Shown here: positions 1 through 49,737 of the stretch, one piece after another
Numbering within the stretch: position 1 is the stretch's first letter
Layout of the letters: each line of letters begins with the position of its first letter
NCBI GenBank assembly: GCA_029263125.1
Contig: JAJCYD010000003.1
Location: 1 to 49,737, forward strand
Direction: 5' to 3'
DNA length: 49,737 nucleotides
Origin: Solirubrobacteraceae bacterium
GTDB taxonomy: Bacteria > Actinomycetota > Thermoleophilia > Solirubrobacterales > Solirubrobacteraceae
Made by a program: the position numbers and the translations under genes
Notes under the pieces: model-generated
Seen by the model: only the letters and a program-made list of their open reading frames with translations
Database searches by the model: none
Told to the model about the DNA's origin: nothing

Positions 1-48
1 CCGGCGGCGACGACTCGGGCTAGTACACGCTCCCCGAGCGCACGCGGG

Positions 49-900
49 TCAGCGCCGCAGCGCGCGCGCCAGCCCGCCCGTCAACGCCAGCCCGATCACG
101 GCGATCGCGGCAGCGGAGACGATCGCCGTCGTGTGACCGAGCACCTCGACCATGCGTACCGGCCTCCCTGCCAGCAGCGCGAGGCCGCCGGCGGCCATGA
201 CCATCGATGCGGCGAGCGTCAGCGCGGGCAGGGACAACGCCGGCGGTGGCCGCGCGGCGGCCCGGACACGCGGAGCACGAGCCTCCAGCGCCGACAGCGC
301 CGCCGCGCCCAGCAGCGCAAAGGTCGCCGCCACGAGATAGCCGCCGAGGACATCGCTTGGCAGATGGTGGCCCAGCACGACCAGCGAGTAGCCCACGGCG
401 ATCGCGTACCCGGCTCCCAGCAGCGCCGCGAGCGGTCGCAGGGCTGGACCCGCCACGAGCACCGCGCACAGGGCGAGCGACATCGCCGCGGTCGAATGCC
501 CGCTGGGCCAGGACCCCGCGAAGACCTGCTGGTTGCCGAGCAGCTCCCCGAAGCGGTCGACGGTGCGCACGTCGCCCAGCACCGGCTTGAGCAGCTGTGT
601 GGTCGCGTTGGCCGCCAGCAGGATCGCCGGTACGGCCGCGGCCAGCAGCCGGCGCCCGCGCAGCAGCGCCACCCCGACGAGCAGCGCTCCGCCGATCAGC
701 AGCGGCGTCGGGTCGGCGAGCCGGGCGATGCCCTCGATCGAGGAGGTCAGGCGGGGTTGTCCGACGCCGGCGAACGACCGCAGAGCGCGGTCGTCGAGGT
801 TGCGCCCGACGTCCAGGTGCAGGGCCACGAACCACACGACGGCCGCTGCAGCAGCACTGCACGCAGCGAGTCCCAGCAGCAGCTGTGGCCGGCGCGGCAT
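49..900 (-). CDS. PAP2-family membrane phosphatase, variant active site
   Basis: A 283-residue membrane protein of the PAP2 (type 2 phosphatidic acid phosphatase) family, which removes phosphate from lipid phosphates at the membrane. Motif 1 is present as K105-x6-R112, motif 2 as PSGH (132-135) and motif 3 ends in H179-x3-D183. The Arg that normally follows Ser in motif 3 is Leu173, so one phosphate-binding residue is missing. Several hydrophobic helices flank the motifs. The ATG is supported by a TAGCAT hexamer six bases upstream (leaderless start). Transcribed alone, next to birA on the same strand. The family is clear; substrate and activity are not. Confidence 0.85.
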   Translation of the reverse strand: MPRRPQLLLGLAACSAAAAAVVWFVALHLDVGRNLDDRALRSFAGVGQPRLTSSIEGIARLADPTPLLIGGALLVGVALLRGRRLLAAAVPAILLAANATTQLLKPVLGDVRTVDRFGELLGNQQVFAGSWPSGHSTAAMSLALCAVLVAGPALRPLAALLGAGYAIAVGYSLVVLGHHLPSDVLGGYLVAATFALLGAAALSALEARAPRVRAAARPPPALSLPALTLAASMVMAAGGLALLAGRPVRMVEVLGHTTAIVSAAAIAVIGLALTGGLARALRR

Positions 901-906
901 CGTTGG

Positions 907-912
907 ATGCTA
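907..912 (-). promoter_or_regulatory. -10 hexamer TAGCAT, leaderless start of the PAP2 gene
   Basis: TAGCAT on the minus strand ends 6 nt before the ATG at 900. There is no Shine-Dalgarno sequence between them. Confidence 0.45.
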
Positions 913-935
913 GTCACCGGTTCCTCTGCGCCTGC

Positions 936-1661
936 TCAAGGGGATGTGCGGATCTCGTCGAGGCCGCCAAGGTGCACCTCGCCGGCCTGCAGCGCGACGC
1001 GATCCCCGCCAACGAGGTCGACGAGCAACCGCCCCGCGTCATCGACGCCGGCCGCGACGCCGCCGCCGTATGACGTGCGCAGCTCATGGCCCCGCAGGGC
1101 GTCGCGCTCGCGATATGCCGCGATGATCGCCGCGCTGCCCTGCGCCAGCCGGCGGCGCAGCGCCTCGAGCAGCTCGCCCAGCACGCGCTCGACGTCCGCG
1201 ACCTGCAACCCGAGACCCGCCGCGCTGGCGGCGATCGGCGCCGGAAGATCCTCGGCGCGCACCGCGACGTTGATCCCGATGCCCAGCACCGCCCAGTCCT
1301 CTCGCGCGCGCGTCTCGGCGAGGATCCCCGCCACCTTGCGCCCATCCAGCAGCACGTCGTTGGGCCACTTGATCGATGCGCCGGCCCCGGCGACGTCGGC
1401 AACCGCGACGGCGCTGGCAAGCGTCAGCAGCGCGGGGACCTCGCGCAGGACGACCGACGCGAGCAGCGCACGCCCCGGCGGGGCGCACCATGCGCGGCCC
1501 TGTCGCCCGCGGCCGGCCGTCTGCTCGCCCGCCGTGACGAGCGTGCCGTGCGGCGCGCCGGCAAGGGCGAGCTGCCGAGCGCGGTCGTTCGTCGAGTCGG
1601 TGCGGCGCAGGTGCAGGCGCGGCGTGCCGAGCGCGGGTGCGCCCGCCGAGAGCCCGCTCAC
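936..1661 (-). CDS. birA: biotin--[acetyl-CoA-carboxylase] ligase
   Basis: Attaches biotin to the biotin carboxyl carrier protein of acyl-CoA carboxylases via biotinyl-5'-AMP. At 241 residues it is the short class I form without the N-terminal helix-turn-helix repressor domain. Visible motifs are STND (23-26), the adenylate-binding GRGRQG loop (50-55) and KWPND (98-102) followed by DGRKVAGIL. The GTG start overlaps the stop of the upstream SAM hydrolase gene by four bases (GTGA, 1658-1661), so the two are translationally coupled. The product should serve the biotin-dependent carboxylases of fatty acid and propionyl-CoA metabolism; a methylmalonyl-CoA epimerase lies elsewhere in the window. 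Confidence 0.93.
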   Translation of the reverse strand: MSGLSAGAPALGTPRLHLRRTDSTNDRARQLALAGAPHGTLVTAGEQTAGRGRQGRAWCAPPGRALLASVVLREVPALLTLASAVAVADVAGAGASIKWPNDVLLDGRKVAGILAETRAREDWAVLGIGINVAVRAEDLPAPIAASAAGLGLQVADVERVLGELLEALRRRLAQGSAAIIAAYRERDALRGHELRTSYGGGVAAGVDDAGRLLVDLVGGDRVALQAGEVHLGGLDEIRTSP

Positions 1662-2458
1662 CGCACGCGCGCGATCTGCACGCGGCCGTAGATCTCCAGT
1701 CCGAGTGCCTCGAACGCCGACGCCCGGTTGATCGCCAAAGACAGCGCCCCGTAGGCGTCCTCGTAGACGAGCAGCTCGCCTGGCGGGACATCGGCGAACG
1801 TCGACACGTGGCGCGCGAGGACGCCGTTGACGGTGACCGCGCCGCCCGCCTGCAGATCGCCGGCGACGAGGTCCTCGTGTCCGGCGTCGAGCATGACGTT
1901 GCCGAAGTGATCGGCGTGCAACACGTGAGCGAGCAGCCCGGTCTCGGTGACCTGCGCGCGCGGGAGGCGCAGCGTGACGAGCTGCTCGCGATCAAGCGGT
2001 GCTCCGACCTCCGCCAGGGGGGTGCCGGCGGCGAGATGCGCCGCCACCGGCGCGAAGATGTCACGCCCGTGAAAGCTCGCGGAGACCGGCTGCAGCGCCT
2101 GCGTCGATCCGTCGAGGTCCACCGCCTCGGCGACGCCGCCGAACTCCTCGGCGGCAAGCGACAGCAGCCCGTTGTCGGGCCCGACGAGCATCCGGCCCTC
2201 CTCGCCGGCACACCGCAGCGCGACCGCCCCGCGCTCGGATCCGACCCCGGGGTCGACGACCGCGAGATGCACGCCGGGCGGCATGTAGCGCAAGGCGCGA
2301 CGCAGCACGAGCGCGCCCGAACGGATCTCGTGGCGAGCGATGCCGTGCGTGATGTCGATGACGCGCGCCTCAGGCGCGATGCCGGCGATCACCCCGTGGC
2401 AGACGCCGACGAACTCGTCGGCCAGGCCGTAGTCGCTGAGGAAGGTCACGACCGTCAT
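1658..2458 (-). CDS. SAM hydrolase / SAM hydroxide adenosyltransferase (DUF62)
   Basis: A 266-residue member of the DUF62 family, which cleaves S-adenosylmethionine to adenosine and methionine with water or hydroxide. Seen: an N-terminal FLSDYG with Asp9, DPGVGSERG (69-77) and GPDNG (93-97), the family signatures of the SAM pocket, followed by a beta-barrel C-terminal half containing HADHFGN. The ATG at 2458 gives the canonical N-terminus; frame extensions upstream are low-complexity Arg/Pro and look non-coding. First gene of a two-gene unit with birA (GTGA overlap). A TAGACT hexamer lies 10 nt upstream. The physiological role of this family is poorly known. Confidence 0.9.
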   Translation of the reverse strand: MTVVTFLSDYGLADEFVGVCHGVIAGIAPEARVIDITHGIARHEIRSGALVLRRALRYMPPGVHLAVVDPGVGSERGAVALRCAGEEGRMLVGPDNGLLSLAAEEFGGVAEAVDLDGSTQALQPVSASFHGRDIFAPVAAHLAAGTPLAEVGAPLDREQLVTLRLPRAQVTETGLLAHVLHADHFGNVMLDAGHEDLVAGDLQAGGAVTVNGVLARHVSTFADVPPGELLVYEDAYGALSLAINRASAFEALGLEIYGRVQIARVR

Positions 2459-2504
2459 CGGCGGGCGCAGTCTAGACCTGCCGGAACTGTTCTCGCGTTC
2501 CCGG

Positions 2505-2510
2505 TAGGCT
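2505..2510 (+). promoter_or_regulatory. -10 hexamer TAGGCT, leaderless start of the lipoprotein gene
   Basis: TAGGCT ends 7 nt before the GTG at 2518. No Shine-Dalgarno sequence is visible. Confidence 0.5.
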
Positions 2511-2517
2511 GGCGGGC

Positions 2518-3132
2518 GTGCGATGGATGCCGATGGGAGGCGCGGTCGCCTGCTGCGCGCTGCTGGCTGGCTGCGGAGGCGACGGCGAGACGAAGACCGT
2601 GACGGTCGGCGACGCGGGTGCTGGCGCCCGGACGCAGACGCCGCGCACCACGGGCGCGGCGACGACGCCGGCCGGGGATCCGGCCACCGCCGACGGCCCG
2701 GCGCTGGCGTCACGCACGGGCACGATCGACGGCGTGCGCGTCACGCTGGAGATCGCCCAGCTTCAGCGCTCGGGGCAGACGACGGCGCTCAGCCTGCGGC
2801 TCACGACGGACGGCGACAAGCGTGCCCAGGTCTCCAGCACCTTCGACAACGGCACCTTCGACAAGAGCCGCAGCAAGGATGCCTCGTCGATCATCGGTGG
2901 CAGCACCCTCGACGGTGTCTTCCTCGTGGACACCAAGAACTCCAAGAAGTACCTCGTCGGCCGCGACACCGAGAACAACTGTGCCTGCGACGTCGACCTC
3001 GGCGGCGCCTTCGTGAACCCGGACGGGCCGCTGACGCTGTCGGCGACCTTCGGCGCTCCGCCCGCCGACATCGAAGCCGTCGACGTGTTCGTTCCGCAGT
3101 TCGGGACGTTCAAGGATGTTGCGCTGGGCTAG
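2518..3132 (+). CDS. predicted secreted lipoprotein, unknown function
   Basis: A 204-residue protein not assigned to a family. It has a short signal sequence ending in a lipobox (LLAGC, Cys19), then a Thr/Ala/Pro-rich linker (about 25-65), then a beta-rich domain (70-204) containing a closely spaced CAC pair within NNCACDVD. This suggests a surface lipoprotein with a folded outer domain. The GTG start is supported by an upstream TAGGCT hexamer. The last 17 bases overlap the start of the OmpA-domain gene, so the two proteins are probably co-translated and may work together at the cell envelope. Confidence 0.75.
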   Translation: MRWMPMGGAVACCALLAGCGGDGETKTVTVGDAGAGARTQTPRTTGAATTPAGDPATADGPALASRTGTIDGVRVTLEIAQLQRSGQTTALSLRLTTDGDKRAQVSSTFDNGTFDKSRSKDASSIIGGSTLDGVFLVDTKNSKKYLVGRDTENNCACDVDLGGAFVNPDGPLTLSATFGAPPADIEAVDVFVPQFGTFKDVALG

Positions 3133-3658
3133 CGCCGCGGCGGGGGCGCTGGTCGCCGCCGTCGCGCTCGCCGCCGGTCCCACGAGCGCGCAGACTCCGC
3201 CCGCTTCGCCGGATGAGGTTGCGGTCCTGGATCTCGTGCTGCCCGTCCTCGATCTCGAGCTGCCGGTCTCCTCGCTCGGCGGCTCGGTGGAGGTCCGCCG
3301 CAGTGGCGTGACGCTGCGCGCCGACATCCTCTTCGCGTTCAACTCGGCTCGGCTGGCGGGGCGGGCGCGCAGCCGGATCGTCGCGGCGGTGAAGGAGATC
3401 CGACAGCGCGATCCCAAGCGGTTGCGGATCGAAGGCCACACCGACAGCAAGGGCTCGAAGGCCTTCAACCTCAAGCTCTCGCGACGGCGCGCGGATGCGG
3501 TTCGCCGCGCGCTCAGCTCACGGCTCGGCGATGACGGCCCGAGCATTCGCGCGGTCGGGCGCGGCGAGAGCAAGCCCGTGGCCAACAACACCACCAACGG
3601 TCAGGACGACCCGCGCGGCCGTGCCCGCAACCGCCGCGTCGAGATCCGCTTCGGCTGA
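3116..3658 (+). CDS. secreted OmpA-family peptidoglycan-binding protein
   Basis: A 180-residue protein with an N-terminal signal peptide (cleavage probably near residue 25, ATS-AQT-like) and a C-terminal OmpA/MotB domain (about 65-180). The core peptidoglycan-binding signature is present: F-x-FNSA, then GHTDSKGS and N-x-K-LS-x-RRADAVR, with the Asp of HTD and the Arg of SRRRADAVRR that hold diaminopimelate. It ends in RNRRVEIRFG, typical of the domain. There is no beta-barrel. Overlaps the upstream lipoprotein gene by 17 bases, so both probably form a small envelope module in a bacterium that lacks a classic outer membrane. Confidence 0.88.
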   Translation: MLRWASAAAGALVAAVALAAGPTSAQTPPASPDEVAVLDLVLPVLDLELPVSSLGGSVEVRRSGVTLRADILFAFNSARLAGRARSRIVAAVKEIRQRDPKRLRIEGHTDSKGSKAFNLKLSRRRADAVRRALSSRLGDDGPSIRAVGRGESKPVANNTTNGQDDPRGRARNRRVEIRFG

Positions 3659-3669
3659 GCGCCGGCCGG

Positions 3670-5124
3670 TCAGCGTGCCGCCGCGAGCAACGCCGCGACG
3701 AGCCCGTCGGGAGTGTGCTCCGTCGCCTCGATGTGGGGGTGCAGGCCGTGCTCGCGCAGCGCGTCGCTCGTGATCGGCCCGATCGAGACCACCCGCTGAT
3801 CGGGGCGCAATGCGTCCCGGCCGGCGGACTCGACGAAGAAGCCCACCGCCGAGGCAGAGGTGAACGTCAGGTAGTCGGCGCCCAGCGCCTCCTCCCGCGC
3901 TCGCTCGTCCAGCGGCTCGGCGACCGTGCGGTACAGCGCCATGATCTCGACCTCGGCCCCGCGTGCGCGCAGGGCGTCGGGCAGCGTCTCGCGCGCCCGT
4001 TCGGCGCGGGCGATGAGCACGCGGTGCAACGGCCGCTCGGCGAGCGCGTCGACGAGCGACTCCGCGACGGCCCGCTCGGGAACGATGTCCGCGACGACGC
4101 CCCGCTCGCGCAGCGCATCTGCGGTGCCCGGCCCGATCGCCGCGATCGGCGGTCCGTGCAGGTCGCGGGCGTCTCGGCAGCATTCCAGCAGACGGCGGGC
4201 GCCGTTGGGACTCGTCACGCAGAGCAGGTCAAAGCCCGAGAGGTCGGGCAGCGTCGCGTCGATCGGCTCGATGCGGATCGCGGGCGCCTCGACGACGGTC
4301 GCGCCCAGCGCGCGCAGCCGCGCGGCCAGCGGACTCGCCTGCGCCCGCGCGCGGGTGACCGCAACCGAGCGCCCCGCCAGCGGCCCGGCCGCAAACCAGG
4401 CGATCTCCTCGTGCAGCGCGGCGACGTCGCCCACGACGGTGATCGCCGGCGCTCGCACGCCTGCCTCTGACGCCCGCGCCGCGATGTCGGCCAGCGTCCC
4501 GCTGACGGTCCGCTGGTCGGCGAACGTGCCGCGCTGCACGACCGCCACCGGCTCGCCGGCCGCACGACCCCCGGCGACGAGCTCGGATGCGATGCGCTCC
4601 AGGCTGCGCACGCCCATGTAGAAGACGAGCGTGCCCGGGAACGCCGCGAGCGCCGGCCAGTCGATCAGCGTGTCGGGCTTGGCCGGGTCCTCGTGTCCGG
4701 TGACGAACGCGACGGCCGCCGACACGCCGCGCTGGGTGACCGGGATCCCGGCGTATGCGGGAGCCGCGACGCCGGCCGTCACACCCGGCACGATCTCGAA
4801 ATCCAGAGCGTTGGCGCGCAGCAGCTGCGCCTCCTCGCCCCCGCGACCGAAGACGAACGGGTCGCCGCCCTTCAGCCGCACGACCTCCCGGCCGGCGCGC
4901 GCGTGGCGCAGCAGCAGCTCGTTCGTCGTCTCCTGGGGCACCTGGGCGCCCGCGCCGATCTTGCCGACGTCGACGAGCTCGGCGTCCGCGCGTGCGCCGG
5001 CCAGCGCGCCGTCGGGGATGAGCTTGTCGTAGAGGATGACGTCGGCACGCGCGATGAGCTCCAGCGAGCGGGCGGTCATCAACCCGGCGTCGCCGGGTCC
5101 TGCGCCGACGAGGTAGGCCGTCAC
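3670..5124 (-). CDS. cobA-hemD: uroporphyrinogen-III C-methyltransferase / uroporphyrinogen-III synthase fusion
   Basis: A 484-residue bifunctional enzyme. Residues 1 to about 245 are the SAM-dependent methyltransferase (SUMT) that makes precorrin-2: VGAGPGD, GKIGAGAQVPQE, RLKGGDPFVFGRGGEE and PGVTAG are visible. IPVTQRG has Gln where most homologues have His. Residues about 250-484 are uroporphyrinogen-III synthase (HemD), which closes hydroxymethylbilane to uroporphyrinogen III, recognised by VTSPNGAR and YLTFTSASAV. The fusion places the haem/siroheme branch point in one polypeptide. The GTG start overlaps the hemC stop (GTGA, 5121-5124). Last gene of the ccm-hem operon. Confidence 0.94.
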   Translation of the reverse strand: MTAYLVGAGPGDAGLMTARSLELIARADVILYDKLIPDGALAGARADAELVDVGKIGAGAQVPQETTNELLLRHARAGREVVRLKGGDPFVFGRGGEEAQLLRANALDFEIVPGVTAGVAAPAYAGIPVTQRGVSAAVAFVTGHEDPAKPDTLIDWPALAAFPGTLVFYMGVRSLERIASELVAGGRAAGEPVAVVQRGTFADQRTVSGTLADIAARASEAGVRAPAITVVGDVAALHEEIAWFAAGPLAGRSVAVTRARAQASPLAARLRALGATVVEAPAIRIEPIDATLPDLSGFDLLCVTSPNGARRLLECCRDARDLHGPPIAAIGPGTADALRERGVVADIVPERAVAESLVDALAERPLHRVLIARAERARETLPDALRARGAEVEIMALYRTVAEPLDERAREEALGADYLTFTSASAVGFFVESAGRDALRPDQRVVSIGPITSDALREHGLHPHIEATEHTPDGLVAALLAAAR

Positions 5125-6005
5125 GCCGCGGCCTCCTCGGCGAGGCGCAGCAGCTCGGCGGCGCCGCAGGCCAGCAGCCGGCTGGCTGCCAGCTCGCCCG
5201 CCTCAAGCGGCGTCGGCGCGGGCGGCGTCTCGTCGCGCAGCCAGCGCGACCCGTCGGGCAGGCCGACGAACGTCCGCAGCACGACGCCGTTTCCGCCGAT
5301 GACGGCATGCGCGCCCAGCGGCGTGTTGCAGCTCGCATCCAGGCTCGCGACGAGCGCACGCTCGGCGCTGAGCATGTCCCACGTGTCGGCGTCGGTGATC
5401 GCGCGCGCCGCCGCCAGCGCGCCGTCGTCGCCGGCGCGGCCCTCGAGCGCGAGCGTGCCCTGCCCCGCCGCCGGGACGAGCTCGGCGAGCACGCAGCCGA
5501 TCTCCGCGGCGCGGCCGAGCCTGATCAACCCGGCGGCTGCTAGCACCAGCGCATCCAGGTCGCCCTCCTCGAGCATCCGCAGGCGGGTGCCGACGTTGCC
5601 GTGGATGACGCGCACCTCAAGGTCCGAGCGCAGCGCGCGCAGCTGAGCGGCACGCCGCGGCGAGGCCGTGCCCACGCGCGCGCCGTCAGACAGGGCCTCC
5701 AGGGATCCGGCGCCGATCAGCGCGTCAAGCGGGTCCGCGCGCCGCGGCGTCCCGACGAGCTGCAGGCCGTCGGGCAGGGTGCTGGGCACGTCCTTGGCGC
5801 TGTGGATCGCCAGATCGATCTCGCCGGCCAGCAGCGCGAGCTCGATCTCCTTGACCCAGCGCTCCTTGTCGCCGACGTCGGCGGGACCGCGGTCGCGGTC
5901 GCCGCTCGTCGTGATCGGGACGAGCTCGGTGTCCGCGCCCAGCAGATCGGCGACGGTCTGCGCCTGCGCGAGGGCCAGCGGACTCGCGCGCGTGCCGACG
6001 CGCAC
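5121..6005 (-). CDS. hemC: hydroxymethylbilane synthase (porphobilinogen deaminase)
   Basis: Polymerises four porphobilinogens into hydroxymethylbilane. The chosen GTG at 6005 gives a 294-residue protein that begins VRVGTRASPLALAQ, the standard N-terminus; an upstream extension to 6101 overlaps hemA and is Arg/Pro-rich noise. HSAKDVPS carries the catalytic Asp and LDASCNTPLG carries the Cys that binds the dipyrromethane cofactor (Asn instead of the common Gln after it). It lies between hemA (4-nt gap) and cobA-hemD (4-bp overlap), in pathway order. Confidence 0.95.
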   Translation of the reverse strand: MRVGTRASPLALAQAQTVADLLGADTELVPITTSGDRDRGPADVGDKERWVKEIELALLAGEIDLAIHSAKDVPSTLPDGLQLVGTPRRADPLDALIGAGSLEALSDGARVGTASPRRAAQLRALRSDLEVRVIHGNVGTRLRMLEEGDLDALVLAAAGLIRLGRAAEIGCVLAELVPAAGQGTLALEGRAGDDGALAAARAITDADTWDMLSAERALVASLDASCNTPLGAHAVIGGNGVVLRTFVGLPDGSRWLRDETPPAPTPLEAGELAASRLLACGAAELLRLAEEAAA

Positions 6006-6009
6006 CGTG

Positions 6010-7362
6010 CTAGGAGGCGCCGGACGCGCGGCGCGGCAGCGGCCGGACGTTGCCGCGGTCCTCGGCCGGCGCGTCGGCGGGCAGGGCGCCGTCGGGCGCA
6101 CCCTCCAACCCGAACAGCTCGCGCATGATCTGCAGGCGACCGTGGCTGCGGCCCTCTCCGAGCGTGCGCAGATGCAGCGTCGGCTCGTGCAGCAGGCGCG
6201 TCATGACCGAGCGGGCGATGGCCTCGACGCGCGCGGCGTCGCGCTCGGAGAGCTGTTCCCAGCGGCCCGTGTTCTCCCCGAGCACCTGATCGACGATGGC
6301 GTCGCCATAGTCGCGCAGCGCGCGGATCGTCGGCTGCACCGCGAGCGAGCCGAGCCACTCGGCAAAGCGGCTGATCTCCTCCTCGACGATCGCCTCCGCG
6401 CGCACCGCCTCGGCCTCGCGGATCGAGATCGTGTGGGCGACGCGCGACTGCAGGTCGTCCATGTCGTACAGCGTCACGCCCTCCAGATCCCCGCAGGCGG
6501 CGTCGATGTCGCGCGGCACGGCGATGTCGACGAGCAGCAGCGGGCGCCGGTCGCGGGCGCGCATGACGAGATCGAGCTCCTCCTCGCCGAGGATCGGGTG
6601 CGGCGAGGCGGTCGACGCCACGACGACGTCCGCGCGCTGCAGCTGCCCGGGCAGCTCGTCCAGCGCGACGACGCCGCCGTTGAAGCGCTTCGCGAGTGCG
6701 CGGGCGCGGTCGGCGTGGCGGTTGGCGACGAAGATCGTGCGCACCCCGCGTCCCGCCAGCGCCCTGGCGGTCAGCTCGCTCGTCTCGCCCGCGCCGATGA
6801 TGACGACGTGCGGGTCGGGGTTTGATCCAAGCACGTCCATCGCCAGCTCGACGGCCGTCGAGGAGATCGATGCGCGGCCGAGGCCGATCGAGGTCTCGCT
6901 GCGCACGCGCTTGCCGGTCTTCAGCGCGGCGGTGAAGAGCCGGTTGGTCAGCGGTCCGGTGGTCCCGGCGGCAAGCGCCTCCTCGTAGGCGCGCTTGACC
7001 TGTCCCTGGATCTCCGCCTCCCCGACGATCATCGACTCCAGGCCGCCGCACACCCGGAAGAGCTGGCGCGCGGCGTCGCAGTTGCGCGGCGAGTAGATGC
7101 GCTCGGCGAGCTCCGTCGGGCGCACGTGGGCACGCTGGGCGAGCATTCCCAGGGCTCCGCTCTCGGCGAGCACGGGATCGCCGACGACGAGCGACAGCTC
7201 GGTGCGGTTGCAGGTCGAGATCACGACGGCCTCGTGAACCTCCGGGTGCTCGACGACCTCCTGCAGGAAGCCGCGCACCGCCGTCTGCGTGAGCGCGAGA
7301 CGCTCGCGCAGCTGCACCGGAGCGGTCTTGTGGGAGATGCCGAGCGTGATCAGCTCGCTCAC
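6010..7362 (-). CDS. hemA: glutamyl-tRNA reductase
   Basis: First committed enzyme of the C5 route to 5-aminolevulinate: reduces glutamyl-tRNA to glutamate-1-semialdehyde with NADPH. 450 residues. Seen: GISHKTAPV near the N-terminus, the catalytic Cys51 in STCNRTEL, the specificity segment GLESMIVGEAEIQGQVK, an NADP-binding GAGETSELTAR, and a C-terminal dimerisation helix region. The start overlaps the end of the upstream ccmD-like gene by four bases. Its location behind the cytochrome c maturation genes implies co-regulation of haem supply and haem export. Confidence 0.96.
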   Translation of the reverse strand: MSELITLGISHKTAPVQLRERLALTQTAVRGFLQEVVEHPEVHEAVVISTCNRTELSLVVGDPVLAESGALGMLAQRAHVRPTELAERIYSPRNCDAARQLFRVCGGLESMIVGEAEIQGQVKRAYEEALAAGTTGPLTNRLFTAALKTGKRVRSETSIGLGRASISSTAVELAMDVLGSNPDPHVVIIGAGETSELTARALAGRGVRTIFVANRHADRARALAKRFNGGVVALDELPGQLQRADVVVASTASPHPILGEEELDLVMRARDRRPLLLVDIAVPRDIDAACGDLEGVTLYDMDDLQSRVAHTISIREAEAVRAEAIVEEEISRFAEWLGSLAVQPTIRALRDYGDAIVDQVLGENTGRWEQLSERDAARVEAIARSVMTRLLHEPTLHLRTLGEGRSHGRLQIMRELFGLEGAPDGALPADAPAEDRGNVRPLPRRASGAS

Positions 7363-7583
7363 GCGACGGTCTCCTTCTTGGCCTTGGCGCGCTCGGAGGC
7401 GGGCTGCTTGTCCTCGGTCGGGCGGTCGCGCTGCTCGGCGATCTCGGCGAGCTCGACGACCTCGCGCTCGATGCGGGCGAGCTTGACCGCCATGATCGCC
7501 AGGTAGGCCAGCACGAGGAACACGAAGACGAGGTAGGCGCCCGCAACGTAGCGATCCCCGCCGGACAGCGCGAGCAGGAACAT
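7359..7583 (-). CDS. ccmD: small CcmD-like membrane protein
   Basis: A 74-residue protein with one transmembrane helix (about residues 13-33, followed by basic KLAR) and a charged cytoplasmic tail ending in a Lys/Glu-rich stretch. This topology and its position directly after ccmC (start ATG at 7583 shares one base with the ccmC stop, giving TGATG) match CcmD, the small subunit that holds the CcmABC complex and helps release haem-loaded CcmE. Sequence similarity in this family is weak, so the call rests mainly on topology and context. Overlaps hemA by four bases. Confidence 0.7.
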   Translation of the reverse strand: MFLLALSGGDRYVAGAYLVFVFLVLAYLAIMAVKLARIEREVVELAEIAEQRDRPTEDKQPASERAKAKKETVA

Positions 7584-8266
7584 CAGAGCTGGGGAGCGGC
7601 GCTGCGAGCGACCGGGGCGGCGAAGTCGTCGTCCTCGCCGGCGAGTCGGCGGCGCAGCGCGCGCAGCTTGAAGGTCGCGTTCTTGGAGGCCATCTCGTAC
7701 TTGCACAGCGTGACGAACAGCAGCGCCATGCCGATCAGGGAGATGAGGAACGTCTGCGACACGCTGGCCGGTCCGCTGGTGGTCATCGTCGCGGCCTGCG
7801 GGTGGGTCAGGCCCTCGGCCATGCGCACGGCGCCGAAGCACAGCGGCACGAAGGCCCCCGCGGTGATCGCGAAGACCGAGGCGTAGCGGGACTGCTTCTC
7901 GGGATCCTCGATCGAGAAGCGCAGTGGCTGGTAGGTCGCGTACAGCAGGAAGACGATCAAGAAGACGACGAGCATCGGCTCGTCCCAGACGAACCACTGG
8001 CCCCAGGACGCCCGTGCCCAGATCGAGCCGGTGATCAGCACGCCGACGGCGAGCACGATCGACAGGTGGATCGTCACGTAGGAGCGCATGTCCCAGCGGC
8101 GGTCGCGCGTGCGCAGATGCATCAGGCCGAAGATGCCGCCCGCGACGAACCCGCACAGGGCGACGATCGCCAGCGGCACATGGACGTAGAAGATCTTCTG
8201 GATGATCCCCTGGTCGGCGTCCACGGGCGCATAGAAGAACACGAGCGCGAACGCGGTCGTGAGCAC
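7583..8266 (-). CDS. ccmC: haem exporter / cytochrome c maturation protein CcmC
   Basis: A multi-helix membrane protein of the HemeHandling (CcmC/CcsA) family that presents haem for cytochrome c assembly. Seen: a conserved external HVP motif (YVHVPLA), the Trp-rich segment WGQWFVWDEP that contacts haem, and a second conserved region near GLTHP. The GTG at 8266 starts inside the first transmembrane helix, so the real protein probably starts upstream. The frame stays open to 8320 with no ATG, GTG or TTG, only CTG (8320) or ATC (8314, six bases after GGAGGA). The true start may thus be non-canonical. Lies between ccmB and ccmD. Confidence 0.88.
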   Translation of the reverse strand: MLTTAFALVFFYAPVDADQGIIQKIFYVHVPLAIVALCGFVAGGIFGLMHLRTRDRRWDMRSYVTIHLSIVLAVGVLITGSIWARASWGQWFVWDEPMLVVFLIVFLLYATYQPLRFSIEDPEKQSRYASVFAITAGAFVPLCFGAVRMAEGLTHPQAATMTTSGPASVSQTFLISLIGMALLFVTLCKYEMASKNATFKLRALRRRLAGEDDDFAAPVARSAAPQL

Positions 8267-8316
8267 GGCGACGGTGGCGATGGACAGGCTCTTCAGGCCC
8301 TTGCCGTAGACGATGG

Positions 8317-8991
8317 TCAGTCCTCCAGCAGGAAGTCGAAGATCGCGTACGCGATCAGCGCGAAGAGCAGATCATAGAGCGCAAGCAGCGCCAGCCAGTC
8401 ACCAGGCAGCGCCTGCGCGCCGCCGTGGTCCAGCAGGGGCGCTGTCGCGCGCGCGGCGCCGAGCACGACCGGGACGAGCAGCGGCAGCGCCAGCAGCGCC
8501 ACCATGAGGTCCCGCGCGCGCGTCTGGATTGCGAGCGCCGCGACGAGCGTGCCGATCACCGCGATGCCGATGTTCGCCGCCAGCAGCACGACGATCAGGC
8601 CGGGCAGCGCCTGGCCGAGCGGCGGGCCGAGCAGCAGCAGCGCGAATGCGGGCACCGCGACGATCTCCACGACGCAGAGAAAGCCGAACAGCGTGATCGC
8701 CTTGGCGACGAACATCGCGGTGCGGTCGACCGGAGCCAGCAGGAAGCCGTCGAAGCCGCCCTGCTCGTGCTCGGCGACGAACAGCCGGTTGACGCCGAGC
8801 ATCGCCGCGAACAGCAGCGTCACCCACAGCACGCCTGATGCGAGATCGCCGTCGACCGTGTTGGCATCCAGGCCGAAGTGGAAGATCACGTAGGTCGTGA
8901 TCGAGAACATGACCATCGCCGGCACGGACTCGCGGGTGCGCAGCTCCAGCGCGAGCTCCTTTGCAAGCAGCGCGGCGACCGTGCCCCTCAC
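8317..8991 (-). CDS. ccmB: haem exporter permease CcmB
   Basis: A 224-residue membrane subunit of the CcmAB ABC complex. It begins with a short amphipathic stretch (AALLAKELALELRTRES), has the family feature LFVAEHEQGGFDGFLLAP in the first cytoplasmic loop, and about six transmembrane helices. The GTG start (8991) overlaps the ccmA stop by four bases (GTGA). The frame remains open further upstream inside ccmA, but that part is Arg-rich and is not conserved sequence. Works with CcmA to drive release of haem-loaded chaperone during cytochrome c maturation. Confidence 0.9.
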   Translation of the reverse strand: MRGTVAALLAKELALELRTRESVPAMVMFSITTYVIFHFGLDANTVDGDLASGVLWVTLLFAAMLGVNRLFVAEHEQGGFDGFLLAPVDRTAMFVAKAITLFGFLCVVEIVAVPAFALLLLGPPLGQALPGLIVVLLAANIGIAVIGTLVAALAIQTRARDLMVALLALPLLVPVVLGAARATAPLLDHGGAQALPGDWLALLALYDLLFALIAYAIFDFLLED

Positions 8992-9677
8992 GCGTACAGC
9001 TCGGCGATCTGATCGGTCGTGACGTCTGCGGCGGGCGCGAGCAGCTCGGCGCGACCACCCTTGAGGCCGAGCACGAGATCGGCTTCGGCGAGCCCGGCCG
9101 CCGGGTCGTGGCTGGTCAGCACGCGGGTGCGCCCGCTCTGCGCGCCGATCAGCGGATCCACCTGCGTGATGGCGGCGGGGTCGAGGTTCGCCAGCGGCTC
9201 GTCGAGCAGCAACAGCTCGGGCTCGTGCAGGACCGCGCGCGCGACCGCCAGACGCTGCACCATCCCGCGGCTGCACTCGGCGACGGGGTCGTCGGCGCGG
9301 TGGGCCATCCCGACCGCCTCGAGCACCTTGTCGACGCGCGTCGCCAGCACGCCATGCAGGCGCGCGTGAAAGCGCAGGTTCTCGCGTCCGCTGAGCTCGC
9401 GATACAGCAACGGCTCGTGGCCGAGGAAGCCGATCTGCCCGCGTACCGCGTAGCCGTCGTCGGGCAGGGCGCGACCGAGCACGCTGACCTCGCCGCGGTG
9501 CGCTCGCAGCAGCGTCGCGAGCATCCGCAGCAGCGTCGTCTTGCCCGCGCCGTTGGGACCGAAGACGACAAGCGTCTGGCCCATCGCCAGATCGAAGGTG
9601 ACGTCGCGCAGCACGACGCGTTCGCCGTAGCGGCGCCCGACCCCGCGCAGGCTGACGGCTGGCTGGGAGTCGGGCAC
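8988..9677 (-). CDS. ccmA: haem exporter ATP-binding protein CcmA
   Basis: A 229-residue ABC ATPase. Walker A GPNGAGKTT (40-48), the signature as CSRGMVQRL (135-143, a CcmA-type variant of LSGGQ), Walker B LLLLDE (155-160) and the switch His in TSHD are visible. It powers the CcmABCD haem-handling complex. First gene of the seven-gene ccm-hem operon. The GTG start has a TAGCGT hexamer 7 nt upstream and no Shine-Dalgarno sequence. Downstream genes follow with 4-bp overlaps or gaps of a few bases down to 3670, except at ccmC, where the start is uncertain. Confidence 0.92.
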   Translation of the reverse strand: MPDSQPAVSLRGVGRRYGERVVLRDVTFDLAMGQTLVVFGPNGAGKTTLLRMLATLLRAHRGEVSVLGRALPDDGYAVRGQIGFLGHEPLLYRELSGRENLRFHARLHGVLATRVDKVLEAVGMAHRADDPVAECSRGMVQRLAVARAVLHEPELLLLDEPLANLDPAAITQVDPLIGAQSGRTRVLTSHDPAAGLAEADLVLGLKGGRAELLAPAADVTTDQIAELYA

Positions 9678-9684
9678 GCGCTGG

Positions 9685-9690
9685 ACGCTA
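9685..9690 (-). promoter_or_regulatory. -10 hexamer TAGCGT for the ccm-hem operon
   Basis: TAGCGT on the minus strand ends 7 nt before the GTG of ccmA at 9677. It is the only promoter-like site seen ahead of the seven-gene unit. Confidence 0.45.
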
Positions 9691-9775
9691 CGCGCTGGCG
9701 GACCTGCGCGGGCTCGCGCGTCCCATCATCAGAGGTCGCGGGCGCTGGCGCCTATGTGCCGGCGGGCTCAGGCGG

Positions 9776-10513
9776 TCAGGCGGTGGCGTGCGTGCGCTGC
9801 GCGGCGGCGATGAGGTCGAGCACCGCGGCTTCGTCGCCGGCGCGCAACAGCGCGATCGGGTCGGGCTCGCCGTTGACGAGCGACTCGAAGAACGCCTTGC
9901 GGTCCTGATAGGTGGGCAGCGTGCCCTTCGCCCAGCCGCGAGCGTCGTTGAGCAGGATCGCCAGGCGTGCGTACTCCTCGCCGAACAGCTCGGAGATCTC
10001 GCGCTTCATGCGCTTGGCGAGCGCCGGCGACGCCCCGGCAGTGGAGATCGCGATCGCCAGCGGGCCCGTGCGCACGATCGCCGGCAGGATGAAGTTGCAC
10101 AGCGGCGGCACGTCGACGATGTTCACGAGCATCGCGCGGCGCTCGGCGTCCTCGTAGACGCCGATGTTGATCTCTGAGTCGTCGGTGCAGGCGATCGCCA
10201 TGAAGGAGCCTTCAAGGTCGGCCGGCTCGTAGTCGCGGCGCTCCCACTCGATCGAGCCCTCTGTCGCGAGCGCCTGCAGCTCCTCGACGGCGTCGGGCGC
10301 GATCAGGCGCACGTCGGCGTCGCAGGCCAGCAGCCCCTCGACCTTCTCCAGGCCGATCTCGCCGCCGCCGACGACCAGACAGCGCCGGCCCGAGAGCTTC
10401 AGGCAGGCGATGTAGAAGGGCGTGTCGAGCATCCCCTGCACGCAGGACTGATCGCAGATCCCCTTGCGGAGCTGGCAGACGCAATCCTTGCCGGCGTAGG
10501 CCTGGGCGGGCAT
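9776..10513 (-). CDS. precorrin-2 dehydrogenase / sirohydrochlorin ferrochelatase-like protein with Cys-rich N-terminus
   Basis: A 245-residue homologue of Met8p and the CysG N-terminal domain, which oxidises precorrin-2 to sirohydrochlorin with NAD and may insert iron to make siroheme. Seen: the NAD-binding [17 protein letters not shown], a conserved [11 protein letters not shown] and the helical [12 protein letters not shown]. Unusual is an N-terminal extension of about 30 residues with C11-x-C13-x6-C20-x3-C24, absent from the CysG domain as I know it; it could bind a metal or an Fe-S cluster. Substrate comes from CobA in the adjacent operon. The ATG at 10513 lies 15 nt from the divergent DUF2236 gene. 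Confidence 0.85.
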
Positions 10514-10528
10514 GAACCAGCAAGGGTA

Positions 10529-11350
10529 GTGACACGTAATCCACTGCCAGTGGACGCCTACTTCGACGACTCCTCGATGCTGCGCCGGGTCCATCGCGAG
10601 CTGGCGGTCTCCTTCTCCGGCCCGCGCGCGCTGCTCATGCAGGCCACGCACCCCGTGGCGTTCGAGGGGTTCTTCGCGCATCCCGGCGCGATGGACGAGC
10701 CCTACGAGCGCCTGCGGCGCACCGCGCAGGTGATGGACACGATCATGTTCGGCTCGCGCGAGGACGCCGACCGCGCGACGCGCCGGGTGCGGGCGATGCA
10801 CAAGCGCGTGCGCGGCGAGCTGCCCCGGGCCGCCGGCCGTTTTCCCGCTGGCACGCCGTTCGCCGCCGACGACCCGGAGCTGCTGCTGTGGGTGCTCGCG
10901 ACGCTCGCGGACTCGGCCTTGGTGGTCTATGAGCGTTACGTGGCGACGCTGTCGCACGCCGAGCGCGACGCCTACTGGCGGGACTACCGCGTCATCGGTC
11001 GCCTGTTTGGATTGAACGACGACGAGATGCCGGCGGACATCGATGCCTTCGACGCCTACATGCACGAGATGCTCACCGGCGGTGACCTGTTCGTGACGCC
11101 CGCCGCGCGAGAGATGGCGCTTCAGATCGTCATGAACCCGCCGGTGGCGCTGAAGCGGCGTCCGATCGTCGAGTTCGTGAAGTTCCTCACCGTCGGCCTG
11201 CTGCCCGCCGACCTGCGCCGCCAGTACGGCCTGCACTGGGACCCGCTGCGCGCGCTGATGCTGCGCGGCGGCGCCGAGTACGCCAAGCGCGTGCTCGTGC
11301 CGCTGGCGCCCGAGCGGCTGCGGCTGGTGTCCAGCGCCCGCGCCGGCTGA
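10529..11350 (+). CDS. DUF2236 / MpaB-like oxygenase-family protein
   Basis: A 273-residue member of DUF2236, a family that includes the rubber oxygenase Lcp and MpaB/rubber-oxygenase-like haem proteins. Seen: the characteristic N-terminal block [21 protein letters not shown], followed by TIMFG, then an all-helical body ([15 protein letters not shown] and related helices). The start is uncertain: GTG at 10529, or GTG at 10550 with TAATCC seven bases upstream. Divergent from the siroheme-branch gene. Haem dependence in the family would fit the nearby haem genes, but the substrate cannot be told from sequence. Confidence 0.8.
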
Positions 11351-11483
11351 GCTGCCGCGGCCACCTCGGGAGTACGCGCTAGGAACCGCGCAGCGACGGA
11401 CGCACGGTGATGTCGCTTGGCTGTCGCAGTACGCCAGGCAGACGCCACGTCCGTCGCTGCGGGATCCCTGCGCGCTGCGATCC

Positions 11484-13046
11484 TCAGCGCCGTCGCGCCG
11501 CGCGCAACGAGCGCATGGCGACACGCGCAAGCGGGCGCGCGCCGTTGCGCCAGCCGCGCTCACGGTCTGCGTCGCGGATCGAGCGCATGCAGGCCAGCGC
11601 CCGCCAGGCGGAGACCAGCGAGGCGTCGTAGGGCTGCCACCACGGCATCCGCCCGACCGGCGGGTCCCATGTCACGAGCTTTGGTTCGACGGACGCCCGC
11701 AGTGCGACCGCGCCGCGCGCGCGGCCGATGCCCGTGCCGTGAACCGCCCCCCACGGCAGCTGCGGCTCGGCGCGCGAGACGACGTGATCGTTCATCCACA
11801 CCATCCCTGCGCGAATCTCTCCGGCGACGCGCGTTCCCTTGTGCGGATCGGACGTCCAGACCGAGGCGCCCAGACCGCCGACGCCGGCGTTGCAGCGCGC
11901 GATCCCCTCCCGCTCGTCGTCGACCGCTTCGATCGCCAGCCACGGCCCCGGCGCGTCCTCGCGCATCAGCCGCGCGTCCGCGGGCACGCCCGTCAGCACC
12001 GCGGGAGCGAAGGTCGCGCCCTCGCGCGGGCCGCCGCAATGCAGCGTCGCGCCGCCCGCGACCGCGTCGTCGAGCAGCTCGACCAGCCGCGTCACGCGAT
12101 CGGCGGCCAACAGGGGGCCGATCTCCGTGCGCGCATCGAAGGGATCGCCGATGCGCAGGGCGCCCGCACCCGCGACGACGCCCGCGACGAAGCGCTCGAA
12201 GCGCTCGCGCAGGACGTAGGCGCGAACGAGGCTGCCGCCCGACTGCCCGGCGTTCGCGAACGCCCCCCACACCGCGCCGGCGACCGCTCGCGGAATGTTC
12301 GCGTCGGCCAGCACGAGCATCGGATCCTTGCCGCCGACCTCGATCGTCGAGCGCTTGAGCTCGCGCGCGCACGCCTCGCCGACATCGCGACCCGCCTGCG
12401 ACAGGCCCGTGAAGCGCACGTGGGCGATCTGCGGCGCGGACACAAGCGCCCGCGCCGTGCCCGCGCCGCCGTGGACGATCTGCACCAGTCCCTCGGGTAG
12501 GCCGGCGCGCACGAACACGCGACCGATGCGCTCCGCGGCCTGCGTCGCCAGCGGCGAGGGGTGAAGGACGACGCCGTTGCCGCCCATCAGCGCGACCGCC
12601 ACGTCGCCCAGCGGCGTCGCGAACGGCTCGGCGCCGGGGGTCAGCACGGCGACGACGCCCAGCGGCTCGAAGGTCAGCCGCGCGCGCTTGAACGGCTGCA
12701 GCGAGCGCGCCAGCCCGACGCGCTCGGGTGCGAGCACGCGCGGCGTCGCTTCGGCGAGCCACTGCAGGGCCTCGACGGCGGGCAGCAGCTCCATGCTCTG
12801 CGCTTCGGCCAGCGGCCGGCCCTGCTCGGCGACGATCACCTGCACGAGCTCGTCCCACTCGTCGATGACGGCCTGGGCCGCGCGCACGAGATAGCGGGCG
12901 CGATCGCTCAGTCGCAGCTGCGCCCACAGCTGCTGGACCTCCGCGGCCTCCGCCACGGCGGCCGCCACGTCCTCCGGTTGTGTGACCGGCACGCTGCCGA
13001 GGTGGCGCCCGTCGATCGGACTGACGGACTCGATCTCGCTGGCCAT
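11484..13046 (-). CDS. aldehyde dehydrogenase homologue lacking catalytic residues (probable pseudoenzyme)
   Basis: A full-length ALDH-fold protein of 520 residues with a C-terminal extension of about 55 residues. The catalytic Cys in the GQ-x-C motif is Gly270 (GQSGG; codon GGC at 12237-12239, one base from TGC). The oxyanion Asn of the usual PWN motif is missing (PGAEPF, 137-142). The cofactor-binding Lys of LKPS is His162 (LHPS). Glu236 in EVGGKDP is kept. Three independent losses argue against a sequencing error and for a non-catalytic protein. It could bind NAD or act as a scaffold. The ATG has TAAGCT seven bases upstream. It is divergent from the PD40 gene. Confidence 0.85.
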
Positions 13047-13053
13047 CGGCGTG

Positions 13054-13059
13054 AGCTTA
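13054..13059 (-). promoter_or_regulatory. -10 hexamer TAAGCT, leaderless start of the ALDH homologue
   Basis: TAAGCT on the minus strand ends 7 nt before the ATG at 13046. No Shine-Dalgarno sequence is present. Confidence 0.5.
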
Positions 13060-13085
13060 TGCCTCGACGCGCCATCCTCTGACGG

Positions 13086-14306
13086 ATGAGACGACTCCGC
13101 GCCACACGCCGGGCAGCCATCGCGACCGCGCTCGCGGCCGCCTGCCTGCCCGCCGCACCGGCGAGCGCCGACGTCTTCGACGGGCGCATCGCCTTCACGA
13201 GCTTCCGCGTCGACCCGCCCGCGGGCGTGCAGCGCAGCGGCGACATCTTCAGCATGACCCTCGGCGGCACGGATCTCACGCGCCTGACCTCCAACCCCGA
13301 GCCCGACCGCCAGGCTGACTGGTCGCCGGGCGGCACGGCGATCGCCTACTCGATCCGCAAGCCGGGCTCGCCGATCAACTACGAGGTCGCGCGGATGACG
13401 GCGGCCGGCACCGGCCTGCGCCGGCTCACGACCACCGCCGACCCGCAGGCATCGAGCCAGCCGTCGTGGTTTCCGAACTCCAAGGGCCTGCTCTTTCGTC
13501 GCAGCGGACCGGGTCTGACGTCGAGCATCTGGCAGATGGGCACAGCCGGGCAGATGCCCAAGCTGCGCTACCAGCCGCCCAACCCGCCGCTGTATCCGTC
13601 CTTCTCGCCGGACATGAAGAAGATCGTGTTCACGGCGGTCACCTCGACCGAGGGCGACACCGATCGGGGGATCTTCACCGTCAACGCCGACGGCAGCGGC
13701 CTGACGACGGTGTTCGACGTGCCCGGCTCCTATGACTCCGCGCCGGCGTGGTCGCCGAACGGCCGGCGAATCGCCTTCGAGTCAAACGCGAACATCGACG
13801 GCGCCAACCCCGAAGGGGACCTGGAGATCTGGACGATGGCCGCCGACGGATCGGGGGTCCGCCAGCTCACGCGCAACGCGCTGCATGACGAGGGGCCCGC
13901 GTGGTCGCCGGACCGCGGCCGCAAGATCGTCTACACGAGCGGACCCGACAACCTCAACGGCGACATCAACGTCATGACGGCGTCCGGCCGCCAGCTCGGC
14001 GTGCTGCAGCCGCACGAGGGCCGCGACGAGTCCCCCGACTGGCAGGCGATCCCGGCGCCGAAGACCGCGCGCCGCTGCGGCAGCGTGTCCTCGCGCGACG
14101 TGCGTGACGTGCGCGCCCGCGGGATCGGCATGATCTGCCTGCGCGCCAGGTCGATCGCGCGCCGCTGGGCGAAGGCCGGCCGCCCGACCAGGATCAGCCG
14201 CTTCAAGGTGCGCACGAAGGACTTCGGCGGGACGACGCGCGTCGTGATGACCCGCCGCGCAACCCTCGGCCGCCAGCTCGTCACGTTCCTCGACGAGTCG
14301 GGCTGA
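13086..14306 (+). CDS. secreted TolB-like PD40 beta-propeller protein
   Basis: 406 residues. A signal peptide (about 1-28, ending ASA-D) precedes a beta-propeller built from PD40/WD40-like repeats: RQADWSPGG, SQPSWFPNSKG, LYPSFSPDMKKIVF, SAPAWSPNGRRIAFES and EGPAWSPD are the repeat cores. The last about 90 residues are a basic Arg-rich domain with a possible disulfide pair (RRCGS and MICLR). This resembles periplasmic TolB-type propellers but without the TolB N-terminal domain, so a scaffold or binding role at the cell surface is likelier than Tol function. CATCCT lies 7 nt before the ATG. Confidence 0.83.
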   Translation: MRRLRATRRAAIATALAAACLPAAPASADVFDGRIAFTSFRVDPPAGVQRSGDIFSMTLGGTDLTRLTSNPEPDRQADWSPGGTAIAYSIRKPGSPINYEVARMTAAGTGLRRLTTTADPQASSQPSWFPNSKGLLFRRSGPGLTSSIWQMGTAGQMPKLRYQPPNPPLYPSFSPDMKKIVFTAVTSTEGDTDRGIFTVNADGSGLTTVFDVPGSYDSAPAWSPNGRRIAFESNANIDGANPEGDLEIWTMAADGSGVRQLTRNALHDEGPAWSPDRGRKIVYTSGPDNLNGDINVMTASGRQLGVLQPHEGRDESPDWQAIPAPKTARRCGSVSSRDVRDVRARGIGMICLRARSIARRWAKAGRPTRISRFKVRTKDFGGTTRVVMTRRATLGRQLVTFLDESG

Positions 14307-14370
14307 TCACTCCAACCCGCCCCGCGCGCGAATGGCGGCCAAGCGCGCGCGCAACTCGGCCGCCTGAAGA

Positions 14371-14406
14371 CATACGTCTTGACTTGTATACGTCAAAGCG
14401 TATGCT
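14371..14406 (+). promoter_or_regulatory. promoter and probable autorepression operator of the toxin-antitoxin locus
   Basis: A strong promoter: -35 TTGACT (14379-14384), 16-nt spacer, -10 TATGCT (14401-14406), then 6 nt to the GTG of the toxin (leaderless). Three ATACG-type half-sites overlap it: CATACG (14371-14376), the palindrome GTATAC (14386-14391) and CGTATG (14399-14404). The stretch is much more AT-rich than its surroundings. The likely repressor is the downstream Xre-type antitoxin. Confidence 0.7.
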
Positions 14407-14412
14407 CAGGTC

Positions 14413-14631
14413 GTGGCTTGGGCGATCGAATTCACCGACGAGTTCGAGCAATGGTGGCGCACACTGACCGAGACGCAACGGGACGCCATCTCGCAGCGCG
14501 TCGCTCGACTCGAAGCCAGCGGCCCGAGTCTGCGCCGCCCCCATGTCGGCGAGATCAAGGGCTCAAGGCACGACCCGCAGATGAAGGAGCTCATCTGCGA
14601 GTCCGGTCTAAGACGAGAAGGGAAGTTGTGA
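14413..14631 (+). pseudogene. HigB/RelE-type toxin, internally truncated
   Basis: A 72-residue reading frame that begins like Gp49/HigB-type toxins (WAIEFTDEFEQWW, then RPHVGEIKGSRH and MKEL), which cleave mRNA on the ribosome. Family members run to about 110 residues; here the sequence jumps from MKEL directly to a short tail ending RREGKL, missing the central beta strands that carry catalytic basic residues. The tail resembles the usual C-terminal end, so an internal deletion of roughly 120 bases is likelier than a simple stop mutation. The stop TGA shares a base with the antitoxin ATG. The product is probably inactive. Confidence 0.65.
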
Positions 14632-14996
14632 TGGCGAAGAGCTTCAACACGCTCCGCGAAAACCTCGACGAACGCCTCGACGCGCTCCCCAACGATGAGG
14701 GCAATCAGATCCGTGCGCGCAATCGCCACCAGATCCAGGCTGAGGAGACGGCCTACGCGTCCTCCCTGGCCGACCTTCGCAAGGCCCGCGCCCTGACCCA
14801 GCAGCAGCTCAGCTCGTCGCTGGGCGTCACCCAGGCGCAGGTGTCCCGTATCGAGCACCAGACGGACCTGTACCTCTCGACCCTCGCGGGCTACCTCGAG
14901 GCGATGGGCGGTCATCTCGAGCTCGTCGGCGTGTTCGATACCGGCCGGGTCTCGCTGTCGCTCGGAGCTCTCGCTGAAGAGCCGACCTCAGGTTGA
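14631..14996 (+). CDS. Xre-family antitoxin / transcriptional regulator (HigA-like)
   Basis: A 121-residue protein with a C-terminal helix-turn-helix of the Xre/Cro type: LRKARALTQQQLSSSLGVTQAQVSRIE, with the recognition helix at TQAQVSRIE. The N-terminal half is helical and charged. Coupled to the toxin remnant (TGATG overlap at 14629-14633). As in other HigBA-like modules it should neutralise the toxin and repress the promoter at 14371-14406. Since the toxin appears deleted, the antitoxin may persist as an orphan regulator. Confidence 0.82.
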   Translation: MAKSFNTLRENLDERLDALPNDEGNQIRARNRHQIQAEETAYASSLADLRKARALTQQQLSSSLGVTQAQVSRIEHQTDLYLSTLAGYLEAMGGHLELVGVFDTGRVSLSLGALAEEPTSG

Positions 14997-15011
14997 CCCA
15001 CGCAGGGGCGA

Positions 15012-16358
15012 CTACCCCGAGCCGGAAGGCGCGTCGGGGAGCCCACGCTTCGCGCGGATCTCGTCGTGGCGTTCGCGCAGCTCACGCTCCTGGTCGTCGG
15101 GCCGCCAGAAACGGGTGCCCGCCAGATCAGTCGGCATCACGTCCTGGGCGCTGACGTGCCCCGGATGCTGGTGAGGGTCGTCGTACTCCAGCCCTCGTCC
15201 GAGCGCTGCGGCACCGGGGTAGCCGCTCGACTGCAACCACGGCGGCGGCGCGGCCGCGCCGTGGCGCCGCACGTGCTCGCGCGCCGCGCCCAGCGCGTTG
15301 TAGGCGGCCTTGGACTTCGGCGCGAGCGCCAGGTAGACCGTCGCCTGCGCGAGCGCGAACTGGCACTCGGGCAGGCCGACGTGCTCGACCGCGGCGGCTG
15401 CGGCCGTCGCGAGCACGAGCGCCTGGGGGTCGGCGTTACCGATGTCCTCGGAGGCCAGGATCACCATCCGCCGCACGATGAAGCGCGGGTCCTCGCCGCC
15501 CTCGAGCATCACCGCGAGGTAGTAGAGGCCGGCGTCGGGGTCCGACGCGCGGCAGGCCTTGATCCACGCCGAGATCAGGTCGTAGTGCTGGTCGCCGCCC
15601 TTGTCATAGCGCACCGCGTGGCGCTGCAGCGCGTCCTCGGCGCCCTGCAGCGTGACGCGCCCGTCGCCGGCCGTCGCGGCCGCGAGCTCCAGCGCCGCGA
15701 GCGCCGTGCGCGCGTCGCCGCCGGCGCGATCGGCGAGGAAGGCGATCGCGTCGTCGTCAGCGCTCGCGCCGCCGAGCTCGTCGCGCTCGATCGCCCGGCG
15801 CAGCAGCAGCTCGACATCCGCGGCCTCGAGGCTCTTGAGCTCGTAGACCTGCGCGCGCGACAACAGCGCGCCGTTGACCTCGAAGTACGGGTTCTCGGTC
15901 GTCGCCCCGATCAGCGTGACCAGGCCCTCCTCCACCGCCGGCAGCAGCGTGTCCTGCTGGGCCTTGTTGAAGCGGTGGATCTCGTCGAGGAAGAAGATCG
16001 TCGGCTCGCCGCTTGACTGGCGGCGGTGCGCGGCGCGCTCGAGCACCTTGCGCACCTCCGCGCGGCCGGCCTCGACGGCGGAGAGCTCCTCGAATGCGGC
16101 GTTCGCGGTCGCGGCGACCAGCCGGGCAAGCGTCGTCTTGCCGGTGCCCGGAGGCCCGTAGAGGATCATCGAATGCGGCCGGCCGTCGGTCAGCGCGCGC
16201 CGCAGCGCCGAGCCCTCGCCGAGCAGGTGGCGCTGGCCGACGACCTCGTCGGCCGTCCGCGGGCGCAGACGAACAGCGAGCGGCGCCTCGCGTGCCGGGA
16301 CGCCGGTGCGCGTGCGGCGCGGGTCCTCGTCCTCCGGGGCGAACAGCTGGCCTTCCAC
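15012..16358 (-). CDS. rarA: replication-associated recombination protein A (MgsA/RarA AAA+ ATPase)
   Basis: A 448-residue AAA+ clamp-loader-like ATPase that acts at stalled replication forks. Seen: Walker [10 protein letters not shown] (68-76), Walker [11 protein letters not shown] (121-130), sensor 1 [12 protein letters not shown], sensor 2 region [11 protein letters not shown], and the C-terminal RarA tetramerisation domain with [20 protein letters not shown]-type signature and SEDIGNADP. The GTG start has GATACT six bases upstream. Divergent from the cytochrome c gene. Confidence 0.96.
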
Positions 16359-16364
16359 GCGGCC

Positions 16365-16370
16365 AGTATC
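16365..16370 (-). promoter_or_regulatory. -10 hexamer GATACT, leaderless start of rarA
   Basis: GATACT on the minus strand ends 6 nt before the GTG at 16358. There is no Shine-Dalgarno sequence. Confidence 0.45.
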
Positions 16371-16494
16371 GCCGCACCGGCGGACGCAGACGAACGCCGG
16401 CGCCTCGCACGCCGCCCCAGCGGTTGATGGGCCGACGCTGATTGCAGGATGGCGAGCTGCCCGGCGGACCGTCGCGGCGCGCTCAGCGCGCCGC

Positions 16495-16500
16495 TATCGT
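16495..16500 (+). promoter_or_regulatory. -10 hexamer TATCGT upstream of the cytochrome c fusion gene
   Basis: TATCGT ends 8 nt before the ATG at 16509. It supports that start over the in-frame ATG at 16449. Confidence 0.5.
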
Positions 16501-16508
16501 CGCGTGCC

Positions 16509-17912
16509 ATGTCGCGAGGTCGTATGCCGATCGTCGGGGCCGCCCTGCTGATCACCGTCGTCACCGGCGTCGCGCTGACGTCCACCGTGGGCCGCGGCGG
16601 GACGTCCAGCGGCGATCCGGTCGACGGCAAGCGCCTGTTCACCGCCTCGGGATGCAGCGGCTGTCACACGTTCCGCGCCGCCTCGTCGACCGGCACGCAG
16701 GGTCCCGATCTGGATGCCGCCAGCCCGACGAGCGACAAGGTCATGCGCCAGCTCGAGCATCCCGGGGGGCTGATGCCCAGCTACGCGACCCGGCTCTCGA
16801 AGGACGAGAAGCACGACCTCGCCGCGTTCGTGGGCGGCCCCGGCACCTCGGGCAACGCCGTCGCCGCACCATTTCGCCCGGATTCCAAGCGCCTGGCGGA
16901 CTGCCGCGACGGCAACTTCCACTGCTTGGAGCAGGCGTTCGGCAACCTGACGTTCAACGAGGGGCCGAAGGTCGCGCTGGAGCGCCTGCAGAAGATGGCC
17001 GCGACGACCCCGGCGGTCCAGTCCGACTGCCATCAGATCGCCCACCGCATGGGCTCGGCGGCACTGGCGCACTTCAAGGACGAGGTCTCACCGGCCTTCG
17101 TCGCCGGCACCACGTTCTGCTTCTCGGGCTACTACCACGGCATCATCGAGCGCGCCTTCCTCGGTCAGCCGATCGAGAAGATCGGCCCGCTCGCGCAGAA
17201 GCTCTGCAGCGACAAGGCGATCTCCGGCGACCCGTTCTTGACCTACCAGTGCATCCACGGCATCGGCCACGGCGTGATGATCTACACGGGCTATGACATG
17301 CCCGTCTCGCTGAAGACCTGCGACGGCCTGCAGACCAACTTCGATCAGGTCTCCTGCCAGGGCGGCGTGTTCATGGAGAACTTCAACTCCTCCTACGGCG
17401 TCACGTCGAAGTACCTGCGCGACGACGATCCGATCTATCCCTGCAACGCGGTCGCCGAGCGCCACAAGCTGCAGTGCTACGGCCTGATCACCGCGAACAT
17501 CCTGCGGCTGACCGGCTATGACCAAGAGAAGACCGTCGCGGCATGCCGCAAGGCCGAGCCCGACTGGGTGTCGATGTGCTTTCAGTCCTTCGGCCGCGAC
17601 GCATCGGGCATCGCCGGCACGAGCGCGTCCAAGGCGCTTGCGAGCTGCAGGCTGGCCGGAGACCACGAGGGCGATTGCCTGTACGCCGTGTCGCGCGACA
17701 TCGTGAGCTTCGACGCGGGCGCCGAGCGCGCGGGGCGCTTCTGCAAGCTGGTCCCGGCCACGCATCGAGAGCGCTGCAACGTCGGCCTCGGATCGGTGCT
17801 CGTCTCGCTGGAGCCCACGCCCAAGCGGCTGAAGGCTGCATGTCGAAGGATCAGCGGCCGCTATGCCCGATCGTGCGAGAAGGGCGCCGCGATGACGACG
17901 CCGCAGACATAG
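16509..17912 (+). CDS. membrane-anchored cytochrome c fused to a Cys-paired repeat solenoid
   Basis: 467 residues. A signal anchor (about 7-27) leads to a class I cytochrome c domain (36-110) with haem-binding C49-x2-C52-H53 and a likely axial Met89 in LMPSY. Then follows a Cys/His-rich region (130-460). From Cys233 the cysteines fall in seven pairs: 233/248, 271/283, 312/323, 346/357, 380/390, 412/423 and 445/456. The first member recurs every 32-41 residues. This looks like a Sel1/TPR-like helical solenoid stapled by disulfides outside the membrane. Early units also carry HG motifs (YYHG, IHGIGHG). I know no named family for it. CcmABCD could supply its haem. Confidence 0.8.
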   Translation: MSRGRMPIVGAALLITVVTGVALTSTVGRGGTSSGDPVDGKRLFTASGCSGCHTFRAASSTGTQGPDLDAASPTSDKVMRQLEHPGGLMPSYATRLSKDEKHDLAAFVGGPGTSGNAVAAPFRPDSKRLADCRDGNFHCLEQAFGNLTFNEGPKVALERLQKMAATTPAVQSDCHQIAHRMGSAALAHFKDEVSPAFVAGTTFCFSGYYHGIIERAFLGQPIEKIGPLAQKLCSDKAISGDPFLTYQCIHGIGHGVMIYTGYDMPVSLKTCDGLQTNFDQVSCQGGVFMENFNSSYGVTSKYLRDDDPIYPCNAVAERHKLQCYGLITANILRLTGYDQEKTVAACRKAEPDWVSMCFQSFGRDASGIAGTSASKALASCRLAGDHEGDCLYAVSRDIVSFDAGAERAGRFCKLVPATHRERCNVGLGSVLVSLEPTPKRLKAACRRISGRYARSCEKGAAMTTPQT

Positions 17913-17941
17913 CGGTGTCCGGTCCGGGTCTCGGCGGTCAT

Positions 17942-17947
17942 TAGCAT
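17942..17947 (+). promoter_or_regulatory. -10 hexamer TAGCAT, leaderless start of the M20 peptidase gene
   Basis: TAGCAT ends 7 nt before the GTG at 17955. It overlaps the alternative ATG at 17946, which argues for the GTG as the true start. Confidence 0.5.
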
Positions 17948-17954
17948 GAACGCC

Positions 17955-19259
17955 GTGGAGACCCTCCAGCAATCCGCGACGGAGTTGCTCCAGCGCCTGA
18001 TCCGCTGCAACACGGTCAACCCGCCGGGCGCCGAACGCGCCGCCCTGCAGATGCTCGGCTCCGAACTGCGCGACGCCGGCTTCGAGGTCGATCTGCTCGG
18101 CGCCGAGCCCGAGCGCCCGAACCTCGTCGCGCGGCTGCGCGGGATCGCCGACGGGCCGACGCTGTGCCTGCTGTCGCACGTCGACACGGTGCTCGCGACC
18201 GCCGAGGACTGGACGCACGACCCGTGGTCGGGCGACCTTGCCGGCGGCTTTCTGTGGGGCCGTGGCGCGCTGGACATGAAATCCCAGACCGCGGCCGAGA
18301 TCGCCGCGGTGCTGTCGCTGGTACGCGAGGGCTGGCGGCCCGCGCGCGGCGACCTGCTCGTCGTGACGCTCGCCGACGAGGAGACCGGCGGGGCGCTCGG
18401 GGCGCAGTGGATCTGCGAGCACCATCCCGACAAGGTCCGCTGCGACTTCCTGCTCAACGAGGGTGCGGGAGCGGTCATCCCCTACGACGGCGGGCGCTAC
18501 TACGGCGTCTGCGTCGCCGAGAAGGGCGTCTTCCGCTTCCGCCTGACGACCGACGGGGTCGCCGGCCACGCGTCGATTCCGAAGATCGGCGACAACGCGC
18601 TGCTGAAGATGGCACCGCTGCTGGCGGCGATGGACGCTCGCCAGCCGGGCTTTGATCTCACCGACGGGCCGCGCGCGCTGCTGGAAGGCCTGGGCCTGGA
18701 GCCCAACGGCGATCCCGCCGCGGCGCTGGGGCGCCTGCGCGAGCGCGACGCGGGCCTCGCCCTGCTCGTCGAGCCGCTGCTCGGCGTGACGCTCGCGCCG
18801 ACGCGGATCTCCGCCTCGGCGAAGATCAACGTCATCCCTTCCAGCGCGGTCCTGAGCGTCGACTGCCGGATCCCGCCGGGGCTCGGCGAAGAGCACGCGC
18901 TGGCTCGCATCCGCGAGGTGCTCGGCGAGGACGGCTACCGGCTGGACTTCACCGAGAAGGTGCGGGGCAACCAGTCGCCGGTCAACTCCCCGCTGATGGA
19001 TGCGATCACGGCGTGGATCGCCGAGCACGACCCGGGCGCGCAGGTCGTCCCGACGGTGCTGCCGGGATTCACCGACTCGCGCACCTTCCGCGACCACTTC
19101 CCCGACTGCGTCGCCTACGGCTTCTTCCCGCAGCGCCACACGTCCCTCTATGAGACCTCGCCGCTGATCCATTCCGCCGACGAGCGCATCGACGTGCGCG
19201 ACCTCGGCTTCGCCGCGAGCTTCTTCCGCGACATCACCAAGGAGATCCTGGGTGCCTGA
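17955..19259 (+). CDS. M20-family metallopeptidase (ArgE/DapE/CPG2-like)
   Basis: A 434-residue zinc hydrolase of the M20 family, acting on amide bonds of small peptides or N-acylated amino acids. Metal-binding elements are in place: SHVDTV, GRGALDMK with the bridging Asp, the catalytic Glu pair in DEETGG, and a late His in HTSLYETSPLIHSADERI. The middle part is the lid/dimerisation domain (GHASIPKIGDNALLK). The start is GTG at 17955, three codons after ATG 17946, chosen because TAGCAT overlaps the ATG. Overlaps the DUF1385 gene by eight bases. Substrate cannot be assigned. Confidence 0.9.
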   Translation: METLQQSATELLQRLIRCNTVNPPGAERAALQMLGSELRDAGFEVDLLGAEPERPNLVARLRGIADGPTLCLLSHVDTVLATAEDWTHDPWSGDLAGGFLWGRGALDMKSQTAAEIAAVLSLVREGWRPARGDLLVVTLADEETGGALGAQWICEHHPDKVRCDFLLNEGAGAVIPYDGGRYYGVCVAEKGVFRFRLTTDGVAGHASIPKIGDNALLKMAPLLAAMDARQPGFDLTDGPRALLEGLGLEPNGDPAAALGRLRERDAGLALLVEPLLGVTLAPTRISASAKINVIPSSAVLSVDCRIPPGLGEEHALARIREVLGEDGYRLDFTEKVRGNQSPVNSPLMDAITAWIAEHDPGAQVVPTVLPGFTDSRTFRDHFPDCVAYGFFPQRHTSLYETSPLIHSADERIDVRDLGFAASFFRDITKEILGA

Positions 19260-20052
19260 ACCCGACGACGTTCCCAAGCTGCGACTGGGCGGCATGGCGC
19301 TGCGAAACGGGCTGCTCGTGCACGGGCCCACGCATTGGGCCGCGGCGGTGCGTCGCGGCGACGGCACGATCGAGGCCGCCTCCGGGCGCAAGCCGCGCCT
19401 GAAGGGCGTCGACAAGGTCGCGGGCGTGCGCGGCGTCGTGCGGCTCGGCGAGGCGATGCTCGTGATCCCGCTCGTCAAGCGCGCGCTGCCCGCGGCGAAG
19501 CTGCCCTTCCAGGACGCCAAGGTGCTGGGCACGATGGTCGCCGCGGCCGCCGGCGGGCGCGTCATGCGCGGGACGATGCGGTCGGGCCTGGGCACCGAAT
19601 CGGCGATCGCGATGGTCTCGCTGCTGCCGAGCCTCGTCGCCCTGCGCGGCGGCGATCTCGCCGAGTACCACGGCGTCGAGCACAAGGCGATCGCCGCCTA
19701 CGAGACCGATGCCGCGGACGCCTCAGACGCCGCGAAGGAGCATGACCGCTGCGGGTCGCACCTCATGGCGCCGCTGCTTGCGTCCAACCTCGCGGGCGCC
19801 GCGCTGCTGCGCCGGACGCTGCAGCGTCCCGGCCCGGCCGCGCAGATGGCGGTCGGCATCGCCTCGCTGGGGATCGCGGTCGAGGTCTTCGTCTGGAGCG
19901 AGCGCCACGCGTCGAGCACCGCGGCGCGCATCCTGCGCAAGCCCGGACACGAGCTTCAGCGGCTGCTCGGCACGCGCGAGCCGTCCGAGGCGCAGCTCGA
20001 GGTGGGCCGCGCGGCGCTCACCGAGATCCTGCGCGTCGAAGCGCCCGCGTGA
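19252..20052 (+). CDS. DUF1385 family membrane protein
   Basis: A 266-residue member of DUF1385. Family marks are GGMALRNGLLVHGP near the N-terminus, EYHGVEHKAIAAYE in the middle and HDRCGSHLMAP, with hydrophobic helices between. The His/Glu/Cys set (YHGVEHK, HDRCG) suggests metal binding. Function is unknown in the family. The GTG start lies inside the end of the M20 gene (8-base overlap), with GGAG a few bases upstream, so the two are co-translated. Confidence 0.88.
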   Translation: MPEPDDVPKLRLGGMALRNGLLVHGPTHWAAAVRRGDGTIEAASGRKPRLKGVDKVAGVRGVVRLGEAMLVIPLVKRALPAAKLPFQDAKVLGTMVAAAAGGRVMRGTMRSGLGTESAIAMVSLLPSLVALRGGDLAEYHGVEHKAIAAYETDAADASDAAKEHDRCGSHLMAPLLASNLAGAALLRRTLQRPGPAAQMAVGIASLGIAVEVFVWSERHASSTAARILRKPGHELQRLLGTREPSEAQLEVGRAALTEILRVEAPA

Positions 20053-20100
20053 CAACAGCCGTCCAGCCCTCTTGAGCTTGGATCGTGGACTGCCGAAGGG

Positions 20101-21690
20101 GTGGTGATGGTGCCAGACCAGAGCTTCTTCGATCACGTCAAGAACTTCGGCAACGAATGGTCCGGGGTCTTCATGGTCCTGTTCATGTTCCTGATCGTGC
20201 TGATCCTCTTCCGCACGATGAAGCTCATGCCGAAGACCAAGCCGACGCAGATCAAGCCCGACGCGAGCTCGTCGATCGGCTGGGAGGACATCGCGGGCGT
20301 CGACGACGCCAAGGACGAGCTGCGCGAGGTCGTCGAGTTCCTGCGTGCCCCCAAGCGCTTTCGCGATCTCGGCGCGCGCGTCCCGGCGGGCGTGCTGCTG
20401 CACGGCCCGCCCGGGACCGGCAAGACGCTGCTGGCCAAGGCCGTCGCGCACGAGTCCGGCGCGCAGTTCTTCTCGCAGTCGGCGGCGTCGTTCGTGGAGA
20501 TGTTCGCGGGCCTCGGCGCGTCGCGCATCCGGCGGCTGTTTCGCGAGGCGCGCAAGAACGCGCCGGCGATCATCTTCATCGACGAGCTCGATGCCGTCGG
20601 CGGCAAGCGCGGCTCGGACAACAACGGCGAGCGCGAGCAGACCCTCAACCAGCTGCTCGTCGAGATGGACGGCTTCAACTCGACCGGCGACGTCGTCGTG
20701 ATGGCCGCCTCCAACCTGCTCGACAAGCTCGATCCCGCCCTGCTTCGCCCCGGCCGCTTCGATCGCCAGGTCTTCGTCTCGCCGCCCGACGTCTCCGGCC
20801 GGCGGCGGATCCTGGAGGTCCACACGCGCGACAAGCCCGTCGGCGACGTCGACCTCGAGAAGATCGCGGCCCAGACCAGTGGCCTGACCGGCGCCGACCT
20901 CGCCAACCTCTGCAACGAGGCGGCGATCCGCTGCGCTCGCCGTGGCGAGCGCCGCCTGACCAACGGGGACTTCGACCAGGCGCTGGATCGCGTCATCGCC
21001 GGCGTGCAGTCGCGGCGCGTGCTCAACACCCACGAGAAGACCGTCGTCGCCTACCACGAGGCCGGGCACGCTCTCTGCGCCGAGCTGCTGCCCGGCGTCG
21101 ACCGCGTGCACAAGATCTCGATCGTGCCCCGCGGCCAGGCGCTGGGCTACACGCTGAACCTGCCCGACGAGGATCGCTACCTCAAGACGCGCGAGGAGCT
21201 GCTGGATCACATGACGGTCCTGCTCGGCGGCCGCGTCGCCGAGCAGCTCGTATTCGGGGAGGTCACGACCGGAGCAAGCGACGACCTGCAGCGCGTCGCC
21301 GTCGTCGCGCGAGCGATGGTCTATGACTACGCGATGGGCGCGCCGGGCGCCGCACAGCGCGCGATCCCCGACAACGACGGCTCCTCCGAGCAGTTTCGCC
21401 GCGTGCGCGACGAGGAGCAACACGACCTGTCCTTCCAGGCGCATCGCACGGCGATGGAGCTGCTGAGCGTCCATCGCGACAAGCTCGAGGAGTTCGCGCA
21501 GGCGCTGCTGGACCGCGAGGTGCTCGAGCGCGACGACATCGACGTGATCATGGAAGGCGTCGAGCGCGTCGAGCAGCGCAGCGCGGCGACGGGCCTGCGC
21601 GTGGTCGCGGCCCAGGCCACGGGCAAGCGCCCCCAGCCGCCGCCGGGTGGGCGGGTCGCGCCCAAGCCGCGGCCGGTGACCAAGAAGTAG
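20101..21690 (+). CDS. FtsH-like AAA protease without periplasmic domain
   Basis: A 529-residue membrane AAA metalloprotease. One transmembrane helix (about 21-38) replaces the usual two helices with a periplasmic domain between them. Walker A GPPGTGKT (102-109), Walker B IIFIDELD (157-164) and the zinc site HEAGH (319-323) with the later Asp in TTGASDDLQR are intact, so protease activity is expected. The second region of homology reads AASNLLDKLD, with Leu where FtsH has an Arg (NR), and the pore loop is FAG rather than FVG. Typical FtsH has about 610-650 residues. Probably an accessory paralogue with altered substrate entry. Confidence 0.9.
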   Translation: MVMVPDQSFFDHVKNFGNEWSGVFMVLFMFLIVLILFRTMKLMPKTKPTQIKPDASSSIGWEDIAGVDDAKDELREVVEFLRAPKRFRDLGARVPAGVLLHGPPGTGKTLLAKAVAHESGAQFFSQSAASFVEMFAGLGASRIRRLFREARKNAPAIIFIDELDAVGGKRGSDNNGEREQTLNQLLVEMDGFNSTGDVVVMAASNLLDKLDPALLRPGRFDRQVFVSPPDVSGRRRILEVHTRDKPVGDVDLEKIAAQTSGLTGADLANLCNEAAIRCARRGERRLTNGDFDQALDRVIAGVQSRRVLNTHEKTVVAYHEAGHALCAELLPGVDRVHKISIVPRGQALGYTLNLPDEDRYLKTREELLDHMTVLLGGRVAEQLVFGEVTTGASDDLQRVAVVARAMVYDYAMGAPGAAQRAIPDNDGSSEQFRRVRDEEQHDLSFQAHRTAMELLSVHRDKLEEFAQALLDREVLERDDIDVIMEGVERVEQRSAATGLRVVAAQATGKRPQPPPGGRVAPKPRPVTKK

Positions 21691-21720
21691 CCCGTCGCGC
21701 TGACGGGCGACCGCGGCCAC

Positions 21721-21726
21721 TACGAT
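21721..21726 (+). promoter_or_regulatory. -10 hexamer TACGAT, leaderless start of the epimerase gene
   Basis: TACGAT ends 7 nt before the GTG at 21734. It overlaps the alternative ATG at 21725. Confidence 0.45.
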
Positions 21727-21733
21727 GGGCCGC

Positions 21734-22144
21734 GTGTTCTCCCGCGTGGACCACATCGGCGTCGCCGTCGAGGATCTCGATGCGGCGCTCGAGCTCTACG
21801 AGCGCGACTACGAGATGACGCTTGTACATCGCGAGGTGATCGAGGCGCAGGGCGTCGAGGCGGTACTGCTCGACGTCGGCGAGAACCACGTCGAGCTGCT
21901 GGCGCCGCTGGGACCCGACACACCGGTCGGCAAGTACCTCGCCAAGCGCGGACCCGGCATGCATCACGTCGCCTACCAGGTGTCCGACATCGACGCGACG
22001 CTCGCGGCGCTGCGCGACGCCGGGCTGCGGCTCATCGACGAACATCCGCGCGACGGAATCCGCGACTCGCGGGTCGCCTTCCTGCATCCCGCGACAGCCG
22101 GCGGCGTGCTGACCGAGATCGTCCAACCTGCGAAGGGACACTGA
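21734..22144 (+). CDS. mce: methylmalonyl-CoA epimerase (VOC family)
   Basis: A 136-residue glyoxalase/VOC-fold protein that interconverts (2R)- and (2S)-methylmalonyl-CoA. Seen: RVDHIGVAVEDLDAAL with the first metal His, NHVELLAP with the metal Glu, GPGMHHVAYQV with a second His, and the C-terminal LTEIVQ with the last Glu. The GTG at 21734 is preferred over ATG 21725 because a TACGAT hexamer lies seven bases upstream; the difference is three residues. Followed after 7 nt by a small unknown gene. Confidence 0.9.
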   Translation: MFSRVDHIGVAVEDLDAALELYERDYEMTLVHREVIEAQGVEAVLLDVGENHVELLAPLGPDTPVGKYLAKRGPGMHHVAYQVSDIDATLAALRDAGLRLIDEHPRDGIRDSRVAFLHPATAGGVLTEIVQPAKGH

Positions 22145-22151
22145 CACCACC

Positions 22152-22376
22152 ATGGCTCTGCAGCGCGTCACGATCGGCTTCTCCGGCACCCAGGTCCTCG
22201 GCGTCCGGCTCCAGGAGACCGACCTCGACGGCCTTCTGCAAGCGCTCGCGAAGGGCGACTGGCACGACCTCACCGTCGACGACGGCACGATCCGCATGAA
22301 CCTCAGCGAGGTCGTCTACGTGCGCACGAACCTCGACGAGCACCGCGTCGGCTTCGGCGCGAGCGCCGGCGGGTAG
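22152..22376 (+). CDS. small conserved-looking protein, unknown function
   Basis: A 74-residue protein that I do not recognise. It starts MALQRVTIGFSGTQVLGVRL and is mostly beta strand with one helix (DLDGLLQALAKG). It has no signal peptide, Cys or membrane segment. It lies 7 nt after the epimerase gene with GAAGG upstream of the ATG, so it is in the same operon and may relate to CoA metabolism by context only. Confidence 0.7.
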   Translation: MALQRVTIGFSGTQVLGVRLQETDLDGLLQALAKGDWHDLTVDDGTIRMNLSEVVYVRTNLDEHRVGFGASAGG

Positions 22377-22381
22377 GCGAC

Positions 22382-23824
22382 TCAACCCTTCAGGGCCCGC
22401 AGGATGTAGGGCCCGAGCGTGGCCGAGAACGCGGGCGTCAGGTGCGTCCTGTTGCGATGCACGAGCGCCCCGCCGACGACCGGGTAGCAGCGGCGCGCGT
22501 CGCACACCTGGCGCGTGAGGTCGATGACCCGCACGCGCGGTGACCGCAGCGCGGCGGCGGTCTGCGCCAGCGGGTCGGGGCGCAGCGCCTGCTCGCGCGG
22601 CTGCGCGCACGCCGTTCCCGGCGCACGGCCCGTCTGCAGCGCCCGCGCGATGCAGCGCAGGTGGCCGGGAGCCTCGGCGGGCGTGCCGCGGATGACGACG
22701 ACGTCGCGCACGAGACCCAGCAGCGCCTGGATCTCCTGGCGGTAGCCGTCGGCGCGGGTCTGCTCCCTGGATCCTCCCTGCTGCGCGCGCACCTCCGCGG
22801 TCCCGTGGGTGGAGAGGAAGACCGTCCGGACGTCGGGATGGTCGGCCAGCCACCGCAGCACCCGGTCGTTCCATTGGGCGCACTGCAGCGAGCGAGCCGG
22901 CGTTGGCAGGATCGGATATGACGCCTGCGTCGCCGGGCACGCCGCGCGCTGGATCGACGCGCCGCGCCAGCGCTTGGCGAGCGACACCACCTCAAGGGCG
23001 GCCTTCAGCGCGCCGACATGGCTGTCGCCGACCAGCGCGAACTGCCCGGCCTCCTCCCCGGGAGGGGCGCCGAACCAGCAGGCCGTCACGAGCGCGCGGT
23101 CGCGGTCGTCGCAAAAGGGGTGCAGGGTCTCCGACGCGCGCCGCAGCGTCGGTTGCACGCTGGCGTGCAGGTCGTCGTTGCGACAGGTTCGCGTGGGATT
23201 GCGCGACGCCGCGCCGAAGCAGCGCGCGACGCCGAGCAGCTTGACCCTGCCCGTGATCGCGCCCTCGTCGGGCAGGCGATCGGCACATCCGCGGACGCAG
23301 GGGCCGGGGCCGCCCCAGGAGCTGCTTGCCGACCATGTGAACGCCCCGACCGACAGGCCGGCGGCGACCGGCAGGAAGGTCGCCTCGAGCACGTTGGGAA
23401 GCGGGCGGCGGACGCCGGCGGCGAGCCGTCGGGGCACGCGCGTGGATCCGTCAGCGGCCAGCGGCGCGTAGCTCAGCGCCGTGCGACCCGATCGGCTCGT
23501 CACGCAGATCCTCCCGCCCGTCACCGCGGGCGCTCCATGGACGAGCCTCACGCACAGCTCGCGACCTGGCAGCACGCCGAGCTCTCGCGCCGACCACCGG
23601 CCGCTCGTCTCGACGCGCAGGACCATCCGCACGTCGCGCTGGGAGAGCGTCACCTTCGTGAGCTCCAGCGGCCCCCGTGCACCGCCCGCGGGCTCGGGCT
23701 GGGCTGCAGACGCGCGGACGGCCCGGTCCGGCGCCTGAGCAACCGCGATCCCCACCCCCAGCGCCAGGACGATGAGCGGCGCGGCCCATCGGGCCAGTCT
23801 CACTCGACTGACCGCGGTCGGCAT
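22382..23824 (-). CDS. secreted SGNH-domain protein
   Basis: 480 residues with an N-terminal membrane anchor or signal (about 12-30), an Ig-like beta-rich part (50-230) with several Cys, and a C-terminal SGNH hydrolase domain of the type that usually sits behind an acyltransferase-3 membrane domain (OafB-like). The nucleophile block is FALVGDSHVGAL and the C-terminal block is RNRTHLTPAFSATLG; the catalytic Asp expected three residues before the His is Asn. No acyltransferase membrane domain is fused or adjacent. It may modify surface glycans or bind them. TAGCGT lies eight bases before the ATG. Confidence 0.78.
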   Translation of the reverse strand: MPTAVSRVRLARWAAPLIVLALGVGIAVAQAPDRAVRASAAQPEPAGGARGPLELTKVTLSQRDVRMVLRVETSGRWSARELGVLPGRELCVRLVHGAPAVTGGRICVTSRSGRTALSYAPLAADGSTRVPRRLAAGVRRPLPNVLEATFLPVAAGLSVGAFTWSASSSWGGPGPCVRGCADRLPDEGAITGRVKLLGVARCFGAASRNPTRTCRNDDLHASVQPTLRRASETLHPFCDDRDRALVTACWFGAPPGEEAGQFALVGDSHVGALKAALEVVSLAKRWRGASIQRAACPATQASYPILPTPARSLQCAQWNDRVLRWLADHPDVRTVFLSTHGTAEVRAQQGGSREQTRADGYRQEIQALLGLVRDVVVIRGTPAEAPGHLRCIARALQTGRAPGTACAQPREQALRPDPLAQTAAALRSPRVRVIDLTRQVCDARRCYPVVGGALVHRNRTHLTPAFSATLGPYILRALKG

Positions 23825-23832
23825 CCCCGCGG

Positions 23833-23838
23833 ACGCTA
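23833..23838 (-). promoter_or_regulatory. -10 hexamer TAGCGT, start of the SGNH gene
   Basis: TAGCGT on the minus strand ends 8 nt before the ATG at 23824. It sits within the longer TATAGCGT. Confidence 0.45.
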
Positions 23839-23858
23839 TAGCTCCGGCGCGCCGGGTG

Positions 23859-25139
23859 CTACAGCTCTCGGCGCGCCAGCGTCAGGACGCGCTCGACGGC
23901 CTTGGCCGGCAGCGAGCGGCCGTTCCAGCGATCCAGATCGATCTCCTCGGAGCGTGCCAGGTCGCGCTCGAACTGCTCGTCCAGGTCGGCGGCGAAGCGC
24001 TCGCAGGCGACGCACAGGGTCGCCTCGTCCTGCAGCTGAAAGGAGCGGTTGTCGAAGTTCACCGAGCCGACGGACGCCCAGCAGCCATCGATCGTCAGCG
24101 TCTTGGCGTGCAGCATCGTCGGGCAGTACTCCCACACGCGCACGCCGCACTGCAGCAACTCCTCGTAGGCCCCGCGGCCCGCCAGTCGCACGAAGGCCTT
24201 GTCGATGTGCTCGCCCGGCACCAGCACGCGCACGTCGACGCCTCGCTTGGCCGCCTCGCACAGCGCCTCGATGAACGCCGGCCGCGGAGCGAAGTACGCC
24301 GCCGTGAGGTTCAGGCGCTCCTTCGCACAGGCGATCGCGAGGAAGTACAGCGCCTCGACGTTCGTGTCGCCGACGCCCGCCGACGAGCGCACGAGCTGCA
24401 TCGGACAGCCGCCGTCGACCGGCTGCAGGTCGGGCAGGTAGTCCGGGCCGACGAGCACGTCGCCGGTCGCCTCCAGCCAGTTCTCGGCGAAGGCGCCCTG
24501 CAGCCCGCGCACGACCGGCCCGCGGACGCGCAGGTGCGTGTCGCGCCAGTGGTCGGGGTCCTGTGCGTCGCCCGACCACTCGTCGGCGATGCCGACGCCG
24601 CCGATCATGCCGACCTCGCCGTCGACGATCATGAGCTTGCGGTGCGTGCGGTTGTTCAGGCGGCGGATCGCGTAGGGCTTGGGCGGACGAAACACCGCGA
24701 CGGTGACGCCCGCGTCGCGCATCTGGCCGATCAGCTCGCGGCCCATCTTCGCGCTGCCGACGGCGTCGAGCAGGACGTTGACCTCGACGCCGGCCCCCGC
24801 GCGCTCGCATGCGGCATCGGCGATCGAGCGGGCCACCTCACCGTGCCAGTAGATGTAGCTCAGCAGGTTCACCGACGTGCTGGCGGCCGAGATCGTCTCG
24901 ACGAAGGCGGGGAAGATCTCGTCGCCGTTGATGAGGATCTCGGCCTTGTTGCCGCTGGCGATCGGCGAGCTCGTGATCGCCTCGGCGGCGCGCAGGAACT
25001 CCTGCGATCCGGCGCGGAGCTCCGTGCCATGCAGGTCGTAGCCGCTGCCCTGCTCGCGGCGATGGCGCAGCGACTCGCTGGCGTACCAGAGGCCTGCGAA
25101 GGCAGCGATCCCCGCGGGCCAGCGCTTGTTGACGGTCAT
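23859..25139 (-). CDS. phospholipase D family / cardiolipin synthase-like protein
   Basis: 426 residues with an N-terminal hydrophobic segment (about 8-18) and two PLD domains. Both HKD motifs are complete: HRKLMIVDGE in the first half and HAKTLTIDG followed by VGSVNFDNRS in the second. This is the layout of bacterial cardiolipin synthases, which join phosphatidyl groups at the membrane. The ATG at 25139 overlaps the stop of the upstream lipid kinase gene (ATGA). An open extension further upstream runs antisense-like through the kinase gene and is not real. The pairing with a diacylglycerol kinase-like gene supports phospholipid metabolism. Confidence 0.9.
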   Translation of the reverse strand: MTVNKRWPAGIAAFAGLWYASESLRHRREQGSGYDLHGTELRAGSQEFLRAAEAITSSPIASGNKAEILINGDEIFPAFVETISAASTSVNLLSYIYWHGEVARSIADAACERAGAGVEVNVLLDAVGSAKMGRELIGQMRDAGVTVAVFRPPKPYAIRRLNNRTHRKLMIVDGEVGMIGGVGIADEWSGDAQDPDHWRDTHLRVRGPVVRGLQGAFAENWLEATGDVLVGPDYLPDLQPVDGGCPMQLVRSSAGVGDTNVEALYFLAIACAKERLNLTAAYFAPRPAFIEALCEAAKRGVDVRVLVPGEHIDKAFVRLAGRGAYEELLQCGVRVWEYCPTMLHAKTLTIDGCWASVGSVNFDNRSFQLQDEATLCVACERFAADLDEQFERDLARSEEIDLDRWNGRSLPAKAVERVLTLARREL

Positions 25140-26041
25140 CCCACGACGACCCTGAAGCCGCCGGGTCGCAGCGTGAAGCGCGCCGGTTCGCATGCACAGA
25201 CCTCTCCGTCGATGTTGAACGTCGCCTGCCCGCCGCGCACGTCCACGTCGATCGCTGCGCCACGGTGATGGTCGACGTCGGATTGGCGGGTGAGACGCCC
25301 GCTGCGCATGCCCCAGGCGCGCCGCGCGAGACCCAGTCGCGACCCCGCGGGCACGATCGCGACGTCGAGCATCCCGTCGTTGGGGGACGTGACGCCGATC
25401 TCGCTGCCGCCGCCGAACGCGCCCGTGGCACCGACGACGACCTGCCACGCGCCGCCGTCGAAGCATGCCCGCTCGTCGCAGGCCACGTGGCAGCGCAGCG
25501 GCGTGGCGGTCACCGCGGCCTTCAGGGCCCCGACGGCGTAGGCGAGCGCGCCGAGGCACGACTTGTGGGACTCGGCCTCGCGCGCGGCGACGACCGACAG
25601 CCCGGTGGCGGCGGCGTTGACGAACGGCCGTGCGCCGGCGAACGCGAGTTCGGCGCGGCGAGTGGCGGCCCGCGGGTCGCGCGCCAGCGCGCAGGCCTGC
25701 TCGAGCTCAAGCGGCAGGTCGAGGGCGCGAGCGAAGTCATTGGCGGTCCCGACGGCGAGGACCGCGAGCGGGACGCCCATCTCGGCGGCCAGCAGGGCGC
25801 TGAGGCCGACCGAGCCGTCCCCGCCGGCCACGACGACGCGGTCGGGCATGCCGTGCTCGGTCAGGGCACGCCTGGCCGCCTCCAGGCCGGCCGCGTCGAG
25901 CCCTCCGCCGGCGTCGTCGCCCGCCAGATCGTCGATCGCGGTGATCGTGACGTGCGCCGCGTCGGCGGACAGCAGCTCGGCGAGGCGCTGCGGCTCGGGC
26001 GCCGTGCCCGATCGTGGATTGGCGACGAGGGCGAGGCGCAC
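25136..26041 (-). CDS. diacylglycerol kinase-family lipid kinase
   Basis: A 301-residue member of the DagK/YegS lipid kinase family, which phosphorylates diacylglycerol or related lipids with ATP. Seen: VANPRSG near the N-terminus, the nucleotide-binding GGDGS (73-77), VLAVGTANDFARAL and a C-terminal beta sandwich ending in FNIDGEV. The GTG start lies 46 nt from the divergent PAP2 gene. Overlaps the PLD gene by four bases. Kinase, PLD and the neighbouring PAP2 phosphatase together could run a phosphatidic acid cycle. Confidence 0.9.
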   Translation of the reverse strand: MRLALVANPRSGTAPEPQRLAELLSADAAHVTITAIDDLAGDDAGGGLDAAGLEAARRALTEHGMPDRVVVAGGDGSVGLSALLAAEMGVPLAVLAVGTANDFARALDLPLELEQACALARDPRAATRRAELAFAGARPFVNAAATGLSVVAAREAESHKSCLGALAYAVGALKAAVTATPLRCHVACDERACFDGGAWQVVVGATGAFGGGSEIGVTSPNDGMLDVAIVPAGSRLGLARRAWGMRSGRLTRQSDVDHHRGAAIDVDVRGGQATFNIDGEVCACEPARFTLRPGGFRVVVG

Positions 26042-26107
26042 GCGCTGATCTTCCCCGATTGGCGCACCGCCGAACCCGCCCGCCGGGATGCGCGACGGGC
26101 CGCGCTC

Positions 26108-26113
26108 TATCGT
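26108..26113 (+). promoter_or_regulatory. -10 hexamer TATCGT, leaderless start of the second PAP2 gene
   Basis: TATCGT ends 7 nt before the GTG at 26121. It supports that start rather than the ATG at 26088. Confidence 0.5.
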
Positions 26114-26120
26114 GCCGCGC

Positions 26121-26699
26121 GTGAGTACCGCCCCCGCGCCCCCGTTCGCCGCCGATCCCGCCTCCCGCCGCTCGCTGCGCGCGCGCCTGCGGGGCGGACC
26201 GCTCGCACGGGCGATCGGACGCGCCGACGTGCGGCTGTACCGCCTGCTGCGCGAGGACGCCCAGCGCTCCAGCCTCGAGCAGCCGATCCGCCGCTTCTCC
26301 AGCCTCGGCGAGCACGCCGGGCTGTGGCTGGCGCTCGGCGCGACGGGCGCCGCCGTCGACGCGCCGCGCCGGGCGAGCTGGCTGCGAGCGGCGCGAGCGG
26401 TGCTCGGTGCCTACGTGCTCAACACCGTGCTGAAGCTCGTTTTGCGGCGCAAGCGCCCGGCGCTCGAGCAGCTGCCCGCGCTGATCTCGACGCCGACGTC
26501 GCTGAGCTTCCCGTCCGCCCACGCCTCGTCCTCGTTCGCGGCGGCGCGCGCCTACTCGTCGCTGATCCCGGCGGCGCCGCTGTATGCGGTCGCGACGGCG
26601 ATGGCACTGTCACGGGTGTACCTCGGCGTGCACTACCCGTCGGACATCGCCGCGGGTGCGCTGCTGGGCACGGCCGTCGGCACGGCGGGCCGCGCATGA
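26121..26699 (+). CDS. PAP2-family phosphatase
   Basis: A 192-residue membrane phosphatase. All three PAP2 motifs are present: K-x6-RP in KLVLRRKRP, PSAH (Ala in place of the usual Gly) and SRVYLGVHYPSD with both Arg and the catalytic His. Unlike the first PAP2 gene at 49-900, the motif-3 Arg is kept. The GTG at 26121 has TATCGT seven bases upstream; an ATG at 26088 would add 11 residues. Overlaps ychF by four bases (ATGA). Its partner is probably the divergent lipid kinase. Confidence 0.88.
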   Translation: MSTAPAPPFAADPASRRSLRARLRGGPLARAIGRADVRLYRLLREDAQRSSLEQPIRRFSSLGEHAGLWLALGATGAAVDAPRRASWLRAARAVLGAYVLNTVLKLVLRRKRPALEQLPALISTPTSLSFPSAHASSSFAAARAYSSLIPAAPLYAVATAMALSRVYLGVHYPSDIAAGALLGTAVGTAGRA

Positions 26700-27775
26700 A
26701 GGTCGGCATCGTCGGGATGCCCAACGCGGGCAAGTCGTCGCTCTTCAACGCGCTGACCAAGGCGGGCGTCGAGGCCGCGAACTACCCGTTCACGACGATC
26801 GAGCCGAACGTCGCCGTCGTGGCCGTGGCCGACGACCGCCTGGACCGCGTCGCCGGGCTGCTGCGCGCGTCGAACATCGTGCCCGACACCGTGGACTTCC
26901 ACGACATCGCCGGTCTCGTCGCCGGAGCACACACCGGCGAGGGCCTGGGCAACCGCTTCCTGGCAAACATCCGCGAGACCGACGCGCTCGTGCACGTTGT
27001 CCGCGCGCACACCGACGACAACGTCATCCACCCCGATGGCCGCGTCGACCCGCTCGCCGACATCGAGACGATCGAGACCGAGCTGCTGTTCGCCGACCTC
27101 GAACAGGCCGAGCGGCGCCACGCGCGCGTCGTGCGTGACGCACGCGGCGGCGAACGCGCGGCCGTGGCCGAGGAGGCGTGGCTACGCGAGCTGATCGCCG
27201 CGCTGCACGAGGGCCGTCCCGCCCGCACCGTCGCGCCGCCGGTCGATGCACCGCATGCGCTGCGCGACCTCGGCCCGCTGACGGCCAAGCCGGTGCTGTT
27301 CGTGGCCAACGTCAACGAGGGCGACGAGGAGGTGCCGGCGGCGGTCGCCGAGCACGCCGCCGCCCAGGGCGCCATGGCGGTGGCGATCTCCAGCCGCATC
27401 GAGGCCGAGCTGGCCGAGCTGGAGGACGAGGACGCCGCCGAGATGCGCGCCGACCTCGGGGTGTCGGAATCGGGCCTCTCGCGCGTGGTCGGCGGCGCGT
27501 TCTCGCTGCTGGAGCTGATCGCGTTCTTCACGGCCGGCGAGGACAAGCCCGCGCAGTCCTGGCACCTGCGCCGTGGCCTGACGGCCTGGCACGCGGCCGG
27601 GCAGATCCATTCCGACATCCAGAAGGGCTTCGTGCGCGCCGAGGTCGTCGCCTGGGACGAGCTGCTGGACGCCGGCGGCTACTCGGGCGCCCGCGACCGC
27701 GGGACGCTGCGCCTGGAGGGCCGCGACTACGCGATGCGCGACGGCGACGTGCTCACCGTCAAGTTCACGCCGTAG
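26696..27775 (+). CDS. ychF: redox-regulated ATPase YchF (Obg-like)
   Basis: 359 residues. A universally conserved Obg-family P-loop protein that prefers ATP and binds ribosomes. Seen: GMPNAGKSS (7-15), the switch DIAGLVAGAHTGEGLGN, the altered G4 motif VANVNE (instead of NKxD, which explains ATP preference), a coiled-coil insertion (about 125-200) and the C-terminal TGS domain ending DVLTVKFTP. The ATG overlaps the stop of the PAP2 gene. Confidence 0.97.
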   Translation: MKVGIVGMPNAGKSSLFNALTKAGVEAANYPFTTIEPNVAVVAVADDRLDRVAGLLRASNIVPDTVDFHDIAGLVAGAHTGEGLGNRFLANIRETDALVHVVRAHTDDNVIHPDGRVDPLADIETIETELLFADLEQAERRHARVVRDARGGERAAVAEEAWLRELIAALHEGRPARTVAPPVDAPHALRDLGPLTAKPVLFVANVNEGDEEVPAAVAEHAAAQGAMAVAISSRIEAELAELEDEDAAEMRADLGVSESGLSRVVGGAFSLLELIAFFTAGEDKPAQSWHLRRGLTAWHAAGQIHSDIQKGFVRAEVVAWDELLDAGGYSGARDRGTLRLEGRDYAMRDGDVLTVKFTP

Positions 27776-27817
27776 CTTTCGGGTCCTGGCCCCGGCCCTC
27801 CGCCTCGGCCCCGCCCC

Positions 27818-27868
27818 GGGGGTGTGTCGAACGACTCTCGCCCGCCGCGACTCATTCGACACACCCCC
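27818..27868 (+). repeat. 14-bp perfect inverted repeat, possible terminator or dispersed palindrome
   Basis: Arms GGGGGTGTGTCGAA (27818-27831) and its exact reverse complement (27855-27868), loop 23 nt. It lies 42 nt after the ychF stop and is followed by TTCCT, not a T-run. It could stop ychF transcription or be a copy of a dispersed palindromic element. The loop itself contains CGACTC twice. Confidence 0.6.
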
Positions 27869-27886
27869 TTCCTCCCCCCACGCGAA

Positions 27887-27903
27887 ACCTAATGAACTTA
27901 GGT
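27887..27903 (+). promoter_or_regulatory. 17-bp palindromic operator (ACCTAA-N5-TTAGGT), TetR-type
   Basis: Perfect 6-bp arms around TGAAC, directly overlapping a -10-like TATCCT (27903-27908) about 30 nt before the MBL hydrolase gene. The site is AT-rich against a GC-rich background. The obvious ligand is the TetR-like protein encoded by the next gene (28672-29282), now frameshifted. Confidence 0.65.
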
Positions 27904-27937
27904 ATCCTCCTACGACACGTAGTCGACAGGGAGTCTC

Positions 27938-28672
27938 ATGCGCCTACGCCAGCTCACCGACACGATCACCCAGGCCACGCGCCTGCGCTTCATGAACGCG
28001 TACTTCGTGCGCGAGGACGACGGCCTCACGCTCGTCGACACGACCGCCTCGGGCGCCGCGCCCGCGCTGCTGCGGGCCGCCGAGACGCTCGGCGCGCCGA
28101 TCCGGCGCATCGTCCTGACCCACGGCCACGGCGACCACGTCGGCTCCCTCGACGCGCTATGCGCGGCGCTCTCCGGCGAGGTCGAGGTGCTCATGCCCGA
28201 GCGCGATGCCCGCATCCTCGCCGGTGACACCTCGCGCGATCACGGCGAGTCCAGCGCCGAGGTGAAGGGCGGTTGGCCGACCGTGACCACGACACCCGGC
28301 GTCCTGCTCGTGCCGGGCGACCGTGTCGGCAGCCTCGAGGTCATCGCCAGCCCCGGCCACACTCCCGGCCACGTCGCGCTCCTGAGCCATCGCGACCGCG
28401 CGCTGATCTGCGGCGACGCGCTGCACACCGCCGGGGGCACGACCGTCGCCGGCGTGCGCAACTGGCGCTTCCCGCTCGTCGCGATGGCGACATGGGACGC
28501 GCAGCGCGCCCTCCAGAGCGCCTGCGAGCTGCGCGCGCTGGAGCCCACGCTGCTGGCCCCCGGCCACGGGCGCGGTCTCGCCCACCCCCTCGCCGCGATC
28601 GATCGGGCGATCGATCGCGCATCAAGCTCGACGAGCGGCGAACGCCGCCGGGTCCGATCGGCGTCCTCGTAG
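27938..28672 (+). CDS. MBL-fold metallo-hydrolase
   Basis: A 244-residue metallo-beta-lactamase-fold hydrolase with the complete metal motif THGHGDH (61-67), SPGHTPGHV (third His), the bridging Asp in ICGDAL and a last His in APGHGRG. The substrate is unknown; small soluble members act as lactonases, thioesterases or glyoxalase II-like enzymes. AGGGAG lies seven bases before the ATG. The palindromic operator upstream and the tetR gene that overlaps its stop by one base (TAGTG) suggest a self-contained inducible unit. Confidence 0.9.
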   Translation: MRLRQLTDTITQATRLRFMNAYFVREDDGLTLVDTTASGAAPALLRAAETLGAPIRRIVLTHGHGDHVGSLDALCAALSGEVEVLMPERDARILAGDTSRDHGESSAEVKGGWPTVTTTPGVLLVPGDRVGSLEVIASPGHTPGHVALLSHRDRALICGDALHTAGGTTVAGVRNWRFPLVAMATWDAQRALQSACELRALEPTLLAPGHGRGLAHPLAAIDRAIDRASSSTSGERRRVRSASS

Positions 28673-29282
28673 TGCCACGCGCCGGACTGTCATCGGGCGC
28701 CGTCGTCGATGCCGCCGCGACGATCGCCGATGCCGACGGCCTGCACGCGCTGACGCTGGCCGGCGTCGCCGCCGCGGTCGGCGTGCGCACCCCGTCGCTG
28801 TACTCCCACGTCGACAGCTTTGATGACCTGTGCCGCAGGCTGGGCACCCGCGGCGCGTTGGATCTCGCCCAGCTGCTTGCCCGGGCCGCGGCCGGCCGGT
28901 CCCGGCACGACGCCCTGCGCTGCGCCGCGGACGCCTACGCCGTTACGCCGCCGAACACCCCGGGACCTACGCCGCCGCGCAGCGGGCACCCGATCCCGCA
29001 GACGCCGCGGCGGTCGCGGCCTGCGCGCAGGTCGTCGACGTGCTGCACGCGTTGCTGGGCGGCTACGGCCTACACGACGAGGACGCCGTCCACGCGATCC
29101 GCGCGGTGCGCTGCGCGCTGCACGGCTTCGTCACCCTCGACGCCGCCGGCGGCTTCGGCATGCCCGAGAGCATCGAGGAGAGCTTCGCGCGCATGGTCGA
29201 CATGCTCGACGCGAGCTTGAGTGCCGCGCCCGCAGCACGTAGCGTTGCGCGCCGCGGGCCAGCGCTCCAAGCGCACCGGTAG
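28672..29282 (+). pseudogene. TetR-family regulator, interrupted by a one-base frameshift
   Basis: The GTG start overlaps the MBL stop (TAGTG). Frame one encodes a TetR DNA-binding domain (TLAGVAAAVGVRTPSLYSHVDSFDDL) up to DAY at 28936-28938. The conserved continuation RYAAEHPGTYAAAQRA, typical of TetR C-terminal domains of the WHG/TetR_C_33 type, is in another frame from 28941 and runs to 29282. One base is missing near 28939-28940. Both halves keep good coding character, so this is a recent mutation or a sequencing or assembly error. Left alone, frame one continues with Pro/Arg-rich nonsense. Confidence 0.8.
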
Positions 29283-29577
29283 ACCCGGTTCACGACCCTC
29301 GCAACCGCGCGCTCCGCGCCGGTCGTCCGTGTCTCGGCCGCCCTTCACGGCGCCGAACCCCTTCGCACACCGAAAGGCCTACAAGCGGTGCACGCCTCCT
29401 GCAGGCGGGCCGCGCGCTCGCACCCTCGCCGCACAGGCCGGCCACGATGTGCTGATGGGCGTCGCGAAGGATCGCTTCTCCCGTGTGGCCGGATGGCGCC
29501 AGCGGCGTTGATTGCAGGCAAGGGATGGGCAGACTCCAAGGTGCGACCGGACATGAGACCAGCAGAGGAGGTTGCGC

Positions 29578-29940
29578 ATGAGCACCACCTACACGGACCG
29601 CTGGATGCACTGCACGCCCGACGCCGTGCACCTCCGCGCCTACTACTTCCCGTGGGGAGGGGACAAGCGCATCGCCTACGACTCGATTCGCTCGGTGCGG
29701 CGCGTGGCGATCGGCGCGCTGACCGGCAGGGGGCGGCTCTGGGGAACGTCCAACCCGCGCTACTGGGCGGGCCTGGACTTCCAGCGGCCGCGCAAGAAGA
29801 CGGCGCTGATCCTCGACGTCGGCGCGTCCGTGAAGCCGTTCGTGACCCCCGATGACCCGGACGCCGCGGAGGCCGTCATCCGCGAGCATGCGAACCTCGC
29901 CCCCTCGCCGGACCGCGGCACCCGCGGGCCGATCATGTGA
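29578..29940 (+). CDS. hypothetical protein, PH-like fold suspected
   Basis: A 120-residue protein not assigned to a family. Alternating strands (VHLRAYYFPWGGDKRIAY, then IRSVRRVAIG) and a final helix (AAEAVIREHA) resemble small bacterial PH-like domains. No signal peptide or membrane helix is seen. The ATG at 29578 has GAGGAGG five to six bases upstream, a clear Shine-Dalgarno, unlike most genes here. Followed closely by a methyltransferase gene. Confidence 0.65.
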   Translation: MSTTYTDRWMHCTPDAVHLRAYYFPWGGDKRIAYDSIRSVRRVAIGALTGRGRLWGTSNPRYWAGLDFQRPRKKTALILDVGASVKPFVTPDDPDAAEAVIREHANLAPSPDRGTRGPIM

Positions 29941-29950
29941 CCGTCACTCC

Positions 29951-30730
29951 ATGACCGTCGACCCTCGTGCGGCCTCCGGGTTCGCCGATGTTGCCGAGGC
30001 ATACCAGCGCGGTCGTCCCGGCTACCCGCGCGAGGCGATCGATCGGATCGTCGGTCGCTTCGAGTTGACCGCGTCGAGCACCGTGCTGGATCTCGCTGCC
30101 GGAACCGGCCAGCTCTCACGCCTGCTGCAGCGGCGCGTCGGCCACGTGATCGCCGTCGAGCCCGTGGCGGCGATGCGAGCCAGGATCGCCGCCGACCTCC
30201 TCCAGATCACCGTGCTCGACGGCGCCGCCGAGGCCATCCCGCTCGCCGACGCGGCGGTCGACGCGGTCGTGGTCGGCGAGGCCTTTCACTGGTTCGACGT
30301 CGCTGCCGCGAGCGCGCAGATCGCGCGGGTGCTCACCGCGCAGGGAGGGGTGGCGCTGCTGTGGAACACACCGACCTGGACGGTGCAGGACACGCCATGG
30401 CTGCACGCGTTCCGCCAGATCGTCGCTGACCACCGGCGCGCCGCAGGGGACTACCCCGCGGGCAACGGCTCGTGGAAGGACCCCTTCGAGCGCGCCGGGC
30501 ACTTTGAACGGCTCGTGCACTCACAGGCCGTCCACAAGCAGACGCTCGAGCCCGACGACCTCCTCGCGCAGATCGGCTCATGGAGCTGGATCGCCAACCT
30601 TCAGAGCGCCGCGCGCGCCGCGGTGCTCGATGACGTCGCCGCGCTGCTGGCAGGGCACGGCGAGATCGTCATCCCCTACCGCACCGACCTCTACCTCGCC
30701 AAACGCCGCCCTGCGCTCGAGCCAGACTGA
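29951..30730 (+). CDS. class I SAM-dependent methyltransferase
   Basis: A 259-residue Rossmann-fold methyltransferase of the Methyltransf_11 type. Motif I is VLDLAAGTGQ (45-54), the acidic residue ending strand 2 is in VIAVEP, and motif with AEAIPLADAAVDAV then EAFHWFD is typical of the family. Substrate unknown; relatives act on small metabolites. ATG at 29951, 10 nt after the preceding gene. Confidence 0.88.
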   Translation: MTVDPRAASGFADVAEAYQRGRPGYPREAIDRIVGRFELTASSTVLDLAAGTGQLSRLLQRRVGHVIAVEPVAAMRARIAADLLQITVLDGAAEAIPLADAAVDAVVVGEAFHWFDVAAASAQIARVLTAQGGVALLWNTPTWTVQDTPWLHAFRQIVADHRRAAGDYPAGNGSWKDPFERAGHFERLVHSQAVHKQTLEPDDLLAQIGSWSWIANLQSAARAAVLDDVAALLAGHGEIVIPYRTDLYLAKRRPALEPD

Positions 30731-30745
30731 CCAACCGACTTATGC

Positions 30746-30775
30746 TTCTTGCTTATGGCTACGTGACGATATACG
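30746..30775 (+). promoter_or_regulatory. possible promoter upstream of the 71-residue gene
   Basis: An AT-rich island in a GC-rich setting contains TTCTTG (30746-30751), an 18-nt spacer and TATACG (30770-30775). It precedes the gene at 30920 by about 145 nt. The match is moderate. Confidence 0.3.
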
Positions 30776-30919
30776 CCTTGGACATCTGGATCTGCACGCG
30801 CAACCATGGTCGTGTTCCTCCCGAACAGATCCCGCGCCCGACCGGACCGCCCTCCTTCCGACGTCCGGTCGGGTCAGCGGATCTTCCGCACCGAGTCACC
30901 ACCAAGAGGAGTTGACACG

Positions 30920-31135
30920 ATGCCCTACCTCGTCGAAGCAGCAGATGGAACGATCCTCGAGTCCTCGCAGGACAGCTATGGCCGCGCCGAGTCCACCGCG
31001 CGGATGTACGCATCCTCCGAGCGCGTCGAGACGCGCGTCATGGAGTGGCGCGACACGGTGCACGGAACGAAGACCCGTGAGCTGTGGTGCGCCAGCGACT
31101 ACCCGGCCACGCTGAGGTTCCGCGCGGTGCGCTAG
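30920..31135 (+). CDS. small hypothetical protein
   Basis: A 71-residue protein that I do not recognise, with a strand-rich start (PYLVEAADGTILESS) and a helix (RAESTARMYAS). It has no signal sequence. AAGAGGAG about ten bases before the ATG is a good ribosome site and decides this start over upstream in-frame codons. Stands eight bases before the membrane protein gene, so the two may be co-transcribed. Confidence 0.65.
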   Translation: MPYLVEAADGTILESSQDSYGRAESTARMYASSERVETRVMEWRDTVHGTKTRELWCASDYPATLRFRAVR

Positions 31136-31143
31136 CCGAAGCC

Positions 31144-32049
31144 ATGACCCGCCTGCTCGACACCCTGATCGATTGGCTCATGCGGCCTCGGGTGCGGCGG
31201 GTGCGGCGCTGGTCGTTCATGGTGACGGTGCCCGTTGCCGTGATCGTCGCCCACGTGTTCGGCGTGCAGCAGGGAGCGCTCGTGATCGCGGCGCGCGTGG
31301 CCGTGGCCATCGCCATCGCCATCGTCGCCTGGCGCGTCGGAGGACCGCGCGGCGAGGCGCTGCGCGATCTGCTCATGCATCCTCGCGGCCGGGCCTTCGC
31401 GCGAGCCGAGTTCGACGTGGTGACGGCACTGCCGCGCCTGCTCGTCAATCGCCTGTGCGGAGACAGGCGACGCGGACTCGCATATCACCGCGGCACCCAC
31501 GGGTTCGCCCTCGGAATGGCCTTCACGCCGATGGTGATCGCCGAGGGAGCGGCGATTCACCTGCTGCTCGGCAACGGGCTGATCGCCTGGGCGATGACCG
31601 CCGCCCATGCGTACTCGCTGGTCTGGCTGTGGGCCTATGCCCTGGGTCCGCGGGCGTTCCCGCACCGCATCTGCGCCGGCAAAGCCGTGCTGCGAAACGG
31701 GCCGATGTATCGCGTGAGCGTTCCTCTTGACGCGATCGCGGCCGTCAAGACCGCGGCCCAGCGCGTCGGCCACGGCGCCGTCGTGCAGCGCGACGAGGGC
31801 GTGTTGCTGGCAGCCCGCGGCCGCGTGGACGTCTGGCTGGAGTTGACCGAGCCCGTCGCCGTGCAGCGTCCGATGCACGAGCCGCTGTACACGACGCGCC
31901 TGGCGGTCGCCAGCGATGACCCGGACCGACTCGTCGGACTGTTGCTCGGTCACGAGCCGGCCGCCGAGCCCGTCCGCCGTTCGCGGGCCCGTCTGCTCGG
32001 CGCGCTGGATGGCGTGGGACTCGTGCGCGACACGGCGCAGCCCGCCTGA
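31144..32049 (+). CDS. integral membrane protein, unknown function
   Basis: A 301-residue protein with four or five predicted membrane helices: about 24-40, 45-63, 120-150 and 150-175. The cytoplasmic-looking C-terminal half (190-301) is soluble and strand-rich. YHRGTHGFALGMAF before the third helix contains a His-rich turn. I recognise no family. The gene ends 20 nt from the convergent glycosidase gene. Confidence 0.7.
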   Translation: MTRLLDTLIDWLMRPRVRRVRRWSFMVTVPVAVIVAHVFGVQQGALVIAARVAVAIAIAIVAWRVGGPRGEALRDLLMHPRGRAFARAEFDVVTALPRLLVNRLCGDRRRGLAYHRGTHGFALGMAFTPMVIAEGAAIHLLLGNGLIAWAMTAAHAYSLVWLWAYALGPRAFPHRICAGKAVLRNGPMYRVSVPLDAIAAVKTAAQRVGHGAVVQRDEGVLLAARGRVDVWLELTEPVAVQRPMHEPLYTTRLAVASDDPDRLVGLLLGHEPAAEPVRRSRARLLGALDGVGLVRDTAQPA

Positions 32050-32068
32050 AGGTGCGAAGGCGTCGTCG

Positions 32069-34096
32069 TCAGGCGGCGCGGCGGCCCTTGAGCTCGACCA
32101 CGGTCGCTTCGCGCGGGCGACAGCGGTAGATGTCGCGCAGGCAGAGCGCATCGAGCACCAGCAGGCCGACGAACGCGCCCAGCGCGAGGATGACCAGCAG
32201 CCCACGGAAGACGATCGACGTCGGCTCCGACAGCTGGGCCCGCGCGACGGCCGCCGGATCGTCGCGGTACAGCGGCGTCGCCCGGAACGCGTCGCGCGCG
32301 GCCGCGAACGCGGGCTTGGGCGTGCCGTCGTAGGCGATCAGCGCTTTGTTGTGGATGGAATCGCGCGGGCGCGCTTCGTCGCCGCCACCGTCCCAGCGCG
32401 GCTTGACGGCGAACTCGCGCGACGTCCAATAGATCGCTCCGCTCATGAACCCCAGGCGGTCGATGACGTCCAGGTTGCGCTTGAGGTACTGCGTCTGGAA
32501 GGCGTAGGTCTGCTTCTCGTCGGCGGGACCCTCCTCGGTCGCCTCGGCGCCGAACTCCGTCATGACGAGCGCGTGCTTGGGGTACTTCGCGTGCATCGCC
32601 CGCAGGTAGGGCTCGAGGTCTGAGAGCTTCTCCGTGGAGCGGTCGACCTTGCCCTTGTACCAGCCGTAGTACGAGTTGATGCCGAGCATGTCGAAGGCGT
32701 CGTAGGTCTTCTGGCGCGACACGCCCGGATAGGAGAGCACGTCGACGGAGACCGGCAGCGTCGGGTCCAGGTCGCGTGACAGCTCGGCCGCGTTGCGCAT
32801 CCACAGGCGGGTCGTCTTGATGTCGTCGGGATGCCAGGAGAGCTCGTTGGCCACCGAATGCGTGATGACCGACGGGTGGTTGCGCGCCGACAGGATCGTG
32901 TTGCGCAGCGAGCCCAGCTCATAGGAGCGCTGGCCCGGCGTCTTGAGCATCGCGTCGCGGTGGTAGACGGGCGCCTGGCTCCAGACGAGGATCCCCTCCT
33001 CGTCAAAGCGGCGCAGCAACCGCTCGTCGAGCAGGTAGTGCGCGCGCGTCACGTTCGCGCCGAGCTCCTTGAGCTCGTTGACCGTGGCCTCGACGTCGGC
33101 GTCGGTGAGCGCGGACCCGCGACCGGGCACATCCTCCTGGATCGAGGCGCCGCGCAGGTCCAGCACGCGGTCGTTGAGCCGCAGCGTGCCGCCCGAGACG
33201 CGCACCTTGCGCAGGCCCACTCGCCGCTGGTCGGCCTGCACGACGGAGCCCTCCAGCGAGGTGCGAACCGTCGCGTCGTAGAGGCGCGGGTTGTCGGGCG
33301 TCCACAGCCGCGGCTTGCCGGCGATCTTCACGGTGTAGCGCACGCGGACACGCTCCCCCGGACGCAGCCTGCGGGCGCGGGTGCCACCCGTCGTGATCTC
33401 ACCGTTGGGCGAGCGCAGCGCGAGACGGACCGACGGGCGTCGCGACCGCGAGCTGCGGTTCTCCAGCCAGCCGTCGACGATCGCCTCCCAGCGACAGTCC
33501 GTGCCCTGACAGCGCTGCCGCGGAAGCACACCGACGTCGTGCAGCACCACGGGCCCGCGAGCGACGAGCGACACCGCCCGCGTGATGCCGCCCCAGTTCC
33601 ACCACCCCTCGCGCGTGCCGGGCACGCGGCGGTTGTCGGCGCGCACGACGAGCGTGTTGATCTGGCCGGCGCGCAAGCCGACGGCGGGCAGCTCGAACGG
33701 CACGTACGGGTCGCGATGTGACCCGATCTCGCGGCCGTTGAGCCACACGCGAGCCTTCCGGCGCACCTGCTCGAAGCGCAGCCAGAAGCCCGACCCGGGA
33801 GTCGTGACGGGTCCGGTGAAGTTCACGCGGTACCAGCCGATCGTGCCGTTGAAGGCCTTCCTGGAGAGGTCGTCGGGGAAGATGTGCGGGACCGTCGTCG
33901 GCTCCCACGAGCTGCCCGCGCCACCGCCCTGCCAGTTCTCGCTCAGTCCCTGATCGCCGGGGTCGGGCGCGTACTGCCAGCCCTGGGCGAGCTTGACGGG
34001 GGCGGGCGGGTCAGCCGCCAGCGCCCCGGTCGGGAACGCGAGCGCGGCGAGGACCGCGAGCACGGAGATCAGGACGCGGGGCACGTGGGCGCACAT
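32069..34096 (-). CDS. surface-anchored glycoside hydrolase family 2 enzyme
   Basis: 675 residues. Signal peptide (about 1-27, ALA-A), a GH2 sugar-binding jelly roll (about 35-190: WYRVNF, ARVWLNGREIGSH, WWNWGGITR), an Ig-like domain, then the TIM barrel with acid/base Glu418 (ANELS) and nucleophile Glu514 (MTEFGAE). A C-terminal transmembrane helix (about 637-657) followed by basic residues anchors it. Beta-glucuronidase- or beta-galactosidase-like by fold; the sugar cannot be told. A second homologue lies at 41096-43009. Both probably trim glycans outside the cell. Confidence 0.88.
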   Translation of the reverse strand: MCAHVPRVLISVLAVLAALAFPTGALAADPPAPVKLAQGWQYAPDPGDQGLSENWQGGGAGSSWEPTTVPHIFPDDLSRKAFNGTIGWYRVNFTGPVTTPGSGFWLRFEQVRRKARVWLNGREIGSHRDPYVPFELPAVGLRAGQINTLVVRADNRRVPGTREGWWNWGGITRAVSLVARGPVVLHDVGVLPRQRCQGTDCRWEAIVDGWLENRSSRSRRPSVRLALRSPNGEITTGGTRARRLRPGERVRVRYTVKIAGKPRLWTPDNPRLYDATVRTSLEGSVVQADQRRVGLRKVRVSGGTLRLNDRVLDLRGASIQEDVPGRGSALTDADVEATVNELKELGANVTRAHYLLDERLLRRFDEEGILVWSQAPVYHRDAMLKTPGQRSYELGSLRNTILSARNHPSVITHSVANELSWHPDDIKTTRLWMRNAAELSRDLDPTLPVSVDVLSYPGVSRQKTYDAFDMLGINSYYGWYKGKVDRSTEKLSDLEPYLRAMHAKYPKHALVMTEFGAEATEEGPADEKQTYAFQTQYLKRNLDVIDRLGFMSGAIYWTSREFAVKPRWDGGGDEARPRDSIHNKALIAYDGTPKPAFAAARDAFRATPLYRDDPAAVARAQLSEPTSIVFRGLLVILALGAFVGLLVLDALCLRDIYRCRPREATVVELKGRRAA

Positions 34097-34142
34097 GATG
34101 GCGCAAAGTTCGGTTGCGGTGGGCCGTTCATCCGCCGGGCCG

Positions 34143-35006
34143 TCACGTGAGCTTCTCGAGGCGTTCGGCGAGCCGATTCATCCCGCGCGCACGAGCCGCG
34201 ACTGCTGCGCCGGCGCCGTCCGCCGGGCCGTCGGCGGGTCTCGGAACGTCGATGTCGCGCAGCGTCGCGATGTCCTTGAAGGCGCGCAGCGCCTCCGGAT
34301 CGCCCGACAATGCCCCCGCCATCCGCGGCGTCATCGTGCCCGGCCTGGCGGCCGCCGCGATGACGTCCTCGAGCGTGCCGTGCGCCCGCAGCAGGTCGCG
34401 AGCGCCCTTCGCGCCGATGCCCTTCGCGCCCGGCAGGCCGTCGGACGGGTCCCCGCGCAGCGCGATGAAGTCAGGGACCTGAGCCGGCTCGATCCCATAG
34501 CGCTCGCGCACCTCGCCGGGACCGACGACCTCGGGACCATCCTTGCCGCCGCGCGGGAACAGGACGGTCACATGGTCGCTGGCGCATTGGAACATGTCGC
34601 GGTCACCGGTGAACAGCAGCGCGTCGCCGCCGGCGTCCTGCTCGATCTTCGCCAGCGAGCCGAGCAGGTCGTCGGCCTCGAGCTCGTCGTCGGAGAGGCA
34701 CTGCCAGCCGAAGGCGCCGAAGAACGCCGGCGCATCGGCCCACTGGCGCTGCAGTTCGGGCGGCATCGGTGGTCGATCGGCGTGATACGGCGCGTACAGC
34801 TCGGCGCGGTAGGCGGCCTTCTCGGCGCCGAAGCACAGCACCACCGCCCGCGGCGCGTAGCGCTCCACGACGAACAGCACGAGGTTCGCCGTGCCGAGCA
34901 GCGCGTTGACCGGATGGCCGTCTGCGTCGGTGATGCTCTGCGGCAGCGCGAAGAACGCGCGGTACAGCAGCGACGGGGCGTCGACGACGAGCAGCGCAGC
35001 AGACAT
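34143..35006 (-). CDS. 5'-3' exonuclease (PolA N-terminal-type)
   Basis: A stand-alone 287-residue homologue of the DNA polymerase I 5'-nuclease domain, acting on flaps and RNA primers. Metal-binding acidic residues are seen in VVDAPSLLYRAFFA (one Asp; Gly/Asn of the usual VDG is Ala), DDELEADDLLG and TGDRDMFQ, followed by the helix-3-turn region LRGDPSDGLPGAKGIGAKGA. The ATG at 35006 has TAGGCT eight bases upstream. No polymerase domain follows. Confidence 0.9.
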   Translation of the reverse strand: MSAALLVVDAPSLLYRAFFALPQSITDADGHPVNALLGTANLVLFVVERYAPRAVVLCFGAEKAAYRAELYAPYHADRPPMPPELQRQWADAPAFFGAFGWQCLSDDELEADDLLGSLAKIEQDAGGDALLFTGDRDMFQCASDHVTVLFPRGGKDGPEVVGPGEVRERYGIEPAQVPDFIALRGDPSDGLPGAKGIGAKGARDLLRAHGTLEDVIAAAARPGTMTPRMAGALSGDPEALRAFKDIATLRDIDVPRPADGPADGAGAAVAARARGMNRLAERLEKLT

Positions 35007-35014
35007 TGGGGCCA

Positions 35015-35020
35015 AGCCTA
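35015..35020 (-). promoter_or_regulatory. -10 hexamer TAGGCT, leaderless start of the exonuclease gene
   Basis: TAGGCT on the minus strand ends 8 nt before the ATG at 35006. Confidence 0.45.
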
Positions 35021-35097
35021 CGCGCGCCACGGGACGGCGACGGGAGGCGTCGGCGCGGATGTGCAAGGTTTCGCGGCTGGTGGCGCTCTAGGTTCGT

Positions 35098-35676
35098 ATG
35101 GACACCGACACAGCGATCAGCGATGTCGTGGCGAGCACCCTGCGCGGCGAACCGGCGGCCGTGGAGGAGCTGGCCAGGCGTGCCTGCAGGCTGGCGCTGC
35201 GCACCTCCGGGGCGATCGTGCAGAGCCGCGAGGAGGCAGCGGACATCGCACAGGACGTGGCTGTCGAGGTCCTGCGGTCGCTGCGCCGCCTGCGCGACCC
35301 GGCGTGCTTTGACGCCTGGGTGCACCGCATCACGGTACGGCAGGCGAGCGCCCATCTCAGGCGCCGCGGGCGGGCGCGGGCGAAGGAGACGCCGCTCGCG
35401 CTGCTCGCCGAGCCCGACGAGCCACCTCACGGGGGCGGCCTGGACCGAGATGACGTCCTCGCGACGCGTGACGCCCTCGTGGCGGCCCTCGCCGAGTTGC
35501 CGTCGCGCCAACGGCTCGCGCTCGCGTTGCGGTACGTCCACGATCTCTCCGACGAGCAGATCGCGGACGCCCTGGATTGCCGGCTCGGCACGGTCCACGC
35601 GCTGCTTTCGCGCGGCCGCGCGGGTCTGCGCTGCGATCCACAACTCGCCCAGTTCGCACCCGGAGGCACACGATGA
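35098..35676 (+). CDS. ECF-type RNA polymerase sigma factor
   Basis: 192 residues with sigma region 2 (about 20-90: AADIAQDVAVEVLRSLRRLRDPACFDAWVHRI) and region 4 (about 115-180: LPSRQRLALALRYVHDLSDEQIADALDCRLGTVHALLSRGR, a helix-turn-helix). Directs transcription of a small stress or envelope regulon. It overlaps the next gene by four bases (ATGA), the standard place for an anti-sigma factor. A TAGGTT hexamer lies only three bases before the ATG, so the promoter is unclear. Confidence 0.9.
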   Translation: MDTDTAISDVVASTLRGEPAAVEELARRACRLALRTSGAIVQSREEAADIAQDVAVEVLRSLRRLRDPACFDAWVHRITVRQASAHLRRRGRARAKETPLALLAEPDEPPHGGGLDRDDVLATRDALVAALAELPSRQRLALALRYVHDLSDEQIADALDCRLGTVHALLSRGRAGLRCDPQLAQFAPGGTR

Positions 35677-36494
35677 CGACACTGCCTGACGAAGCCGTGC
35701 GCGCGGCGTTCTCGCCCGCCCGAGACATCGAGCCGACCGACGAGGAGGTCGCGGCAATCGTCGCGCGCGCCGCCGAGGCTCAACACCCGATTCGCGCCGC
35801 TGCGCGCCGCTCGCGGTCGCGGAGCGTGCCGGTGCGCCGCCTCGCACTGGCGGGTTTCGCGGTGGCCTCGGCGCTCGCCGGCGGTTACACGGCGGCGGCG
35901 CCGGTGCGTGCGGCGATCGACGACCTGACCGGCACGTTCTCGGGCTGGCTGGGCGGAAACGCCGCTCAGGCGCCGGGCAGGCCGCTCAAAAGCAGCGAAG
36001 ATGCTCCCGACTACCTGCGCGATCCGAGCTTTTCCACCGACCCGCGAGTGATCGCGGAGGCCGGTGGCTACAAGCTGTTCGCCGCGCGCAACGCGTCGGG
36101 CGATATCAGCTTCGAGCTCGGCGACGCCGGCGTCGGCATCGGCGGCGCGTTCGACGAGGACTTCCGCGAGCACGCGATCTTCGTGCTCGGCCCCGGCGCG
36201 ATGCAGACCGCCGACGCCCACGGGCATGTCCCGCTGTTCGGCGTGACCGCGCGCTCGGTGGCCAGCGTGCAGCTCACCTACGACAGCGGTCCGCCGCTGC
36301 GCGTCGACGGTGTGAGTGGCGGCTTCGTGCTGCTGGCCGAGCCCGACCGTTCACCGCGGGCCGTGGTCGCGCTGGACTCACGCGGTCGCGAGATCGAGCG
36401 CAGGCTCGTCGACGACTCCAAGCACCGATGCCCGTGCATCGACTGGTCGCGGTACGGCCCACCCGCGCGCCCCGGCGAGCCGCCAACGGGCTGA
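35673..36494 (+). CDS. single-pass membrane protein, probable anti-sigma partner
   Basis: A 273-residue protein with an N-terminal cytoplasmic helix region (1-50), one transmembrane helix (about 60-78, LALAGFAVASALAGG) and an extracellular strand-rich domain, ending in a CPC pair (HRCPCIDW). Translationally coupled to the ECF sigma gene (ATGA, GGAGG upstream). The usual zinc anti-sigma motif (H-x3-C-x2-C) is absent, so the anti-sigma role is inferred from order and topology only. Confidence 0.7.
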   Translation: MTTLPDEAVRAAFSPARDIEPTDEEVAAIVARAAEAQHPIRAAARRSRSRSVPVRRLALAGFAVASALAGGYTAAAPVRAAIDDLTGTFSGWLGGNAAQAPGRPLKSSEDAPDYLRDPSFSTDPRVIAEAGGYKLFAARNASGDISFELGDAGVGIGGAFDEDFREHAIFVLGPGAMQTADAHGHVPLFGVTARSVASVQLTYDSGPPLRVDGVSGGFVLLAEPDRSPRAVVALDSRGREIERRLVDDSKHRCPCIDWSRYGPPARPGEPPTG

Positions 36495-36507
36495 GCCGGG
36501 CGCCGCC

Positions 36508-36513
36508 TACACT
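36508..36513 (+). promoter_or_regulatory. -10 hexamer TACACT, leaderless start of the MaoC gene
   Basis: TACACT ends 6 nt before the ATG at 36520. Confidence 0.45.
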
Positions 36514-36519
36514 CCGGCG

Positions 36520-36975
36520 ATGCTCACCGTCACCGACCTCGACGAGCTGCGCGTGAAGGTCGGCGACGAGCTCGGCGTCAGCGACTGGCATGACGTCACG
36601 CAGGAGGCGATCGATGACTTCGCTCGCGTCACCGGCGACGACCAGTGGATCCACGTCGATCCCAAGCGCGCGACGCAGACGCCGTTCGGCGGGACGATCG
36701 CCCACGGCTACTACACGCTCTCGCTGCATCCCATGTTCGCCGCGCAGATCGTCGCGTTCGAGGGCTTCGCGTTCGCGGTGAACTACGGCATGGACCGCGT
36801 GCGCTTCCCCGCGCCGCTGCCGGTCGGCAACCGGGTTCGGATGCGGATCGCGCTCGTCGCCGTCGAGGATGTCCTGGGCGGCGCGCAGATCACGATGAAG
36901 CTCACCTTCGAGGGCGAGGGCGCGCTGAAGCCCGTCTGCGTCGCCGACTCGCTGACGCGCGTCTATCCGGAGTAG
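36520..36975 (+). CDS. MaoC-family (R)-specific enoyl-CoA hydratase
   Basis: A 151-residue hot-dog fold hydratase that adds water to enoyl-CoA. The catalytic pair Asp40-x4-His45 is in TGDDQWIHVDPKRA, followed by FGGTIAHGYYTLSL, the typical hydratase-2 motif. NYGMDRVRFPAPLPVG matches family members that act on short- to medium-chain enoyl-CoA. The leaderless ATG at 36520 is preferred to an upstream extension inside the previous gene. Confidence 0.92.
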   Translation: MLTVTDLDELRVKVGDELGVSDWHDVTQEAIDDFARVTGDDQWIHVDPKRATQTPFGGTIAHGYYTLSLHPMFAAQIVAFEGFAFAVNYGMDRVRFPAPLPVGNRVRMRIALVAVEDVLGGAQITMKLTFEGEGALKPVCVADSLTRVYPE

Positions 36976-37005
36976 CGGCCGCCGCGGAGGTTCAAAGACG
37001 CCGGC

Positions 37006-38460
37006 TCAGCGCACGCGGACCGAGGGACCGGACTCACCCGCGTAGCGCACCCGGTAGCGCCCGCGCTGTGAGACCCGCGCCGTGTAGGTCCCGTCACGGC
37101 GCGTCAGCGTCTTCACGTCGTCGACCCACTCCCGGCTCACGCGACGCTGCAGGACGACGCGACGATCGGCGACGGCCGGTGAGACGCGGCCCCGGATCGT
37201 GCCGGCGACCCGTGCGCGGGCGGTCGACGCCGCTCCGGCGGACGGCGCTGCCCCGCCCGTGCCGGGCCCGCTCTTGCCCTTCTGCTGCTTGGGAGCGTTG
37301 CCGTCACCGCGCTTGGCGGTCGCCGTGATCACCGTGAAGCGCGCCCAGGTGTCGTAGAGCCCCAGCTTGCTGCGCAGCGTCGGACCGCTGACGCTGCGCT
37401 TGCCGCGCGAGCCGATCACCTGCGCACGCACGACGCGCGGAGAGCTGCCGCGGCTCAGGACCCTGATGCGCCGCAGTTTGCCCTTGACGAGGTTGCCCAG
37501 CCGCTTGTCCGCGGTCGACAGCGACATCCGCCGCGTCCAGGTGTGGCGCGGCGAATCGCCCTCGAACGGATCCTCGACGGAGCGCAGCCAGGGGGACGGA
37601 TCGGCGCCGAGAAAGGAGTTCTCGACGTCCTCGGTGCGCCCGCCGGAGGTCGAGAAGTAGTACGTGACGATCGGCTTGCCCTTGTAGGTGACGATCTCGC
37701 CTCGTGTGGCGCCGACGGCGGTGTTCGTGCTCTCCTGCTCACCGGCCATGCCGATGTACACCTGCGAGCGCGTGTCGGCGTAGTGGTCGAAGCCGTCGCC
37801 GTCCTTGCGCGTGGCGATCGCGTACGTGCGTGCCGCGACGGCCTGCGCGCGCAGCGCCTCCTGATGCCAGCTGGAGGGCATCTCGCCCGCGACGACGCCG
37901 CGGATGTAGTCCTCCAGGCTGACGACGTTGATCGCCGACATGCCCAGCGACGCGGGGCGCAGCTCAAGATCGCCACGGTAGCGCCCGTTGCTGCGCCCGC
38001 CGTCGGCGCGGCCGCGCACCTGCACGCCCTCCGACGAGCCGACGATGCGCAGCGGCGGCTTGAAGGTGCCCAGCGAGCGCCCGCTGGAGGAGTACAGCCT
38101 GACCGAGCCGCCTCCCAGCGTGCGCCGCGCGGTGTAGGTGCGCTTGGCGCTCAGCCGGCGCCCGCCGGCGACCTTGCTCGCGCCGCGGAACTTGATGCGG
38201 CCGGCACGCTTGAGCAGCACACGCACCTCGCTGTCGCCCCCGAGCCTGCCCAGCTGCGTGCCGGTGTAGTAGTGGGCGAGGATCTGCGCGTGGCTGCGGC
38301 CGCGCTTGGCGAAGCCGTGAGCGCCGTACTGGCTCATGCCCACCCCGTGCCCGAAGCCGGCGCCGCGCACGATCAGGCGCGATGCGCCGTGCGCGGGTAC
38401 GGCGGCCACCGCGAACACGATCGCGGCGCCGAGCAGAATCGATATGCGTCGCGCGTTCAT
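37006..38460 (-). CDS. secreted SpoIID/LytB domain protein
   Basis: 484 residues with a signal peptide (about 1-26, AHG-A). An N-terminal module starts with GAGFGHGVGMSQYGAHGFA. The SpoIID core (about 170-330) contains LEDYIRGVVAGEMPSSW, the catalytic-type Glu in GEMPSSW, LRAQAVAARTYA and YYFSTSGGRTE. A Lys/Gly/Ala linker leads to a C-terminal beta domain. SpoIID is a peptidoglycan lytic transglycosylase in spore formers; members in non-sporulating actinobacteria probably remodel the wall. The frame stays open upstream antisense to the next gene, but the signal peptide fixes the ATG at 38460. Confidence 0.88.
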   Translation of the reverse strand: MNARRISILLGAAIVFAVAAVPAHGASRLIVRGAGFGHGVGMSQYGAHGFAKRGRSHAQILAHYYTGTQLGRLGGDSEVRVLLKRAGRIKFRGASKVAGGRRLSAKRTYTARRTLGGGSVRLYSSSGRSLGTFKPPLRIVGSSEGVQVRGRADGGRSNGRYRGDLELRPASLGMSAINVVSLEDYIRGVVAGEMPSSWHQEALRAQAVAARTYAIATRKDGDGFDHYADTRSQVYIGMAGEQESTNTAVGATRGEIVTYKGKPIVTYYFSTSGGRTEDVENSFLGADPSPWLRSVEDPFEGDSPRHTWTRRMSLSTADKRLGNLVKGKLRRIRVLSRGSSPRVVRAQVIGSRGKRSVSGPTLRSKLGLYDTWARFTVITATAKRGDGNAPKQQKGKSGPGTGGAAPSAGAASTARARVAGTIRGRVSPAVADRRVVLQRRVSREWVDDVKTLTRRDGTYTARVSQRGRYRVRYAGESGPSVRVR

Positions 38461-38514
38461 CTTCAGGCCGGGACACGTCGGCACACATGGAGTTGCGCCG
38501 CAGGCCCTTGAGGG

Positions 38515-38520
38515 TAGCTG
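38515..38520 (+). promoter_or_regulatory. -10-like hexamer TAGCTG upstream of gabD
   Basis: TAGCTG ends 6 nt before the GTG at 38527. It is weaker because the last base is G. Confidence 0.3.
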
Positions 38521-38526
38521 GCACCC

Positions 38527-40002
38527 GTGTCCTCCGAACCCGCCGGAACCGAAGCACAGATCCTCCGCGACGTTCCCAAGCAGCTCTTCATCGCCGGCGC
38601 CTGGCGCGACGGCGCGCAGGGCGCCACGCTTGCGGTGCACGATCCCGCCACCGGCGAGACGATCGCGCAGATCGCCGACGCGACCCCCGGCGACGCGCTG
38701 GACGCGCTGACCGCTGCGTCTGACACGTTCGCGGCGTGGCGCGAGACCGCCCCGCGTGAGCGCGGCGAGATCCTGCGAAGCGCCTACGAGGCGCTCATCG
38801 AGCGCTCCGACGAGCTGGCGCTCCTGATGACCCTGGAGATGGGCAAGCCCGTCGCGGAGTCCCGCGCCGAGGTGACCTACGCCGCCGAGTTTCTGCGCTG
38901 GTACGCCGAGGAGGCGGTCCGCATCGACGGGCGTTTCAGCACCCACCAGGCCGGCGGCGGGCGACTGCTGACGATGCGCCAGCCCGTCGGCCCCTGCGTC
39001 TTCATCACGCCGTGGAACTTTCCGCTGGCGATGGGCACCCGCAAGATCGGGCCCGCGATCGCGGCCGGCTGCACGATGGTCGTCAAGCCGGCCAAGCTCA
39101 CGCCGCTGTCGATGCTCGCGCTCGCGCAGGTGTTCGAGCGGGCCGGGCTGCCGGCCGGCGTGCTGAACGTCGTCACGGCGTCCTCCTCCGGCGAGGTCAT
39201 GGAGCCGCTGATCCGCGATCCGCGCACGCGCAAGCTGTCCTTCACCGGCTCGACGGAGGTCGGCCGGGCCCTGATGGCGCAGGCCTCCGAGCAGATCCTG
39301 CGCGTCTCGATGGAGCTCGGCGGCAACGCCCCGTTCGTCGTGTTCGAGGACGCCGATCTGCAGGATGCCCTGGATGGCGCGATCGTCGCCAAGATGCGCA
39401 ACATCGGCGAGGCCTGCACGGCGGCCAACCGCTTCCACGTCCACGAGTCCATCGCGCCGCAGTTCGCCGACGGGCTCGCCAAGCGCATGGGCGCCATGAC
39501 GATCGGTCGTGGCACGCAGGACGGCGTCGAGGTCGGTCCGCTCATCGACGAGGACCAGCTTGCGAAGGTGCAGGAGCTCGTCGACGACGCCGTCGGGCAG
39601 GGCGCGCGGGTGCTGTGCGGTGGGCGCCGTGTCGACGGCCCGGGGACCTTCTACGAGCCGACGGTGCTGGCCGGCGTCCCGGCAGGAGCGCGCCTGCTGC
39701 GCGAGGAGATCTTCGGCCCGGTCGCTCCGGTGCGCGCGTTCTCCAGCGAGGAGCAGGCGATCGCCGAGGCCAACGACACGCAGTTCGGCCTGGTCGCCTA
39801 CCTCTACACGGCCGACCTCGCCCGGGCCCTGCGCGTCAGCGAGCGCCTGGAGACCGGCATGGTCGGCCTCAACCAGGGCATGGTGTCCAACGCGGGCGCG
39901 CCGTTCGGCGGGATCAAGCACTCGGGCATCGGCCGCGAGGGCGGACCCGAGGGGATCGGGGAGTACCTGGAGACCAAGTACGTCGCGCTGCCCGCGCCGT
40001 GA
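38527..40002 (+). CDS. gabD: NAD(P)-dependent succinate-semialdehyde dehydrogenase
   Basis: A 491-residue ALDH with full catalytic apparatus: Asn in TPWNFPLA, Lys in VVKPAKLTP, Glu in SMELGGNAPF and the nucleophile Cys297 in GEACTAANR. The GEAC motif with TAANR and the C-terminal FGGIKHSGIGREGG place it in the GabD subgroup, which oxidises succinic semialdehyde to succinate in the GABA shunt. It contrasts with the inactive-looking homologue at 11484-13046. A GTG start. Confidence 0.92.
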   Translation: MSSEPAGTEAQILRDVPKQLFIAGAWRDGAQGATLAVHDPATGETIAQIADATPGDALDALTAASDTFAAWRETAPRERGEILRSAYEALIERSDELALLMTLEMGKPVAESRAEVTYAAEFLRWYAEEAVRIDGRFSTHQAGGGRLLTMRQPVGPCVFITPWNFPLAMGTRKIGPAIAAGCTMVVKPAKLTPLSMLALAQVFERAGLPAGVLNVVTASSSGEVMEPLIRDPRTRKLSFTGSTEVGRALMAQASEQILRVSMELGGNAPFVVFEDADLQDALDGAIVAKMRNIGEACTAANRFHVHESIAPQFADGLAKRMGAMTIGRGTQDGVEVGPLIDEDQLAKVQELVDDAVGQGARVLCGGRRVDGPGTFYEPTVLAGVPAGARLLREEIFGPVAPVRAFSSEEQAIAEANDTQFGLVAYLYTADLARALRVSERLETGMVGLNQGMVSNAGAPFGGIKHSGIGREGGPEGIGEYLETKYVALPAP

Positions 40003-40006
40003 CGCG

Positions 40007-40342
40007 TCAGCCCCCGGCGAGCACGACGTCGTAGCCGTCTGCGCGCAGCAACTCGACGACGACGTCGCGATGATCGCCCTGCAGCTCGATCACGCCGTCC
40101 TTGGCCGATCCCCCGACACCGCAGCGCTTCTTCATGCGCCCCGCAAGCTCACGCAGGCCCGCGTCGTCGAGCGCGACGCCCGACACGGTCGTGACCGCCT
40201 TGCCGCGCCGGCCCGCCGTCTCCCGGCGGACCTTGACCCGCCCGCCGCCGGCCCGCCGCTCGGCGAGGCCTGGGTCTCGCGCCTTGCGCAGATCCCCGTC
40301 GCTGGTCGACCAGACGACCTTGGCGTCGGCGCGCTTGGGCAT
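40007..40342 (-). CDS. SUI1/eIF1-family translation factor (YciH-like)
   Basis: A 111-residue homologue of eIF1. The fold-defining part is KAVTTVSGVALDDAGLRELAGRMKKRCGVGGS, followed by KDGVIELQGDHRDVVVELL. Bacterial YciH is thought to influence start-codon selection or translation under stress. That is of note in a genome where many genes seem to have leaderless mRNAs. ATG at 40342, four bases after the PNPOx gene stop. Confidence 0.88.
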   Translation of the reverse strand: MPKRADAKVVWSTSDGDLRKARDPGLAERRAGGGRVKVRRETAGRRGKAVTTVSGVALDDAGLRELAGRMKKRCGVGGSAKDGVIELQGDHRDVVVELLRADGYDVVLAGG

Positions 40343-40346
40343 CGCG

Positions 40347-40931
40347 TCAGTCGGCGACGGGGTCGATCGCCGGCAGCCCGTCGATGCTGACCGCGTTGCG
40401 CTGCCGAACATACGCGGCGATCTCCCGCTCGCCCCCGACCGCGAGCTTCTTGCGCGCCCACAGCGGCGCGTGCTCGCGCTGGCCGTCGGGTGTCATCAGC
40501 GGCACGCCGTAGCCGCAGGACGTGGCGATGCGGCTCACGTGCACGCGAACGATCGCGCGCCGGCCCTCGGGAATCGACGCGTCTTCGAAGCCGGCCTGCG
40601 CGAGCAGCGCCGCATACTCGGCGTCCTCAGGCATGAGCACCTCGCCGCGGCCGTGGAGGCGCACGATCTTCGGCGGACCCTGAAACGCGCACAGCATCAC
40701 GACGATCCGGCCGTTCTCGCGCACATGGGCGATCGTCTCGGCGCCGCTGCCGACGATGTCCAGGTACGCGACGGTCGCCGGGTCCAGGATGCGCAGCGAG
40801 CCGATCGGTCCCTTGGGCGAGACGTTGACGTGCCCGTCCCCGGCCAGTGGCGCGCTGGCGACGAAGAACAGGGCCTGTCCTGCGATCCACTGCGCCAGGT
40901 CGGCGTCGATCTCGTCGTACTGCCGGCCCAT
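40347..40931 (-). CDS. pyridoxamine 5'-phosphate oxidase-family FMN protein
   Basis: A 194-residue split-barrel flavoprotein. Seen: FFVASAPLAGDGHVNVSPKG near the N-terminus, LDIVGSGAETIAHVRENGRIVVMLCAF (core barrel) and RLHGRGEVL. This subgroup lacks the PdxH signature and usually acts as a general FMN- or F420-binding reductase. First gene of a two-gene unit with the SUI1 protein. A TAGGCG hexamer lies five bases upstream of the ATG. Confidence 0.85.
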   Translation of the reverse strand: MGRQYDEIDADLAQWIAGQALFFVASAPLAGDGHVNVSPKGPIGSLRILDPATVAYLDIVGSGAETIAHVRENGRIVVMLCAFQGPPKIVRLHGRGEVLMPEDAEYAALLAQAGFEDASIPEGRRAIVRVHVSRIATSCGYGVPLMTPDGQREHAPLWARKKLAVGGEREIAAYVRQRNAVSIDGLPAIDPVAD

Positions 40932-41075
40932 ATCAGCGCCTACGCGCCACGAGCGGCTGGGGGTGTGGCTTGCTCATCCATTCGGAACGCTACATTCTGC
41001 TGGCCGCGACGTCACGCGGCGACACGTTCGCGCCCGCACCCGTTGCGTGCGTGCACGCAGACCTGGGGGAGCGCG

Positions 41076-41099
41076 ATGACACGGAACCGGCACGAGTGA
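41076..41099 (+). CDS. 8-codon upstream mini-ORF ahead of the second GH2 gene
   Basis: ATG at 41076 encodes MTRNRHE and stops with TGA at 41097-41099, overlapping the GTG start of the glycosidase (GTGA). GGGGGAG lies five bases before the ATG. It may be a leader that delivers ribosomes to the weak GTG start, or chance. Confidence 0.35.
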   Translation: MTRNRHE

Positions 41100-43009
41100 G
41101 CAAAGGACTGATCGCGGCGCTTGTCGGCGTCCTCTGCACGATCGCGCTCGCCGCCGTGGCCTGGTTCGTCTCCGTGTCGGCCGCCGCGCCGGATCCGGCG
41201 CCGAACTCGGTCCTGCTCGCGCCGCACGGCGGCACGCCCAGGATCTACGAGGGTCCGGGCGACCGGGCCCAGCTGGACGGCCTGTGGCGCTTCAAGAAGG
41301 ACCTCAAGAACCGCGGGATCGACAAGGGCTACCCCAAGGGCACGTTCGACGGCGACCTCGTGCGCGTGCCCTTCGTCCCCGACGCGACGAGGATCAGCGG
41401 CCGCAAGGGCCTGTTCGTCTTCCGCGGCTTCGTGGGCTGGTATCGCACGAAGCTCGACGCGCCGGTGGACGGCACGTACGTGATCCGCTTCGAATCGGTC
41501 AACCATCGCGTGCGGGTCTACCTCGACGGCAAGGAGGTCGGCCGCCACAAGGGTGAGTACCTGCCCTTCGAGGTTCGCGTCCCCTTGAAGGCCGGCGTGC
41601 GCCACGCGCTCGTCGTGCGCGCCGACTGGCGTGGGCCGACGGCGATGAAGCGCGACGGCTGGCACCGGCTGTGGTTCAACTTCGGCGGGATCAACCGCGG
41701 CGTGAGCGTGCGCCGCGTGGGAGCCAGCGAGATCTCCCTTCCGGAGATGAACACGACGCTGACCGCGGGAACGGCGACGGTCGACCTGAAGATCCACGTG
41801 CGCAACAACTCCGCGCCCCGCAACCTGGGAGCCACGGGCGCGCTGGTCCGCGGCGACCGCCGGATCGAGTTCGAGTTTCCCGCCAAGCCGTCGTCGACGG
41901 GCGGAACCCAGGTGCTGCAGACCCAGGTGCGCGTGCCGGATCCCCTGCTGTGGTCACCCGGCACGCCGAACCTCTGGAACCTCGAGCTCGAGGTCCCGGG
42001 CGAGTCGACCTACCGCGCCCGCGTCGGCATACGCGAGGTCCGAACGCAGGGCACCGACCTGCTGCTCAACGGCAAGGAGATCCGCCTGCGCGGCGCATCG
42101 ATCCACGAGGACGCCTTCGGCCGCGGCGACGCGCTGCGGCCCGCCGACCAGGACCGCCTCGTCGCCGAGCTCAAGGCGATCGGCGCCAACGCGACGCGCT
42201 CGCAGCATCCGCTGGATCCGGGGCTTCTCGAGCGCCTGGACGCCGCCGGCATCATGATCTGGCAGGGCATCGGCCCCACCGATGCCCCCGGCAACTGGAC
42301 CTCCGTCGGCAAGCGGCGCCACCGCGCCGCGAAGGCACGAGCCCGGACGAGCGTGCGCCAGGGGCAGATCCATCCATCGATCATCACCTGGAACCTCGCC
42401 AACGAGGTAGCCGGCGGCGGCCATGACGGCGGGCAGATCGCCTACATCGACAACATGGCCAAGGAGCTGCACAAGCGCGACCCGAGCCGGCCCGTCGCGC
42501 TGGACATCTGGGGCGCGCACCCGCCGCGCAGGCCGTCGAAGATCTACCGCAACATCGACATGATCGGCTGGACGAACTACATCGGCTGGTACGAGTCGAC
42601 GAATGCCAGCTCCGACCAGCTGCGCAAGGAGATCAAGACGCGCCTGTCCGACCTGCGCGACGTGTTCCCCGACAAGGTCATCGCGGTGACGGAGTTCGGC
42701 GCGGAGGCCAACGGGCGCAACCCGACGGCGGCGCCCGGCGGCTACGGCTTTCAGGCCCACCTGCTCGACCTGCACCTGAAAACCTACGCGAGCTTCCCGA
42801 ACCTGGCCGGCGCGCTGATCTGGAACCTGCGCGACTTCGCGGTCTCGCCGACGTTCTTCGGCGGATCGATTCGCAAGCAGGTCCCGAACATCAAGCTGCT
42901 GCGCGGCATCAACCAGAAGGGCCTGTTCGACGTGCGCTACAAGGCCAAGCCCGCCGTGACGAAGGTCGGCAAGCGCTTCTCCGCGCAGGCCGCCGCCGAA
43001 GACCGCTAG
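41096..43009 (+). CDS. membrane-anchored glycoside hydrolase family 2 enzyme
   Basis: 637 residues. An N-terminal signal anchor (about 4-25), a GH2 sugar-binding domain (about 55-200: WYRTKL, HRVRVYLDGKEVGRHKGEY, WHRLWFNFGGINRG), an Ig-like domain and a TIM barrel with acid/base Glu437 (ANEVAG) and nucleophile Glu533 (VTEFGAEA). Same design as the protein at 32069-34096 (shared LRGASI-x-ED and ANxTR-x-x motifs), but anchored at the N-terminus. GTG at 41096 is chosen since it starts just before the anchor; upstream in-frame sequence belongs to the divergent promoter region. Confidence 0.87.
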   Translation: MSKGLIAALVGVLCTIALAAVAWFVSVSAAAPDPAPNSVLLAPHGGTPRIYEGPGDRAQLDGLWRFKKDLKNRGIDKGYPKGTFDGDLVRVPFVPDATRISGRKGLFVFRGFVGWYRTKLDAPVDGTYVIRFESVNHRVRVYLDGKEVGRHKGEYLPFEVRVPLKAGVRHALVVRADWRGPTAMKRDGWHRLWFNFGGINRGVSVRRVGASEISLPEMNTTLTAGTATVDLKIHVRNNSAPRNLGATGALVRGDRRIEFEFPAKPSSTGGTQVLQTQVRVPDPLLWSPGTPNLWNLELEVPGESTYRARVGIREVRTQGTDLLLNGKEIRLRGASIHEDAFGRGDALRPADQDRLVAELKAIGANATRSQHPLDPGLLERLDAAGIMIWQGIGPTDAPGNWTSVGKRRHRAAKARARTSVRQGQIHPSIITWNLANEVAGGGHDGGQIAYIDNMAKELHKRDPSRPVALDIWGAHPPRRPSKIYRNIDMIGWTNYIGWYESTNASSDQLRKEIKTRLSDLRDVFPDKVIAVTEFGAEANGRNPTAAPGGYGFQAHLLDLHLKTYASFPNLAGALIWNLRDFAVSPTFFGGSIRKQVPNIKLLRGINQKGLFDVRYKAKPAVTKVGKRFSAQAAAEDR

Positions 43010-43021
43010 ACCACGCGTCCG

Positions 43022-44353
43022 TCAGACGAAGCGCCGCAGGCCCGCGCGCGCTGCGGCGCCGAAGACGGCGATCAGCACGGCGAGGTGCGCCAGCGACTGC
43101 CCGATCGGCGGTGACGAGCCGTTGACCGCGGCATCCAGCGCGTTCAGCGCGGGCTTGAAGGGGAACACGGCCGAGATCACGCGGATCACGTCGTAGAGCG
43201 CCGGGGACACGCCGCCACTGGGGACGAGCGCGAGGAACGCGAGCGGCAGCGACAGCAGGAAGGCCAGCAGCGATGCGGCCCGCACCTCGCGTGCGAGGCT
43301 GCCGATCGCCACGCCGAGCGCCGCGAACGCGAGCGCGCTGGCGCCGAGCGCCAGCACCCACATCCAGGCTCTGCTCCAGTTCAGCGGCACGAACGCGCTG
43401 ATCCCTGCCAGCATGACGAACGACACGGCGAACGCGCACAACGCCGACAGCACGATCTTCGCGATGATCAGCCGCCCGCCGGGAACCAGCCCCCGCGCCA
43501 GCCGCCCGAAGGTGTTCTCCTCGCGCTCGAGCGCCAGCAGCCCCGAGGCGAGCAGGACGCAGACGAACATCAGCGAGATCGTCACCGCGACCGCGACGGC
43601 GAAGGCATCCAGCGGCGTGCGGCGCCCGCTGAGAATGGTGTTCTCGACCACGACCGGCCGCTCGACGGTGTTCAGGACGTCCTTGGCCAGGCCGGCGTTC
43701 GTCGACACGATCGTCGCGAACTCCTGCACCGGAACGAGGTCCTCGCGAGTCTCCGGATACTTCTTGGCCACCGAGTCGACGAGCGACTTGGCGCGCTTGA
43801 GTCCCAAGATCTGCAGATTCGTGCCGATGATGTTCAGCGTCCCGCCCTCGAGGATCACGTCGATGTAGCCCGAGGCCAGGCGGTTGACCTGCTTGGCCAG
43901 CGATGCCTCGGCCTGTGCCAGGGTCGAGGAGATCGTGTTGCGCACGAAGGACTGCTTGAGGGCATCGCCGTTGTAGATGACCTCGACGCTCGCCGACGAG
44001 AAGCCGGAGTTCGAGAGCCTCGTCGTGAAGTCCGGCGGGATGATCAGCGCGGCGAGGACCGCGCCCGAGCGGACCTTCTGCATGGCTTCGATGCGGTTGT
44101 CGACGTCGACGCGGTCGATCGCCTCGAAGAGCTTGCCGGTGTACGTGTCGACGTCGAGCTTCTGGTCGCCGATCGTGATCGTGCTGCGGTTCTCCGGTAC
44201 CTGGTTGAGGAACGCCACGCGCGGCTTGTCCGGGCCGCTGGACAGCGCCAAGCCCATGAGGGTCGCGATCGCGATCGGGTAGACGATCAGCAGCCCGAGC
44301 AGCAGCTTGGAGCGCCACAGGATCTGCAGGTCCTTCAGCAGCAGCCAGCGCAT
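43022..44353 (-). CDS. ABC-2 type transporter permease
   Basis: 443 residues: one N-terminal membrane helix (about 15-36), a large extracytoplasmic domain (about 40-240), then five helices (about 245-440). This is the layout of YhgE/Pip- and NatB-type ABC-2 exporters. LLALEREENTFGRLARGLVPGGRLIIAK is the typical cytoplasmic coupling loop. Its ATPase partner is the last third of the chimeric gene just upstream (stop 9 nt away). Substrate unknown. Confidence 0.88.
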   Translation of the reverse strand: MRWLLLKDLQILWRSKLLLGLLIVYPIAIATLMGLALSSGPDKPRVAFLNQVPENRSTITIGDQKLDVDTYTGKLFEAIDRVDVDNRIEAMQKVRSGAVLAALIIPPDFTTRLSNSGFSSASVEVIYNGDALKQSFVRNTISSTLAQAEASLAKQVNRLASGYIDVILEGGTLNIIGTNLQILGLKRAKSLVDSVAKKYPETREDLVPVQEFATIVSTNAGLAKDVLNTVERPVVVENTILSGRRTPLDAFAVAVAVTISLMFVCVLLASGLLALEREENTFGRLARGLVPGGRLIIAKIVLSALCAFAVSFVMLAGISAFVPLNWSRAWMWVLALGASALAFAALGVAIGSLAREVRAASLLAFLLSLPLAFLALVPSGGVSPALYDVIRVISAVFPFKPALNALDAAVNGSSPPIGQSLAHLAVLIAVFGAAARAGLRRFV

Positions 44354-44362
44354 CGGCTTCTC

Positions 44363-45949
44363 CTAGTGCCCCTGGGCGCGGAGGAACGCGACGAAGGCCT
44401 GCTCCATGTCCTCGCCCCGTGCGGCGCCCGAGTCGGCGTGCAGCTGGGCGGGGGTTCCGTTGAACAGCAGGTCGCCATCGGCGAGCACGAGCACGCGGTC
44501 AGCATGACGCTCGGCCTCTGAGATGTCGTGCGTGGCGAAGACGACGCTCGTCCCGCGGTCGGTCAACCCGGTGATGAAGCCCCACAGGCGCTGGCGCTGG
44601 CGCGGATCCAGCGCGCCCGACGGCTCGTCGAGCAGCAGCACGGGCGGATCGGCCAGCAGGCCGACGGCGATGTTCACACGCTGGCGGTTGCCGCCCGACA
44701 GGCTGCCCAGCTCGTCGTTGGCGCGATCGGTCAGCGCCGTCTGCTCGAGCATCCGCACCACGGTGGCCTCGATGTCCGCCACCCCCTCCAGCCGTGCGAA
44801 CAGGCGCAGGTTCTGCGCGACCGTGAGCTTGGAGTACACCGCGGTCTGCTGGGGGACCCAGCCGATGCGCCTGTCGGCGTTCGGCCCCTGCTGGCGGACC
44901 GTCCCGCCGTCGGGCTTGCGGATGTCGCCGAGAATCGACAGCAGCGTCGTCTTGCCCGCACCGTTGGGGCCGATGATGCCAATGCGATCGCCGCGCAGGA
45001 TGCGGGTCGAAAAATCCTCAACGATGACCAGTTCGCTGCCATCCTGTTTCCGAAACGATTTCGAGACATTCTTGGCGTCGACCACGAGGCGGCTCTTGAT
45101 CGAGCCTTCTTCGGCCTCAAGCTTCATGTCCTGGGGGCGGTCGGCGATGATGGCGGCGCGGGACGCGCGCATGGTGTCAAGCTTGCGCAGCCGTCCCTGG
45201 TTGCGCTTGCGCCGGGCCGTCACACCGCGCAGCAGCCAGCGGGACTCATCAGCGATCCTTGAGTTCAGCCGCTCGAGCGTCTTCTGCTCGACCTCCAGTA
45301 CTTCCTCCTGCCAGGCGTCGAAGCCGGCAAAACCGTGTGCATTGACCCGCAACCGGCCGCGGTCGAGCCAGAGCGTGCGGCCGCCCGGGCCCGCCGTGAT
45401 GTTCTCAAGAAACGTCCGGTCATGGCTGACCGTCAGGATGGCGCCGCGGAACACACGGATCTCATTTTCAAGCCACTGGATCGCGGAGAGATCGAGGTGA
45501 TTGGTCGGCTCATCAAGCAGCAGCACATCGGGCTCGCCGGCAAAGGCGCGGGCGATCGCGGCCCGCCGGTGCTCGCCGCCCGAGAGATGGCGCATGTCGC
45601 GCGACCCGTCGAGGGCCACCTGGGACAGCCAGCTGTCGATCTCGTGGTCCGGGTGGCCGTCCCCCGTGCCGCCCGCCATGACAAAGTCGCGCACGGTCTG
45701 GTCCGGGTCGACCGCGGGGTCTTGCTCGAGCCGGTGGATGCGCAGACCAGGTTCGATGTAGAGGTCGCCGCTGTCGAACTCGATCCGCCCGGTGACCACG
45801 TTCATCATGGTCGACTTGCCCGACCCGTTGCGGCCGACAAGGCAGGCCCGGTCGCCGCGGTGGACGATCAGTTCGAGGCCGTTGAAGAGCGTCTTGCCGC
45901 CAAAAGCAAGCTTGCCCTCTTTCAGGGTGATGACGGGTGGTTCAGCCAT
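44363..45949 (-). CDS. chimeric frame: ABC-F (Uup-like) N-terminal part joined to an ABC-2 exporter ATPase
   Basis: 528 residues in two unrelated parts. Residues 1 to about 326 are an alphaproteobacterial ABC-F protein: first Walker A GRNGSGKST, LSGGEHRR, LLLDEPTNHLDL, the linker RWLLRGVTARRKRNQGRLRK, then the start of the second ATPase domain. Walker A GPNGAGK (327-333) is common to both. From about 334 the sequence is a drug-exporter-type ATPase (LSGGNRQRVNIA, LLLDEPSGALDP, FATHDISEAERHADR) that fits the neighbouring permease. The ABC-F part lacks its second domain and the exporter ATPase lacks its own first about 40 residues. The frame is open, but it is most likely an assembly artefact. 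Confidence 0.85.
   Translation of the reverse strand: MAEPPVITLKEGKLAFGGKTLFNGLELIVHRGDRACLVGRNGSGKSTMMNVVTGRIEFDSGDLYIEPGLRIHRLEQDPAVDPDQTVRDFVMAGGTGDGHPDHEIDSWLSQVALDGSRDMRHLSGGEHRRAAIARAFAGEPDVLLLDEPTNHLDLSAIQWLENEIRVFRGAILTVSHDRTFLENITAGPGGRTLWLDRGRLRVNAHGFAGFDAWQEEVLEVEQKTLERLNSRIADESRWLLRGVTARRKRNQGRLRKLDTMRASRAAIIADRPQDMKLEAEEGSIKSRLVVDAKNVSKSFRKQDGSELVIVEDFSTRILRGDRIGIIGPNGAGKTTLLSILGDIRKPDGGTVRQQGPNADRRIGWVPQQTAVYSKLTVAQNLRLFARLEGVADIEATVVRMLEQTALTDRANDELGSLSGGNRQRVNIAVGLLADPPVLLLDEPSGALDPRQRQRLWGFITGLTDRGTSVVFATHDISEAERHADRVLVLADGDLLFNGTPAQLHADSGAARGEDMEQAFVAFLRAQGH
44941..44980. other. junction between actinobacterial and alphaproteobacterial sequence
   Basis: The interval encodes the Walker A segment shared by both halves of the fused frame. 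To the left, genes, codon use and leaderless hexamers are actinobacterial. To the right, codons become AT-richer (for example GAT TTT TCG, AAA TCG TTT CGG) and all families look proteobacterial. The exact breakpoint cannot be set because the shared motif hides it. Confidence 0.8.
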
Positions 45950-46158
45950 GCGGGTTTATAGGCCCCTGATGCTGCAGGCGCGAAGGATTCCGGAGCAGAA
46001 TGTTAGCATTTGTTATCATTTTTTGGTCTTCAGGGCGCGTGATTTGTTGCGGCGCAGCATGGGGTCGGGATGCGCCATAAATAGGCATTATGTCATATAT
46101 GATGCGGGGCCCCCGCAAACAAGGGATTGAAGGCGCTGCCAGGCAATTGCCGTCGCCC
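45950..46158. other. AT-rich intergenic region, alphaproteobacterial segment
   Basis: No gene is seen. On the minus strand TATAAA lies 5 nt before the ABC-F ATG, and a short GC hairpin (GCGGG-GCC-CCCGC near 46113-46125) lies between this gene and the stop of the TerB/DnaJ gene. The AT content is far above that of any intergenic region left of 44,900. Confidence 0.4.
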
Positions 46159-46182
46159 GCTAGATCCCGCGCTAGATCCCGC
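46159..46182. repeat. 12-bp perfect tandem duplication at the end of the TerB/DnaJ gene
   Basis: GCTAGATCCCGC occurs twice in a row. On the coding (minus) strand it duplicates the last two codons and the stop (Gly-Ile-TAG), giving two TAG stops 12 bases apart. Confidence 0.75.
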
Positions 46183-46909
46183 GCTCGGCGCGGATCTTCT
46201 CCCAGGCGCCGTTGATGGTGGCGAGGTGATCGTTGGCCTGGCTCACCAGTTCCTCCGGCATGCCGTCGGCGACCATGCGGTCGGGATGGTGTTCCTTGAT
46301 GAGCTTGCGCCAGGCGGCCTTGACCTCGGCGTCGGTGGCCTCGTGGTCGACACCGAGCACCACATAGGGGTCGGCCTCGTCCGGGCCCATGTGCTGGGCC
46401 TCGATGCGGCGGAAATCGGCTTCCCCGAAGCCCAGATTCCTGGCCACCGTGGCGAGATATTCCTTTTCGCCCGGGTGATAGACGCCGTCGGCGGCGGCGA
46501 TGTGGAAGAGCGCGCCCATCAGCTCCTCGAGCACGGCCGGGTTGTCGCGGAACATCTTCGCGACCTGGCGGGCGTAGGGTTCGAAGCCGCGCGCGTCCCG
46601 CTTGGCGATGTCGAAGACCCTCGCGACGTTCTTCGATTCTTCCGGCGGCACCCGGAAGACCTGCTTGAAGGCCTCGATTTCCTCGCGGGTGACCACGCCG
46701 TCGGCTTTCGCCATCTTCGCCCCGAGCGCGATGCAGGCGATGGTGAAGGCGACCGGGCGGGCGTCCGGGTCGTCGGCCGTGAGCCGCCGGGCTTCGGAAC
46801 CGGCGTATTTGTCGACCGCATGGCCGCCCAGCACGCCGATCAGCGCCCCGATCGGCCCGCCAATCGCGAATCCCGCCGCCCCGCCAAGTATCTTGCCCCA
46901 GATGCTCAA
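46172..46909 (-). CDS. djlA: TerB and DnaJ domain co-chaperone (DjlA-like)
   Basis: 245 residues. An N-terminal glycine-rich hydrophobic hairpin (about 5-30, GGAAGFAIGGPIGALIG) may insert in the membrane. A TerB-like helical domain (about 50-165) with acidic DGVVTREEIE and DGVYHPGEKE loops follows, then a C-terminal J domain (about 180-245) with the HPD motif (208-210), which stimulates DnaK ATPase. The same order is found in DjlA proteins of alphaproteobacteria. First gene from the divergent region 46910-47082. Confidence 0.9.
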   Translation of the reverse strand: MSIWGKILGGAAGFAIGGPIGALIGVLGGHAVDKYAGSEARRLTADDPDARPVAFTIACIALGAKMAKADGVVTREEIEAFKQVFRVPPEESKNVARVFDIAKRDARGFEPYARQVAKMFRDNPAVLEELMGALFHIAAADGVYHPGEKEYLATVARNLGFGEADFRRIEAQHMGPDEADPYVVLGVDHEATDAEVKAAWRKLIKEHHPDRMVADGMPEELVSQANDHLATINGAWEKIRAERGI

Positions 46910-46971
46910 GGCCCGGAAACCCTCACTAATCTAATGCAGCGCACAATAAGTCCTCAAAACTGTCACAAAAT

Positions 46972-46990
46972 CAACATTGAAAGAATGTTG
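46972..46990. promoter_or_regulatory. 19-bp palindrome in a divergent promoter region
   Basis: CAACATT-GAAAG-AATGTTG: perfect 7-bp arms. It lies between the divergent TerB/DnaJ and GNAT genes. The octamer GCACAATA occurs on both sides as a direct repeat (46941-46948 and 46995-47002). This layout suits a dimeric repressor or activator acting on both genes. Confidence 0.5.
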
Positions 46991-47082
46991 CGCCGCACAA
47001 TATGGTACTTACAGCTGTCTCGGTGGATGCCGGCCCGAATTTCGGGCCGTGCCGCCGGTCCGCAGCCGAAAGGATGGATGCC

Positions 47083-47760
47083 ATGACGGCCATACGCAAG
47101 CTTCTCCCGTTCGAATATCCGCTCTACGCGGCGCATCTGACGCGGCTCACGCCCGAGGAACGGGCCTGCCGCTTCATGGGTACCGTGAAGGACGCGGCGA
47201 TGGAGGCGCATGTCCGCGATATCCAGCGCCCCGGCAACTTCGTGATGGGCGCCTTTGTCGACGGCTGGCTGCGGGGCGGCGCGGAACTGGTGGTGACCAG
47301 CCCGGTGACTCCGTCCCTGCGGCACGGCGAGGCGGAGCTCGCGGTGACGGTCGAGGGCGCGCATCAGGGCCAGGGCATCGGCGGCGAGCTGGTGCGCCGG
47401 GTGCTGCTGGCGTCCCGCAACCGGGGCATCGAGACGGTGCATACGGTGAGCCTGGTCGAGAACCTGCGTCTGCGCCGGATCGTCAGCGATCTCGGCGGCG
47501 AGGTGAAGTGCCACTACGGCATGTGCGAGGGCAATATCGCGCTGACGCTCCCGACCCAGGTCTCGTTGATCGAGGAAGCGATGGATGAAGGGGCGGCGAT
47601 CGTCGGCGACATGCTGGACCGCATTGGCTGGTCCGGCCCGCGCGAGGAGGTGGTGGCGGCACTCACGCCGGCTGCCGCCCGCAATTGCAACGCGGCCGTC
47701 CGGGCCGACAATGTCGTGCCGCTGCGCCCGGAGCGAAAGCCCGAGGGCGTGCGCGGCTGA
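47083..47760 (+). CDS. GNAT-family N-acetyltransferase
   Basis: A 225-residue protein with a GNAT core. Motif A, which binds the acetyl-CoA pyrophosphate, is EGAHQGQGIGGELVRRVL, preceded by AELAVTVEGA (strand 4). SLVENLRLRRIVSDLGG is motif B. The ATG at 47083 has AAAGGA seven or eight bases upstream; another ATG nine bases earlier is possible. Acceptor unknown. Codon use differs from the genes left of 44,960. Confidence 0.85.
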   Translation: MTAIRKLLPFEYPLYAAHLTRLTPEERACRFMGTVKDAAMEAHVRDIQRPGNFVMGAFVDGWLRGGAELVVTSPVTPSLRHGEAELAVTVEGAHQGQGIGGELVRRVLLASRNRGIETVHTVSLVENLRLRRIVSDLGGEVKCHYGMCEGNIALTLPTQVSLIEEAMDEGAAIVGDMLDRIGWSGPREEVVAALTPAAARNCNAAVRADNVVPLRPERKPEGVRG

Positions 47761-47787
47761 GCGGATCTGTCCTGGCGGGCTGGTTGG

Positions 47788-47826
47788 CGGCCCTGATTCG
47801 CGGCCCTGATTCGCGGCCCTAATTCA
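47788..47826. repeat. 13-bp tandem repeat, three copies
   Basis: CGGCCCTGATTCG is repeated at 47788-47800, 47801-47813 and, with two changes, 47814-47826. It fills the gap between the convergent GNAT and DUF3750 genes and includes the stop of the latter. Confidence 0.75.
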
Positions 47827-48616
47827 CGGACTGTGGAGCCGGCGGTTTTGCAACCGCGGTGCTCTTGAGGCTGAGGCGGCCCCAACCGGGCAGCTTGACC
47901 GCAAGATCCGCGGGATCGACGCCGAAGGTCATGGCCAGCAGATTGACCTCGAGCCCTTCCTCGGTGCCGGCGAGCACGCCCGCGAGTCCCCAGAGCGAGA
48001 CCTGCCAGCCGGTGCCCGAGGGCGTGCGGGCGACAAAGCTGCCGGGGATGTAATCCTTGCCGACAGCGGTCGCGGGCAGGTCGAGGCGAAGCTCCGGCAC
48101 CTGGCGCGCGATATGGGCGACGAAGGTGTTGGAATTCGGCCCCGGCCAGACGTGATAGACGTCCGTGTAGGGATACGTCTTGATGGCGGCGAGGATCTTC
48201 GGGATCGCGGCCGCCGCGTCCGTGCCGCGGAGATCGAACAGCAGCTCCGGCGCATGGCCGAACCAGGAGCCGTCCGGCGGGCGGTAGCTGGCGGCGATGG
48301 CATTGCGCCCGGAGGCGACCCGCCAGCCCGAAACCTCGTAAACCGTGAATTTCGCAGCACCCGCGGGTTTGATCGCGATCCAGGGATGCACCCCGAAGGC
48401 GCCGCGCCAGTTGTAGGCGCGCGCCGCATAGACCTGCACGATTGCCTCGCGGTGCACGCGCGGGTCGGGGGCGAGCCGGGTGCTGGTGCTGACCGCGTCC
48501 CGCCAATGGGTGTCGAGGTCGAGCCGGCCCGACATCAGCACCGTTGCCGGGCCGACGAGGCTGAACACCAGAAACAGGGACGCCGTGGTGAGTATCTTTT
48601 TCATGCCTTTGAACAT
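47819..48616 (-). CDS. DUF3750 family protein
   Basis: 265 residues with an N-terminal signal anchor (about 6-25, ILTTASLFLVFSLVG) and one globular domain. Family-type segments are VQVYAARAYNWRGAFGVHPWIA, FGHAPELLFDLRG, YHVWPGPNSNTFVAHIAR and GKDYIPG. It is known mainly from proteobacteria and has no assigned function; the conserved His and Asn-Thr-Phe suggest a periplasmic hydrolase-like pocket, but this is a guess. ATG at 48616 or 48604. Confidence 0.78.
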   Translation of the reverse strand: MFKGMKKILTTASLFLVFSLVGPATVLMSGRLDLDTHWRDAVSTSTRLAPDPRVHREAIVQVYAARAYNWRGAFGVHPWIAIKPAGAAKFTVYEVSGWRVASGRNAIAASYRPPDGSWFGHAPELLFDLRGTDAAAAIPKILAAIKTYPYTDVYHVWPGPNSNTFVAHIARQVPELRLDLPATAVGKDYIPGSFVARTPSGTGWQVSLWGLAGVLAGTEEGLEVNLLAMTFGVDPADLAVKLPGWGRLSLKSTAVAKPPAPQSVN

Positions 48617-48727
48617 GGCCCCGGTTAGTGGCCGCAGAATACGGCCAAGGGCAGGGCGGAGTTGTGCAACTTTGCCTGAGCCCGGATGAAGAATGTGCAA
48701 AGTCCGGAAAAAGCCAGGAGCCGGATG

Positions 48728-49435
48728 TTACTGGCCGGCTTCGAGCTGGTAGCCGGATTTCTCGACCGTCTCGCCGATCTTCTGCGTGAGCGCCTCGACC
48801 ATGGCCTCGGCGACTTCCCGGTGGCCGCCCGCGAAATGGCCCTCGATGGAGCCCTCCCACATCTTGGCCCCGCCAGGCTTGGCGATGATGATCTGCAAGC
48901 GGTGCAACGTCGGACGGGCGGCGGGGACCCGGCTGTCGGGCTTGCCGAGCTTTCCGTCCTTGACCGGCAGTTTCACGCCCGACTCAGCGGTTTTGACCTT
49001 GCCGTCGACGATGCCGATCCTGATCTCGGGGCTGCCCTTGTCGCTGTCCTGGAAGGCCTTCTTGCGCGCCTCGTACCCCGGGTCGATGTAGTCGAACTGC
49101 ACAACATAGAGCCCGTCGTCGGCGAGCTTGAAGCCCCGCCGGCGCAGCGCCTCGGAAATGCGGTCGCGGATGCTCTCGTTGGTGGCCGACGAGATCGCGG
49201 CCTCCGGCACCATCGTGGCGCCCTTGAGCAGCGGCGCGTAGGACACCGCGTGAATGGTGGCGTTGGGCTTTTCCTCAGCCGCGGTCTGGCTGATGGCCCC
49301 GTTGGCGGACTGCGCCGAGGCGGGCATCACCGATGCGGTGAGTAACAAGGCGAGGGCCGCCACGAGAGCGGTCGCCGCGCCGAGCCAACAGGTGCGGACG
49401 CGGACGAAACGCAAGCGTTGCAGGGTTGCGGACAT
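48728..49435 (-). CDS. secreted protein, unknown function; paralogue of the next gene
   Basis: 235 residues with a signal peptide (about 1-41, cleavage near PASA-QS). The mature part shows a DUF4136-like pattern: a helix (NESIRDRISEALRRRGFKL), a strand with YVVQFDYIDPGYEA, and a conserved C-terminal MWEGSIEG...AEAMVEAL. The ATG at 49435, not the upstream 49486, fits the signal peptide and has GGAAGG upstream. It is followed upstream by a paralogue with the same WxGSIEG ending. Confidence 0.72.
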   Translation of the reverse strand: MSATLQRLRFVRVRTCWLGAATALVAALALLLTASVMPASAQSANGAISQTAAEEKPNATIHAVSYAPLLKGATMVPEAAISSATNESIRDRISEALRRRGFKLADDGLYVVQFDYIDPGYEARKKAFQDSDKGSPEIRIGIVDGKVKTAESGVKLPVKDGKLGKPDSRVPAARPTLHRLQIIIAKPGGAKMWEGSIEGHFAGGHREVAEAMVEALTQKIGETVEKSGYQLEAGQ

Positions 49436-49548
49436 GAGAAACCAGCCTTCCGGAATGCGGTTGCAGGCGCGTGCCTGCCCAGACATATGGGGTGTCCGGC
49501 GACCGGCGGCAATATCTCAGGTCAAGAGTTCCGGGCAATCGGCAGAAC

Positions 49549-49737
49549 TCAGCTGCCGGCCTTCACCTCGACGAAGTGCGGGCGTACGGTTTGCCCAAGC
49601 TTGTTCAACAGGATACGCGCCATCGCGTCGGCCACGGTCTGCTGGCTGCCGCCGACGATGCCCTCGATGGAGCCGTCCCAGCGCTTGCCGCTGCGGGTGT
49701 CGGCGACCGAAATCTCAAGCCGCCGGCGCTCGCGCAC
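49549..49737 (-). CDS. C-terminal part of a secreted paralogue, cut by the window edge
   Basis: The visible 62 residues include RWDGSIEG, ADAMARILL and a C-terminal EVKAGS, aligning with MWEGSIEG, AEAMVEAL and QLEAGQ of the adjacent gene. The 5' end lies beyond 49737. The two genes are a tandem duplicate pair separated by 113 bases. Confidence 0.7.
   Translation of the reverse strand: MRERRRLEISVADTRSGKRWDGSIEGIVGGSQQTVADAMARILLNKLGQTVRPHFVEVKAGS

What the first reader, a model, noticed from the sequence alone, without database searches (positions are those of the whole stretch)
44900..45100. Two genomes joined in frame at a Walker A motif
Left of about 44,960 everything is actinobacterial; right of it everything looks alphaproteobacterial. 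The joint lies within GPNGAGK, the one stretch an ABC-F protein and an ABC-2 exporter ATPase would share. Neither half is complete: the ABC-F protein lacks its second ATPase domain and the exporter ATPase lacks its N-terminus. This is the pattern of an assembly chimera at a conserved k-mer. A true fusion by transfer would be new but would also have to explain the 4.8 kb of foreign flanking genes.
Basis: partly seen in the sequence, partly recalled or inferred. Interest (0 to 1): 0.9.

Follow-up and report, generated by a model that had tools for sequence, protein, structure and literature searches.

The report
Assembly chimera at an ATPase motif
The apparent fusion of an ABC-F protein with an exporter ATPase is an assembly error at a 32-base sequence shared by ABC genes: the true other half of the ATPase lies on another contig of the same genome, so this is an artefact and not a new gene.

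Summary
ORF 44363-45949 (-) joins the N-terminal part of an alphaproteobacterial Uup-like ABC-F protein to the C-terminal part of a Solirubrobacteraceae-type ABC-2 exporter ATPase, in frame at GPNGAGK. Everything from the joint to the contig end (49737) is foreign to the host genus. It is an assembly chimera, and this can be shown without reads. All five intact homologues (four genus mates, one own paralogue) match the window only up to 44974-44996. The missing N-terminus is on contig C34 of the same genome (ATPase start, lipoprotein, fumarase). Homology of the same relatives to C34 begins at exactly 12151. C34 and the window share exactly 32 nt (window 44946-44977 = C34 12151-12182) and differ on both sides. 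C34 is itself chimeric there, with a 12.15-kb tail running to its own end. Joining the two native halves at the 32-mer gives an intact 247-aa ATPase, 72-76% identical end to end to genus homologues. It also reunites GH2 and fumarase genes, neighbours in all six genus mates. A real fusion would need two separate foreign joins at one 32-mer of one gene. What remains useful is a worked way of spotting and undoing a P-loop chimera.

The parts
38527..40002 (+). Native arm: aldehyde dehydrogenase (Aldedh)
   Evidence: Pfam PF00171, 547 bits; collinear in genus mates G001 and G005, 73-80% aa identity in the loci fetched, with DNA matches also in G002, G003, G004 and G006
40347..40931 (-). Native arm: pyridoxamine 5'-phosphate oxidase family protein
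   Evidence: Pfam PF01243; collinear in G003, G004, G006
40847..43009 (+). Native arm: glycoside hydrolase family 2 protein; next to fumarase in all six genus mates
   Evidence: Pfam PF02836/PF02837/PF00703; homologues in six genus mates followed by the fumarase gene
43022..44353 (-). Native arm: ABC-2 exporter permease
   Evidence: Pfam PF12698, 79 bits; 64-67% aa identity to cassette permeases of genus mates
44363..44945 (-). Native arm: C-terminal part of the ABC-2 exporter ATPase, from after Walker A to the stop
   Evidence: Genus-mate homology ends at 44974-44996; joined to the C34 N-terminus it gives an intact 247-aa ATPase
44946..44977 (-). Junction: 32-mer ATCATCGGCCCCAACGGTGCGGGCAAGACGAC (IIGPNGAGKT), identical to G000:C34:12151-12182; the two contigs differ on both sides of it
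   Evidence: the longest exact match to any other held sequence outside these two contigs is 23 nt
44978..45949 (-). Foreign arm: N-terminal part of an alphaproteobacterial Uup-like ABC-F protein, broken at Walker A of its second ATPase domain
   Evidence: 72% aa identity over the 61 aa before the joint to the intact 608-aa Uup-like protein of G196; DNA match to 44939
46172..46909 (-). Foreign arm: TerB-DnaJ (DjlA-like) protein
   Evidence: Pfam TerB and DnaJ; directly upstream of Uup in G196; DNA matches in many genomes of the alphaproteobacterial class
47002..47760 (+). Foreign arm: GNAT acetyltransferase
   Evidence: Pfam PF00583; same divergent position in G196
47819..48700 (-). Foreign arm: DUF3750 protein
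   Evidence: Pfam PF12570, 165 bits; 75% DNA identity over 1.4 kb to G076
48728..49486 (-). Foreign arm: secreted-type protein of unknown family; the contig ends at 49737
   Evidence: No Pfam match; part of the 75% identical stretch in G076; contig length 49737

Best explanation
The window is an assembly chimera and the fusion protein does not exist. The real Solirubrobacteraceae chromosome carries an operon fumarase > lipoprotein > exporter ATPase > permease next to a GH2 gene. Around the ATPase's Walker A codons a 32-base sequence is shared by ABC genes of several community members. The assembly took wrong exits at this shared sequence in both directions. Contig C3 (the window) runs from GH2, permease and the ATPase C-terminus into an alphaproteobacterial uup gene. 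Contig C34 runs from fumarase, lipoprotein and the ATPase N-terminus into another ABC-2 ATPase and 12.15 kb of other DNA. The reading frame stays open because both genes encode the same motif at the same codon phase. Shown: the breakpoints, the shared 32-mer, the missing half on C34, and the fit of the halves. Inferred: that an assembler made the joins (no reads), and that C34:1-12150 comes from another organism.
For: (1) All five intact homologues (four genus mates, one own paralogue) match the window up to 44974-44996 and no further, and match C34 starting at exactly 12151. In L102 coordinates the window half covers 1579-1972 and the C34 half starts at 1922, so the two overlap at the motif only. 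(2) The window and C34 share exactly 32 nt and differ on both sides. (3) The join of the two native halves at the 32-mer is in frame: 247 aa, 72-76% identical over 237-247 aa to genus-mate ATPases and the own paralogue; the C34 N-terminus alone is 65-79% identical to theirs. (4) In genus mates the ATPase lies between lipoprotein and permease; the window has only the permease side and C34 only the lipoprotein side. (5) GH2 (window) and fumarase (C34) are neighbours in all six genus mates, so C3 and C34 should be adjacent chromosomal pieces. (6) Both non-native tails run to a contig end: 44978-49737 of 49737 and C34 1-12150. (7) The right arm has intact alphaproteobacterial gene order with a full-length 608-aa uup gene in G196. 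(8) Composition of the tails is at or below the low edge of native segments.
Against: No reads, coverage or assembly graph were available. The operon order fumarase-lipoprotein-ATPase-permease is itself not found intact elsewhere: genus mates have the cassette at another locus, and the family search found no genome with lipoprotein and fumarase matched together. C34:1-12150 was not assigned to an organism and could be native but unshared. The tetranucleotide differences are modest.
Confidence: 0.96

Rival explanations
1. A true gene fusion: alphaproteobacterial DNA was transferred into this Solirubrobacteraceae genome and recombined at the Walker A homology, making an ABC-F/exporter hybrid protein.
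For: Open reading frame through the joint; recombination at short homology is a known process (own knowledge). No read data exclude it directly.
Against: The displaced native half is not lost but sits on C34, joined at the identical 32-mer to a different stretch of DNA. A real event would need two separate foreign insertions breaking one gene at the same 32 bases, both with far ends off the contig, leaving no intact copy of the operon in a genome of 95% completeness. No other genome with the joint was seen.
Confidence: 0.02
2. An intragenomic rearrangement (translocation between ABC genes of one genome), so that the two contigs are real but rearranged and the right arm is an older acquired island.
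For: The own genome has several paralogous cassettes (C1, C29, C34).
Against: The right arm keeps alphaproteobacterial gene order from Uup outward and has only short, mostly ABC-motif matches elsewhere in the own genome. A balanced exchange would leave the Uup C-terminus on C34; instead C34 carries an ABC-2 ATPase with its own permeases.
Confidence: 0.01
3. Mis-binning alone: a wholly foreign contig placed in the bin.
For: The bin has an estimated 2.05% contamination.
Against: The left 30-43 kb is collinear with six genus mates, so the contig is native for most of its length and the fault lies inside it.
Confidence: 0.01

Closest known systems
Interspecies misassembly (chimeric contig) in metagenome-assembled genomes
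   Same: Fragments of different organisms joined in one contig. GUNC (PMC8201837) describes misassembly of fragments from multiple sources, giving chimeric contigs, as one of the two main computational error sources in MAGs, and calls it relatively rare.
   Different: Here the joint is within one codon-aligned motif, so it leaves an open reading frame, and both mis-joined halves of the native gene are recovered from the same bin.
Uup-type ABC-F ATPase (NCBIfam NF050005)
   Same: N-terminal part up to Walker A of the second domain; intact relative of 608 aa in G196
   Different: The second ATPase domain after Walker A and the C-terminal part are missing; 337 bits against a cut-off of 900
ABC-2 exporter ATPase of the lipoprotein-ATPase-permease cassette in this genus
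   Same: C-terminal part, followed by its permease
   Different: The N-terminus is absent from the window; it lies on G000:C34:12151-12311

Membership tests
Assembly chimera at a shared k-mer | Homology to each parent lineage ends inside one exactly shared stretch | tested here: met
   Genus mates to 44974-44996, alphaproteobacterial relative to 44939 from the other side; shared 32-mer 44946-44977
Assembly chimera at a shared k-mer | The native continuation exists elsewhere in the assembly and begins at the same stretch | tested here: met
   C34 from 12151: ATPase N-terminus, lipoprotein, fumarase
Assembly chimera at a shared k-mer | Foreign DNA runs to a contig end | tested here: met
   Window 44978-49737 of 49737 and C34 1-12150
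Assembly chimera at a shared k-mer | Coverage step or no spanning read pairs at the joint | not testable with these tools
   No reads or assembly graph held
Uup-type ABC-F protein | Two complete ABC-F ATPase domains and score above the family cut-off | tested here: not met
   337 bits against 900; second domain replaced after Walker A
Genuine transferred fusion gene | Same joint in an independent genome | tested here: not met
   Not in 6 genus mates nor in 385 genomes of the alphaproteobacterial class or the 2 of the nearest order searched with the right arm; those searches were not exhaustive

The most novel reading that the evidence does not exclude
A real recombination at the Walker A codons produced an ABC-F/ABC-2 exporter hybrid ATPase in this genome, made from DNA of two bacterial phyla.
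Probability: 0.02. Interest if true: 0.6.

Novelty: not a real feature. Interest (0 to 1): 0.1.

Why it matters
Left uncorrected, this contig would yield a false fusion protein, a false case of transfer between phyla and false host genes; a second contig of the same bin (C34) carries the same fault. The case shows that P-loop codons of ABC genes can act as a hub for misjoins in a GC-rich community, that such joints stay open in frame and so escape gene-level checks, and that gene order in genus mates can prove and undo them without reads.

Tried and rejected
A scan of viral contigs for a 44-base junction pattern found nothing. A single-protein search of genome contigs gave mostly general ABC hits but did supply the Solirubrobacterales relatives. 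The ortholog of the window's left arm in genus mates was at first expected to contain the cassette; it does not, which led to the fumarase and then to C34. Tetranucleotide correlation was tried as an independent test and judged only supportive, since the lowest native segments (0.534) come close to the foreign arms (0.48-0.53). The family search (146 genomes) for an intact lipoprotein-fumarase arrangement found only separate matches, so the reunited gene order has no outside precedent. Assigning C34:1-12150 to a phylum by comparison with held loci gave only distant hits (best ATPase hit 37%, MoxR 48% to the host genus itself). No structure prediction was run: a foldable hybrid would not tell chimera from fusion. 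Mis-binning of the whole contig was rejected on the gene order of the left arm.

Full report
What is there. The window is the whole of contig C3 (49,737 bases) of a genome of 3.75 Mb in 53 contigs, 95.3% complete and 2.05% contaminated. ORF 44363-45949 (-) encodes 528 aa. Its first part looks like a Uup-type ABC-F protein and its last 200 residues like the ATPase of an ABC-2 exporter whose permease follows at 43022-44353.

Where the joint lies. Four genus mates have intact homologues of the exporter ATPase, and the own genome has an intact paralogue on C1. Their DNA matches the window at 80-83% up to 44974-44996 and stops. From the other side, the uup gene of the alphaproteobacterial genome G196 matches at 73% up to 44939. 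The crossover is therefore inside about 44939-44977, over the codons of IIGPNGAGKT.

What the right arm is. Against 385 genomes of the class of Xanthobacter (G011, reached through L032), 61 match the right arm at E of 1e-40 or better; the best, G076, is 75-83% identical in pieces. In G196 the order is GNAT (divergent), TerB-DnaJ, then an intact 608-aa Uup-like gene, the same order as in the window. In the own genome the right arm has only short matches elsewhere, mostly ABC motifs. It runs to the end of the contig.

What the left arm is. One genus mate (G004, contig C41 of 5,891 bases) appears to be the Solirubrobacteraceae MAG contig JAUXSD010000298.1 (same length, same genes), so the host is most likely a Solirubrobacteraceae species (inference). 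The stretch 30-43 kb is collinear with genus mates, including ALDH, PNPOx and GH2. In all six genus mates GH2 is followed by a fumarase gene (identity of the gene by Pfam Lyase_1 and FumaraseC_C), not by an exporter cassette.

Finding the missing half. In genus mates the cassette reads lipoprotein, ATPase, permease. The lipoprotein query found copies on C1, C29, C34 and others in the own genome, and the fumarase and its neighbours lie on C34. On C34 the order is fumarase 13313-14652 (-), lipoprotein 12314-13381 (-), then an ATPase starting at 12311 (-). That ATPase begins like the genus cassette ATPase but turns into a different ABC-2 ATPase after Walker A. Homology of genus mates to C34 starts at exactly 12151. 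The segment C34:1-12150, with VWA, BatA, DUF58, MoxR and two ABC-2 permeases, has no genus match apart from the MoxR gene.

The reciprocal fit. The window and C34 share exactly 32 bases, ATCATCGGCCCCAACGGTGCGGGCAAGACGAC, at window 44946-44977 and C34 12151-12182, and diverge on both sides. No other held sequence outside these two contigs shares more than 23 bases with this part of the window. Joined at the 32-mer, the C34 N-terminus and the window C-terminus give an in-frame ATPase of 247 aa, 72-76% identical to the genus-mate ATPases and the own paralogue over 237-247 aa. The window's own version is 50% identical to Uup only by including the general ABC similarity of its exporter half, and the C34 version falls to 38-42% against the cassette ATPases. 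Joined in this way, GH2 and fumarase become neighbours again across the cassette, as they are neighbours in the genus mates. The fumarase is inverted relative to GH2 here, as it is in G001.

Interpretation. Two contigs of one bin each carry half of one native gene, cut at the same 32-mer, each continued by different DNA to a contig end. A shared-k-mer misassembly predicts precisely this. A biological fusion would require two separate foreign joins at one 32-mer of one gene, plus loss of every intact copy. The in-frame joint is not evidence for a gene, since both parents encode the same motif in the same codon phase. I put the chimera at 0.96. GUNC's authors list misassembly as one of the two main computational error sources in MAGs, and relatively rare (PMC8201837).

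Limits. No reads or assembly graph were available. The donor of C34:1-12150 is not identified, and that stretch could still be native but unshared. The composition test supports the case but is weak on its own. The reunited operon order has no outside precedent among 146 family genomes. That the bin is a metagenome assembly is inferred from its fragmentation and its foreign DNA.

Noticed in passing
G000:C34:1-12150 (L163:1-12150): A second chimera in the same bin: a VWA/BatA/DUF58/MoxR cluster with ABC-2 permeases and an ATPase C-terminus is attached at the same 32-mer to the native lipoprotein-fumarase side. Its origin is not identified.
   Followed up: partly
G000:C29, about 87632-90076 (L103:7634-10076): A paralogous cassette has lipoprotein and permease directly next to each other with no ATPase gene between them, either a real loss or another assembly fault.
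   Followed up: no
L180 (G001) and G000:C34:13313-14652: The fumarase gene is inverted relative to GH2 in G000 and G001 but not in G002-G006, a small local rearrangement within the genus.
   Followed up: no
window 43009-43022: The exporter permease lies 12 bases from the convergent GH2 gene, at a place where no genus mate has a cassette; the cassette seems to be a species-level addition beside the inverted fumarase.
   Followed up: partly
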